NCBI GenBank assembly: GCA_031283085.1
Contig: JAITCM010000110.1
Span: 1 to 41,583, forward strand
Source: Chitinispirillales bacterium
GTDB lineage: Bacteria; Fibrobacterota; Chitinivibrionia; Chitinivibrionales; Chitinispirillaceae
Reading direction: 5' to 3'
Length of the DNA: 41,583 nt
Made by a program: the position numbers and the translations under genes
Notes under the pieces: model-generated
Seen by the model: the letters and a program-made list of their open reading frames with translations, nothing else
Told to the model about the DNA's origin: nothing
Database searches by the model: none
Part shown: in pieces, positions 1-41,583 of the stretch
Layout: every line of letters begins with the position of its first letter
How positions within the stretch are numbered: position 1 is the stretch's first letter

Positions 1-2051
1 GCGCCGCCGCCACGGTGTTTCCGCTTACCGGGGGCGTGGCGACCTTCTGGGTGGGCACGGCGCCCGGTACCGACAGGGACATAAGCAACGCCGGCATAAA
101 CGTTTACGCGCTGCGCACCAACAGCGCCGAGGATATTGACCAGTCTATCGCGGCGGGCGGCAGGGAGGGCATCAACTTTACAAGGCTTTCCACCGCCATC
201 AGGTACGCGGTGGTGTACGGCGACGGTCAGGGGCGTCCTGACAGTTTGATAATAGTCTATCAGGAGGGCGGCGCGCCGCTTACGGGCCCTGGGGCTAAAC
301 CGAGCAGCGTTACGTTGACGTGGGGCGGGGTTGAGCTGTCCGCGACGGGTAATGTCATAGAGGTTGTGGACGATGTGACCCTGCGCGTTAACAGCCTGAC
401 GGCCGCGGCGGGTGCGGCGAAGCCGACGGGGTATACGTCCATCGCCGGGCTGGGGCGCGGTCTCGTGAAGGTGTACGGCGGCAGCGGCGGTGCGGAGGCG
501 GTTGAGGATGGATTTGAAGTGTACGACGGCGTGGGGCCGGTGCTGGCCAACGGCGCCGCCGGCGACGGAGCGGGCGACAGCCCCAGGATATATGAGAATT
601 TAGACGGCGCGAATGTGGACACGCTCATTGTAACGTTCTCCGAGGAGCTCCGCGACATTAACAATCTGAAGACGTTACTGTACTCGGAGGGGCCGGCCGA
701 GCCGGCGGCCGGGTCCGCCGGAACGCAGCTTGAAGTGGTCGGCGTCAGCGGCGCCGGCCCAACCTACACGCTGATTGTCAGGCCGGTCGGCGGCGGGCCG
801 CAGCCTGTGGAGAACGGTTGGCTCCGGCTCAACGCGGAGGGGGCTGTCGTTGTTACCGATGTGGCGGCCACGCAGTCGGGAGGCGTCTTGTCGGACAACA
901 AGCCGAACCACGCCAATCGTTGGGTGCAGTTGAAGCCCTACGAGCTGGCACCGGGCATCAGAGCCGCTTATTACACCGGCAACAACGCCGAGGGTAAGCC
1001 CGACACCGCTTTCGTGGTGTTCAACAAGCAGATAAACAAAAGCGAATGGTTCGAGGGCGGGGCGGTCAACTTCGGCGCGCCCATAGCGCTGACCGCGCAG
1101 AATATCGACGATATTTTGACTGTCGCGGGGGATACGCTGAAGATAAACCTGCGAGCCGCCGCGCCGGCGCTTGCGTCGTCTACGGCGCCCATCAAGACCT
1201 CCGGCGACATACCGTTTACCTTGAGCTACAAACCGGGCAAAGAGTGGGCGCCGACATCGGGTGAAACGGCTAAGGACAGGGCGGGGCCCGTGCTGGCCAA
1301 ACCGGCCGTCCTTAAAACCGGTTCGCCCAAGAGCGACGGTTCCTTTAACCAGGACACGCTGGTTGTGTACTACAGCGAGCCTATAAACCCGGCGTCCGCC
1401 GCGGGCGCTGATAATAAACCGTTGAGGTTGAGGGCGAAGGGCGGCGCCGGCGACAGGTACGGCGAAGATACTCCGGTGTTGAGGCTAAACGGTACGGTAG
1501 ATTACGACAGGACGAGCGGGTTCTATATGGCGAAATACGTGGTAGACCCCGACTTCCCTATAAGTAATTATCCTGAACCGGGCGACTCCGTCCAGATATA
1601 CAGCTTCGCCGGGGTTGGGGACAATCTGGATTCGTCTAACGTGCAAAAAGACCCGAGCAACAAGTGGCAGCCGCTGACGGTTGACCGCGCGGCGAATTGG
1701 ACGGTAAAGATAGGCAGCAATCCGTTCATGAGCGACGCGTCGGGGGCGAAATATATGAATATGGAGTTTTCGCCAAACGCGAAGGGCGTGACGGACGTGA
1801 CGGTCAAGGCCACGATAAGGATATTCGACAATGTGGGCACGCGGGTGGTTGATACGACGGTTGATAACAGCGCGACCGGAGAGAAAAAGGTGGTTTGGAA
1901 ATGGCGCGGCGAGAACATGAAAGGCCGCTTGGTGGGTACCGGCACCTATCTCATGAGGGTGACGTGCGAGTCGAAGGCGCAGGGCGACCCCAAGTCGGAC
2001 ATATACAAGGTGCCTCCCCAGATGCTGGGTGTGGTTAGGGGCAAGAAGTAG
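1..2051 (+). CDS. Giant secreted Ig-repeat protein, C-terminal part (5' end outside window)
   Basis: The reading frame is open from the window edge (codons in phase from base 3), so about 683 residues of a longer protein are visible. It is a close paralogue of the C-terminal 680 residues of the next gene. At least four strand-rich units recur, each opening with a D-(S/T)-L/A-x-x-x-(Y/F) motif: RPDSLIIVYQEG, VDTLIVTFSEEL, KPDTAFVVFNKQ and QDTLVVYYSEPI. This is the pattern of SbsA-type (Big_5) Ig-like domains. The last ~110 residues (NPFMSDASGAK ... WKWRGENMKGRLVGTGTYLMRV) look like a FlgD-type Ig domain, common at the C-terminus of proteins exported to the surface. A strong terminator follows directly. 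Surface or extracellular location is inferred from the paralogue's signal peptide. No catalytic motif is visible in this part. Confidence 0.85.
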   Translation, partial: AAATVFPLTGGVATFWVGTAPGTDRDISNAGINVYALRTNSAEDIDQSIAAGGREGINFTRLSTAIRYAVVYGDGQGRPDSLIIVYQEGGAPLTGPGAKPSSVTLTWGGVELSATGNVIEVVDDVTLRVNSLTAAAGAAKPTGYTSIAGLGRGLVKVYGGSGGAEAVEDGFEVYDGVGPVLANGAAGDGAGDSPRIYENLDGANVDTLIVTFSEELRDINNLKTLLYSEGPAEPAAGSAGTQLEVVGVSGAGPTYTLIVRPVGGGPQPVENGWLRLNAEGAVVVTDVAATQSGGVLSDNKPNHANRWVQLKPYELAPGIRAAYYTGNNAEGKPDTAFVVFNKQINKSEWFEGGAVNFGAPIALTAQNIDDILTVAGDTLKINLRAAAPALASSTAPIKTSGDIPFTLSYKPGKEWAPTSGETAKDRAGPVLAKPAVLKTGSPKSDGSFNQDTLVVYYSEPINPASAAGADNKPLRLRAKGGAGDRYGEDTPVLRLNGTVDYDRTSGFYMAKYVVDPDFPISNYPEPGDSVQIYSFAGVGDNLDSSNVQKDPSNKWQPLTVDRAANWTVKIGSNPFMSDASGAKYMNMEFSPNAKGVTDVTVKATIRIFDNVGTRVVDTTVDNSATGEKKVVWKWRGENMKGRLVGTGTYLMRVTCESKAQGDPKSDIYKVPPQMLGVVRGKK

Positions 2052-2100
2052 CGGCGGCCCCGTGTGACCGCCGGTTTTGTGATTTGACAGTGGCGATGCG

Positions 2101-2129
2101 GGGGCGGCCGGGTGGCCGCCCCTTTTTTT
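2101..2129 (+). terminator. Intrinsic terminator after the first giant gene
   Basis: A perfect 9-bp GC stem (GGGGCGGCC / GGCCGCCCC) with a GGGT loop is followed by seven T residues. It lies 50 bases after the stop codon and separates the two paralogous genes transcriptionally. Confidence 0.9.
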
Positions 2130-2151
2130 GCGTAAATGTCTCACAAAAACC

Positions 2152-2180
2152 TTGCTTTTTTTTGCGGAAAACGGTATATT
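2152..2180 (+). promoter_or_regulatory. Sigma-70-type promoter of the second giant gene
   Basis: TTGCTT and TATATT are separated by 17 bases. An overlapping TATAAT lies at 2180-2185. The predicted transcript would have a 5' leader of about 70 bases before the ATG at 2257. The position just after a terminator supports an independent transcription unit. Confidence 0.65.
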
Positions 2181-2256
2181 ATAATGTCGGTGTCTTTAGT
2201 CGTACCATAATAATACGCGCCCAAAGGCGCGGTTATACCTAAAACAGGGGGTTAAT

Positions 2257-5200
2257 ATGATGACGTTTGCCAAAAAACGGACGAAATACGGTGTTGCCGG
2301 AGTAGGGGCTGCGCTGGCGGTTTTGACGGCGGCCGCCGCGGGGTGGGCGGCGGATATCACCGTGTGCAAGGCTACGGGAGACGACGCGTGTATGTTCAAG
2401 ACCGTGCAGGAGGCGGTCAACGCGGCGCGGCCGGGGCAGGTTATCGAGATTATGGATACGGAAACTTATGAGGAGCAGGTTACCATCGACGGGCGGGGGG
2501 AGTGGAACGAGGCGTCGGTGTGGGACCAGCATAACCAAGGGCCCATAAAGGCGGTTAAGGGTGGGAAGAACGGGATTACCATAAAGTACGCGCCGACCGG
2601 GGCGCGATTGTTCGGGACTCATGCCCGGCCTACTATTAAGTGGAAAGATGTGACTAATAGAAGTCCCAACGGAACGGCGGAAGCCGCTAGAGACGGCGAA
2701 TTGACGGGGACATCCGGGAACTTTGAGACGTGCGGGGCGTTGCGCATAATCCGCGCTCAGGGGGTTACCATAGATGGAATAAAGGTGGACGGCGGCGGGC
2801 AGGCGCCGTTTGAAAACAAATCCACCTGGGGGATATACCCGCTGTTCCATGGCAACGCCGCCCTTACCATCGTGGTGTCGGGCGGGGCGGTGATACGGAA
2901 CTGCGATATCACAAACGGGTACTTCGGGATAAACGTGAAAGACAGGAACACGGGCGGCGTCTTCGGGAACCCGAACCCGAATGACAATGACCGCACCATC
3001 CCCCTCTCCGGTTTCGGCAAAGTCGGCAACCATATTATTGAGTACAATAAAATACACAACAACGTGACGGGGATATTCTTTGAGTCAGCGTGGGATTTGG
3101 GGTCAACTGTCCGGTACAACCTGATTTACAGCAACATACATCAGGCGTCGCTGCTGTCCGGTATGGACAACCCGGACAATTCCGTGGGAGGGGCCATACT
3201 CTTCAAAGATATGAAATACACACCGGTTGCCATCTACAACAACACCTTCTACAACAATTCCGGGAATATACTGGGCGGGTGGAAGATTGCCGCGCCGCAC
3301 CTGCTCTTTAACAATATATTCGGCAAGCCGAGTTACGCCGTCGGCGCCCGTCCGCCCAACTCGGTGGGGAACGCGATGTTTGAGCACAGGTTCCCGTACA
3401 GGATGCACAACACGCTGTTTTCCGCCACCGCCGATTTGAAATCCGAGAAACGGTACATCAATCAGTGCAAAAGGCCGGGGGATTATACCGTTACCCCGCA
3501 GATACCGGAGATATCGGGGCAGGAGCTCTTCGGCATTACCCAGGTCAGGATAGATAACAACATTCCCAATCCGCCCACAGGCCCCACGCAGATAGAGTGT
3601 ATAGGCGTGCTTGCCGGAACGACGGTAACAACAGACCAATTTATCGCGCCGGGCGGATTGATTACCGGCACGGTATTTGAGGCGTCGGCCAACATTCGCT
3701 GGCTCGAGACCTCAAAGTCGGTTGACGGGACGGAGGACTTGTTTGTCTCCGTCGACCCGGCCTCGTCCGACTTTCTCAGGCCCAAGTGGGAACACGCGCT
3801 TGTCACGCAGTATATAAAGAATAAGGGATGGACGGGCATAGGGATGAAGAATTCGGACGGGGCGGACGCCGACATAGGCGCGATATCGTCGACCGGCCGG
3901 GCGCCTGCTACCGTGGCGCGGGTCAAGCCGTCAAATGTGGTGCTTGTGACTGGCACCAGCGCTAAGGCGAGTTTCTTTGTCACGGTCGAGAGCGGCCAGC
4001 TCAACAACGCTAAAATCAGCTTCCTGCGCTGGGTGGCGCCACTGCCGACCAATCCGCCCGAACCGTCCGGCAACTCGGCTCCGGCCGTGCCGAAAGCTAA
4101 CCACCACCAGCTAACGGCGCCGGCGGCGGCCATAGCGGTCAACGGCAACAACACGCTCACCTTTACCATTCCCGCCCTGCCCACGCTTACGGGGGCCGAT
4201 TCGGCCGGTCAATACGGCTTCTTTGAGGTCGTAGTCTCCGGCACCGACGCGGCCGGCAATCCCGTGGCCTCAGACATAGGCTTCCTGCCCTACCGCAAGC
4301 TCGAATATACCCTGAAGATGGAGGTCTTCACGACTGCCGGCGTGAAGACTGCCACGGTTAACGCGGGCGAGCAGTACCGTCTCCAGGTAACGCCGTGCAA
4401 AGGCTCCGACCCGGCCAACTGCGGGTCGTATACGGATGGCCCGCTTAGCGAGGTATCTTACGAACTCCAATCCGACGCGGCGGCGTTCATGTACACCTGG
4501 AATACCGAGACCCCGTTTACCCAGGACGGGCCTGCTCCCAGCGCTAATATTACCAGCGCCGGTAAATCCTATAACGTTTACTTCACCCGCGCCGGCGCGG
4601 AGACGATAATGGCTTCCGGCGTAGCCAATGTGGGGGGCGGGCGTTTAGTCTTTCTCGGTACCGCCGACATTACCGTGAGGCCCGGGGCGCCCGACCACCT
4701 AATCTTCACCGACCCAATCCCTCTAAGCCAGTTGGGCAGCGCCCCCGCCACCGTGATAAATCGCGGCGTTGACCGTGAGGTTACCGTTAAGGTTGAGGAC
4801 AAGTGGGGCAACGCCGTTGACGTGCCGGTTCAGGTTACCATCAGTTCCAACAATACCGCGGTCGGCGATGTGGGCGCTCCGGGCAATATTAATACGAAGA
4901 CCGTGACTACGACCGGGACGACCGGCGTCGCCGAATTCGTTGCGCGGACGGCTCCCGGCGCGGCGCAGAATCAGACGTTTGACATGACCGCCACAGCCGG
5001 TATCACCGGCGGCACACAGGGGCAGAATGATAACGTGGGCCGTTTGCGCGTCGGCCGCGCCCTCGACCGTCTCGAAGTCTTCTACAGCGACAACGGGCCG
5101 GGCAAGCAGTGGCAAACATATTACGACCCTACCGTAACCATCGACAGGAACGTGGGGGAATGGGCGCAGATTGCAGTGAAGGTACTGGTCGGCGACACCG

Positions 5201-7311
5201 TCAACACCGGTCGCCCGAATCAATTTGTGCTGGTTAGCCCCAGCGACCCCAATCTGGTGTTTAGCGCGACGGAGGGCGGCGCCGCCGCCACGGTGTTTCC
5301 GCTTACCGGGGGCGTGGCGACCTTCTGGGTGGGCACGGCGCCCGGTACCGACAGGGACATAAGCAACGCCGGCATAAACGTTTACGCGCTGCGCGCAAAT
5401 AACGCCGATGATATCGACGCGTCCATAGCGTCCGGCGGCAGGGAGAACATCAATTTCAATGTGCTTCTCACCGCCATTGAATACGCGGTGGTGTACGGCG
5501 ACGGTCAGGGGCGCCCTGACAGTTTGCGTATACGCTATTTGGAGGGCGGCGTTCCGTTGACCGGTGCCGGGGCGAAGCCGAACAGGGTTACGCTGACCTG
5601 GAGCGGGGTTGTCTTGACCGCTGAGGGCGCGGCGGTAAGCGTAGTGAACGACGTTGTGCTGGGCGCCAAGTTTACGGGGGATACGAGGCCGACGGGGAAG
5701 ACTTCCATCGGTGGAGTGGGGGCGGGCCTTGTGAAGGTGTACGGCGGCAGCGGCGGGACGGACGCGGTTGAGGAGGTGCCCTCTTTGTATGACGGTGTGG
5801 GGCCGGTGCTGGCCAACGGCGGCGCCGAGGATGGCGCGGACGGCAGCGCCCCGCTGCTATATGAGAATGTGGATAACAGCGATGTTGACACTATTGTCAT
5901 AACGTTCTCCGAGGATATCCGCGACGTTAGCAAGTTGACGAAGCTATTGTATAAGGCGCCGACGGCCAATCCCGGCGAGCCTTCCGGAGCGGTGGACGGT
6001 GTGCAGCTCACGGTGCTCGGCGTAACTCCCATCGGCGGCCGCGCCTACAAACTGGCTGTGAGGCACACGGACGACGGGCCCATTCCGGGGGGATGGCTCC
6101 GGCTTAACCCGGGCGCGGACGCCGTTGCCGATAATGCCGCGACGCAGTCGGCGGGCGTTGTGGAGGACAACAGGCCGCATGATAAAAACCGTTGGGTGAA
6201 GTTGAATTTGCAAGGCCGGCCCCCCACAGTCAAAAGCGCCTGGTACACCGCCAGCAGCGCCACGGGTAAGCCCAATTACGCCTACGTGGAGTTCAGCAAG
6301 GATATTGACGACCTGAGCAGGTGGTTCTCAGGCGGCAGCGTCAAATTTGACGCGGTCAAAACTGTGTCCGACGTCAGCTCGTTATTCGCCGTTGTGGACG
6401 GCGCCACGCTGAGGATAGACCTGAGCGCGGCGACCGACTTCGCGTCGCCGACGTCGACCGCCATCAGAACCTCCGGCGATATGCAGTTTACGTTGACTTT
6501 CGGCCCGGCCGTTGGGGAGGAATGGGGCTTCGTGTCGGATGTGGCCGCGGACAGGGCCAAACCGGTGCTGGCCTTAGGCGCCGAACTTAAGACCGGCTCG
6601 CCCAAGGGTGCCGCCGGAGAGGGCTTTAACCTGGACACGCTGGTTGTGTACTACAGCGAATCAATCAGCGCGACGGCGCTGGCGGCGGATAACCCTGTAA
6701 CGCTGCGGGCGAAAGGCGGCAAGTACTCATCGTTCGAGCCGGAGTTGCGGTTATTGGAGGCGCGCCCCGATAAGGGTTTTTATATGGCGAGATACCTGGT
6801 AGTCAACGAATTCCCACAGTCTGAGTACCCGGAATCGGGCGATTCTGTCCACATTTGCCATACTGCGCAAATCGGGGATTCCATGGTTGTGTCCAACGTG
6901 CAGGACTCCTCGAATAACAAATGGCAGCCGCTCACAGTTAAACGGGCGTCTAACTGGAAAATCATGGTCGGGAGCAACCCGTTCGTGAGCGACGCGTCGG
7001 GGGCGAAGTCCATGGGTTTTGTGTTTGACCCGAGGCCGCGGGGCGTGACGAAGATGACGGTCAAAGCCAATATAAAGATATTCGACAATTTGGGCGCGCT
7101 GGTGATGGATACGACGATTGATAACGGGGACGGGAGCGGTGATAAGATGATTTCCTGGAAATGGCGCGGCGAAAACAAGAGGGGTCGTCTGGTGGGTACC
7201 GGCACATATCTCCTCAGGGCGACGTGCGAATCGAAAGCGGACGGGGACAGCAGGCCGGACATATACAAAGTGCCCACCCAGATGTTAGGCGTGGTAAGGG
7301 GCAAGCGGTGA
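2257..7311 (+). CDS. Giant secreted protein: signal peptide, beta-helix, Ig-like repeats, FlgD-like C-terminus
   Basis: The protein has 1684 residues. Residues 1-31 form a signal peptide (basic KKRTK, then an Ala/Val-rich core ending AGWA). Residues ~32-545 look like a right-handed parallel beta-helix: an opening FKTVQEAVNAARPGQVIEI, repeated short N-rich turns such as IYNNTFYNNSG, and a closing DADIGAI. Residues ~830-920 resemble a Big_1-type Ig domain (VEDKWGNAVDVPVQV). From ~1080, four SbsA-like Ig units follow (RPDSLRIRY, VDTIVITFSEDI, KPNYAYVEFSKD, LDTLVVYYSESI). Residues ~1570-1684 are a FlgD-like domain (RGRLVGTGTYLLR). The ATG at 2257 has an AGGGGG ribosome site 5 bases upstream; the ATG at 2260 is an alternative. 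Beta-helix proteins often bind or cleave polysaccharides, but no lyase or hydrolase active site can be assigned, so the function remains open: adhesin, carbohydrate-binding or structural surface protein. Confidence 0.92.
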   Translation: MMTFAKKRTKYGVAGVGAALAVLTAAAAGWAADITVCKATGDDACMFKTVQEAVNAARPGQVIEIMDTETYEEQVTIDGRGEWNEASVWDQHNQGPIKAVKGGKNGITIKYAPTGARLFGTHARPTIKWKDVTNRSPNGTAEAARDGELTGTSGNFETCGALRIIRAQGVTIDGIKVDGGGQAPFENKSTWGIYPLFHGNAALTIVVSGGAVIRNCDITNGYFGINVKDRNTGGVFGNPNPNDNDRTIPLSGFGKVGNHIIEYNKIHNNVTGIFFESAWDLGSTVRYNLIYSNIHQASLLSGMDNPDNSVGGAILFKDMKYTPVAIYNNTFYNNSGNILGGWKIAAPHLLFNNIFGKPSYAVGARPPNSVGNAMFEHRFPYRMHNTLFSATADLKSEKRYINQCKRPGDYTVTPQIPEISGQELFGITQVRIDNNIPNPPTGPTQIECIGVLAGTTVTTDQFIAPGGLITGTVFEASANIRWLETSKSVDGTEDLFVSVDPASSDFLRPKWEHALVTQYIKNKGWTGIGMKNSDGADADIGAISSTGRAPATVARVKPSNVVLVTGTSAKASFFVTVESGQLNNAKISFLRWVAPLPTNPPEPSGNSAPAVPKANHHQLTAPAAAIAVNGNNTLTFTIPALPTLTGADSAGQYGFFEVVVSGTDAAGNPVASDIGFLPYRKLEYTLKMEVFTTAGVKTATVNAGEQYRLQVTPCKGSDPANCGSYTDGPLSEVSYELQSDAAAFMYTWNTETPFTQDGPAPSANITSAGKSYNVYFTRAGAETIMASGVANVGGGRLVFLGTADITVRPGAPDHLIFTDPIPLSQLGSAPATVINRGVDREVTVKVEDKWGNAVDVPVQVTISSNNTAVGDVGAPGNINTKTVTTTGTTGVAEFVARTAPGAAQNQTFDMTATAGITGGTQGQNDNVGRLRVGRALDRLEVFYSDNGPGKQWQTYYDPTVTIDRNVGEWAQIAVKVLVGDTVNTGRPNQFVLVSPSDPNLVFSATEGGAAATVFPLTGGVATFWVGTAPGTDRDISNAGINVYALRANNADDIDASIASGGRENINFNVLLTAIEYAVVYGDGQGRPDSLRIRYLEGGVPLTGAGAKPNRVTLTWSGVVLTAEGAAVSVVNDVVLGAKFTGDTRPTGKTSIGGVGAGLVKVYGGSGGTDAVEEVPSLYDGVGPVLANGGAEDGADGSAPLLYENVDNSDVDTIVITFSEDIRDVSKLTKLLYKAPTANPGEPSGAVDGVQLTVLGVTPIGGRAYKLAVRHTDDGPIPGGWLRLNPGADAVADNAATQSAGVVEDNRPHDKNRWVKLNLQGRPPTVKSAWYTASSATGKPNYAYVEFSKDIDDLSRWFSGGSVKFDAVKTVSDVSSLFAVVDGATLRIDLSAATDFASPTSTAIRTSGDMQFTLTFGPAVGEEWGFVSDVAADRAKPVLALGAELKTGSPKGAAGEGFNLDTLVVYYSESISATALAADNPVTLRAKGGKYSSFEPELRLLEARPDKGFYMARYLVVNEFPQSEYPESGDSVHICHTAQIGDSMVVSNVQDSSNNKWQPLTVKRASNWKIMVGSNPFVSDASGAKSMGFVFDPRPRGVTKMTVKANIKIFDNLGALVMDTTIDNGDGSGDKMISWKWRGENKRGRLVGTGTYLLRATCESKADGDSRPDIYKVPTQMLGVVRGKR
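5281..5394 (+). repeat. Block identical to bases 3-116 of the upstream paralogue
   Basis: Bases 5281-5394 are identical to 3-116 (offset 5278), and 5279-5280 also match bases 1-2. Identity may therefore continue upstream beyond the window. Immediately after 5394 the two genes diverge to ordinary paralogue similarity. The sharp edge suggests recent gene conversion or unequal recombination between the tandem copies. Confidence 0.9.
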
Positions 7312-7337
7312 TTAAAATTATTAAAATGGGAATGTGA

Positions 7338-7364
7338 GGGCGGCCCGGTATGGCCGCCCGTTTT
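7338..7364 (+). terminator. Intrinsic terminator after the second giant gene
   Basis: An 8-bp stem (GGGCGGCC / GGCCGCCC) with a 6-base loop is followed by G then TTTT. The stem is almost the same as that of the terminator at 2101, as expected if the gene and its terminator were duplicated together. Confidence 0.8.
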
Positions 7365-7415
7365 GTTGAAACGCGATGTCGGCAAAAACGGGACTATTAG
7401 CCGGAGGCGGTAGCA

Positions 7416-8387
7416 ATGGGGAAGAAGGCCATAGGGATAGATTTGGGCGGGACGGCCATAAAGGGCGCTATTATCGACGAGGGCGGTATTTGCGGCGGCG
7501 TTATCCGGGTGCCTACGGAGGCGCAGGGCGGCGGGCGGCGCATTATGGAGAACATACTGTCGCTCATTGGGAGGCTTGCGGAGGGCGGGGGCGGTCCGGG
7601 GGCGTTTATCGGGGTGGGCATTGGGACACCGGGCTTTGTGGATTCCGACGGGGTGATTTTGAACGGCGGGGCGAATCTGCCGGGGTGGACGGGGATGCAA
7701 GTATACGCGCCGATAGCGGAGCGCTTTGGGCTGCGGTCGTCGGCGGCCAATGACGTGACGTCGGTGGCATTGGCGGAGCTTATGTTTGGGGCGGGTCGCG
7801 GGGTTAAAAACATGGTTTGCTTCGCCCTCGGAACCGGTGTGGGCGGCGGCATCGTGACCAACGGGCGCCTCTACAAGGGCAGCCACGGGATGGCGGGCGA
7901 AATCGGGCACATAGTCGTGGAGACGAACGGTGAGGAGTGCCCGTGCGGCCAGCGCGGTTGCGTGGAGCGCTACGCTTCGGCGACCGGGATAGTGAAAATG
8001 GCGGCGGCTATGGCTAAAGAGGCCGCCGATGGGAATGTGACGGAGCTTGCCGAGTTTGTCCGCGCTAATCCGGGAGAGGTTACGAGCAAGCTGGTATACG
8101 AGTACGCGGCGAAGGGCGACGCGCTGGCGTTGCGCGTACACGAAAGGGCCTGCGATATGTTGGGTCGCGCCGTGGGGATAGTGATTAACACCTTCTCGCC
8201 CGACAGGGTGGTGCTGGGCGGGGGCGTGATGATGGCCGGGAGCGTGGTTCTTGAGGCGGTCAAAAGATACGCGGCGCTTCACTGCTGGCCGGAGATATTT
8301 AAGCTTTGCGAGATTGTGCCGGCGCGTATGGGCGAGGACGCCGGGGTGCTGGGCGCCGGGGCGCTGGCGCTTGAGGAGTTTGGCTGA
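7416..8387 (+). CDS. ROK-family sugar kinase (glucokinase-like)
   Basis: This 323-residue cytoplasmic kinase probably phosphorylates glucose or a related hexose with ATP. It has the N-terminal phosphate-binding DLGGT (residues 9-13), the catalytic Asp in AND (N112-D113), GTGVGGG (139-145), the GEIGH sugar-binding segment (161-165) and the ROK zinc-binding cluster CPCGQRGC (175-182). Length and motif order fit bacterial ROK glucokinases rather than ROK repressors, since there is no N-terminal helix-turn-helix. The ATG at 7416 follows a GGAGG at 7403-7407. Specificity (glucose, mannose or N-acetyl sugars) cannot be decided from sequence alone. Confidence 0.93.
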   Translation: MGKKAIGIDLGGTAIKGAIIDEGGICGGVIRVPTEAQGGGRRIMENILSLIGRLAEGGGGPGAFIGVGIGTPGFVDSDGVILNGGANLPGWTGMQVYAPIAERFGLRSSAANDVTSVALAELMFGAGRGVKNMVCFALGTGVGGGIVTNGRLYKGSHGMAGEIGHIVVETNGEECPCGQRGCVERYASATGIVKMAAAMAKEAADGNVTELAEFVRANPGEVTSKLVYEYAAKGDALALRVHERACDMLGRAVGIVINTFSPDRVVLGGGVMMAGSVVLEAVKRYAALHCWPEIFKLCEIVPARMGEDAGVLGAGALALEEFG

Positions 8388-8409
8388 GGCGTTATGGAGA
8401 GCGATGACG

Positions 8410-8448
8410 GTCATTGCGAGCGTAGCGAAGCCAACTTGTAGCCAATCC
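8410..8448 (+). repeat. Dispersed GTCATTGCGAGCG-type repeat
   Basis: GTCATTGCGAGCGTAGCGAAGCC, then an 8-base interruption, then CCAATCC lies between the ROK kinase and mgtE. The same core recurs at 9874, with shorter reverse-orientation pieces at 9862 and 36260. It resembles the widespread intergenic GTCATTGCGAG...GCGAAGCAATCC repeats seen in many bacterial genomes. No coding role is apparent. Confidence 0.7.
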
Positions 8449-8479
8449 AGGATATTTTCCCGTTTTGGAGGCGGGCTAT

Positions 8480-9835
8480 ATGTTGAAGGAACTGCTGACA
8501 CCGGAGATAGTGCAACTCATTCGCGGGCGGCAGTGGACGGATATGCGCGACGCGCTCGTCATTTGGCCGCCGGCGGAGGTCGCCGACCTTATCGGGTCGA
8601 TAGACGAACCCGCGCGGGTGTTGCTGTTGCGCTTCTTGCCGCGTTACTACGAGGCGGAGGTTTTTTCCGAGCTAACGCCGGGGATGCAGAACGACCTGCT
8701 CAAGGAGCTGACTAACCGCGAGGTGCGGGGGTTGCTCTCGGAGCTTAGCCCCGACGACCGCACGGCGCTCATAGACGAGATGCCGGCGGAGGTGACGCGG
8801 AGGCTGCTCGGCCTTCTGTCGCCGGAGGATTTGGCCGAGACGCGCCAGCTCCTGGGGTATCCCGAAGGGAGCGTCGGCAGGGTGATGACGCCCTATTTCT
8901 TGGACATTCGGGCTGACATGACCGCAGCGGAGGCGCTTGAGCACATCAGGGAACACGGTTCGGAGAGCGAGACGGTGAACGTAGTCTACGTCGTTGACGC
9001 GGAGGGAAAGCTGTTGGACGAAATATCCCTGCGGCATTTGATATTGGCGCCGCCGGAGAAGAGCGTAGAATCTATTATGGACGGCAACTTCGTATCGCTT
9101 TCCGGCTACAGCGACGGGGAGGAGGCCGTGGCGGTGATTAGGAAGTACAACTATTTGGCGCTGCCAGTGGTGGATTCGGCGGGGGTGCTGATAGGAATCG
9201 TGACAATCGACGACCTGATGGACGTGGCCGAGTCCGAGGTGACGGAGGACTTCCAGAAGTTGGGCGCCGTGAGTGTGCAGGTGGGCGGCGACGGCCCCAT
9301 AGAGAGCATCCGCGAGGCGGCGGTCTCGATACTCTTCCGCAGCCGGATAGGGTGGCTCGTGTTGCTTGTGCTGGTCAACATCCTCTCCGGTTTCGAGATG
9401 TCGTTCTTCACCGACACGATAGCCGCGACTGTGGCGCTGGTCTTTTTCCTGCCGCTGTTAGTAGGCAGCGGCGGCAACGCCGGTTCACAGTCGGCCACGC
9501 TTTTGGTGCGGGCGCTTGCCACCGGAAACGTTAAGATGGGCGACCTGCGCCGTATGTTCGTCAAGGAGCTTGCGGTGTCGGCGCTCTTAGGCGCGACGAT
9601 GGCCGCCGCGGTCTGCGGCCTGGCGTTCTACCGAGGAGGCTCGCGGGTGGGCATAACGGTGGCCCTGTCGATGGTAGTGATAGTAACCGCAAGCAGTCTG
9701 TTAGGCCTGCTGTTGCCGTTCATACTGTACAAATTAGGAAAAGACCCCGCTGCCGCGAGCGCTCCTTTAGTAGCGAGCATAGCGGATATAAGCGGGATAT
9801 TGATATATTTTTCGATTGCATCCTGGGTGATATAG
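8480..9835 (+). CDS. mgtE: Magnesium transporter MgtE
   Basis: This inner-membrane Mg2+ channel/transporter has 451 residues. The order is the family standard: an N-terminal superhelical MgtE_N domain (LSPDDRTALIDEMP; LLGYPEGSVGRVMTPYF), two CBS domains (the second containing YLALPVVDSAGVLIGIVTIDD), a connecting helix, and five C-terminal membrane helices. These include the conserved LPLLVGSGGNAGSQSATLLVRALA segment, which contributes to the pore. The ATG at 8480 is preferred because GGAGG (8467-8471) lies 8 bases upstream. A TTG five codons earlier overlaps that site. In characterised MgtE proteins the N and CBS domains close the channel when cytosolic Mg2+ is high. Confidence 0.96.
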   Translation: MLKELLTPEIVQLIRGRQWTDMRDALVIWPPAEVADLIGSIDEPARVLLLRFLPRYYEAEVFSELTPGMQNDLLKELTNREVRGLLSELSPDDRTALIDEMPAEVTRRLLGLLSPEDLAETRQLLGYPEGSVGRVMTPYFLDIRADMTAAEALEHIREHGSESETVNVVYVVDAEGKLLDEISLRHLILAPPEKSVESIMDGNFVSLSGYSDGEEAVAVIRKYNYLALPVVDSAGVLIGIVTIDDLMDVAESEVTEDFQKLGAVSVQVGGDGPIESIREAAVSILFRSRIGWLVLLVLVNILSGFEMSFFTDTIAATVALVFFLPLLVGSGGNAGSQSATLLVRALATGNVKMGDLRRMFVKELAVSALLGATMAAAVCGLAFYRGGSRVGITVALSMVVIVTASSLLGLLLPFILYKLGKDPAAASAPLVASIADISGILIYFSIASWVI

Positions 9836-9861
9836 GGTGTTGATGTGAGACTGTGCATCGC

Positions 9862-9901
9862 CTCGCAATGACTGTCATTGCGAGCGAAGCGAAGCCAATC
9901 C
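9862..9901. repeat. Inverted pair of GTCATTGCGAG repeats
   Basis: CTCGCAATGAC, a single T, and GTCATTGCGAG form a perfect 11-bp inverted repeat (9862-9884). The right arm continues into CGAAGCGAAGCCAATCC, matching the repeat at 8410. It lies between mgtE and the next gene. It could act as a weak transcript-end hairpin, but no T-run follows. Confidence 0.75.
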
Positions 9902-9996
9902 GGAAAGTCACAACTCTTAAAAAAGAATATTTACACAAAATTTGAAACAGTCTTGGGATTTTGACTTTATTTTAATAATTCAATACGGAGGTCAGT

Positions 9997-11544
9997 ATGA
10001 AAAAACGTCATGCCGTTAATATCGTATATGTATTGGTGTTTGCCGTCGCCGCCCCAATCTCTCTTTGTCTTGCTCAGACCAGGGCTATTGACAAGCGCGG
10101 CGATATGCTCTTTGAGGGGCGTCCGTTCTTTACCGACTCGGCGCTTTACAACGGCTACGACCTTGGCGGGTCGCCTCTCGGCCTGTTTGACCGCGGGTCT
10201 CCGCGTCACGCCGTCGATGTCGGTTACAGGTACGCCGGATTGGGGGACGGGGCGGGGCACTATATGAACGGGATGTCGTTCACGGAGGGCGGGCCGGGTA
10301 TCGCGTACTTCCGGTTTTCCTACGGCCCCGACTTGTTGTCGCGCAAAAACGGCGGCAATGAGACGAGCTTGACGCTGCATCGTTTTGGGCTTGTTGTGGC
10401 CGGGCAGGCCGGTTCGGGGATAATTCGCGGGTCGCTTGTGGCCGACGGTTTTTACGGCAACCAGAAGTGGGCGGAGAGCGACAGCGCGCGGACGTTTATG
10501 GGGTTTGAGCGGCTGCGCCTCGATTTGGGGTCGCGGATACATCCTGCGTTGCGGATAGGGGTGTTCTTTGGGGTCATAGGGCGCTACGATTCGCTGTATA
10601 TCCCGGTTCCGCCCAATATGCGGCCGGAAAGCGTTCCCGAACGCTCCGACCGCGCCGGTCAGATAAACCTGCCGGAGTTCGGCGCCAGTTTGGATTTTGG
10701 CGAGGATGGGCTGCCCGTGCGCAGCAATCTTACTTTCTCGTACGCGTTAAGCCGCTTTATCAACACGTCGAAGGACCCGTTGCTTAGCCCGCCGTACACG
10801 TGGAAACCGATGCCCATACCCACGGATAAATACGGCTACACTACGGATAAGAACGGCAACACGGACGCCATAAGGAACGACAGCTTTGACCTCTTTTGGG
10901 TGACGCGGGGGCGGGTTCCGGTTAAGGAGAGCGGGTTTGCGTTCAATCCGGGGTTGCTTTTCGGGCTTACGGGGAACGCGGGCGAGATGCGTCAACCGAC
11001 GGATGATAACAACATCATCAATTTGGGGGATGCCAAATCCTCATACGACCTGTCGGGGATTTGGTTTGGCTTGGGGACGGGATTTGAGGCGCTGAAGTAC
11101 GCCGACGCGCACTTAGAGTACACGCTGGCCGATATGTCGCTTTCGGTCACCCCCGCCGTCGGGGCGGAGAAGGAGGTGTCGCGGACGCTGCATCACGTGT
11201 CTGTGGGCGTGTCGAGCAGATTAAACGAGTACGTGGAGCTGCCCGTTGTGATAGTTCCGCGGTTAGCCTGGTTTGCCTCCGGCACGGCGGGTGTGTTAGG
11301 GGCGCGGCGTTTGAGCCTTAGCCCGCTTGACTTGGCGGGCGGCATGAGCAAGGCGCCGCTCTACTGGCCGGAGAGATTTTTGGACGGTTTCCGGCGCGTG
11401 TCCGGATTTACGATAGGCGTTGACGGGCACGCGTTTGAGGGGCGTTTGAACGCGTCTGTCTGGACGACAATTCTGTCGAGCAGCGTGGAGGCCGAGGATG
11501 GCGGGCTGGAGTTTGGGTTGAAAGTCGGATTTTTGGTTAAATGA
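9997..11544 (+). CDS. Probable outer-membrane or periplasmic protein, unknown function
   Basis: The 515-residue protein starts with a signal peptide (MKKRH, then hydrophobic VNIVYVLVFAVAAPISLCLA, likely cleaved before QTRA). The remainder has no membrane helices and alternates short hydrophobic and polar stretches with many Gly/Asp turns and aromatic residues. The last strand (GGLEFGLKVGFLVK) looks amphipathic. This is compatible with a beta-barrel outer-membrane protein. I do not recognise a named family. The ATG has GGAGG at 9987-9991. The gene stands alone, and an ATTTTGACTTTA motif shared with two other loci lies about 30 bases upstream of the start. Confidence 0.85.
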   Translation: MKKRHAVNIVYVLVFAVAAPISLCLAQTRAIDKRGDMLFEGRPFFTDSALYNGYDLGGSPLGLFDRGSPRHAVDVGYRYAGLGDGAGHYMNGMSFTEGGPGIAYFRFSYGPDLLSRKNGGNETSLTLHRFGLVVAGQAGSGIIRGSLVADGFYGNQKWAESDSARTFMGFERLRLDLGSRIHPALRIGVFFGVIGRYDSLYIPVPPNMRPESVPERSDRAGQINLPEFGASLDFGEDGLPVRSNLTFSYALSRFINTSKDPLLSPPYTWKPMPIPTDKYGYTTDKNGNTDAIRNDSFDLFWVTRGRVPVKESGFAFNPGLLFGLTGNAGEMRQPTDDNNIINLGDAKSSYDLSGIWFGLGTGFEALKYADAHLEYTLADMSLSVTPAVGAEKEVSRTLHHVSVGVSSRLNEYVELPVVIVPRLAWFASGTAGVLGARRLSLSPLDLAGGMSKAPLYWPERFLDGFRRVSGFTIGVDGHAFEGRLNASVWTTILSSSVEAEDGGLEFGLKVGFLVK

Positions 11545-11571
11545 GCAATCGTCGAATTTACGGTGTTGTGG

Positions 11572-11593
11572 GGGCGGCTTTGTGAGGCCGCCC
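11572..11593 (+). other. GC hairpin between the membrane protein and sigma factor genes
   Basis: A 7-bp stem (GGGCGGC / GCCGCCC) with an 8-base loop resembles the terminators at 2101 and 7338 but has no T-run behind it. It may be a weak terminator or a processed hairpin in the sigma-factor leader. Confidence 0.4.
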
Positions 11594-11628
11594 GGCAAAT
11601 ACATTCGCAAGGAGACTGTTTTATAAAA

Positions 11629-12963
11629 ATGGAAAAAGAGGCGCATAATGAGTTGCAGCGTGACGTGCGTTACGGCGACCCGATGTGGTTGTACATGAAC
11701 AGTTTGCGGCGTGTTCCGCTGATTGACCATGGTCAGGAGAGTAAGCACGCGATACTGATGTATTTCGCGCAGCGTAATCTGATGGATATGGCGTATCGGG
11801 AGCCGTTTGTCCAGAACGAGGTGTACCTCATGGGGGAGTGGCTCAAGGACGGGCGCATAGAACCGGTAGACGTGCTCAGGGTGCGGGAGGACCAGGTGAA
11901 AGACCCGGCGCGGGTGGAAGAGTTGCGGAAGTCTTTTTTGGAGAGCCTTTCGGAGGCAAAGGCAATGACCGAGGAGACCGGGCGGATGAGGGCAGCGCTC
12001 GGCGATTCGGGCGACAGGGCTTTGCTTGAGAAGATAGCCGGTTTGGAGGAGCAGTACATAGAGAAGTTCCAGTCGCTGCGTTTGAACACGCGGAAGGTTC
12101 GGGATATGTTGGGCAAGTATCGTGAATATCTGTTTGAGAATAAGAAAGAAGCGCTCATAGAGAGCTATACCTATTGGGACGGCGTACGCGACCAGGCGAA
12201 GTGCGCCATGATAGAGGCTAACGTGCGGCTCGTGGTCAGTATCGCGAAGCGCTACGCGCACAGGGGGCTGGAGATAAGCGACCTCATACAGGAGGGCAAC
12301 AAGGGCCTGATAACCGCGGTTGAAAACTACGATTACCGCAAGTTCTACAAGTTTTCCACCTACGCGATATGGTGGATTCGCGAGGCGCTCTCTCGCGCCA
12401 TCCACGAGAAGTCTAAGACCATCCACCTGCCGGCCAGCACATTTGACCTCGTCAACAAAATCGAGCAGTTTAGCAGAAAGTGGAGCGTGGCGCACGGAAC
12501 GCCGCCGACGATAGAGACGATAGCGAAGGAACTCAAGTGCTCCGAGGAGAAGATAGAGATGGCCATTGAGTGCGCGTCTACCCTTATCTCCTTAGACAAG
12601 GAGGTCGGCGCTGACGACGGGACGACGGTGGGCGAGTACATAGAGGACACGCAGAGCGAGGACCCGTTCAACCGGCTGTCGCTAAACAACCTGAAAGAGT
12701 GCATATCGGTGGTGCTCGACTCGCTGGATTACAAGGAGCGGGAAACGGTGATAATGCGCTTCGGTTTGGACGACGGCAGGATAAAGACGCTGGGGGAGAT
12801 AGGGGTAAAGCTAAACTTGACTAACGAGAGGGTGCGGCAGATAGAGATTAAGGCGTTGCGTAAATTGAAACAGTCGAGTATGGTTCATGAGTTGGAGTCT
12901 TGGCGGGAGGACTTTGTTACTATTGCCGATGGGGGGTTGGAGGACAGGAATGAGGGGGATTAA
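11629..12963 (+). CDS. Sigma-70 family RNA polymerase sigma factor (RpoD/SigA type, divergent)
   Basis: The 444-residue protein has region 1.2 near residues 17-32 (DPMWLYMNSLRRVPLID), a ~155-residue helical non-conserved segment, and region 2 from ~194 (VRLVVSIAKRYAHRGLEISDLIQEGNKGL; KFSTYAIWWIREALSRAI). Region 3 follows, then region 4.2 at ~387-415 (TLGEIGVKLNLTNERVRQIEIKALRKLK). It lacks a region 1.1 of usual length. Normally near-invariant positions are changed: IHEKSKTIHLPAS where SigA has IADQARTIRIP. It could be the primary sigma or a group 2 (RpoS-like) factor, and the sequence alone does not settle this. The ATG at 11629 was chosen because AAGGAG lies at 11609-11614; the spacing of 14 is long. 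Confidence 0.88.
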   Translation: MEKEAHNELQRDVRYGDPMWLYMNSLRRVPLIDHGQESKHAILMYFAQRNLMDMAYREPFVQNEVYLMGEWLKDGRIEPVDVLRVREDQVKDPARVEELRKSFLESLSEAKAMTEETGRMRAALGDSGDRALLEKIAGLEEQYIEKFQSLRLNTRKVRDMLGKYREYLFENKKEALIESYTYWDGVRDQAKCAMIEANVRLVVSIAKRYAHRGLEISDLIQEGNKGLITAVENYDYRKFYKFSTYAIWWIREALSRAIHEKSKTIHLPASTFDLVNKIEQFSRKWSVAHGTPPTIETIAKELKCSEEKIEMAIECASTLISLDKEVGADDGTTVGEYIEDTQSEDPFNRLSLNNLKECISVVLDSLDYKERETVIMRFGLDDGRIKTLGEIGVKLNLTNERVRQIEIKALRKLKQSSMVHELESWREDFVTIADGGLEDRNEGD

Positions 12964-13042
12964 GGCGGCTTGCGTATCTCATTGTAAGGCGACGGCGTCG
13001 TTGCGGGCGCGGCGTTGCCTTACGGGGAATTAAGGTATCTGT

Positions 13043-13915
13043 ATGGAAACGCGTATTACCGGCGCCGCAAAGAGCGTGTGTCTGTTAGGCGACCCCGTGG
13101 CTCACTCGATATCGCCTCAGATACACAACAGGGCTTTTGAGGCACTGGGATTGCCGTACGTCTACATTCCGCTCCGTGTTGAGCCGCGGTCGTTGCACTC
13201 CGCGATTCATACGCTGCGGTTCGGTATGGCCGGGGCCAACGTCACGATTCCGCATAAGGAGCGGGCGTTGCGCTTTTGCGATGAGATTTCGGAACTCTCG
13301 GCGGCTGCGGGGGCGGTTAATACGCTCTATTTGAAAAACGGGCGGCTCTGCGGGACTACTACCGACCCCGCGGGGTTCTACAGGGCGCTTGAGGCGGCGG
13401 GGCGCGTGCTTGACGGCGGGGACGACGCGGTGATTTTGGGCAGCGGAGGGACGGCCCGGACGCTCGGCGCGGCGTTGTTGCTTGACAAAAAATGCAGGTC
13501 GCTTGTTATCGCCGCGCGGTCTGTTGACAAAGCCGAGGCGCTGGCGTTATCGATAAAAGGGCTGGGTAAGGCGCCGGTAAGCGGCGTTAAGACAGGGTCG
13601 CCGCAGAGCGCGGAGTTGTTAGGCAAGTGCACCTTATTAGTCAACTGTACGAGCGTGGGGATGCATCCGAATGTGGACGACACGCCGTTGGACAGGAGTT
13701 TTTTTAATTCGGGTATGACGGTTTTTGACGCGGTATACAATCCGGGGGAAACGAGATTTTTGCGTGAGGCGGCGGCGGCGGGGTGCGTGGCGAGGAACGG
13801 GTTATTGATGCTGTTGCATCAGGGTTTGGAGTCATTCAGGTATTGGACGGGTGTGGACGCGCCAGCGGATATTTTTGACGAGGCGTGGCTGCGGTCACTG
13901 GTATGTAATGATTGA
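13043..13915 (+). CDS. aroE: Shikimate dehydrogenase
   Basis: The 290-residue NADP-dependent enzyme reduces 3-dehydroshikimate to shikimate in aromatic amino acid synthesis. The shikimate-binding SISP lies at residues 22-25, catalytic Lys72 in NVTIPHKE and catalytic Asp108 in TTDPAGF. A Rossmann GSGGTAR follows in the second domain, then NCTSVGMHP and the C-terminal GLLMLLHQGLESFRYWTG block typical of AroE. The start is an ATG at 13043 with a modest AAGG upstream. The stop is 24 bases before aroA, so the two pathway genes form an operon. AroA acts two steps later in the same pathway. Confidence 0.95.
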   Translation: METRITGAAKSVCLLGDPVAHSISPQIHNRAFEALGLPYVYIPLRVEPRSLHSAIHTLRFGMAGANVTIPHKERALRFCDEISELSAAAGAVNTLYLKNGRLCGTTTDPAGFYRALEAAGRVLDGGDDAVILGSGGTARTLGAALLLDKKCRSLVIAARSVDKAEALALSIKGLGKAPVSGVKTGSPQSAELLGKCTLLVNCTSVGMHPNVDDTPLDRSFFNSGMTVFDAVYNPGETRFLREAAAAGCVARNGLLMLLHQGLESFRYWTGVDAPADIFDEAWLRSLVCND

Positions 13916-13939
13916 CTGTTGACAGGGGAGAACGATAAT

Positions 13940-15220
13940 ATGAGATGGACAGTGAGGCCGTCGTCGCCGACGGGCGCGATAGTGATTCCGCCGTCCAAGT
14001 CGCATACCATACGGGCGCTGCTGGTCGCGACTTTGGCGTCGGGCGATTCCGTTGTGCGTCGTCCGCTGCTGCAGGGCGACGGCGCTTCGGCGCTTAGGGC
14101 GGCGGCGTCTATGGGGGCGGTCATTGACATCCGCGACGGGGATGTCTTTGTGACGGGCATCGGCGGCGAGTATAATTTGGGCACCGACCTGATAGATATG
14201 GGGAATTCCGGCACGGGGTTAAACCTTTTCTGCTCCGCGGCGGCGCTTGGCGGGAGGGAACGCCGTTTTGACGGGGACGCCTCGCTTCGCGCAAGGCCGG
14301 TGCGGCCGCTGCTTGGCGCGCTTGAGCAGCTCGGCGCCGCGGTCACCGTGGAGGGGGCGGAGGCGGGGCATGATTTGCCCTTTCTCATCCGCGGGCCGCT
14401 CAAGGGAGGGCGCGCCGCGGTGGACGGCATCTCCTCGCAGTTTGTTTCGAGCCTCCTCTTCTCCGCGCCGCTCATGCCGCATGACACGCACATCACCGTG
14501 CATAATCTGCACGAGCAACCCTACATTGAGATGACGCTGTGGTGGCTTGCCGGGCAGGGGATAGAGGTAGAGTATTCTAAGGAGTTGACCTCCTACAAGG
14601 TGCGCGGCGGCCAGAGTTACAAACCTGTGGACATGACCATACCGGCTGATTTCTCCTCGGCTGTTTTCGCCGCGGTGGCCGCCGCGATTGGCGGCGCGCC
14701 CATAGAGCTGTGCGGGCTGGATTTCTCCGACACCCAGGGCGACAAGGAGGTCTTCAGGCATTTGGAGGCGATGGGCGCAACCGTGGAGCGCAGCATCGAC
14801 ACGGTGATAGTCTCCGGCGGCCGGCTTCACGGCACGATAATAGACCTGAACCGCACCCCCGACGCCCTGCCGGCCCTGGCGGTCGCCGCCGCCGCCGCGG
14901 AGGGCGAAACGGTCTTCACAAACGTGGCGCAGGCGAGAATCAAGGAGACCGACAGAATAGCGGTGATGGCGGAAGAATTGGGAAAGATGGGAATAACCGT
15001 AAAGGAACTGCCCGACGGGATGGTGGTACGCGGCGGAAAGTTTATGGGCGCGCGTGTGAACAGCCACAGGGACCACAGGGTGGCCATGGCTCTGGCGCTG
15101 GCCGGAATGAACGCGGAGGGAGAGACGGAGATTGACGGGGCGGAGGTAGCGGAAGTCACATACCCCACGTTTGTCGAGGATTTTGTGAGAATCGGGGCCA
15201 ATATTGTGGTTAGAAGTTGA
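13940..15220 (+). CDS. aroA: 3-phosphoshikimate 1-carboxyvinyltransferase (EPSP synthase)
   Basis: The 426-residue enzyme joins phosphoenolpyruvate to shikimate-3-phosphate. Visible family motifs, in order, are PPSKSHTIRALL (K20, S21, R25), GNSGTGLNLF, ASLRARPVRPLL, the substrate-binding SQFVSSLL, TPDALPALA with the catalytic Asp, IKETDRI with the catalytic Glu, and HRDHRVAMA. Length and motif order are normal. The ATG at 13940 follows AGGGGAG (13924-13930). A TTG at 13919 is in frame but has no ribosome site. Cotranscribed with aroE. Confidence 0.96.
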   Translation: MRWTVRPSSPTGAIVIPPSKSHTIRALLVATLASGDSVVRRPLLQGDGASALRAAASMGAVIDIRDGDVFVTGIGGEYNLGTDLIDMGNSGTGLNLFCSAAALGGRERRFDGDASLRARPVRPLLGALEQLGAAVTVEGAEAGHDLPFLIRGPLKGGRAAVDGISSQFVSSLLFSAPLMPHDTHITVHNLHEQPYIEMTLWWLAGQGIEVEYSKELTSYKVRGGQSYKPVDMTIPADFSSAVFAAVAAAIGGAPIELCGLDFSDTQGDKEVFRHLEAMGATVERSIDTVIVSGGRLHGTIIDLNRTPDALPALAVAAAAAEGETVFTNVAQARIKETDRIAVMAEELGKMGITVKELPDGMVVRGGKFMGARVNSHRDHRVAMALALAGMNAEGETEIDGAEVAEVTYPTFVEDFVRIGANIVVRS

Positions 15221-15258
15221 GGCCGGAATACAATAGCCGGAAAGGACGTAGTGCTAAA

Positions 15259-16365
15259 ATGAGGGGATATCGAGCGATAAGCCTGTTTTCCGGCGCCGGC
15301 GGAATGGATATAGGCGTCAAAGATGCCGGTTTCGGCATTCTCGCGGAAATTGAAATAGACAAATATTGCTGCCAAACCTTACGCGCCGGCGTGGAAAGAG
15401 AGAAGGGAAGCACCGCGGTATTTGAAGCTGACATTAGAGAGGTGAACCCTGAAGATCTAATGAAGAAGCTGAAATTGAAGCCAAAAGAATTGGAGCTGTT
15501 ATTCGGCGGGCCTCCCTGTCAGCCGTTTTCATTGGCCGGAAAACAAAAGTCGATGGATGACGCACGCGGTCCGTTACTATTTGAAATTTTGCGTTTTGCG
15601 GATACGCTAAAACCTAAAGTCATTTTCGTAGAACAGGTTAAAGGACTCTTATCGGCAAAAGGCGAAAAGGGCAGAAAGGGCGAGGTATTCGAATTATTTA
15701 TCGGCGAATTGGAGAAAATTAATTATACCCCTAAATGGCAAATATGCTGCGCCGCCGACTATGGCGTCCCGCAAATCCGCGAGAGGGTTATTATAATCGC
15801 CACTTATGGGAAAAACGGGTTTATTTTTCCGGAGCATAGCCATGCCCCCAAAGAACAGGCCAACTGCCTGTTTAATATGGAACCGTACAAGACTGTCGGC
15901 GAAGCGCTATCCGGGCTGGGAAAGCCGGCCGATAAAATAAAAGGGACGACTTTTTACAATCGTGTTGACAGCCATGTGGATGTTACGCCTATGCGAGACA
16001 AAGAAAGAATCGCGAACGTTCCGGAGGGAACGTATCTTGCTTCGCAGACGCATCTAAGCAAGGATGTTTTATGCGGATTGCAACCGAAAGACACGACAAA
16101 ATACTTAAGGCTTAGCAGGGGCAGGCCCTCAAATACTTTGCGTTGCGGGGAGATATTTTACCACCCCACGGAAAACAGGTATTTGACGCCGAGAGAATAT
16201 ATGCGGTTGCACGGATACAGGGATGATTATATTTTATTAGGCCCCATCAGATCGCGTACCGGAACCGTCAAGAATTTGGACCAACACCGGCAGGTCGCGA
16301 ATTCCGTCCCGCCGCCGCTGGCTTATGCGATTGCGAATAAAATCAGGAGTTTTTTAGATGAGTAA
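15259..16365 (+). CDS. DNA (cytosine-5) methyltransferase (Dcm/HhaI type)
   Basis: The 368-residue protein transfers a methyl group from S-adenosylmethionine to C5 of cytosine in a specific DNA sequence. Motif I (SLFSGAGGMDIG) is near the N-terminus and motif IV is GGPPCQPFSLAG with catalytic Cys87. Motif VI reads VEQV (E125-Q126) instead of the usual ENV. Motif VIII is PQIRERVIIIA, motif IX RPSNTLRCGE and motif X QVANSVPPPLAYAIA. Base composition and codon use are more AT-rich than in aroA and the next gene, suggesting transfer. The start is an ATG with a weak AAAGGA 12 bases upstream. The target site is unknown. A decayed, probably restriction-enzyme reading frame follows directly. Confidence 0.93.
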   Translation: MRGYRAISLFSGAGGMDIGVKDAGFGILAEIEIDKYCCQTLRAGVEREKGSTAVFEADIREVNPEDLMKKLKLKPKELELLFGGPPCQPFSLAGKQKSMDDARGPLLFEILRFADTLKPKVIFVEQVKGLLSAKGEKGRKGEVFELFIGELEKINYTPKWQICCAADYGVPQIRERVIIIATYGKNGFIFPEHSHAPKEQANCLFNMEPYKTVGEALSGLGKPADKIKGTTFYNRVDSHVDVTPMRDKERIANVPEGTYLASQTHLSKDVLCGLQPKDTTKYLRLSRGRPSNTLRCGEIFYHPTENRYLTPREYMRLHGYRDDYILLGPIRSRTGTVKNLDQHRQVANSVPPPLAYAIANKIRSFLDE

Positions 16366-16691
16366 AATATTCGAGTTATACGGATATAGGCTTAATTGCT
16401 GGAATGCCGAAGCGGAAACAAACCTAAAGAGCGTATTCTGTCCGTTTATGAACGCGGAATGCGACGGCGGCGGGAATCGGTTATGGCGATTTGACCGATA
16501 GTAAAGAAAGCGTTCTCGAATTAAAAAAAACTAAATTATTTTCAGGGCCTATATCAAGAAGCGGCGGCAATAATTCAAAAGGGTTTATAGATATTGTTAA
16601 AATAGGAGCGCCTCCGCCAAAAAATCAAATATGGAAATCGTTGTTATATAAAAACCCATTGGGAAGCTGGGATGGAAAAATGTTCGTATGA
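16358..16691 (+). pseudogene. Decayed gene downstream of the methyltransferase (probable restriction endonuclease remnant)
   Basis: An ATG at 16358 overlaps the methyltransferase stop and opens a 47-codon frame (MSKIFELYGYRLNC ... CPFMNAECDGGGNR) that stops at 16501. Protein-like sequence continues in another frame from about 16476 (GYGDLTDSKESVLELKK ... NPLGSWDGKMFV) to a stop at 16691. This pattern fits a single gene broken by a frameshift and probably an internal deletion. The partner of a lone methyltransferase is most often its restriction enzyme. The Cys-rich CPF...C segment recalls the N-terminus of NotI-like endonucleases, but I hold that only weakly. The DNA is clearly AT-richer than its surroundings. 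Confidence 0.5.
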
Positions 16692-18007
16692 ATAAGTGGA
16701 CTGTCGATACGCTGACCGCCGCGGTTTACAACCGGGAATTACTGCGGGATTCCCGGTTGGATGTTGTCGACGCGTTCGTTGAGTTGATGAACCGCCGGTT
16801 CCCGCCGAGCGTTTTTTCGGAGCAGTTGAATTGCCGCCGCCGCGCTATTGATAACGCGGAGTCGTCAAAAAGATTGCTGGACGGGGCGGCACAGAGTTTT
16901 CCCGACGTGATAGAGTGTCAATCCGTTACCGAAAGTTCTTTAAATGATTTGACCGGCTGCGCCATAGTCTTCACCGCCGGCGGGGATGGGGAGCGGCTGC
17001 GGCTTAGTTTGATTGACAGGGGAGAGCCGGAGGAGGCGCTGCGCGATTTTACTAAGGCGACATACCCGCTCAAGGGCTTTCCGAACGGTTTCGGCGCGCT
17101 GCAGATAAATCTGGCTATGGTGGGCGCGATTTGCCGCGAGTACGGGATTGACGTGCCGGTAATCGTTACCACGGGACCGGCCGGGTCGGTTACGGACAGG
17201 GTTATCCCGGAGGTCATCAACAGGTACGATAATTTCGGATTGTCGAATGTAATGATAATACCGCAGGGCGAGCGTTTGCATTTTACGGTTGACGAGAGGT
17301 TCGCGGTTCGGTTGACCGAGGGGAAATTATCACCGGTCGTCCAGCCTGACGAGACGGGCGGGCCGCTTATGGCGTTGAAACGGCCATTGGCGAAGCGGGA
17401 ATCTATGGATGCCGGTACAAATATCAATACGGATATTAATACGGATACGGTATTGCAATGGCTGTCGTCACGGGATTGTGAAAAACTGCTCATAGTACAG
17501 GCCACCGCCGTGTACGAGCCCCGTATGCTTGCCCGAATAGCGACCGCCGCTCGCGGGCACGATTGCGCTGGGGTGGGGATACCGCGGAGCCGGTTTGATT
17601 CCAATGACCCGTTCGGCACATTCGCGGCCGTCGAAAAAGAGGGCGGCAGGCGGACGGTCTTCATCATCGAACAGGCTATCCGTAATGATGAGACGCGGTC
17701 AATAATCGATACCCGCACCGGCGCCCATTTGCCGCTAAACACAGGTTTATACGCCGTTGATATTAATTTGTTGCTGGACAGCGAATTGCCGGACTACGCC
17801 ACGCCGCCCAAAGAGGTGCTGCCCGGCATCCCGCGTTCGCCCAAAGTCGGCTACGCCGCCACGGATTTATTGCCGCTCGCCGTGAACCCTGTAGTCCTTA
17901 CCGTCTCCCCGGATTCCTACGCGGTGATAAAGAACGCGGACGACCTTGATACCCTTTCCGCCGCCGCCCGTCGTTTCGGCTTGCATGAATATGTGTCAAT
18001 GTATTAA
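16688..18007 (+). CDS. Sugar-nucleotidyltransferase-like protein, unassigned
   Basis: The 439-residue protein has an AGGDGERLR loop at residues ~96-104 that resembles the nucleotide-binding AGGxGxRL of sugar-phosphate nucleotidyltransferases and UDP-sugar pyrophosphorylases. Further on come TKATYPLKG, PVIVTTGPAG, IIPQGERLHFTVDE and GGPLMAL, reminiscent of the UDPGP/UAP1 fold, but I cannot name a specific enzyme. An in-frame low-complexity insert (GTNINTDINTDT, nt ~17414-17449) interrupts the middle. The ATG overlaps the stop of the broken upstream frame, and no good ribosome site is visible. GC content returns to the local norm here. Substrate unknown. Confidence 0.7.
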   Translation: MNKWTVDTLTAAVYNRELLRDSRLDVVDAFVELMNRRFPPSVFSEQLNCRRRAIDNAESSKRLLDGAAQSFPDVIECQSVTESSLNDLTGCAIVFTAGGDGERLRLSLIDRGEPEEALRDFTKATYPLKGFPNGFGALQINLAMVGAICREYGIDVPVIVTTGPAGSVTDRVIPEVINRYDNFGLSNVMIIPQGERLHFTVDERFAVRLTEGKLSPVVQPDETGGPLMALKRPLAKRESMDAGTNINTDINTDTVLQWLSSRDCEKLLIVQATAVYEPRMLARIATAARGHDCAGVGIPRSRFDSNDPFGTFAAVEKEGGRRTVFIIEQAIRNDETRSIIDTRTGAHLPLNTGLYAVDINLLLDSELPDYATPPKEVLPGIPRSPKVGYAATDLLPLAVNPVVLTVSPDSYAVIKNADDLDTLSAAARRFGLHEYVSMY

Positions 18008-18044
18008 TTTATAAATGTGTTGATGTTGTTGATTTTGACGTACC

Positions 18045-18061
18045 GCGCCGCGAAGCGGCGC
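18045..18061 (+). other. Perfect GC hairpin downstream of the nucleotidyltransferase-like gene
   Basis: GCGCCGC, GAA, GCGGCGC form a perfect 7-bp stem, followed by ATATTTGTTT. It may serve as a weak terminator. It also resembles a degenerate copy of the GCGACGCGGTAGCGGCGC unit that begins the nearby repeat. Confidence 0.45.
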
Positions 18062-18075
18062 ATATTTGTTTGATG

Positions 18076-18248
18076 TTGCGACGCGGTAGCGGCGCTTGTT
18101 TATGGGGGGCGTTACGGGGGGAGGCGCGCCCCTGTGGGGCGCTGTTTGCCCTGATATGGTTCTTCCCCCCGTAGGGTGGGTAGTGGAATAAAAACGGGCA
18201 AAGCCCGTTTTTATGGAGCGAGGGAGGGCGTAGCCCTCCCCTTAAAAT
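18076..18248 (+). repeat. Structured intergenic repeat, copy 1
   Basis: About 173 bp shared with 26690-26830. It starts GCGACGCGGTAGCGGCGCTTGTT and ends GTAGCCCTCCCCTTAAAAT. Three hairpins are visible. The first is a 9-bp stem TTACGGGGGG-type / CCCCCCGTA (18113-18121 with 18165-18173), whose loop carries an extra 7-bp hairpin (18126-18142). The second is a 12-bp stem at 18188-18199 / 18203-18214 with loop AAA. The third is GGGAGGGC / GCCCTCCC at 18222-18229 / 18233-18240 with loop GTA. Its end lies about 30 bases upstream of the ParA-like start, so it is probably part of that gene's leader or promoter region. Confidence 0.85.
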
Positions 18249-18280
18249 ATCTTTTGACTTTAAGGATTTTGACTTTTACC

Positions 18281-19126
18281 ATGAAAGTAATATCAGTCCT
18301 AAACCACAAAGGCGGAGTAGGCAAAACTACCTTCACCGGCAGTATCGCCCAGGCGCTTGCCCTTACGGGTTGCAGGGTGCTGGCTGTTGACAACGACAGC
18401 CAGCACAATCTCTCGTCATTGCTTAACGTCGGTGTCAGGCAGCCCAGCATTTTAGACGTTTACCGCGCCGATATTGAGGCCGCGCCCCGCCTGTTGCTGA
18501 GTTCGGTTGTTAAGACCGGCTTGCCCAACCTGCACATAGTGACCTCCTGCGGCGGTCTGCTCGACTCCGCTGTGGGCGACGCCCGCCATCTCAAAAAAGT
18601 TATGGACGCCTGCGGGCTTGACCGGTACTATGACTTTGTGTTTATCGACAACGCCCCCGGACTTGACAGGCTGCAGATGTCCGCGGTCAACGCCTGCGGC
18701 GAGATATTCGTGCCTACGGAGCTGCGCCAGTTCGCGGTGGACGGGCTGGTGGAGATGGAGCGGACGCTCTTGGAGCGTTGTCCTAAGGGCGGGCGTATCA
18801 CTAAGATAATCCCGAACAATTACCGCAACATCCGCCGCCACAACGCTTTTATCGCCGCGCTGAACAGGATGTTTGAGGGGCGGGTGACGGCCACGCGCAT
18901 ATTGACCGACGCCGTGTTCGACGAGGTGGCGACGGAGGGGAAAATCCTGTTTTTGCACAGGCTGTACTCCAAAGGCGCGGCCTGCTACGTTAAGCTCGTG
19001 CACGAGTTGTTCAGGCGCGAGGAGGAGGAGATATGGGACGCGCTGCTGGACAGGCGCGGAGAGCATATTCGTGAGCGGGCTAAGGAGATGTATCACGGCC
19101 GCAAGGCGAAAAGGGCGGAGGCGTGA
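18281..19126 (+). CDS. ParA/Soj-family ATPase
   Basis: The 281-residue cytoplasmic P-loop ATPase opens with the deviant Walker A of the ParA/MinD family (NHKGGVGKTT, Lys10 and Lys15), followed by VLAVDNDSQHNLS (A' box) and FIDNAPGLD (Walker B). Family members partition chromosomes, plasmids or protein complexes. No ParB or parS site is visible nearby. Instead the gene is followed after 1 base by a small membrane protein and then by an aldolase. The usual Walker B D-x-P/T-P is D-N-A-P here. The ATG at 18281 was preferred to an upstream GTG at 18176 because residue 1 then immediately begins the family's first strand. The ribosome site is weak. Confidence 0.88.
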   Translation: MKVISVLNHKGGVGKTTFTGSIAQALALTGCRVLAVDNDSQHNLSSLLNVGVRQPSILDVYRADIEAAPRLLLSSVVKTGLPNLHIVTSCGGLLDSAVGDARHLKKVMDACGLDRYYDFVFIDNAPGLDRLQMSAVNACGEIFVPTELRQFAVDGLVEMERTLLERCPKGGRITKIIPNNYRNIRRHNAFIAALNRMFEGRVTATRILTDAVFDEVATEGKILFLHRLYSKGAACYVKLVHELFRREEEEIWDALLDRRGEHIRERAKEMYHGRKAKRAEA

Positions 19127-19127
19127 A

Positions 19128-19367
19128 ATGGGGACGGGGGCGGCGGGGGAGCGTGTCTTTGACGACGTCGACGCGGCGTTGGCGGAGCGGATTATATCGC
19201 GGTCGATGGAGAATAGCGGGGAGCCGGAACGGAGGTATGATACGGGTACGGGCCCTGTTGATACGGATAAGGCTAAGCGGCGGCCGGTATCGATTATTAA
19301 GGCGGCGATTCCTGTAGCGTTGGTATTGATTGCGCTGTGGATATTGATTAGGAGAGGTACGCGTTGA
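19128..19367 (+). CDS. Small single-pass membrane protein, unknown function
   Basis: The 79-residue protein has a soluble, charged N-terminal ~50 residues (FDDVDAALAERIISRSMENS) and a C-terminal hydrophobic helix (IPVALVLIALWILI) ending in basic RRGTR, as in a tail-anchored or single-pass inner-membrane protein. The ATG lies 1 base after the ParA stop, with GGAGG at 19117-19121, so it is translationally coupled to that gene. An internal DTGTGPVDTDKA stretch has the same DTG/DTD low-complexity character seen in two other genes of the window. A membrane anchor or partner for the ParA-like ATPase is a reasonable guess. Confidence 0.75.
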   Translation: MGTGAAGERVFDDVDAALAERIISRSMENSGEPERRYDTGTGPVDTDKAKRRPVSIIKAAIPVALVLIALWILIRRGTR

Positions 19368-19369
19368 TA

Positions 19370-20650
19370 ATGCGAAATCTGTGGAGCGACGCCGACGAAC
19401 AGGCCTGCGTATCGCGTTATGCCGGTAAATATCATCATAACCCCGATACGGAAAAAGAGATACTCGGTCAGGCGTACGCGACCGCGCTCTTGGGGGCCGA
19501 TAACGGCTTGACTATGCACGGCGGCGGGAATACGTCCATAAAGGTTGATATGGTTGACGGGTTCGGGAAAAGGAGACGGGCGTTGTATGTTAAGGCTACC
19601 GGGACGCCTTTGAAATTGTTTGAACCGGAGCATTTTGTGGTGATGAGCCTGGAGGGGCTGGGGGAGTTGAAATCGCGCGGGGGGATTGACGACGCCGATA
19701 TGGCGCGGGTGTTTGAAAGGCATCGGTTGGTACAAACGGACAGACTGCCGTCGATAGAGTCGCTTATGCACGCGTCTGTTCCGGCGAGGATTGTGGACCA
19801 CTCCCATCCCGAAGCGCTTTTGAAGATTGCCAATCGCGCGGGCGGCGGCGCGTTGTTGGCGGAGTGTTTCGGGGATGATTTGGCGGTGATTCCCTACGCG
19901 CGGATGGGTTGCGATTTCGCGTCGGCGGTGTTTGGGGCGGCGGAGCGGAATCCGATATGCCGCGGCGTCGTTATTGTCCACCACGGGCTTGTCGTGTGGG
20001 GGGATGGGGCGCGGGAGGTATATGATTTGACTATTGACATTGTCAACAGGGCCGAAAAGTTTCTATCGTCTATGGCGTCGGAACCGATAAAGCGCGGGGC
20101 AGAGGTATCGGCGGCGGAGTCGGAAGGTAATTATCGGAAAGCGGCGCCGCTCATAAAGGAAGCGCTGGGGGATAATGAAATATCGTTAATACTGTTAAAC
20201 ACGCCCGACGTTATGGAGCTGATTAATTCCCCGGACGCCGGAATAGTCCGTAACCCTCCGCTTACGCCCGACTACCCGATGCTGCGGCGGATACTGCCGT
20301 TGTGGTTGGATATTGATTTGAGCGGCGGCGCCGGCGAGGTATCTTCGCGCGTAAAAGCGGCGGTTGACAAATACGTTAAGGAATACGGCGAATATCTCGA
20401 AAAGCGCGGTGTGTTGAATCAACCGGTTATCGACCTGTTGCCGAGGGCTATTGTCCATCCGCGAACAGGCGTGGTCTGTTTCGGTACGGACGAGGCTTCG
20501 GCGCGGGCTGCGGCCGACTTCACCCGCCAGGCCTTTTCGATAAGGCGGACGATATTTGAGACCGGCGGCGTTTATCAGAGCCTGTCGGAAGAATACCTGT
20601 TTGATATGCAGTACCGGGGCTATCAACGGGCGAAGAGGGATTCTTGTTGA
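19370..20650 (+). CDS. Class II aldolase/adducin-family protein (RhaD-like, lacking the dehydrogenase half)
   Basis: The 426-residue protein has a class II aldolase domain: HGGGNTSIK near residue 48, YVKATGTPL, the zinc-ligand-type DHSHPEALL, and HHGLVVWGD with further metal-ligand histidines. Members cleave sugar phosphates such as rhamnulose-1-P or fuculose-1-P into DHAP and lactaldehyde. The C-terminal block (TGVVCFGTDEASARAAADFT ... GGVYQSLSEEYLFDMQY) matches the linker that joins aldolase and short-chain dehydrogenase in bifunctional RhaD/alcohol dehydrogenase proteins, yet the gene stops there. A TTG at 19364 overlapping the previous stop is an alternative start with better spacing to AGGAGAGG. 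Cotranscribed with the ParA-like gene. Confidence 0.85.
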   Translation: MRNLWSDADEQACVSRYAGKYHHNPDTEKEILGQAYATALLGADNGLTMHGGGNTSIKVDMVDGFGKRRRALYVKATGTPLKLFEPEHFVVMSLEGLGELKSRGGIDDADMARVFERHRLVQTDRLPSIESLMHASVPARIVDHSHPEALLKIANRAGGGALLAECFGDDLAVIPYARMGCDFASAVFGAAERNPICRGVVIVHHGLVVWGDGAREVYDLTIDIVNRAEKFLSSMASEPIKRGAEVSAAESEGNYRKAAPLIKEALGDNEISLILLNTPDVMELINSPDAGIVRNPPLTPDYPMLRRILPLWLDIDLSGGAGEVSSRVKAAVDKYVKEYGEYLEKRGVLNQPVIDLLPRAIVHPRTGVVCFGTDEASARAAADFTRQAFSIRRTIFETGGVYQSLSEEYLFDMQYRGYQRAKRDSC

Positions 20651-20701
20651 CCGAAAAAATCAATACGCGATTCTTCCATTAGCATAAATTATATTTATAC
20701 G

Positions 20702-21859
20702 ATGGAAAACCTCCAACGTCAACAACAGGAACCGACCGTTCTGCGGCTGCCGCTCGACAAGTCCGGCGTCGTCAATCCGTATAACGAGCAACTGACCGCC
20801 ATGCCCGCCGTGGGCGCCAAACTTGGGCCGCACATCATTCAGGGCCCGATAGGGGAGGGTGGCAGCGCGGCCGTCTTCAAGGTTTGGCACGAGGAGCTTG
20901 AAACGGTGCGGGCCATAAAGATACTCAAGAAGGGTTACAAGTCGGACGCGAGGGAGCGTTTCTTCACGGAGGCTAAGATATTGGCCGACATACGCCATCC
21001 GAATATCGTCGAGATATTCGACATCGGCTACATGGAGCGCGGGGAGCCTTACCTTGTGCTTGAGTACGTGGAGGGTACGTCTATAAAGGAGTTGCTCGGG
21101 AACGGCAGGCTGCCCGTCGCGGTCGCCCTCTCCATTGCCTACTGCGTGTGTCAGGCGTTGCACTACGCGCACCTGAAGAGTTACACGCTCTACGGCAAGG
21201 TGTACAGGGGGCTTATCCACCGCGACATCAAGCCGGAGAATGTGCTGGTGTCTAAGAACGGCGGCGTCAAGCTGATGGATTTCGGCATAGCGCGTCCCAG
21301 CGAGGTCAGCCTGCATACGGTAGGCGCCAAGGTCATGGGGACGCTGGTTTATCTGAGTCCCGAACAGCTAAACGGCGGTCCGCTCGACCACAGGAGCGAC
21401 ATATTTTCGCTGGGCGCCGTGCTCTACGAGATGGTAACCGGCGCGAGGGCATACCCGCAGAAGACGCTCTCCGAGCTGGTGCAGAAGAAGACCGCCGGCC
21501 AGTACAGGGCGCTGTCGAGCTACGGCGTGAAATTCCCGCCGCGTTTGGCGTGGGTGGTGGACAGGGCAATGGCTATAGACCCGGAAGAGCGTTACGCCGG
21601 CGCCGCGGAGATGGCTTACGGTATCTACGGGGTACTAAGGGAGGTCTCCGACCTGCCGCACAGCGACATACTCGCCGCCTACACGCGCGACCCGAAATCA
21701 ATATTTGATTGGACGGACCAGCCTAAAGAGGTGGTTCGGCAAGAGAGCGCGCCGCGGGGGGAAGGGCAGGGGCTGGGGAAACTGCCGTGGATAATAGCGG
21801 CGGTTGCGGCCGGCATAGCCGCGGCGGGTATTGCGGTGTTGAGAATCATCGGTAACTGA
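20702..21859 (+). CDS. Membrane-anchored Ser/Thr protein kinase (Hanks type)
   Basis: The 385-residue protein has a kinase domain at about residues 45-305: glycine loop IGEGGSAAVFKV, ATP-binding Lys73 in RAIKILKK, HRDIKPEN with catalytic Asp175, DFG at 193-195 in LMDFGIARP, and GTLVYLSPEQ in place of the APE block. A short linker leads to one C-terminal membrane helix (WIIAAVAAGIAAAGIAVLRII), so the kinase faces the cytoplasm with almost no outside domain. The substrate is unknown. No ribosome site precedes the ATG, and a TATATT lies only 6 bases upstream (20690-20695), so the message may be leaderless. Confidence 0.92.
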   Translation: MENLQRQQQEPTVLRLPLDKSGVVNPYNEQLTAMPAVGAKLGPHIIQGPIGEGGSAAVFKVWHEELETVRAIKILKKGYKSDARERFFTEAKILADIRHPNIVEIFDIGYMERGEPYLVLEYVEGTSIKELLGNGRLPVAVALSIAYCVCQALHYAHLKSYTLYGKVYRGLIHRDIKPENVLVSKNGGVKLMDFGIARPSEVSLHTVGAKVMGTLVYLSPEQLNGGPLDHRSDIFSLGAVLYEMVTGARAYPQKTLSELVQKKTAGQYRALSSYGVKFPPRLAWVVDRAMAIDPEERYAGAAEMAYGIYGVLREVSDLPHSDILAAYTRDPKSIFDWTDQPKEVVRQESAPRGEGQGLGKLPWIIAAVAAGIAAAGIAVLRIIGN

Positions 21860-21908
21860 GATTTGCGGGATTATTTTAAAACGGTTTTTTAAGGAGTACG
21901 AAAGATAT

Positions 21909-21995
21909 ATGGAAAACGTGAGAAGCGCCACCGGCGCGATACTCACGGCGGAAGGGGAAGGCATACAGAATTTATTTCTTTCTGCGGGACGGTAG
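21909..21995 (+). CDS. Possible 28-residue small ORF
   Basis: ATG at 21909 to TAG at 21995, in the gap between the kinase and the aminopeptidase. It is preceded by AAGGAG (21890-21895), a strong match at a long spacing of 13. The product (MENVRSATGAILTA ... LFLSAGR) matches nothing I know. The ribosome-site match is the only support. Confidence 0.25.
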   Translation: MENVRSATGAILTAEGEGIQNLFLSAGR

Positions 21996-22042
21996 TGAAA
22001 GGAATTTTAATTTAATCTCTCATTTTAATCACGGAGCGAAGT

Positions 22043-23335
22043 ATGAATAGAGCAGGAAACGTTACTCGTAGCGGCAGAACGGCATCCAAAAGGGTCATAA
22101 CGGCAAAAAAAACATCGCGAGCGAGGAGAACCAAGCCATACGTTCCCACCGCCCGAATGTTGAAGAAATACTCCGACGTCTTAGTCAAGTTCGCCTTAAA
22201 CGGCGGCGCGGGGCTCAAGAAAGGCGACGTCGTCTATCTTGCCGTGCAGCAGCCCGGCCTTCCCTTAGCCAAGGCAATCTACAAGACTGTCCTTGAGGCG
22301 GGCGCGCATCCCATAGTCAACGTTATCGACGACGACTTCAAGCTGCTGCAGGTGACCAACGCCTCCCATAATCAGTTGACCTTCTTTCCCGGCAAGTATT
22401 ACCGCGGCCTTGCCGACACCATCGACCACTGGATACGGGTCGTGGCCGACGAGGAGCCGATGTACATGAAGTCCGCCGATCCGGCGAAGGTGCTGCTCTC
22501 GAATCAGGCGGCGCGGACCTTCCGCGAGTGGCTTGACGAGAAGGAGGATCAGGGCAAGTTCACGTGGACGCTCTGCCTCTACGCCACGGAGAGGATGGCG
22601 GAGGAGGCGGGGTTGACGCTTAGGGAGTACTGGGGGCAGATAGCCAAGGCCTGTTTCCTGAACGAGGCGAATCCGGTGGCCAAGTGGCGGCGCGTCTTCG
22701 GCGCCCTGCAAGGTGTGCTCGACAGGTTAAACGCCCTGCCGATAAAGCGTTTGCACGTGGAGTCTAAGGGGACCGACCTGTGGCTCACGCTCGGCGAGAG
22801 GCGCAGGTGGCTGGGCGGGAGCGGGAGGAACATCCCGTCGTTTGAGATATTCACCTCCCCGGACTGGCGCGGGACGGAGGGGGTCATCAGCTTCGATATG
22901 CCGCTGTACCGGTACGGAAACGTAATCAGGGACATCCGGCTGGAGTTTCGGAACGGGAAGGTGGTGAGGGCGTCGGCGTCCAGAAACGAGCGGATGCTCA
23001 AGGAGCTCATCAAGCAGAAAAACGCCGACAAGGTGGGGGAGTTCTCGCTTACGGACATAAGGTTTTCCAAAATCACGAAGTTCATGGCCGAGACGCTGTT
23101 TGACGAAAATTTCGGCGGCAGGTACGGCAACACGCACATCGCGGTTGGGAAGAGCTACCACGATACGTACGCGGGGAACGCGTCGAAGATGACGGAGGCG
23201 CAGTTCGCTGAATTGGGTTTTAACCGTTCGCAGGAGCATACGGACATAATATCGACGGCGGACAGGGTGGTGACGGCGGTGCTGAGGGACGGGACGGAGA
23301 AGGTCATTTACCGTAAGGGAAAGTTTGTGATTTGA
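22043..23335 (+). CDS. M29-family aminopeptidase (AmpS/PepS-like)
   Basis: The 430-residue metallopeptidase of the thermophilic aminopeptidase family removes N-terminal residues from peptides. Visible family blocks are GRNIPSFEIFTSPDWRGTEG (metal-ligand Glu), GEFSLTD, KFMAETLFDENFGG and GNTHIAVGKSYHDTY with His/Tyr ligands, and a C-terminal SQEHTDIIS with His and Asp. The first ~35 residues (RSGRTASKRVITAKKTSRARR) are a very basic extension absent from typical members. It could be a nucleic-acid or membrane-surface contact, or the true start could be the later Met in TARMLKKYSD. The ATG at 22043 has GGAG upstream. Confidence 0.9.
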   Translation: MNRAGNVTRSGRTASKRVITAKKTSRARRTKPYVPTARMLKKYSDVLVKFALNGGAGLKKGDVVYLAVQQPGLPLAKAIYKTVLEAGAHPIVNVIDDDFKLLQVTNASHNQLTFFPGKYYRGLADTIDHWIRVVADEEPMYMKSADPAKVLLSNQAARTFREWLDEKEDQGKFTWTLCLYATERMAEEAGLTLREYWGQIAKACFLNEANPVAKWRRVFGALQGVLDRLNALPIKRLHVESKGTDLWLTLGERRRWLGGSGRNIPSFEIFTSPDWRGTEGVISFDMPLYRYGNVIRDIRLEFRNGKVVRASASRNERMLKELIKQKNADKVGEFSLTDIRFSKITKFMAETLFDENFGGRYGNTHIAVGKSYHDTYAGNASKMTEAQFAELGFNRSQEHTDIISTADRVVTAVLRDGTEKVIYRKGKFVI

Positions 23336-23348
23336 TGTTGTCGTTGCA

Positions 23349-23369
23349 GGGGCGGGGTTTGCCCGCCCC
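23349..23369. other. GC hairpin after the aminopeptidase gene
   Basis: GGGGCGGG and CCCGCCCC form an 8-bp stem around a 5-base loop, without a T-run. It sits 13 bases after the stop codon, shortly before the 73-bp repeat at 23427, and has a similar AGGGGCG start. Confidence 0.5.
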
Positions 23370-23426
23370 GTGTTGCCGAACGATTCGATAAACCGTTGGG
23401 TTAATGACGGCAATTATGTTGACGTT

Positions 23427-23499
23427 GTAGGGGCGACCGTCCCGGTCGCCCTTTGTTGGGCAGGCGAACGGCAGGGCGACCGAGGGCGGTCGCCCCTAC
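23427..23499 (+). repeat. 73-bp palindromic intergenic element, copy A
   Basis: It begins GTAGGGGCGACCG and ends CGGTCGCCCCTAC, which are inverted repeats of each other. Each half also folds alone (GGGCGACCG ... CGGTCGCCC). The reverse complement of 36109-36181 matches it at 70 of 73 positions. It looks like a REP/MITE-type element of the widespread GTAGGGGCGACC class. Confidence 0.9.
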
Positions 23500-23539
23500 G
23501 ATGCGTTGTTGAACGGCGCAAACAAATGGTTGGATTTCT

Positions 23540-24343
23540 ATGTCTATAATAACAAAAAGAGAAATAGAATCGCTATACCGCCAATATCATAATCCGCAAT
23601 ATCTGGGCTTAGACCCGCTGGGATGCGTTCGGCGGTTTGAGGATAGCGAAAACCGGGAGGTTGTCGGGTTGTTTGCTTCGGCGCTGGCTTACGGGCGGGT
23701 GGAGACTATTGTCCGCAATATCAATACTTTGATTGACGATGTGATGGGCCGCGATCCCGTGTCTTTTGTCAAGGGGACGTCATACAGGGAGAAGCGGGAG
23801 GCGTTGGATGGGTTCAAGCATCGGTTTAATGATGGGGATGACATTGCCGCGCTGTTGGAGGCTGTGAACGCGGTTACGCGGCGGTATGGGTCGCTGGGCA
23901 GTTGTTTTAGCGATTGTTTAGCGCGTTCAGGCGGTCAGTTCAAGGGGGCGTTAACATTATTCACCGATGAGTTGAAGGGGGTATTGACACAAGGCTCGGC
24001 GACCCGCTGCGCGCTTCGCCCGAGTTTTGAGTACCTTATCCCATCCCCGACCCGCGGCAGCGCCTGCAAGCGGCTGGTGCTGTACCTGCGGTGGATGGTA
24101 CGTAAAGACGATGGAATTGACCTTGGGGTTTGGAAGGGCGTTCCGGCATCTATATTAATAATCCCGGTGGATACCCACGTGGCGCGGATAACCAAATACT
24201 ACGGGTTGACAAGCCGAACGTCCGCCGATTGGAAGATGGCGGAGGAGATAACGGAATCATTAAGGAAATTTGACCCTGAAGACCCGGTGCGGTTCGATTT
24301 TTCGCTCTGCCACGCGGGGATGGTGGATTTTAGGGCGCGTTAA
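23540..24343 (+). CDS. TIGR02757-family conserved protein
   Basis: The 267-residue protein has the recognisable blocks of TIGR02757: DPLGCVRRF near the N-terminus, NREVVGLFASALAYGRVETI, FKHRFNDGDDI, SACKRLVLYLRWMVRKDDGIDLGVW, and IIPVDTHVARI-KYYGL towards the C-terminus. The middle and C-terminal helices, with the VDTH motif, recall the HhH-GPD base-excision DNA glycosylase fold, but no activity has been established that I know of. It ends in DFSLCHAGMVDFRAR. The ribosome site is weak. It is convergent with nothing and precedes flhA by 40 bases. Confidence 0.85.
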   Translation: MSIITKREIESLYRQYHNPQYLGLDPLGCVRRFEDSENREVVGLFASALAYGRVETIVRNINTLIDDVMGRDPVSFVKGTSYREKREALDGFKHRFNDGDDIAALLEAVNAVTRRYGSLGSCFSDCLARSGGQFKGALTLFTDELKGVLTQGSATRCALRPSFEYLIPSPTRGSACKRLVLYLRWMVRKDDGIDLGVWKGVPASILIIPVDTHVARITKYYGLTSRTSADWKMAEEITESLRKFDPEDPVRFDFSLCHAGMVDFRAR

Positions 24344-24348
24344 TACAT

Positions 24349-24378
24349 TTGACGCCGATTAATGTTATAATGTATATT
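24349..24378 (+). promoter_or_regulatory. Promoter immediately upstream of flhA
   Basis: TTGACG and TATATT are separated by 18 bases (24355-24372). A second -10 candidate, TATAAT, overlaps at 24366-24371. With TATATT as the -10, the start point would fall at about the ATG itself, implying little or no leader. No ribosome site is visible before the ATG, consistent with that. Confidence 0.5.
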
Positions 24379-24383
24379 TAGAT

Positions 24384-26501
24384 ATGATGAACACAAAAAA
24401 CCCCGCATCCGGCCTCCTCTCCGGCGTCATGAACTCCCCTGTCTTGCAGAGCATCGGCAAGCAGAGCAGTTTGTTTGTCATCATCGGCGTGGTTTGCATC
24501 GTCATCGTCCTGGTGATTCCCATCCCTACTTTTCTCATGGACCTTCTTTTGGCGCTCAATCTGTGCATCGCGCTTATCATACTTCTTGTTTCCATGTACA
24601 ACAGGGAGGCGCTCGATTTTTCCGTTTTTCCGTCGTTGCTTCTCACCGTTACCCTGTTCCGATTATCGCTCAACGTCGCGTCCACGCGCCTTATTCTCAC
24701 GCAGGCGGACGCGGGGCGGGTTATTGATGTGTTCGGCAGTTTTGTGACCAGCGGCAATATGGTCGTGGGGGTTATCATATTCCTGATACTGGTGTTGATA
24801 CAGTTTATAGTCATCACGAAGGGTGCCGGGCGTATAGCCGAGGTCGCGGCGCGTTTTACGCTCGACGCCATGCCGGGCAAGCAGATGGCGATAGACGCCG
24901 ACCTCAACGCTGGGCTTATAAACGAGGAGCAGGCGCGGGCGCGGCGTTCCAAGATACAGCGCGAGTCGGACTTCTACGGGGCGATGGACGGCGCCTCCAA
25001 GTTTGTTCGCGGCGACGCCATTGTGGGCATCATCATCACGGCTATAAATGTCATAGGCGGGTTCATCATCGGCGTGGCGCAGATGGGGATGGGTTGGGGG
25101 GACGCGCTTGAGACTTATACGAAGCTGACCATAGGCGACGGCCTTGTTTCGCAGATGCCGGCGCTCATGATATCCGTGGGTTCGGGTATGATTGCCAGCC
25201 GCGCCGCTTCCGAGGATAACCTTGGTTCGGAGATTACCGGGCAGTTGCTGTCGAACCACAAGGTGCTGTGGCTTGCCGGCTCGCTCATGTTCTTTTTCGC
25301 GATTATACCCGGCTTCCCCAAGGTACCGTTTATCATACTGGGCGGGGTCTGTTTCGCCGCGGCCTATTTTAGGATGCAGGAGAATAAGAGGGCGGAGTCT
25401 ACGATGGCGCAGGAAGACCCGGCCAAGCAGCCGGGCGGCAAGGACGCCGGCAAGCCCGAAGAGCGGATTGAGGACTACCTCCACGTTGACCCGATGGAGC
25501 TGGAAATCGGCTACGGCCTCATTCCCATAGTCGATGTTAAACAGGGCGGCGACCTGCTCGACCGGATAACGATGATACGCAAACAGTTAGCCTCGGAGCT
25601 CGGCATAATCATACCGCCGATACGTATCAGAGACAATATACAGTTAACGCCCAACGAGTACAAGATAAAGATTCGCACTGTGGTAGTGGGCAAGGGCGAA
25701 TTGATGAGCGGCGCTTATTTGGCAATGGATCCCGGCACGGCCGTCCGCAAGATACGCGGCGTGCCTACGGTGGAGCCGGCGTTCAACCTCCCCGCGATAT
25801 GGATAACGGAGAGTCAGAAGAGCGACGCCGAGGTGGCCGGTTACACGGTGGTGGAACTGCCGGCGGTAATCGCCACGCATCTGACGGAAACGATAAAGAA
25901 GCACGCCCACGAAATCCTAACGCGCCAGAGCGTACAGTCTCTAATCGACAACCTGAAGGAACAGGGCGGCGTAGTCATAAGCGAGCTGATTCCGGGTTTG
26001 ATGGCCGTAGGCGACGTCCACAGGGTGCTGCAGAATCTTTTGAGGGAGCGTATCTCCATAAGGGACCTGCTGTTGATACTGGAGACGCTGGCCGGAGTGG
26101 CGCCGCGAAGCAAGAACACCGACGTCCAGACCGAGTACGTGAGGAACGTCCTTGCGCCGCAGATATGCGAGGCCTACAGGAACGACGACGGCGTAATCCC
26201 GGTAATAACGCTCGACCCCAACCTTGAGGCGAAGCTGGAGGGCGCGATACAGGAGAGCGAAGGCATCTTCCGTTTTTCCTTGTCCCCCGCCGACGCGAAT
26301 CGTATATTAGAAGCTGCGGGCGGCCAAATAGAAGCGGCCAAACAAGCCGGCGAGTACCCGATACTTATCTGCTCGCCCACAATACGCCCGCAGATGAAAC
26401 GGTTGACGGAAGCGAATTTCCCGGAATTGGTAGTCCTGTCATATAATGAAATAGTGCCTGGCGTAGAAATACGGTCGATGGGGATGATTACGCTGGATTA
26501 A
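24384..26501 (+). CDS. flhA: Flagellar biosynthesis protein FlhA (type III export gate)
   Basis: The 705-residue inner-membrane ring protein belongs to the flagellar export apparatus. About eight membrane helices occupy residues ~30-330. The cytoplasmic loop of the FHIPEP family lies between them (LDAMPGKQMAIDADLNAGLINEEQAR; RESDFYGAMDGASKFVRGDAI). The C-terminal ~340-residue cytoplasmic domain carries GYGLIPIVD, the EFG-like segment and VLSYNEIVPGVEI, where export chaperones dock in studied species. Length and domain order are normal. ATG codons occur at 24384 and 24387. It is separated from flhF by 381 bases of repeat DNA. Confidence 0.97.
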   Translation: MMNTKNPASGLLSGVMNSPVLQSIGKQSSLFVIIGVVCIVIVLVIPIPTFLMDLLLALNLCIALIILLVSMYNREALDFSVFPSLLLTVTLFRLSLNVASTRLILTQADAGRVIDVFGSFVTSGNMVVGVIIFLILVLIQFIVITKGAGRIAEVAARFTLDAMPGKQMAIDADLNAGLINEEQARARRSKIQRESDFYGAMDGASKFVRGDAIVGIIITAINVIGGFIIGVAQMGMGWGDALETYTKLTIGDGLVSQMPALMISVGSGMIASRAASEDNLGSEITGQLLSNHKVLWLAGSLMFFFAIIPGFPKVPFIILGGVCFAAAYFRMQENKRAESTMAQEDPAKQPGGKDAGKPEERIEDYLHVDPMELEIGYGLIPIVDVKQGGDLLDRITMIRKQLASELGIIIPPIRIRDNIQLTPNEYKIKIRTVVVGKGELMSGAYLAMDPGTAVRKIRGVPTVEPAFNLPAIWITESQKSDAEVAGYTVVELPAVIATHLTETIKKHAHEILTRQSVQSLIDNLKEQGGVVISELIPGLMAVGDVHRVLQNLLRERISIRDLLLILETLAGVAPRSKNTDVQTEYVRNVLAPQICEAYRNDDGVIPVITLDPNLEAKLEGAIQESEGIFRFSLSPADANRILEAAGGQIEAAKQAGEYPILICSPTIRPQMKRLTEANFPELVVLSYNEIVPGVEIRSMGMITLD

Positions 26502-26564
26502 AGGGTTTGATGTTAAAAACGGGAAAGGATTACAGTATAAAAATGTGCATAAAGTATCAAAGCA

Positions 26565-26716
26565 CCGCGAAGCGACAGTTGACTTTGATTTTGCGAAGTG
26601 GCCTTTGATTTTGACTTTGCGACGCGAAGCGACATTTGACTTTGATTTTGACTTTGCGACGCGGTAGCGGCGCTTGTTTGTTTGTTTTTCGCGACGCGGT
26701 AGCGGCGCTTGTTTAT
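26565..26716 (+). repeat. Degenerate tandem repeats between flhA and flhF
   Basis: At least five units of about 26-37 bases share a GCGA(C/A)GCG(A/G)-type GC half and a TTTGATTTTGACTTT AT half. The last two are the GCGACGCGGTAGCGGCGCTTGTTT units (26655 and 26690). They run directly into the structured repeat. The remaining start of this gap (26502-26564) shows nothing I can name. Confidence 0.7.
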
Positions 26717-26830
26717 GGGGGGCGTTACGGGGGGGATTTATCCCCCCGTAGGGTGGGTAGCGGAATAAAATATAGCGGCGTAGCCGCTATATTTTATGGA
26801 GCGAGGGAGGGCGTAGCCCTCCCCTTAAAA
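26690..26830 (+). repeat. Structured intergenic repeat, copy 2
   Basis: It is nearly identical to 18076-18248 in its outer parts. Hairpins: TACGGGGGG / CCCCCCGTA (26726-26734 with 26742-26750); a 15-bp stem 26765-26779 / 26783-26797 with loop GTA; and GGGAGGGC / GCCCTCCC. The middle stem (TATAGCGGC-type) has no sequence similarity to that of copy 1 (ACGGGC-type), yet both pair perfectly. The immediate flanks (GGGTGGGTAG-GGAATAAAA and TTTTATGGAGCGAGGGAGG) are conserved. It ends about 50 bases before flhF. Confidence 0.88.
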
Positions 26831-26882
26831 TTGTAGTTGACTCTATCAGTTGACTCTATCTTTTAAAAGGTTCGGTTTAATA

Positions 26883-28256
26883 ATGCGCATAAAAACGTAC
26901 AGAGTTAAAACCATGAAAGAGGCCTATCTGCAGATAAAAGCGGAGCTTGGGGACAATGCCATGATTCTCAAGACAAATAAGTTGCAGAAAGGTCGATTAT
27001 TCGGCGGTTCCGACGAGATAGAGGTCACGGCCGGAGTGGACGACGATTCGCCGCCGGGGTCGGAAAAGAGGCCGTCGTCGTCGCCGGAATTTGGCCCGTT
27101 GCGTTTGGGCGACCCCGCGGCGAAGTCCGGTAATCCCGGTCTCTACGGGCCTCCGCCGCGCCAGCCGTTGACGCTTGCGGACGAATCGTTGTCGTCGATG
27201 TCGCCGAATGTCCGTCCCTGGTATCCCCCCCATCTACCCGCGCCGAAACCGCCCCCCGCCGCGCCGTCTTTCGCCTCGCAGCCCGGTCAGGGCGCTCAGG
27301 CGGCGGCTCCGTCTACGCCGCTTCCGCCGCGTTTCCCGAAGCAGCTTTCGCCCGTCGAGATTGCCGAGCTAAAGGCCGACGTCCACGAGCTTAAAGACCT
27401 CGTCAAGAGTGTGCTGACCTCCGCGTCGCCGCATATAATGAGTACGCCGAAGGACGAGGCCGGCGTTACCACTGCCGGCGACATGGAGTGGGACGCGTTT
27501 GTCAAGAGGCTGACCGATGCCGAGGTAAAGCCTGAGTTCGCGAGGAAACTGGTCAACTCTATACGCGGCGGTTTGCAGATAACGGACGCGGAGTTGGAGG
27601 AGAAGCTCTTCGACGCGCTGAGCGAGCAGTTTCCCGTTTCCGGCCCGCTCAGGCTTCGGAAGGACGGTCCGCTCGTCGTGGCGTTTGTCGGGCCCACGGG
27701 GTCGGGCAAGACCACAACGCTGGCCAAGCTCGCCGCGTACTGCCGTTTTATGAGCAAGAACGTGTCGATAATCACCGCCGACACATTCAGGATAGCCGCG
27801 TACGAGCAGATACGCGTCTTCGCGGACATCGTGAACGTCAGGTTGCAAATCGTCTTTTCCCCGGACGAGATGAATGACGCGCTTAACGAGTGCGCCGACA
27901 GCGACGTTATTTTCGTGGATAACGCCGGAAGGAGCCAGCGGGACAAGGAGTACATGGAGGAGTTGCGGCAGATGATGGACGTGTTGCGCCCGGATGAGAC
28001 GCACCTTGTTCTGAGCGCCACGACCAAAGATTCCGACCTGCTCGATATGGTGAACCGTTACCGTAACATCAAGGTGAACCGGTTGCTTTTTACGAAGTTG
28101 GACGAGACGACGCGGCTCGGGAATATCTTCAATGTTGTGAGCGATTTGGGCATACCGGTCTCATATTTTACGGTGGGTCAGAGTGTGCCTGACGACATAG
28201 AGCTCGCGCAGGCCGGAAAATTTGTCAAGAGGCTTATGGGGGGGCGCGCCAGGTGA
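26883..28256 (+). CDS. flhF: Flagellar SRP-type GTPase FlhF
   Basis: The 457-residue protein sets flagellar number and position in polar flagellates. Its N-terminal B domain (MRIKTYRVKTMKEAYLQIKAELGDNAMIL) is followed by a Pro/Ala-rich linker (~60-155), the helical N domain, and an SRP54/FtsY-type G domain. The G domain has GPTGSGKTTT at 270-278, the insertion-box segment DTFRIAAYEQIRVF, DNAGRSQRD at 346-354, TKLDE and LGIPVSYFTVGQSVPDD. The DxxGR motif reads DNAGR (Asn347) rather than the usual DTAGR. The ATG at 26883 directly begins the conserved B domain. The stop overlaps flhG (GTGA). Confidence 0.96.
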   Translation: MRIKTYRVKTMKEAYLQIKAELGDNAMILKTNKLQKGRLFGGSDEIEVTAGVDDDSPPGSEKRPSSSPEFGPLRLGDPAAKSGNPGLYGPPPRQPLTLADESLSSMSPNVRPWYPPHLPAPKPPPAAPSFASQPGQGAQAAAPSTPLPPRFPKQLSPVEIAELKADVHELKDLVKSVLTSASPHIMSTPKDEAGVTTAGDMEWDAFVKRLTDAEVKPEFARKLVNSIRGGLQITDAELEEKLFDALSEQFPVSGPLRLRKDGPLVVAFVGPTGSGKTTTLAKLAAYCRFMSKNVSIITADTFRIAAYEQIRVFADIVNVRLQIVFSPDEMNDALNECADSDVIFVDNAGRSQRDKEYMEELRQMMDVLRPDETHLVLSATTKDSDLLDMVNRYRNIKVNRLLFTKLDETTRLGNIFNVVSDLGIPVSYFTVGQSVPDDIELAQAGKFVKRLMGGRAR

Positions 28257-29128
28257 GTGACCAAGCGGAGAGATTGCGGGAGATGGCTTGGACGCTGGGG
28301 GTGGACGCGGCGCCCCCGGCGCCGAAGCGTCGTCAGGGCAGGTGCAAGAGCATCGCGGTGACGAGCGGCAAGGGCGGGGTGGGGAAGACCACGCTGTCGC
28401 TTGTGCTTGGGGCGAGTCTTGCCAGGCTGGACAAGCGGGTGTTGCTTATGGACGTGGACCTTGGTTTGGCCAACATCCAGATACTGCTCGGCATAGCGCC
28501 GAAGTTCAACATAGCGCATGTCGTCACGGGGGTGTGCGCGATAGGCGACATAGTGGTGGAGGTGGCGCCGAATATGTTTTTGGCGCCCGGCGCATCGGGG
28601 TTCGAGCAGCTGTCGAACATAGATATGGGGCGTTTTGAGCGTTTGCGCGCCGATTTCACGGGGCTTGAGGAGAATTACGACTTTTTGATAATGGATACCG
28701 GCGCCGGGATAGGTAATACAGTGACGGGTTTTGCCCGCCACGCCGACCTGGTTTTGCTGGTTATGACCCCCGACCCGTCGTCGATGGCCGACGCCTACGC
28801 CATGGTGAAGGTGCTCTACGAAAAGGGCAACACGAATGTGGCGGTGGTGGTCAATATGGCGTCTAACGAGGGGGAGGGGCGCGAGGCTTTTGAGATGTTG
28901 CGGACGATGGTTGAAAAATTTTTAAAAAAACCGATAAGATTATATGCTATATTAGTTAGTGAGCGCGAGGTATTGCGTCTTGGCCGCAAGCAATTGCATC
29001 TTGCCGGCGGCGAGGGGGTAAACTTTCACCGGACGGTGTCCGCGCTCGCCAGGCGTTTGGGCGGCCACCAGTCGCCGTCCGCGGCCCGCGGCGGGTTCTT
29101 CAGCAAATTCTTTGGAGGCGCGTCATGA
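28253..29128 (+). CDS. flhG: MinD-like ATPase FlhG/FleN, FlhF partner
   Basis: The 291-residue ATPase controls flagellar number together with FlhF. The N-terminal DQAERLREM (residues 3-11) is the motif known to stimulate FlhF GTPase activity. The deviant Walker A is SGKGGVGKTT (38-47), followed by LLMDVDLGLANIQILLG and DFLIMDTGAGIG (Walker B). A basic and aromatic C-terminus (ARGGFFSKFFGGAS) could form the membrane-targeting helix. The GTG start at 28253 overlaps the flhF stop, indicating translational coupling. The order flhA-flhF-flhG-fliA is the classical polar-flagellate arrangement. Confidence 0.95.
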   Translation: MSDQAERLREMAWTLGVDAAPPAPKRRQGRCKSIAVTSGKGGVGKTTLSLVLGASLARLDKRVLLMDVDLGLANIQILLGIAPKFNIAHVVTGVCAIGDIVVEVAPNMFLAPGASGFEQLSNIDMGRFERLRADFTGLEENYDFLIMDTGAGIGNTVTGFARHADLVLLVMTPDPSSMADAYAMVKVLYEKGNTNVAVVVNMASNEGEGREAFEMLRTMVEKFLKKPIRLYAILVSEREVLRLGRKQLHLAGGEGVNFHRTVSALARRLGGHQSPSAARGGFFSKFFGGAS

Positions 29129-29568
29129 CAGACAGAGACGACGATTATGATGAGGATGATGAGGATGAAGAGGAACAACCCGATAAAGCCGCCGCGATGG
29201 TGCTGTGGACAAAGCGCTTGGCTTTCTTCCTGGGTGTCTGCGCCTTTGTCGTGATGTTTTTGCTAAGTTACGATTTTGAGAGTTACTTGGACGCGAAGAT
29301 GCTCGTGATTGCGATGATAAAAGGATTATGCGCCGCCCTGCTGTTCTGGATGGCCGGATTAATCATAGGCAACATCTTCTTAAAAGGTTTGGTGACGGAC
29401 ATTCCGGTTGACCAAAATCACTTGATTGACGGGGGTATATTACAGCGGATATATTTGTATCAGCAGCGGTTGAATTATGATATGGACGGGAATATTATAC
29501 AGATTGACCCCAGGAACGATACTATAGTTAAGACGAAGTCGGCCAGGATAAAGAAGAATGAGGACTAG
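29125..29568 (+). CDS. Acidic two-helix membrane protein in the flagellar operon
   Basis: The 147-residue protein starts with an acidic tract (DRDDDYDEDDEDEEE), then two hydrophobic helices (RLAFFLGVCAFVVMFLLSY and GLCAALLFWMAGLIIGNIF), and ends with a soluble ~60-residue tail containing DGNIIQIDP. No family is recognised. The ATG overlaps the flhG stop (ATGA), so it is coupled to flhG and probably needed in the same process. Location between flhG and fliA is its main functional clue. Confidence 0.8.
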   Translation: MTDRDDDYDEDDEDEEEQPDKAAAMVLWTKRLAFFLGVCAFVVMFLLSYDFESYLDAKMLVIAMIKGLCAALLFWMAGLIIGNIFLKGLVTDIPVDQNHLIDGGILQRIYLYQQRLNYDMDGNIIQIDPRNDTIVKTKSARIKKNED

Positions 29569-29626
29569 TGTCTGCGGGATTATAAAAACAATATAACAGG
29601 ATTAAAAAGACCTTTCGGGAGCAAGG

Positions 29627-30400
29627 ATGCTGGAGCTGGAGAATTTATGGAAAGAGTTTAAAGAGGCGGGTTCCCAGGCGGCTAAAGATAAGCTGCTTGT
29701 GGAGTATTCCCACTTGGTAAAGTATACCACGCAGCGGCTTGCCATAAATCTGCCGCCGTCCGTGGATCGCGACGACTTGTACAGCGCGGGGATATTGGGC
29801 CTGATAAAGGCGGTGGACACCTTTGAGCCGGAGCGCGGTTTCAAGTTTGAGACCTACGCCGGTCACAAGATACGCGGCGCCATCCTCGACGAGCTGCGCG
29901 CGCTTGATTGGGTGCCGCGTTCCGTCAGGCAGAAGGCCCGCGACCTGCAAAGAACGTTTACGCGGATGGAGAACGCCTTAGGCCGCGCCCCCTACGACGA
30001 CGAGGTTTGCGACGAGTTGGGCGTCAGCATGGAGGAGTACGAGCAGATATTGGCCGAGGTCACCCCCGCCACCGTCGTCTCTTTGGACGAGACGATGAGC
30101 GACGCTTTCTCCGACGCGAAGGACATACGGATGATAGACCAGGTGGAGGACCCCGACAGTATGAATCCCCTAAAAGAGATGGGGACCGACGAGGTAAAAG
30201 GTATCCTGAAGGAGGCGATTGTCGGGCTTCCGGAGAGCGAGCGTGTGGTAGTGGCGCTTTACCATTATGAGGAGTTGACTCTGAAAGAGATAGGCGTGGT
30301 ACTAAACCTTACGGAGAGCCGTGTCAGCCAGATACACTCAAAAGCCATGATGAAGCTGCGCGCCAGATTGCTTCAAAAATTTATGGAAGATGAAGGGTAG
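29627..30400 (+). CDS. fliA: Sigma-28 family flagellar sigma factor (FliA/WhiG type)
   Basis: The 257-residue factor directs transcription of late flagellar genes in most motile bacteria. Region 2 is VDRDDLYSAGILGLIKAVDTFEPERGFKFETYAGHKIRGAILDELRALDW. Region 3 begins VPRSVRQKARDLQ and is followed by LGRAPYDDEVCDELGVSMEEY. Region 4 contains LTLKEIGVVLNLTESRVSQIHSKAMMKLR. The lack of region 1 and the FETYA...IRGAILDELR signature separate it from RpoD-type factors. The ATG at 29627 has GGGAG 5 bases upstream. No clear sigma-28 promoter was found inside the window. Confidence 0.95.
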   Translation: MLELENLWKEFKEAGSQAAKDKLLVEYSHLVKYTTQRLAINLPPSVDRDDLYSAGILGLIKAVDTFEPERGFKFETYAGHKIRGAILDELRALDWVPRSVRQKARDLQRTFTRMENALGRAPYDDEVCDELGVSMEEYEQILAEVTPATVVSLDETMSDAFSDAKDIRMIDQVEDPDSMNPLKEMGTDEVKGILKEAIVGLPESERVVVALYHYEELTLKEIGVVLNLTESRVSQIHSKAMMKLRARLLQKFMEDEG

Positions 30401-30405
30401 CGTCT

Positions 30406-30738
30406 ATGAACAGCGTAAATGTCAACATTCCCGTCGCTAACCTTCCTCTTGCCACCGCGCATCAGGCGGACGCGCATCGTGTGCCCATGGCTCATCAGGC
30501 TCAGAACGCCGACTTGAACCGCGACCAGTTGGATATACATATCAGGACGGCGAACGAGGCTGAGGCTGCCGAGGGTAAGATAATTGACCCTAAAGACCAC
30601 AAAGAGGAGAAGCGGCGTTCCAAAAAGAGGAAGAATGGGCAGGATGAGGACGGCGGTGGGGCGGACGGTTTAAACGTTGAAGAGGATATTGCCGTTAGGA
30701 TGCTTGACAACGGCAGACTCATAGATTTGGAAGCGTAG
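30406..30738 (+). CDS. Small charged protein in the flagellar operon, unknown
   Basis: The 110-residue soluble protein has a His/Asn/Ala-rich first half (NLPLATAHQADAHRVPMAHQ), a strongly basic middle (DHKEEKRRSKKRKNGQ) and an acidic C-terminus. It starts 6 bases after the fliA stop and ends 7 bases before the HDOD gene, so it is cotranscribed. It lacks membrane helices and catalytic motifs and looks largely disordered. Confidence 0.75.
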   Translation: MNSVNVNIPVANLPLATAHQADAHRVPMAHQAQNADLNRDQLDIHIRTANEAEAAEGKIIDPKDHKEEKRRSKKRKNGQDEDGGGADGLNVEEDIAVRMLDNGRLIDLEA

Positions 30739-30744
30739 ATAATT

Positions 30745-31656
30745 ATGAATATGGCCGCGAACGAACCGGGAAGAAGGCTCGACACCGAGCGTATAAAGAA
30801 GGTGGCTCAGGGTGTCGGCGATCTGCCCACGTTGCCTACCGTCGTTTCCAAGATGATAGGTATGATAGACGATAAGCGCGCCTCCGCCGACGCGCTGGCC
30901 CGCCTTATTTCCACCGACGCGGCGTTGACGGCTCGTCTCCTCAAGCGGGCTAACTCCTCATACTATGGATACCAGCGGGAGATATCGACCGTCAACATGG
31001 CTATCGCGGTGCTGGGTTTTAGCGCCGTGAAGGATATGGGTTTGTGGCTCTCCGTCTTCGACACGTTCAAGGGCGCCGACCCGGCGGCGACGGGCTTTGA
31101 CGCCGTGAAATTCTGGGAACACAGTTCCGCTTGCGGTGTCGCGGCGCGTATGCTCTCCAAAAACTGCGAATCGCGATACACCGGAGAGGCTTTTGTGGCC
31201 GGTCTGTTGCACGATATGGGGAAGATGATGCTGAACCGCTACTTCGGCGCCGAGTTGGTCGAAGTCCTCAAAACGGCGGAGAACGAAGAATACGGCTTGG
31301 ACAGGGCGGAGAGCGAGATATTGGGTGTCGGCCACGGGTACGTGGGCGCGTGGCTTGCCGAAAACTGGAACCTTCCGCCCATCATCTGCGACGCCGTCAA
31401 GTACCACCACGCCCCGTGGGAGGCCAAAGTCGAACCCGCTTTCGTGGCCACCGTTACCGTGGCCGACATAATATGCCACCTGACGAAAATAGGCGACTCC
31501 GGCAGAAAGGCCTGCCCAAAGTATGACGAACGCTTGTGGCAAATCTTCGACAGCGCCGATATCCCGATAGATGAGAGCGACATGGGAAGGTTGCAGGCGG
31601 ACTTTCTATCCGAGTACGGGGAGTCGGATGCCTACGCGGTGGCGGCCAATGTGTAG
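30745..31656 (+). CDS. HDOD-domain protein
   Basis: The 303-residue cytoplasmic regulator of the HDOD group (HD-related domain, usually without phosphodiesterase activity) shows VGDLPTLPTVVSKMIGMIDD, LISTDAALTARLLKRANSSYYG, ISTVNMAIAVLGFSAVKDMGL, VAGLLHDMGKMMLNRYF (retaining His-Asp), VGHGYVGAWLAENWNLPPII and VKYHHAPW. These proteins act in signalling, often linked to motility or chemotaxis, which fits its place at the end of the fliA gene group. ATG at 30745, with an alternative at 30751. Confidence 0.92.
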   Translation: MNMAANEPGRRLDTERIKKVAQGVGDLPTLPTVVSKMIGMIDDKRASADALARLISTDAALTARLLKRANSSYYGYQREISTVNMAIAVLGFSAVKDMGLWLSVFDTFKGADPAATGFDAVKFWEHSSACGVAARMLSKNCESRYTGEAFVAGLLHDMGKMMLNRYFGAELVEVLKTAENEEYGLDRAESEILGVGHGYVGAWLAENWNLPPIICDAVKYHHAPWEAKVEPAFVATVTVADIICHLTKIGDSGRKACPKYDERLWQIFDSADIPIDESDMGRLQADFLSEYGESDAYAVAANV

Positions 31657-31686
31657 ATTTTTTCGGATAGAGCATAAAATTTTGCG

Positions 31687-31716
31687 TTGATACCGTAGAA
31701 AATATTATATTATAAA
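31687..31716 (+). promoter_or_regulatory. Promoter of the tRNA-Arg gene
   Basis: TTGATA and TATAAA are separated by 18 bases (31693-31710) within a very AT-rich stretch. The predicted start lies only a few bases before the tRNA's 5' end at 31726. Confidence 0.65.
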
Positions 31717-31725
31717 TTATTGAAT

Positions 31726-31799
31726 GCCCCCATAGCTCAGTTGGATAGAGCACAGGTTTCCTAAACCTGGTGTCGCAAGTTCGATCCTTGCTGGGGGTA
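31726..31799 (+). tRNA. tRNA-Arg (anticodon CCU, reads AGG)
   Basis: A full cloverleaf can be drawn. The acceptor stem is GCCCCCA / TGGGGGT, with a G-U pair at the first position. The D-arm is AGCTCAGTTGGATAGAGCA. The anticodon stem CAGGT / ACCTG encloses TTCCTAA with CCT at 31760-31762. The T-arm is GCAAG-TTCGATC-CTTGC, and the discriminator is A. The 3' CCA is not encoded. A run of T residues (31800-31807) follows and may end transcription. Confidence 0.96.
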
Positions 31800-31822
31800 T
31801 TTTTTTTGAGCACAGCCCTATA

Positions 31823-34066
31823 ATGAACCCTTTCTACAACTCACAGCACTCTCCGGTAGGCGCTTTCGCCTCTTTCACCTTAGGCTTCAAGGGCGCGTCG
31901 GGCGGATTGGGTATCGGGCTTTCCGGCCCCGCTTGCCGGAACGTTTACATCGGGGCGGAGTCAGCCGAGCGTCCGGGGCAGTTTCTGGCGTTGCCTTTTT
32001 ATAATGAGGCGCGCGACCATCATGTTGAAACCGAGCCGGCGGCGCAAGACATTTGGGGCGACGGCGGCATCGGCAATCCGCCCGTAAAGATAACTCAATT
32101 TGCCGACGACGAAATCGTCCGCCTGACCACTCCGGCCCGCGACGTGTGGCGCTGCGGCGACCTCGAGTTCAAAATCTATACCCCGTTCCCATCCGTCCCC
32201 GACATGACCCTCGAGGCGGAGTTCATGTCTATAGACCCCACTATCACGAAGGATGTCCTGATACCGGCGGTCTTCGCCGAGCTTACCCTCGACAATTCCG
32301 CCGGCGCCTCTCCGCGCAAGGTCTTCTTCGGTTACGAGGGCAACGACCCGTACTGCGCAATGCGGCGTATCGATACGGGAACAAATAGCGGTGTTAATAT
32401 GGGGATAAACGGTTGTGTCGATAGCGTAGGGGCGAAATGTGTTCGCCCGCCCGGTGTTGATACGGGAAAAACCGGCGGTATCAATGGTATGAATATCGGC
32501 GGCGCGAACATCAAAGGCATCGCCCAGGGCGGTATCACCGGCATATTCACCGACGACGCGGACGCGGTGTGCGCCCTTGCCTTCTCCGCCGACGAGCTGC
32601 TTGCCGCCGACATTGCCGACAGGTTGTCTTTCGGGCTGGGGGCCACGGGGTTGATAGTTATGGCCGCAGAGCCGTACGAACAGCGTACGTGGCGCTTCGC
32701 CGTCTGCTTCTACCGCGCCGGCGTTGTTACGACGGGTGTTGAGGCGGTCTATATGTACACGCGCCACTTCAAAGACATAGAGGATGTGGCGTGCTATGCG
32801 TTAAAAAACTACGAGCGCTATATAGCCGAGGCCGCCCACTTCGACGCGATGATAATGGAACGCGGGCTTGGCGTCGACAGGCGGTTTTTGCTCTCGCAGG
32901 CCATAAAGAGCTACTACGGCTCAACCCAGCTGCTCTGGGATAAGGAGGCCGCCGCGCCGCTGTGGGTCGTCAACGAGGGGGCCTACAGGATGATGAACAC
33001 GCTTGACCTTGCCGTCGACCAGCTGTTTTTCGAGATGCTGAAAAACCCGTGGACGGTGCGTTCCGTCCTTGACCAGTACGTAAATCGTTATTCATACACG
33101 GACGAGGTGAAAAACGGGGCCGGGGAGAAATTCCCCGGCGGTATCGGCTTCGCGCATGATATGGGCGTGGCGAACGCTTTTTCGGCGCCCGGCCGCTCGG
33201 CCTACGAGCTTGGCTCTCGGAGAGGCTGCTACTCGTATATGACGCAGGAGCAGTTGGTCAACTGGATACTTTGCGCCGGCGTCTATTGGGAGGGCGCCGG
33301 CGACGGCGAGTGGCTGGAGAGGCGCCGGCAGGTGATAGGGCAATGTTTGACGAGTATGTTGAACCGCGACGGCGCGGGCGAGGGCGGCCGCGACGGCGTC
33401 ATGGACTTGGATTCCGCCAAGACCGGCGACGGGGCGGAGATTACAACGTATGATAACGTGGACACCGCGCTGGGCCGGGCGAGGCGCAGCAGTTATCTGG
33501 CGGTCAAGTGCTGGGCGGCGTACCTGGCGTTATCAAAAATGCTTGGCGCGTTAAAACTGGGCGGCGCCGCTAAAATCGCGGACGGTCAGGCCGAAAGGTG
33601 CGCCGATACCATTATGAAATACAGGCGGGCCGACGGAACGATTCCGGCGCTTTTGGAGGAGGGCAACACCGCCGTCACGCTCTCGGTCGTGGAGGGGCTG
33701 GTATACCCCGTGGTAATGGGGTTATTTGAGGATATGGCGTTGGCCGAGAAGTACAGCGTATTCATCAGCGCGTTGAAAAAGCATTTCGAGGCCGCGTTGG
33801 GAAAAGGCTGTAAATTTGCGGACGGAAGCTGGAAGATGTCCGGGACGAGCGACAATTCGTGGTTAAGCAAGACGTTCCTGTGCCAGTTCATAGCCGAAAA
33901 AATCTTTAAGCAAGCCCCCGACGCAGGGGCGGACAGGGTTCACGCCTCATGGCTTTTGGACCCGGAGAACGCGATGCAGGCGTTTGGCGACCAAATGAGG
34001 GCGGGCAAACTCTGCGGCAGCGCGTATTACCCCAGGGGGGTTACGGGCATACTGTGGTTGGGATGA
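31823..34066 (+). CDS. GH52 beta-xylosidase
   Basis: The 747-residue protein resembles GH52 enzymes, which release xylose from xylo-oligosaccharides with retention of configuration. The N-terminus (FYNSQHSPVGAFASFTLGFKGASGG) and later blocks (FAVCFYRAG, SYYGSTQLL, FAHDMGVANAF, MTQEQLVNWILCA, SDNSWLSKTFLCQFIAEKI, YYPRGVTGILWLG) match the family along its whole length. The expected nucleophile is Glu385 in VVNEGAYRMMN, and the probable acid/base is Asp544 in TTYDNVD, assigned by family knowledge. No signal peptide is seen, so it is probably cytoplasmic. It is ~45 residues longer than usual because of a Gly/Asn/Thr-rich insertion at ~185-235. The ATG has no clear ribosome site and lies 24 bases after the tRNA. 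Confidence 0.92.
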   Translation: MNPFYNSQHSPVGAFASFTLGFKGASGGLGIGLSGPACRNVYIGAESAERPGQFLALPFYNEARDHHVETEPAAQDIWGDGGIGNPPVKITQFADDEIVRLTTPARDVWRCGDLEFKIYTPFPSVPDMTLEAEFMSIDPTITKDVLIPAVFAELTLDNSAGASPRKVFFGYEGNDPYCAMRRIDTGTNSGVNMGINGCVDSVGAKCVRPPGVDTGKTGGINGMNIGGANIKGIAQGGITGIFTDDADAVCALAFSADELLAADIADRLSFGLGATGLIVMAAEPYEQRTWRFAVCFYRAGVVTTGVEAVYMYTRHFKDIEDVACYALKNYERYIAEAAHFDAMIMERGLGVDRRFLLSQAIKSYYGSTQLLWDKEAAAPLWVVNEGAYRMMNTLDLAVDQLFFEMLKNPWTVRSVLDQYVNRYSYTDEVKNGAGEKFPGGIGFAHDMGVANAFSAPGRSAYELGSRRGCYSYMTQEQLVNWILCAGVYWEGAGDGEWLERRRQVIGQCLTSMLNRDGAGEGGRDGVMDLDSAKTGDGAEITTYDNVDTALGRARRSSYLAVKCWAAYLALSKMLGALKLGGAAKIADGQAERCADTIMKYRRADGTIPALLEEGNTAVTLSVVEGLVYPVVMGLFEDMALAEKYSVFISALKKHFEAALGKGCKFADGSWKMSGTSDNSWLSKTFLCQFIAEKIFKQAPDAGADRVHASWLLDPENAMQAFGDQMRAGKLCGSAYYPRGVTGILWLG

Positions 34067-34073
34067 AATAATT

Positions 34074-34103
34074 TTGATTTTTCGTCCACGCATAAACTAT
34101 AAT
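34074..34103 (+). promoter_or_regulatory. Promoter of the ferredoxin gene
   Basis: TTGATT and a perfect TATAAT are separated by 18 bases (34080-34097). The predicted leader is about 65 bases and ends in a strong ribosome site before the ATG at 34177. Confidence 0.75.
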
Positions 34104-34176
34104 TATATATGTATGGCGTCGGCCGCGCCGCCGCCGAAAACCGGAACAATCCAATCTTTTACAAAGGAGGTTATTT

Positions 34177-34344
34177 ATGGCCTACAAAATTTCAGCCGCG
34201 TGCCTTGCTTGCGGAAGCTGTGTTCCAGAGTGTCCGGCCGGGGCCATCGAAGAGGGTGAGCCCTACACGATAGACGCCGGAAAGTGCAGCGACTGCGGCG
34301 CCTGCGCCGAGACGTGCCCGGCGGAGGCGATAAGTCCCGTGTAA
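34177..34344 (+). CDS. 2[4Fe-4S] ferredoxin
   Basis: The 55-residue bacterial-type ferredoxin is a small cytoplasmic electron carrier. Two CxxCxxCxxxCP clusters are complete: Cys9, 12, 15 and 19 (CLACGSCVPECP) and Cys37, 40, 43 and 47 (CSDCGACAETCP). Length and spacing are those of clostridial ferredoxins, which suggests an anaerobic metabolism. An ideal AAAGGAGG (34163-34170) precedes the ATG, and the gene has its own promoter and terminator, so it is a monocistronic and probably highly expressed unit. Confidence 0.96.
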   Translation: MAYKISAACLACGSCVPECPAGAIEEGEPYTIDAGKCSDCGACAETCPAEAISPV

Positions 34345-34385
34345 GCTAAGCGGGCGGCATCGCGCCTGTGAGGCATGTATTGGAG

Positions 34386-34433
34386 TAAGGCCGGCCTGCG
34401 TGTTAAACCGGCGCACGGGCCGGCTTATTTTTT
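34386..34433 (+). terminator. Intrinsic terminator of the ferredoxin gene
   Basis: TAAG(G)CCGGCC pairs with GGCCGGCTTA (one bulged G), with an inner TGCG/CGCA helix, followed by six T residues. It lies 40 bases after the ferredoxin stop and just before the convergent comF end. Confidence 0.85.
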
Positions 34434-34434
34434 A

Positions 34435-35193
34435 TCAATCCCGCCCCATGGCAAGCACGATTACCGACGCGCACCCCGCTCCGAGCAGCGCCGCGGCGCA
34501 AGCTTCCGTGGTTGCGCCCGTCGTAAATACGTCGTCAACCAACGCGACACGTGTCCCCGTAAGCCGGCCTGCCTTTTGACCGTTCACCGCGAAGGCGCTG
34601 GCCAGGTTCTCCCGGCGTTCATCCCGACTGAGCCGTGTCTGCGTCTTTGTGTTCTTGACTCGCGACAGCAAATCGTTACGCAGCAATGTCGTATCCATAC
34701 CCAACCCGGTCAAAACGCCTCCGGCAAAACGCTCCGCCTGATTGTACCCCCTGCGCCGCAACTTCAAACGGTGCAACGGCACCGGTATGACCGCGTCTAT
34801 GCCGTCGAAGAAATCCGTGGGAATTAACGGGGCGCCGACGGCGCCGATACGATAAGCCAAGCCGCTCTTCCCGTGGTATTTTATGTGCTTGGCGATAACG
34901 CTTAACGTATTATCATAATCGTAGACGCAGTAAACCCTCTCAAACGGAAAGTCCCAGGCAACCTCGCAGGCGCACTCCCGTGTTTTTCGGTTTTGGGCGC
35001 AACGCGGGCAGGCGTCGCGTTGCGCGTGGTTTTGGACTAACGCGCTTACGCATGACGGGCAGAGCCATATCCCGCCGCCGCCGTCACGGTCATCGGACAA
35101 TAGCCCGTCGCAAACTATACAGAGCGGAGGGATGAAAAAATCCTCAACCCGCCGCAATAACGGGTATAATATATCTTTTATTTGCGCTGTCAT
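34435..35193 (-). CDS. comF: ComF-family phosphoribosyltransferase-like protein
   Basis: The 252-residue protein has an N-terminal zinc-ribbon with CxxC pairs (CIVC at 25-28, CPSC at 45-48, CPRC at ~62-65), the conserved IKYHGKSGLAYRIG, DAVIPVPLHRLKLRRRGYNQAE, and the PRPP-binding loop VALVDDVFTTGATT. ComF/GntX proteins take part in DNA uptake in competent bacteria and are very widely conserved, often of unknown role. It lies 20 bases downstream of lgt on the same strand and is probably cotranscribed. Confidence 0.93.
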   Translation of the reverse strand: MTAQIKDILYPLLRRVEDFFIPPLCIVCDGLLSDDRDGGGGIWLCPSCVSALVQNHAQRDACPRCAQNRKTRECACEVAWDFPFERVYCVYDYDNTLSVIAKHIKYHGKSGLAYRIGAVGAPLIPTDFFDGIDAVIPVPLHRLKLRRRGYNQAERFAGGVLTGLGMDTTLLRNDLLSRVKNTKTQTRLSRDERRENLASAFAVNGQKAGRLTGTRVALVDDVFTTGATTEACAAALLGAGCASVIVLAMGRD

Positions 35194-35212
35194 TATAAAA
35201 AGAATTTGATTT

Positions 35213-36043
35213 TTAAAATTTTGAATTTAATTTTAACGTCTTTCCGTCCCTGAATTTCTTAATGATAATCCCCCCGAATACCAAAAACAAAACAATACAT
35301 ATCAGCTGATTATGCGAAAACGGCCCTATTTTTTGTACTTCTATGTATCGTACCGTCTCGATAAAAAAGCGCAGCACGGCGTACATCACCACCAATAAAT
35401 AAAATTGCAATCCCGCAAAGGCGAATTTGCTCCTGCCGGCCAAATACAGGGTAACGGCGATGATTATCCCGCCGACAGACTCGAAAAATTGGGTAGGCAG
35501 CAACCCAGGCGCGTCGACGACCCGATGTTGATAGTATCCTGCGGGAGAATTAACGTTAATCGGATAGTTCACCGACAAAAAGCTCCCCGCCCCGGCCGCC
35601 AACCCGTAGCAGCATCCGTTGAGGAAGCACCCGACGCGGGTGAGCGCTATCCCTACCCCCACGCCGGGCGAGAACACGTCCAAATACGGCAGAACGGGCA
35701 GTTTTTTAATCTTGAAGAACAGCGCCGTCGTGACAATCGCGGCGATGAACCCGCCGTACATCACAAGCCCGCTTATCCCAACGCGCCCGTCCTGAAACGG
35801 GTTGACGATGGAGAGAAGGTCGCCGCGAAACTCGTGAAAGTGCGTCATAACGTAATAGGCGCGGGCGCCGATAATCGCCGATATTATAAGGTAAAGCCCC
35901 GCGTCCGACACAACGTTGGGGTCTAGCCCGCGTTGCCTGGCAAAGCGCATCGAGAGCAGAATACCGCTCAAAAACGAGATGGCCAGCATCGTTCCGTAGG
36001 AGGGAACGGGGAACGATCCGATGTGAAACAGGGTTGGGTGCAT
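35213..36043 (-). CDS. lgt: Prolipoprotein diacylglyceryl transferase
   Basis: The 276-residue inner-membrane enzyme transfers diacylglycerol from phosphatidylglycerol to the lipobox cysteine of prolipoproteins, the first step of lipoprotein maturation. It has about seven membrane helices. Visible family blocks are the N-terminal HPTLFHIGSFPVPSYGTML, GISGLVMYGGFIAA, LTRVGCFLNGCCYG and a late FFIETVRY. The start at 36043 is chosen over an in-frame ATG at 36091 because MHPTLFHIGS is where the family begins and AAAGGCGG precedes it. Confidence 0.95.
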   Translation of the reverse strand: MHPTLFHIGSFPVPSYGTMLAISFLSGILLSMRFARQRGLDPNVVSDAGLYLIISAIIGARAYYVMTHFHEFRGDLLSIVNPFQDGRVGISGLVMYGGFIAAIVTTALFFKIKKLPVLPYLDVFSPGVGVGIALTRVGCFLNGCCYGLAAGAGSFLSVNYPINVNSPAGYYQHRVVDAPGLLPTQFFESVGGIIIAVTLYLAGRSKFAFAGLQFYLLVVMYAVLRFFIETVRYIEVQKIGPFSHNQLICIVLFLVFGGIIIKKFRDGKTLKLNSKF

Positions 36044-36108
36044 AGAGCCGCCTTTTGTCCTTTTATTAAAGTCAACATTTTGTTGCGTCAATCGTAAAAC
36101 CGTCGTAC

Positions 36109-36181
36109 GTAGGGGCGACCGTCCTCGGTCGCCCTGCCGTTCGCCTGTCCAATAAAGGGCGACCGGGACGGTCGCCCCTAC
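36109..36181 (-). repeat. 73-bp palindromic intergenic element, copy B (inverted)
   Basis: It has the same length as 23427-23499 and differs from its reverse complement at three positions. It carries terminal GTAGGGGCGACCG / CGGTCGCCCCTAC inverted repeats and two internal hairpins. It lies between lgt and proS, 65 bases upstream of the lgt start. Confidence 0.9.
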
Positions 36182-36259
36182 GAATCATCGTTCCGTTATC
36201 GTTATTAATCCAACATTTTTCGTATATACTACCCTATAGATTGTTTCGGCGCTTCACAC

Positions 36260-36270
36260 CTCGCAATGAC
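36260..36270 (-). repeat. Short CTCGCAATGAC repeat
   Basis: An 11-base match to the repeat arms at 9862-9884, just after the proS stop on the minus strand. It is a fragment of the same dispersed repeat family. Confidence 0.5.
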
Positions 36271-36277
36271 GCTGCCT

Positions 36278-37801
36278 CTAATACGACTTAGCGAAAATCA
36301 CCCGGTGGGATGATTTCTCCCCGCTGATAACGCACTTCCCCTCTTCCGTCTTCCCGTCGAGCGGGATACAGCGGATTGTCACGTTCAAATCGTTCTTAAT
36401 CTGTTCTTCTACCTGTGCCGAACCGTTCCAGTGGCATAGCGCGAAACCGCCGTGGATTTCCGGCTTCTCTTTGTTCGCGGGGGTGAAGAACTCGTAGAAC
36501 TCATCTTTGTTATCGATGATTCTGATATTGTTGTCCCGAAACGTTTTTGCCCGCGTGAACAGGTTATTCTGGATGTCCGTTAATATATCGGGCGCCTTGT
36601 TGACAAACTCCGTTCTTTGCATGGTAAAGCGCTCCTTGCGGCTCTTGTCGCGGCGGCCGACGAATACGGAATCGGAGGCGATGTCGCGCGGGCCTGTCTC
36701 CAAGTAGACGGGGACGCCTTTTTTTATCCACGACCAGACCTTGTCGCCGCCGCGGCCCTCACGCTTGTCAACCTCCACCTCAAGCCGCCTGTCGTCGTAT
36801 ATGACCCGTTTTAACTCCGCGGCTAACTTGTCGCAGTATTCAAACACATCGTTTGACGTCGCGTCGTCATGTATAATGGGCAAAATAACAATATGCGACG
36901 GCGCCAGTCTCGGCGGGACTATCAGACCGTCGTCGTCGCCGTGCGTCATGATGAGCCCGCCGATGAGCCGCGTGGAGACGCCCCAACTCGTCGTCCAGGC
37001 GTACTCGTCCTTTCCCTCCGCATCAAGGAACTTGATGTCGAAAGCCCTGGAAAAATTCTGCCCCAAAAAATGCGACGTACCGGCCTGAAGCGCCTTGCGG
37101 TCCTGCATCATCGCCTCTATGCAGTACGTTGATACCGCTCCCGGAAAGCGCTCCGACTCCGTCTTCTCGCCCTTTATTACCGGCATCGCCATATACTCCT
37201 CCGCGAACTTGCCGTACACGTCGAGCATCTTCATCGTCTCCTCTTGCGCCTCTTTGAGCGTGCTGTGGGCGGTGTGGCCCTCCTGCCACAGGAACTCCGT
37301 TGTCCGCAAAAAGAGCCTTGTGCGCATCTCCCACCGCACGATGTTGGCCCATTGATTTATCAACAGCGGCAAATCCCGGTAAGACTGCGTCCATTTGGCA
37401 AACATCGTGCCGATGATGGTCTCGGAGGTCGGGCGGACAACGAGCGGTTCCTCAAGCTCGCCCGCCGGAACAAGCTTCCCGTCCGGCCCGGCCTGAAGGC
37501 GGTGATGCGTAACCACGGCGCACTCTTTGGCAAACCCCTCAACGTGCTGAGCCTCTTTCTCCAAAAAGCTCTTGGGGATGAAGAGCGGAAAGTAGGCGTT
37601 CTTGTGGCCGGTTTCCTTGAACATCCCGTCAAGCACCCCCCGGATGTTCTCCCAGAGCGCGTAGCCCCAGGGCTTGATGACCATGCACCCGCGAACCGGC
37701 GAGTTCTCGGCCAGGTCGGCGGCCTTTACCACCTGTTGATACCACTCGGGGTAATCATCAAGACGGGTCGGGGTGATAGCCGTTTTTGGTTGAGATGCCA
37801 T
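36278..37801 (-). CDS. proS: Prolyl-tRNA synthetase (short, archaeal/eukaryote-like type)
   Basis: The 507-residue class II aminoacyl-tRNA synthetase has motif 1 region MVIKPWGYALWENIRGVLDGMF, the proline-site PTSETIIGTMFAKW, motif 2 (MRTRLFLRTTEFLWQEGHTAH) and motif 3 region WGVSTRLIGGLIMTHGDDDGLIVPPRLAP. An anticodon-binding domain follows, and a C-terminal extension ends in ...FAKSY. There is no editing insertion between motifs 2 and 3, and the length fits the ~500-residue ProS type found in archaea, eukaryotes and some bacteria. The ATG at 37801 has AAGGAG about 12 bases upstream. Confidence 0.96.
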   Translation of the reverse strand: MASQPKTAITPTRLDDYPEWYQQVVKAADLAENSPVRGCMVIKPWGYALWENIRGVLDGMFKETGHKNAYFPLFIPKSFLEKEAQHVEGFAKECAVVTHHRLQAGPDGKLVPAGELEEPLVVRPTSETIIGTMFAKWTQSYRDLPLLINQWANIVRWEMRTRLFLRTTEFLWQEGHTAHSTLKEAQEETMKMLDVYGKFAEEYMAMPVIKGEKTESERFPGAVSTYCIEAMMQDRKALQAGTSHFLGQNFSRAFDIKFLDAEGKDEYAWTTSWGVSTRLIGGLIMTHGDDDGLIVPPRLAPSHIVILPIIHDDATSNDVFEYCDKLAAELKRVIYDDRRLEVEVDKREGRGGDKVWSWIKKGVPVYLETGPRDIASDSVFVGRRDKSRKERFTMQRTEFVNKAPDILTDIQNNLFTRAKTFRDNNIRIIDNKDEFYEFFTPANKEKPEIHGGFALCHWNGSAQVEEQIKNDLNVTIRCIPLDGKTEEGKCVISGEKSSHRVIFAKSY

Positions 37802-37989
37802 GATAGTGCGTTGCTCTCCTTAGGTTATTAATATCAAAAGATTTTGATTATGGGCGGCTATAAAAAGTCCTGCGCTAACAGAATATAGTATATGTTTTCG
37901 AATCCGAACCGGAAATTTTTATAAATATAACACATTCCCAAACACCCGCCTCCCCCCAAAATTCATTTTTTTGAAAAAAACGTAAAGCG

Positions 37990-38018
37990 TTGACAAATGA
38001 CGCCGCGTATACTATATT
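37990..38018 (+). promoter_or_regulatory. Promoter of the MNT/HEPN pair
   Basis: A consensus TTGACA and TATATT are separated by exactly 17 bases. The predicted transcript starts around 38025, giving a ~30-base leader with AGGAG (38037-38041) before the ATG at 38054. This is one of the best promoter matches in the window. Confidence 0.8.
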
Positions 38019-38053
38019 TATATATGAATCTTTGAACAGGAGCTGTTTGCGGT

Positions 38054-38401
38054 ATGCTAACTATAGAAAAAAACTGGCATTTGGTAGAAGAAATGACCGA
38101 AAGGCTCAAGACGTTGAGGCCTTACCGGGTCATTTTGTTCGGTTCATACGCCCGAGGCAACCCAACGGATGACAGCGACCTCGATGTAGCGGTGGTTTTG
38201 GACAATAACGATATTATAGAAAAATTTACGGAAAGAATGAACAGGCGAAATCTTGTAACAAAGGCCGTCCGGGAGATTAATTACAAAATCGCCATGGATA
38301 TAATGGTGTATTCTAAAGCGGAAATAGATTATCTGCGAAACGAAGGATGCGATTTTGTGAAAGAAATTGAAAGCACAGGCAAGGTGCTGTATGAAAAATA
38401 A
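38054..38401 (+). CDS. MNT-type nucleotidyltransferase (MNT/HEPN toxin-antitoxin module)
   Basis: The 115-residue minimal nucleotidyltransferase has the signature VILFGSYARGNPTDDSDLDVAVV: Gly30-Ser31 and metal-binding Asp42 and Asp44. A third acidic residue is probably supplied by the MDIMVYS strand. In MNT/HEPN pairs the MNT protein is the antitoxin and, in studied systems, modifies the HEPN toxin by adding AMP. The stop overlaps the HEPN start by 11 bases, so translation is coupled. AT-richer than neighbouring housekeeping genes, which suggests mobility. Confidence 0.92.
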   Translation: MLTIEKNWHLVEEMTERLKTLRPYRVILFGSYARGNPTDDSDLDVAVVLDNNDIIEKFTERMNRRNLVTKAVREINYKIAMDIMVYSKAEIDYLRNEGCDFVKEIESTGKVLYEK

Positions 38402-38783
38402 AACCAGCGGTTGGGTATTTTTCGCCGACAAAGATATGCTAATGGCAAGAGCCGTGACAGGCAACGCCGAATTAACTGGAGGAGTTGCGTTTCATTGCCA
38501 GCAGGCTATAGAAAAATTCCTTAAAGCCTACCTGTCCGAGCACGATAAGGAAGTTCGCAAAACTCATGACCTGCTGAGTTTATATTCTGAAGCCAAAAAC
38601 ATTCAGGACTGGAATTTAGATGAGGATATGCTCAAAAATATCAGCGATATCTATATAGAGCTTCGCTATCCCGTGAATATCGCTATGAAACCGGATGGAT
38701 TATTACCGTCAATAGAGGAAGCGCAGAGTTATTGGGAGTTTGCCCGGACCGTTGAGAGGGTTTTTAGGAGTTTGGTGAAGTAA
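38391..38783 (+). CDS. HEPN-domain protein (toxin partner of MNT)
   Basis: The 130-residue helical protein has the HEPN core FHCQQAIEKFLKAYLSEH and VRKTHDLLSL, whose Arg56...His59 region supplies the RNase-type active-site residues expected in this family. The C-terminal segment YPVNIAMKPDGLLPSIEEAQSYWEFARTV is also typical. It starts inside the end of the MNT gene. HEPN toxins of this kind cut RNA when released from the antitoxin. The spacing between Arg and His is short here, so activity is not certain. Confidence 0.88.
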   Translation: MKNKTSGWVFFADKDMLMARAVTGNAELTGGVAFHCQQAIEKFLKAYLSEHDKEVRKTHDLLSLYSEAKNIQDWNLDEDMLKNISDIYIELRYPVNIAMKPDGLLPSIEEAQSYWEFARTVERVFRSLVK

Positions 38784-38955
38784 CCTGCGTAAATTTTATA
38801 AAAATTAGGCCCCGACCAACCCCAAATAGCACCCCTTTTTTCCCCTCAATTTCACGTATTTCTTCGGGATAGTTGTAGTCTAAATTATATGTACGTATAA
38901 CACATACAGTATAAATCATACCGATTTTGTGGTAATTGCGTACGCCCGAAACATG

Positions 38956-38974
38956 GTAGCCCTCCCCTTAAAAT
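38956..38974 (+). repeat. Fragment of the structured intergenic repeat (3' end only)
   Basis: GTAGCCCTCCCCTTAAAAT is identical to the ends of copies 1 and 2. As in copy 1, TTTGACTTT-type AT-rich sequence follows and leads to a start codon (39044). The upstream hairpins of the element are absent. Confidence 0.7.
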
Positions 38975-39043
38975 CGTATTTGACTTTGACTTTAAAAGAT
39001 TTTAAAGATTTTGACTTTATCAATTTGAATCGAGGCCAACACA

Positions 39044-39295
39044 ATGTCAACCGTTCAGCCCAAGACATCCGTCACCCCGTTGGGTCTTGCGGTAGCCGTC
39101 CTAATCGCCGGCCTGTTAATATCCCTCGCAATCCCCCGTCTGCGAGCGGTGTCCGAAGAGCGCAATCGTCCGGAGGCTCCGCGTGTATTGTCGGCGTTTC
39201 CCGCAGTCGCGTCTGATACCGGCAGTGCCGGCGATGTCGTGGTGTCGCGCAGGGTGTCAGCTGCGGCGGCAACGTCGGTTTCGTCGGTGCGATAA
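39044..39295 (+). CDS. Small membrane-anchored protein, pilin-like helix
   Basis: The 83-residue protein has one hydrophobic helix near the N-terminus (TPLGLAVAVLIAGLLISLAIPRLRA), followed by a Ser/Ala/Val-rich soluble tail. The helix resembles that of type IV prepilins (...IAIIGILAAIAIPRL) but lacks the G-F-T-L-x-E cleavage site, so prepilin processing is doubtful. The ATG has GAGG about 8 bases upstream. It is convergent with the lysA fusion gene. Function unknown. Confidence 0.6.
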   Translation: MSTVQPKTSVTPLGLAVAVLIAGLLISLAIPRLRAVSEERNRPEAPRVLSAFPAVASDTGSAGDVVVSRRVSAAAATSVSSVR

Positions 39296-39316
39296 CCTCA
39301 AACGGCCATTAACCCG

Positions 39317-40885
39317 TCAAACCCCCATTAACGCGTTCAATTTTTCAAAGTCCAGCGTCGCGAAAAGGTCGTCCAGCGTCTCCGCCCGCCTGATTTCTAT
39401 GACCTCCCCGTTCTCGCGGCGCAGCAGCTCCGCGCTCCGCAGTTTTCCGTTGTAGTTGAAACCCATGGCGTGGCCGTGGGCGCCGGCGTCGTGGATTACC
39501 ACAATATCGCCCGGAACGATTTCCGGCAGTCTCCTGTCAATCGCGAACTTGTCGTTATTCTCGCATAGCGAACCCGTTACGTCGTATAATTGACTCGCGG
39601 GATTGTCCTCTTTTCCGATAACGGTTATATGATGATACGCCCCGTAGAGCGCCGGGCGCATCAGATTTGCCATGCAGGCGTCTAACCCCACGTAATTTTT
39701 GTACGTCTTCTTGACGTGCAGAACCCGCGATACCAAAAAACCGTAGGGGCCGGTCATCATCCGCGCGCTCTCTAAACATATTTTTAACGGATGCAGGCCG
39801 GCGGGTACGACAATCCTCTCGTACGCCGCTTTCATCTCCGCCGAGACCGCCTCCAAATCGACCGGCTTCTGGTCGGGACGGTACGGAATTCCGATTCCGC
39901 CGCCCAGATTCACGAACTCAAACTTGAGCCCAAGCTCCTTCGACACCTCCGCGGCAAGCTCAAACAGCATTACCGCGGTGTCAACGAAATATTGACCGTT
40001 AAGCTCGTTCGACGCGACCATCGTGTGCAGCCCGAAGCGCTTCACGCCTTTGTCCCGCAAAATTTTGTACCCCTCGAAAACCTGCTCCCGCGTGAAACCG
40101 TACTTTGCCTCTACCGGATTGCCGATGATGGAGTTTCCCGTCCGCGCCGCGCCGGGGTTGTAGCGTACGCAAATCAAGTCGGGTATTCCGGCGTGCTCCT
40201 CCAAAAACGGGATGTGGCTGATGTCGTCCAAGTTGATAACCGCACCCATCGCTTTCGCGGCCTTGAACTCATTCGCGGGGGTGTCGTTGGAGGTGAACAT
40301 CACGCTCTCCCCGCAAATCCCGCACCGCTCCGCCAGCGTCAATTCAGGCAAAGAGCTGCAATCAGCCCCCATCCCCTCCTGCTTGAAGATGCTCATAAGG
40401 TACGGGTTCGGCGCCGCTTTCACCGCGAAGTATTCAAAGAAAGACGGTGCCCAGGAAAACGCCGCCTTTAAGCGCTTCGCGTTATCCCGTATGCCCTTTT
40501 CGTCATAGATGTGAAAAGGCGTGGCATGGCGCTCGGCGATTGCCCGGAACTCCCCGGTTGTGAACGGCAATTCCTTTTTGCAGGGCGCGTCCCGATCATA
40601 GAAAACCTGCCCGACCCGCTCTATATGTTCCACCAGGTTCTCGTTCTTGATGTCTTTGAGGATAGACAGATCGCACATATAAGGGATGGGCAGGTCATCA
40701 ATCAGCCGCGCGAGCCTCCCCCGCTCCTTAAACGGGACATCACCCACCAGCGTCAGGTCTATGTCCGAGCCGTTCCGGTAATCGCCGCGCGCCCGCGAAC
40801 CGTAGATAACCACCTTCTCAACTTCCGGGCAATCGCGAAATATCTCATTTATCATCTCCACTGTTTCGTTGGGAAGGCCAAACAT
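39317..40885 (-). CDS. lysA: MNT nucleotidyltransferase-diaminopimelate decarboxylase fusion
   Basis: The 522-residue protein combines two domains. Residues 1-~100 are a complete HI0073-type nucleotidyltransferase (VVIYGSRARGDYRNGSDIDLTLV; Gly29-Ser30, Asp41, Asp43). Residues ~105-522 are a full-length PLP-dependent LysA, with PLP-binding Lys156 in EYFAVKAAPN, GADCSSLPEL, a GLHTMVAS block, FVNLGGGIGIPY for phosphate binding, and CENNDKFA plus HDAGAHGHAMGFNYNG at the dimer active site. LysA makes lysine from meso-diaminopimelate. There is no stop, ATG or good ribosome site at the junction; a TTG in ...KKELPF is the only candidate restart. The HI0074-type partner gene lies 14 bases upstream on the same strand. 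Confidence 0.92.
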   Translation of the reverse strand: MFGLPNETVEMINEIFRDCPEVEKVVIYGSRARGDYRNGSDIDLTLVGDVPFKERGRLARLIDDLPIPYMCDLSILKDIKNENLVEHIERVGQVFYDRDAPCKKELPFTTGEFRAIAERHATPFHIYDEKGIRDNAKRLKAAFSWAPSFFEYFAVKAAPNPYLMSIFKQEGMGADCSSLPELTLAERCGICGESVMFTSNDTPANEFKAAKAMGAVINLDDISHIPFLEEHAGIPDLICVRYNPGAARTGNSIIGNPVEAKYGFTREQVFEGYKILRDKGVKRFGLHTMVASNELNGQYFVDTAVMLFELAAEVSKELGLKFEFVNLGGGIGIPYRPDQKPVDLEAVSAEMKAAYERIVVPAGLHPLKICLESARMMTGPYGFLVSRVLHVKKTYKNYVGLDACMANLMRPALYGAYHHITVIGKEDNPASQLYDVTGSLCENNDKFAIDRRLPEIVPGDIVVIHDAGAHGHAMGFNYNGKLRSAELLRRENGEVIEIRRAETLDDLFATLDFEKLNALMGV

Positions 40886-40898
40886 TTTATTTCCGCTC

Positions 40899-41309
40899 CT
40901 ATTTGTATTGTTTCATAATTGCAAGAAAGTTTTTCAATTCTTCTATGTAAGAATTTGTAACGGACGTAATGACCTTAATCGCGATAGTCTCATCGTAGCA
41001 GTGCGATGTTTCGTTTCGTCTGTTAATCATATCCATCCAAACAGCCCCGTTCTCAATAAGCCCGTAGGAAAACGCCTGCCTGATAGCGGTTCTTGAACCG
41101 ATAATGTCGATGACACCCTTTGAATACAAAAAGTCTTTCATCAGATTCCAGGCCAATTCAAACGAAAATTCAAACGCCTGAATTAAACCCATTCTCTCCA
41201 CTTCGGTCAACTCGCGTTCCAGGCTGACGGAAAAAGCCTTCTCCAAAACGGCAACGGCCTTTTCGTAATTGTCCAACCGCTGAATCCACCTCTTTTCCGG
41301 CAACGGCAT
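40899..41309 (-). CDS. HI0074-type nucleotidyltransferase substrate-binding protein
   Basis: The 136-residue all-helical protein (EKRWIQRLDNYEKAVAVLEKAF; IQAFEFSFELAWNLMKDFL; GSRTAIRQAFSYGLI; WMDMINRRNETSHCYDE) belongs to the TIGR01987/HI0074 family, a HEPN relative. It normally pairs with a separate small nucleotidyltransferase of the HI0073 type. RNETSH carries the HEPN-type Arg...His. Here the partner nucleotidyltransferase is the N-terminal domain of the downstream LysA fusion. The start at 41309 is used because family similarity begins there; an in-frame extension to 41429 overlaps the fic gene. Confidence 0.88.
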   Translation of the reverse strand: MPLPEKRWIQRLDNYEKAVAVLEKAFSVSLERELTEVERMGLIQAFEFSFELAWNLMKDFLYSKGVIDIIGSRTAIRQAFSYGLIENGAVWMDMINRRNETSHCYDETIAIKVITSVTNSYIEELKNFLAIMKQYK

Positions 41310-41325
41310 TGCGCTTCCCCCCGAT

Positions 41326-41583
41326 TCAATTATCCAAAAACTCCTCCAGCCTGTCCTTTTCCTGCAAAAATACAAATTCCGAAAACGGAACGAGGTCGCC
41401 GTCCACGGCGTAACTTTCCAAAGCGTCATAGTATATCAGCCGGCTCTCCCGCAGGATTGACACCGGCAAGAAGCCGTTTTCCATCAGGCGGAAGTTCATA
41501 AGCAGGCGCGCCGCCCGCCCGTTTCCGTCAACAAACGGGTGAATCCTCACGAACTCGGCGTGAGTCCACGCGGCCAAAACGAC
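41326..41583 (-). CDS. Fic-domain protein, C-terminal part (5' end outside window)
   Basis: The visible 85 residues contain the complete Fic motif HPFVDGNGRAARLLMN, followed by the typical ESRLIYYDALESY segment. Fic proteins transfer AMP from ATP to Ser, Thr or Tyr side chains of target proteins. They occur both as toxins and as regulators. The N-terminal region, which would show an inhibitory (S/T)xxxE(G/N) helix, is beyond the window edge. The stop is 16 bases before the start of the HI0074-type gene, so the three minus-strand genes probably form one operon. Confidence 0.9.
   Translation of the reverse strand, partial: VVLAAWTHAEFVRIHPFVDGNGRAARLLMNFRLMENGFLPVSILRESRLIYYDALESYAVDGDLVPFSEFVFLQEKDRLEEFLDN

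Follow-up and report, generated by a model that had tools for sequence, protein, structure and literature searches.

An interspersed multi-hairpin DNA element of bacterial chromosomes, plasmids and microviruses as a candidate single-strand initiation signal

Two copies of a structured, interspersed DNA element, together with part of a third, lie in the window, by which we mean the whole stretch of 41,583 nucleotides analyzed (contig C83 of a draft genome of 2.58 Mb in 144 contigs), and the same element is present in at least four bacterial phyla. This element may be a single-strand initiation signal (ssi), a priming site for the complementary strand, that has become a multicopy intergenic repeat in chromosomes; we assign this reading a probability of roughly 45%. 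The element would be a DNA-level structure, active when its G-rich strand is single-stranded. Two of its hairpins, H2 and H4, would each engage an adjacent G-tract as an antiparallel third strand (a class I purine-motif intrastrand triplex), a hairpin of free sequence, H3, would space the second triplex, and the folded strand would be recognized by a primase or primosome loader, upon which the complementary strand would be primed. The evidence that carries this reading is the pairing and covariation of H3, the co-variation of a third-strand tract, a skeleton common to several phyla, and the location and strand of the element on phages and plasmids; from these we infer priming as the function.

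The skeleton reads Gn-CGTTRC-Gn-loop-Cn-GYAGA-GGGGG-TAGCGGA-(any hairpin)-GGAGCGA-GGGGGAGACTTCCCCC. Followed 5' to 3' along the G-rich strand, it begins with optional H1 hairpins (GCGCCGC-GAA-GCGGCGC type, often repeated), a G-run termed n1 and CGTTRC, and continues with H2 (Gn-loop-Cn closed by RC/GY), a G-tract (variants GGGTGGG, GGGGTGGG, GGGGGG, AGAGGGGG and TCTGGGGG), TAGC and H3. After H3 come GCGA, H4 with a purine tract as its 5' arm, CTTAAAAT and a T-rich stretch. By eye, the hairpins are G/C-rich. The H4 triloop is GNA (N being any base) in 61/61 copies of that class, and DNA minihairpins closed by such triloops are extraordinarily stable (Yoshizawa 1997, as cited in PMC11101458). 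The parts in the window are as follows.

18045..18061, + strand: H1 module of copy 1, hairpin GCGCCGC-GAA-GCGGCGC, from the sequence
18078..18095, + strand: H1 module of copy 1, GCGACGC-GGTA-GCGGCGC, from the sequence and direct repeat family D7
18104..18109, + strand: T1 third-strand candidate G6 of copy 1; its run length varies with the H2 arms from copy to copy
18116..18170, + strand: H2 hairpin of copy 1, G6...C6, the loop holding an inserted palindrome
18126..18142, + strand: nested palindrome GCGCCCC-TGT-GGGGCGC in the H2 loop of copy 1; it recurs in the loops of other copies, and alone elsewhere
18174..18181, + strand: T2 third-strand candidate GGGTGGGT of copy 1, mirror of the H4 purine arm with T opposite A
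18188..18214, + strand: H3 variable hairpin of copy 1, 12 bp, perfect (left arm 18188-18199, loop AAA 18200-18202, right arm 18203-18214)
18222..18240, + strand: H4 hairpin of copy 1, GGGAGGGC-GTA-GCCCTCCC, with a GNA triloop
26656..26673, + strand: H1 module of copy 2, first of two
26691..26708, + strand: H1 module of copy 2, second of two
26717..26722, + strand: T1 third-strand candidate G6 of copy 2
26728..26748, + strand: H2 hairpin of copy 2, (C)G-run / C-run(G)
26751..26758, + strand: T2 third-strand candidate GGGTGGGT of copy 2
26765..26797, + strand: H3 variable hairpin of copy 2, 15 bp, perfect (left arm 26765-26779, loop GTA 26780-26782, right arm 26783-26797)
26805..26823, + strand: H4 hairpin of copy 2, GGGAGGGC-GTA-GCCCTCCC
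38935..38988, + strand: partial third copy, H4 3' end and tail only, from direct repeat family D4 and a pattern search

An earlier, sequence-only reading of this DNA had described near-identical flanks around two perfectly paired stems of unrelated sequence, with a conserved hairpin on either side, and the coordinates above bear this out: H3 pairs over 12 bp in copy 1 and 15 bp in copy 2, H2 and H4 flank it in both, and H2 carries the nested palindrome in copy 1. Two further repeats were seen in the window. A 74-nt inverted repeat (23427-23500 / 36108-36181; 96% complementary, 12.6 kb apart) forms a separate repeat family, and long direct repeats (1-2045 / 5279-7305; 75-85% identity, offset about 5.26-5.28 kb) lie within large ORFs, suggesting duplicated repeat-domain proteins.

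Free arms and kept pairing in H3

Among 122 copies from seven genomes, parsed by their flanks, the outer 12 pairs of H3 occur as 55 distinct arm pairs, and 11 or 12 of these pairs are formed in 116 copies. The sequence-only reading had named genomic copies with unpaired stems as the observation that would speak against it; only two copies are clearly unpaired in this register, one at locus L153, where a palindrome has been inserted, and the divergent L146, and the claim survives the check. Mean Watson-Crick pairing is 11.05/12, compared with 6.23 when right arms are shuffled (2000 shuffles, maximum 7.09). For 53 distinct arm pairs, 95.6% of cells are paired vs 59.9% in shuffles, double-sided changes number 220 cells vs 69 expected, and the covariation score is 0.843 vs 0.167 for shuffled and 0.11-0.21 for slid arms; all of these H3 figures derive from related copies, some of them at loci found with a model that itself scores H3 pairing.

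The inference that replacement of both arms at once indicates selection on structure holds in one respect, in that structure rather than sequence is kept, but pairing by itself is weaker evidence of selection than had been assumed, because one arm can be copied into the other by template switching, a process with a known role in making and repairing hairpins (PMC8794818). Within the outer triplets, left TCC occurs solely with right GGA (7/7) and TAC solely with GTA (2/2), combinations that look like such arm copying, and paired replacement in H3 therefore cannot by itself decide between selection and mutation. That template switching or hairpin repair, by copying an arm so that the new one is matched at once, is a main cause of H3 pairing nevertheless seems doubtful. 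Beyond the triplets, the 9 G.T cells in 636 set against 220 double changes would be expected of it, whereas 61/120 copies keep a third-pair A.G mismatch that is met again elsewhere as AGAC/GGCT, and arm copying does not yield the mirror relation of the third strand presented below. Arm copying is compatible with the other readings weighed here and probably contributes to H3 change whichever of them holds. A caution of wider application is that paired-arm changes in DNA palindromes are, by themselves, no proof of a functional RNA. The remaining H3 mismatches comprise 9 G.T, 1 A.C and 5 others, and the 9:1 excess of G.T over A.C, which suits RNA no less than single-stranded DNA, is counted against the priming reading.

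Co-variation of a third strand

On either side of H3, the G-tract that precedes it and the H4 purine arm vary in concert, although one and the same H3 is found with differing tract types. The two are mirror images of one another, with G opposite G and A or T opposite A, as in the rule of antiparallel purine-motif triplexes (PMC4666352), and the third-strand, purine and pyrimidine blocks follow the class I triplex rules G*GC, A*AT and T*AT. For 39 distinct tract/purine-arm pairs from several phyla, the score is 6.87/9 vs 5.82+-0.13, a value reached in 0/20000 shuffles, although its significance is overstated because related copies are counted separately. Purine A faces A or T in 37/40 instances and purine G faces G in 95/102, while T opposite G never occurs. 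When tracts are sorted post hoc into five hand-defined types, the observed pairing is the unique best of 120 permutations, and a copy on the Granulicella plasmid pACIX903 (L334), read after the test, agrees with the rule at 9/9 positions (GGGTAGAGA vs GGGAAGAGA). Simple identity between tract and arm also beats its own shuffles, and would also suit Watson-Crick exchange with the C-arm, but it leaves nine T-opposite-A cases unexplained.

An analogous relation exists at H2. The G-run in front of it is matched to the length of the arms, 75 copies having the combination 4/4/4 and most of the remainder 6 with 5 to 8, and covariation of the closing pair links GC/GC with AC/GT. Related genomes have another unit upstream, of reversed build (class II), that displays a similar relation. 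From these sequence relations we infer that the element strand may form an intrastrand DNA triplex. The four G-tracts could instead assemble as a G-quadruplex with the hairpins as loops, an arrangement for which four G-runs on one strand supply the material and whose ambiguity with triplexes has been discussed for the TM_ECO repeats (PMC4666352); we consider it improbable, since the co-variation is pairwise (n1 with H2, left tract with H4) rather than joint among all four tracts, and T specifically opposite A would be unexpected.

The TM_ECO or BoxC repeats (Holder 2015, PMC4666352) resemble the element as intergenic repeats with a purine-motif third strand. TM_ECO is a class II, 37-nt repeat with 23 near-identical copies in E. 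coli K-12 and no strand bias (PMC4666352), whereas the present element has class I units, two in each copy, a free hairpin that separates third strand from duplex, and co-variation over many sequences. Through three-strand co-variation, the cellular relevance of intrastrand DNA triplexes becomes testable by three-strand compensatory mutation.

Phages, plasmids and the initiation reading

A covariance model built from 26 copies finds the element, at E 1e-5, in 119/168 Fibrobacterota genomes and 22/41 genera, the matches including most of one large genus in family f8 (presumed Fibrobacter). A match in one Spirochaetales MAG was extended to 12/98 of its relatives, the MAG itself counted. Searches by blastn with a compact consensus recovered plasmids of Sphingobium, Sphingomonas, Tardibacter, Magnetospira, Caulobacter, Polymorphobacter, Treponema saccharophilum and Granulicella, among others, alphaproteobacterial and acidobacterial hosts being represented, as well as eight Microviridae (seven related and one from yak faeces) and twelve IMG/VR contigs. 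The covariance model, in whose training none of these loci took part, identifies the element in 22/22 plasmid, phage and viral loci tested. Most microviruses and plasmids are without the element, E. coli genomes gave no blastn match, and two further patterns searched in viral contigs gave none.

The virion (+) strand carries the element in 8/8 of the matched Microviridae records. The microvirus element, in + orientation, overlaps the end of a small ORF directly before the DNA pilot protein gene, and in six aligned microviruses its core is 98-100% conserved, with conservation falling to 17-67% just upstream. Directly 3' of the element, the microviruses have another hairpin of strong conservation, CAGCGGGCCAT...ATGGCCCGCTG with TTGATGTCAATATGG (L276, L297-L301).

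On seven annotated plasmids, nearby genes of leading-region type are all encoded on the strand that does not carry the element. These opposing neighbours are ParB-like nuclease and ArdC; SSB; DUF4942/DUF3768 genes; toprim, thermonuclease, ParB-domain and methyltransferase-helicase genes; and ArdC, RepB-family primase and SSB. On an eighth plasmid, ParA and most genes are opposite to the element. Some neighbours, e.g. toxin-antitoxin genes, run in the same direction as the element, and on Treponema pTS1 and a Phenylobacterium plasmid no leading-type genes were found near it. Frpo/ssi structures are proposed to permit expression of leading-region genes from the transferred strand (PMC11541004, PMC7690428); the transferred strand would therefore be the template of these genes, and an element opposite to them would therefore lie on the transferred strand (the T-strand, identified here from neighbouring genes rather than from a mapped oriT), where a start site for the complementary strand must be.

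As an initiation signal, the element would serve the virion DNA of microviruses, the T-strand of conjugative plasmids as it enters, and exposed single-stranded template in the chromosome. The known ssi signals (G sites recognized by DnaG, primosome assembly sites, Frpo, and the sso of rolling-circle plasmids) are similar in being strand-specific, and the element shares with them the character of folded single-stranded DNA on the Microviridae virion strand and in plasmid leading-type regions. It differs in its far wider taxa and in its chromosomal copies (up to 60), and priming is putative here. R100 offers no counterpart either: model R1 gives no hit in positions 84000-94281, a stretch that contains the replication origin, repA and the sequence beyond repA and was searched as a whole rather than by exact G-site coordinates, and because of this the element is not equated with a known G site. 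Counted against priming are two phage contigs of satellite-like character that carry the element and present no obvious single-stranded stage. These two IMG/VR contigs (L274, L284) are about 13 kb long and have integrase, terminase and capsid genes.

Both kinds of entity, ssi signals and triplex repeats, are known. The element family, its breadth and its three-strand co-variation appear undescribed in the literature searched, which included few subscription papers; H4 strings were found in none of the PMC papers searched, and a looser string only in papers unrelated by title. More tentatively than the initiation reading itself, and as a view we regard as rather unlikely, the family might represent cross-phylum single-stranded DNA initiation sites built on intrastrand triplexes and common to microviruses, conjugative plasmids and chromosomes; the three-strand co-variation would then stand as comparative evidence of selection on a DNA triplex. 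Complementary-strand start is poorly known for plasmid single strands and single-stranded DNA phages outside the E. coli models, and the element provides a searchable candidate.

Chromosomal copies, gene context and mobility

By blastn, copy 1 matches 54 places in the source genome. The covariance model finds 39 there, 1 to 60 per genome in seven other genomes of this termite-gut genus and five in another genus of the same family, and pattern matches occur in the termite-gut Chitinispirillales genomes JAITUP (Spi319_bin3), JAITFI (Nx346_bin10) and LIUJ (GUT77). For the source genome (G000) and for G007 these numbers are lower bounds, because many contigs of the two drafts end within or beside a copy (e.g. 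C2, C28, C71, C105, C15, C31).

The proposed link to P-loop NTPase genes did not hold up. Genes downstream of the copies are of all kinds and unrelated functions, the flhA-flhF spacer contains no complete element in seven relatives of the genus and one further genome (that of G002 carries a fragment with the T1 part), and six relatives have no complete element upstream of the parA-like gene; the link is therefore a coincidence. Orientation with respect to genes was uneven. Between co-directional genes of the termite genus, as delimited by simple codon-usage calls, 64 copies run with the genes vs 12 against (binomial p 1e-9), and GC skew in this genus follows the genes. For 20 copies in other Fibrobacterota, no preference was found (4 vs 4), 7/20 lie between convergent genes, and 15/20 are on the strand of positive GC skew over about 20 kb (11/16, p 0.10, with orthologous sites removed). 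The skew counts bear on a prediction of the initiation reading, by which chromosomal copies would lie on the lagging-strand template. In three genomes of a single genus (L313, L315, L317), a site between convergent genes holds orthologous copies that have stayed in place with a changed H3 tip.

The suggestion of an RNA cis-regulator accordingly loses ground, its gene bias having no counterpart outside the termite genus and the element being antisense to its leading-type neighbours on plasmids. A structured RNA, whether a 5' leader or a small RNA, would account for the co-orientation with downstream genes, for the stable RNA fold (z -4.7 vs shuffles for copy 2, -3.6 for copy 1) and for the G.T excess among H3 mismatches. 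We judge it highly improbable, given the orientation counts and plasmid strands above, Rfam searches at the gathering threshold and at E 5 that returned nothing convincing, and GNA loops and G*G.C triads that favor DNA. Folded as DNA, copy 2 has a z of -6.7.

The other alternative named by the sequence-only reading, a mobile palindrome, fares better, as the element is an interspersed and apparently mobile repeat. Whether it is only that, a mobile or converted palindromic repeat (a REP/BIME or BOX-like mosaic) without host function, spread and homogenized within each genome, its hairpins serving only its own movement, is a distinct possibility, though short of probable. Such a repeat would be consistent with the absence of the element in relatives before flhF and before the parA-like gene, with the many contig ends in copies and with palindromes nested within palindromes. 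Four intergenic sites are, moreover, occupied in two species each, and every time the species has its own characteristic version there, a sign of in-place replacement or conversion. On the other side, no cognate enzyme is evident: one Y1 transposase was found in the source genome and none in G007, the genome with most copies (about 60; 68% complete). The detailed cross-phylum skeleton and its near-invariance in microviruses also suggest a function beyond spreading.

Several known repeat families invite comparison. REP/BIME and REPIN palindromes, which are associated with RAYT transposases, are likewise short intergenic palindromes in mosaics, but the element is without a consistent RAYT and has a detailed skeleton conserved across phyla. 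RAYT was rejected as a driver on the same transposase counts. The sole Y1 transposase gene (L031, match 1501-1845) is flanked by GCACCCC...GGGGTGC palindromes, one with a palindrome in its loop. Integron attC sites would be expected to have a GTTRRRY box, and were dropped by eye as a candidate, the element having none. The BOX elements of Streptococcus pneumoniae are similarly modular, structured, interspersed and near genes, and are almost confined to a few streptococci (PMC3049150); the element differs from them in sequence, and was set apart at that level rather than by detailed comparison.

An extra short palindrome lies within the H2 or H4 loop, beside H2 or in H3 in 17/122 parsed copies, as counted by eye. 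A small palindrome of AACA-GCGCCCC-ACT-GGGGCGC type occupies H2 or H4 loops in the window (18126-18142) and at L129, L133, L136, L141, L161, L180, L201 and L208, and the short arms flanking it differ among copies and still pair mutually. A second, GGCTCGGCGGTGAAACCGCCGGTG, sits between CGTT and the H2 arm (L138, L141, L143), and a third, GGCTTCGCCGAGATAAACAAG, lies within H3 of one L153 copy. A separate module, GTTTTCC-(variable stem)-GGAAAACGTTAAGGAAAGGG, combines conserved flanks, a free stem and a purine mirror (L123, L126, L128, L130, L132, L140).

Follow-up and report, generated by a model that had tools for sequence, protein, structure and literature searches.

An MNT nucleotidyltransferase domain of the HI0073 class is fused in one reading frame to diaminopimelate decarboxylase (LysA), and judged from its sequence the locus is a toxin-antitoxin pair of type VII (HEPN-MNT) in which the antitoxin now forms the N-terminal domain of LysA. 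The type VII assignment follows from an adjacent HEPN gene with an intact RX4HXY motif together with an MNT domain with an intact GSX10DXD motif. The fusion looks real, yet it is known so far from a single genome, and both enzymes were known already.

One reading frame joins the antitoxin domain to LysA

The window, that is, the whole stretch of 41,583 nt that was analysed, is an entire contig (C83) of the metagenome-assembled genome (MAG) of an uncultured member of the Chitinispirillia, 2.58 Mb in 144 contigs. Positions 40885..39317 (-) form a single ORF of 522 codons without an internal stop, which starts with ATG and has a good Shine-Dalgarno sequence (AGGAG) ~10 nt 5′ of that start. The encoded protein consists of a complete HI0073-class MNT antitoxin domain with a Polbeta fold (residues 1-99; 40589..40885 (-)), a joint of about four codons, and a full-length LysA (residues 104-522; 39317..40576 (-)), the former assigned by Pfam, family identity and structure match, and the latter by Pfam, NCBIfam and alignment to structure 2yxx. 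The first-pass annotation had described a complete MNT/HI0073-type domain in frame with full-length LysA, with no internal stop or ribosome site, and both the ORF and the Pfam matches agree with this: Polbeta/NTP_transf_2 (PF18765/PF01909) matched residues 10-99 (E 2.5e-14 and 2.4e-9), Orn_Arg_deC_N residues 132-378 (7.3e-26), and Orn_DAP_Arg_deC extended to residue 468 (1.2e-20).

The junction itself (40577..40588 (-)) comprises codons 100-103, GCG CCC TGC AAA, which hold no stop and have a counterpart in neither parent family. MNT homology reaches codon 98 (FYDR / FYER) and lysA homology restarts at codon 104, where the fusion reads AAG GAA TTG CCG and the sister genome G007 reads AAG GCT TTG CCG, so that codons 99-103 (GAC GCG CCC TGC AAA) lie between the two homologies. 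The sole in-frame start near the LysA boundary is the TTG of codon 106 (nt 40570), at which, the first-pass annotation had cautioned, translation might restart. An AAGGA stands 1-2 nt upstream of this TTG, too close for normal initiation, and separate translation of LysA from it is therefore unlikely; inspection of the sequence found no usable ribosome site at the junction of the fused ORF. An AlphaFold model of the fusion, whose input alignment included two MNT relatives, had a mean pLDDT of 44, at which the domain arrangement is unreadable.

An intact HEPN partner lies directly upstream

In the MNT domain, GSX10DXD is intact (GSRARGDYRNGSDID, residues 29-43, 40801..40757 (-)), with its positions invariant in 12 aligned MNTs. 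The domain is 62-73% identical to standalone MNTs of the same family, and its closest solved relative is the Legionella MNT 8xeh (E 2.7e-21), with 8xeo also among the best matches. Against NF047752, the NCBIfam model of the MntA antitoxin equivalog, it scored 30.5 bits where the cut-off is 60, and is thus not filed under that equivalog.

Directly upstream of the fusion, across a gap of 13 nt, we found the HI0074-type partner that the first-pass annotation had assumed and left unlocated: an HI0074-family HEPN toxin gene of 136 aa (40899..41309 (-)). Its product matches PF08780 (E 9.2e-42), reaches 99.7 bits against TIGR01987 (HI0074; cut-off 55.8), and has its nearest solved relative in 8xdj, the HEPN toxin of Legionella (E 7.8e-34). 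RX4HXY is intact in this product (RNETSHCY), AMP-acceptor tyrosine included, and an IQAFE stretch keeps the Q and E that match Q44 and E47, active-site residues of the Legionella toxin (PMC11586414). MNTs put AMP on the RX4HXY tyrosine of the HEPN RNase (PMC7641770, PMC11586414, which also define the two motifs). With this partner directly upstream and the motifs of both proteins intact, the antitoxin reading of the first-pass annotation is strengthened.

Beyond the HEPN gene, the C-terminal part of a Fic protein (41326..41583 (-); Pfam Fic 4.6e-11) is cut by the contig end; a Fic gene also stands just upstream of lysA in G007, with 59 of 80 residues identical. On the other side lies proS (36278..37801 (-)), which in most of the genus immediately follows lysA (lysA-proS-lgt); it is identical to that of G007 at 462 of 508 aligned positions. 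In the window a second MNT/HEPN pair, unlike the first (38054-38783 (+); MNT of 115 aa, PF05168 HEPN of 138 aa), is inserted between proS and lysA, whereas only 12 bp separate the two in G007, and lysA here thus has HEPN/MNT modules on both sides. GC content is 0.54 in the MNT part, 0.56 in the LysA part, 0.43 in the HEPN gene and 0.41-0.43 in the second pair; the values of the HEPN/MNT genes fit acquired modules, as expected. The window also holds a 1684-aa ORF (2257-7311 (+)) with no Pfam match at 1e-5. Elsewhere in the same genome, at L122 (G000:C107; 1161-1478 and 1480-2199 (-)), we noted a second HI0074-type HEPN gene with RNKTSHVY intact, beside which an MNT-like ORF has the G-loop GPRYNG...DLD in place of GS.

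The LysA part is complete and constrained

By far the best NCBIfam match of the LysA part is lysA itself (TIGR01048; 280 bits over residues 110-509, cut-off 297.9), and standalone orthologues of the same LysA type occur across the family, that of G007 being 86% identical. Residues 113-509 align residue by residue with 2yxx (E 7.9e-54) and 2p3e, both diaminopimelate decarboxylase structures. The expected motifs are present, namely the K in AVKA (154-157), GGGIGI (328-333), LESAR (371-375), CE (441-442) and NYN (477-479), and the part has the catalytic lysine, GGG loop, CE and NYN that mark two-domain PLP decarboxylases. The fusion is the sole lysA-like gene found in its genome, of which ~8% may be missing, and dapB is present. 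From this homology, the sole lysA-like gene and the presence of dapB, we infer that the LysA part decarboxylates meso-diaminopimelate. A second TIGR01048 match in the same genome was considered as another lysA and rejected, as it is ornithine-decarboxylase-like and adjoins a spermidine synthase gene. LysA uses up diaminopimelate to form lysine and is not a supplier of it, a correction to the first-pass annotation, which has this step control the diaminopimelate supply.

Compared with G007, the LysA part has a dN/dS of about 0.06 (dN 0.089), a value that is rough because dS is near saturation and that resembles those of standalone pairs. The fused LysA and the G007 LysA are equidistant from that of G002 (dN 0.161 each), with no excess dN on the fusion branch. 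The low dN/dS and the equal distance thus give no sign of relaxed constraint on LysA after the fusion. Synteny, intact motifs and purifying selection on LysA argue against decay of the fusion locus.

Relatives keep the two genes apart

The lysA 5′ end is assembled in 28 relatives, which range from members of the same genus to members of the same order; in every one of them lysA begins at an ATG or GTG of its own, a few codons ahead of K-x-LPF, and has no MNT domain. Correspondingly, 18 of 20 distinct MNT frames in related loci stop 3-14 residues past the conserved HIxRxG, and the closest MNTs of the family (G019, G010, G002, G005) end right after VGQVFY; the remaining two frames, which run >400 residues past HIxRxG, are the MNT::LysA described here and an MNT::HsdS in G025. 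Separate MNT and lysA genes were, on this distribution, the ancestral state. The first-pass annotation had counted separate genes in related genomes as a refutation of the fusion: the genes are indeed separate there, yet that is what one expects of the ancestral arrangement and is no proof of error.

The gene order in most of the genus is pgk, a variable insert, lysA, proS and lgt. No insert is present in G004 and G005, G007 has HEPN-Fic, and G002 has RelE-type genes with a divergent HEPN/MNT pair, while lysA in G001 has other neighbours. The pgk-lysA interval (L072, L073, L077, L078) varies between species and has the look of a site into which toxin-antitoxin modules insert. In G007, an HI0074-type HEPN gene (L073 4699-5121 (+), G007:C77) lies upstream of Fic and lysA with no adjoining MNT, and its active site is altered (RNETxH to RKEIPY, H to Y; also Q to K). 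An Rfam Termite-leu RNA match (L010 131-207 (+); 73.8 bits) lies upstream of these HEPN-Fic-lysA genes.

MNT::LysA was present in 1 of the 168 genomes of the phylum, and the same architecture, which the first-pass annotation had proposed to look for in related genomes, had no second occurrence in 60 relatives, in the family or among those 168. A scan of GTDB contigs with the MNT part gave two standalone MNTs and no further fusion; plasmids and phages carry MNT relatives, none with LysA among the listed features. The papers searched contained no MNT or other antitoxin joined to LysA, nor an MNT joined to any metabolic enzyme.

MNT domains fused elsewhere and their free counterparts

Joining of an MNT to an unrelated partner is not unique to LysA, as three cases indicate. 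The MNT::HsdS fusion in G025, of the same order (L069 1399-2901 (-), G025:C29), has the same class of MNT joined in frame, at the same fusion point past the VGxxFY end, to a full-length type I restriction specificity subunit; it differs in this partner, which belongs to an hsd operon, and the HI0074-type HEPN gene again lies directly upstream, between hsdM and the fusion. G138 (L104 832-1794 (+), G138:C3) has an in-frame fusion of a bacterial sugar transferase (PF02397) with an MNT domain; just downstream, in another frame, follows an HI0074-type HEPN gene. Cmr1-MntA (PDB 9z7q; match 349-400 of 438), judged here by its PDB name only, likewise joins an MNT to an unrelated protein, but its partner is a CRISPR effector and its MNT lies towards the C-terminus. 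At L105 (-) (G045:C47), an HI0074-type HEPN and an MNT apparently share one open frame of 191 aa.

The closest solved relatives of both parts of the system are those of the Legionella pneumophila HEPN-MNT pair (8xeh, 8xdj; PMC11586414). The Legionella and the fused MNT have in common the short form without alpha4, GSX10DXD, and RX4HXY in the HEPN partner, whereas the Legionella MNT is a free protein of ~108 residues and the MNT here is the N-terminus of LysA. Shewanella oneidensis MntA/HepT (PMC7641770) likewise sets an adenylyltransferase antitoxin against an RX4HXY RNase, but MntA is longer, unfused, and has a C-terminal alpha4 helix with a part in HEPN control. The family prototypes, Haemophilus influenzae HI0073/HI0074 (1no5, 1jog), are separate proteins, unlike the fusion. 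Standalone LysA of the Chitinispirillia, such as that of G007, is an orthologue in the same lysA-proS-lgt order, but with its own start codon and no MNT. In the Legionella complex, the MNT contacts HEPN through alpha2 and the alpha2-beta3 loop (PMC11586414). With the interface there and no alpha4, a C-terminal fusion need not block HEPN binding, and the C-terminus of a short MNT can plausibly carry another domain.

Proposed origin and working of the fusion

We consider it probable that one small in-frame deletion fused the MNT of a mobile HEPN-MNT module to lysA and that both activities persist. A mobile module of the HI0074/HI0073 class would have sat immediately 5′ of lysA and in its orientation, after which the deletion would have taken the MNT stop together with the lysA ribosome site and start, such that a single 57-kDa protein would now be made from the MNT ribosome site. 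Its N-terminal domain would keep the adjacent HEPN RNase inactive through AMPylation of the acceptor tyrosine of that RNase, while its C-terminal domain would still convert meso-diaminopimelate to lysine. Loss of the antitoxin would then equal loss of the sole recognisable lysA, with a presumed addiction effect, and the dose and stability of the antitoxin would follow those of LysA. What the sequence supplies for this account is the intactness of domains and motifs, the gene order and the ancestral separation of the genes.

The real genome may instead have an MNT stop and a separate lysA start, the contig having lost a short intergenic stretch or having a wrong base. Such an artefact would suit evidence that comes from one MAG of 144 contigs, with the junction ~1 kb from the contig end, and the separate genes in all relatives; moreover, a single-base change of codon 102 from TGC to TGA would give a stop followed by TTG. 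However, because the homologies extend to codon 98 and from codon 104, correcting one base would not restore a normal ribosome site and start for lysA, for which a stretch would have to be missing, and the codon-106 TTG has its AAGGA too near. A single simple base-calling slip, as we read these boundaries, cannot produce the junction, and G025 independently has its MNT::HsdS at the same domain end. We hold an artefact to be unlikely, though a real enough chance to be kept in mind.

In a broader reading, HI0073-class MNTs would be repeatedly welded to unrelated stable neighbours (LysA, HsdS in G025, the sugar transferase in G138) with HEPN staying free, and LysA-linked antitoxin dose would let loss or shortage of LysA release the RNase; this is speculative, and we rate it as quite improbable.

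Functional coupling, in which the antitoxin is under the control of LysA, through its turnover, substrate binding or amount, and the HEPN RNase is freed when lysine/diaminopimelate metabolism falters, draws on the physical linkage, on the gene order with the toxin, and on Thermus thermophilus, where the lysine operon has an inserted MNT-HEPN module in HB8 but not in HB27 (PMC2701414). Yet the architecture is not conserved (1/168 genomes), neither the window nor nine lysA loci of relatives contain a lysine riboswitch, and the other proteins fused to MNTs in this phylum, HsdS and a sugar transferase, are unrelated, as one would expect of chance neighbours. Such coupling thus seems to us very improbable. 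The first-pass annotation had offered coupling to lysine or diaminopimelate status and protection of the antitoxin by an essential gene; the former is unsupported and the latter is the better supported half, so that its interpretation overall is partly supported.

We give still less credence to a passenger role, in which the MNT has stopped acting on HEPN and extends the N-terminus of LysA without harm, with LysA alone mattering. The branch of the MNT domain is longer than its relatives', and HEPN copies at this locus can decay, as in G007 (H to Y, Q to K, no MNT); but the branch of the HEPN partner is similarly long, every MNT and HEPN catalytic motif is intact, and one would expect a HEPN RNase that is intact but lacks an active antitoxin to disappear. 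A contig chimera of unrelated pieces is unlikely because both flanks of the junction match G007, with Fic upstream and proS-lgt downstream.

The weight of the fusion as origin and working are proposed here is limited by the single MAG and the lack of a second occurrence. Antitoxins are usually small proteins, and a toxin and its antitoxin can disappear as a pair. With its antitoxin built into the front of a core biosynthetic enzyme, this toxin-antitoxin module would, if the reading is true, be a natural case of one that is hard to delete.
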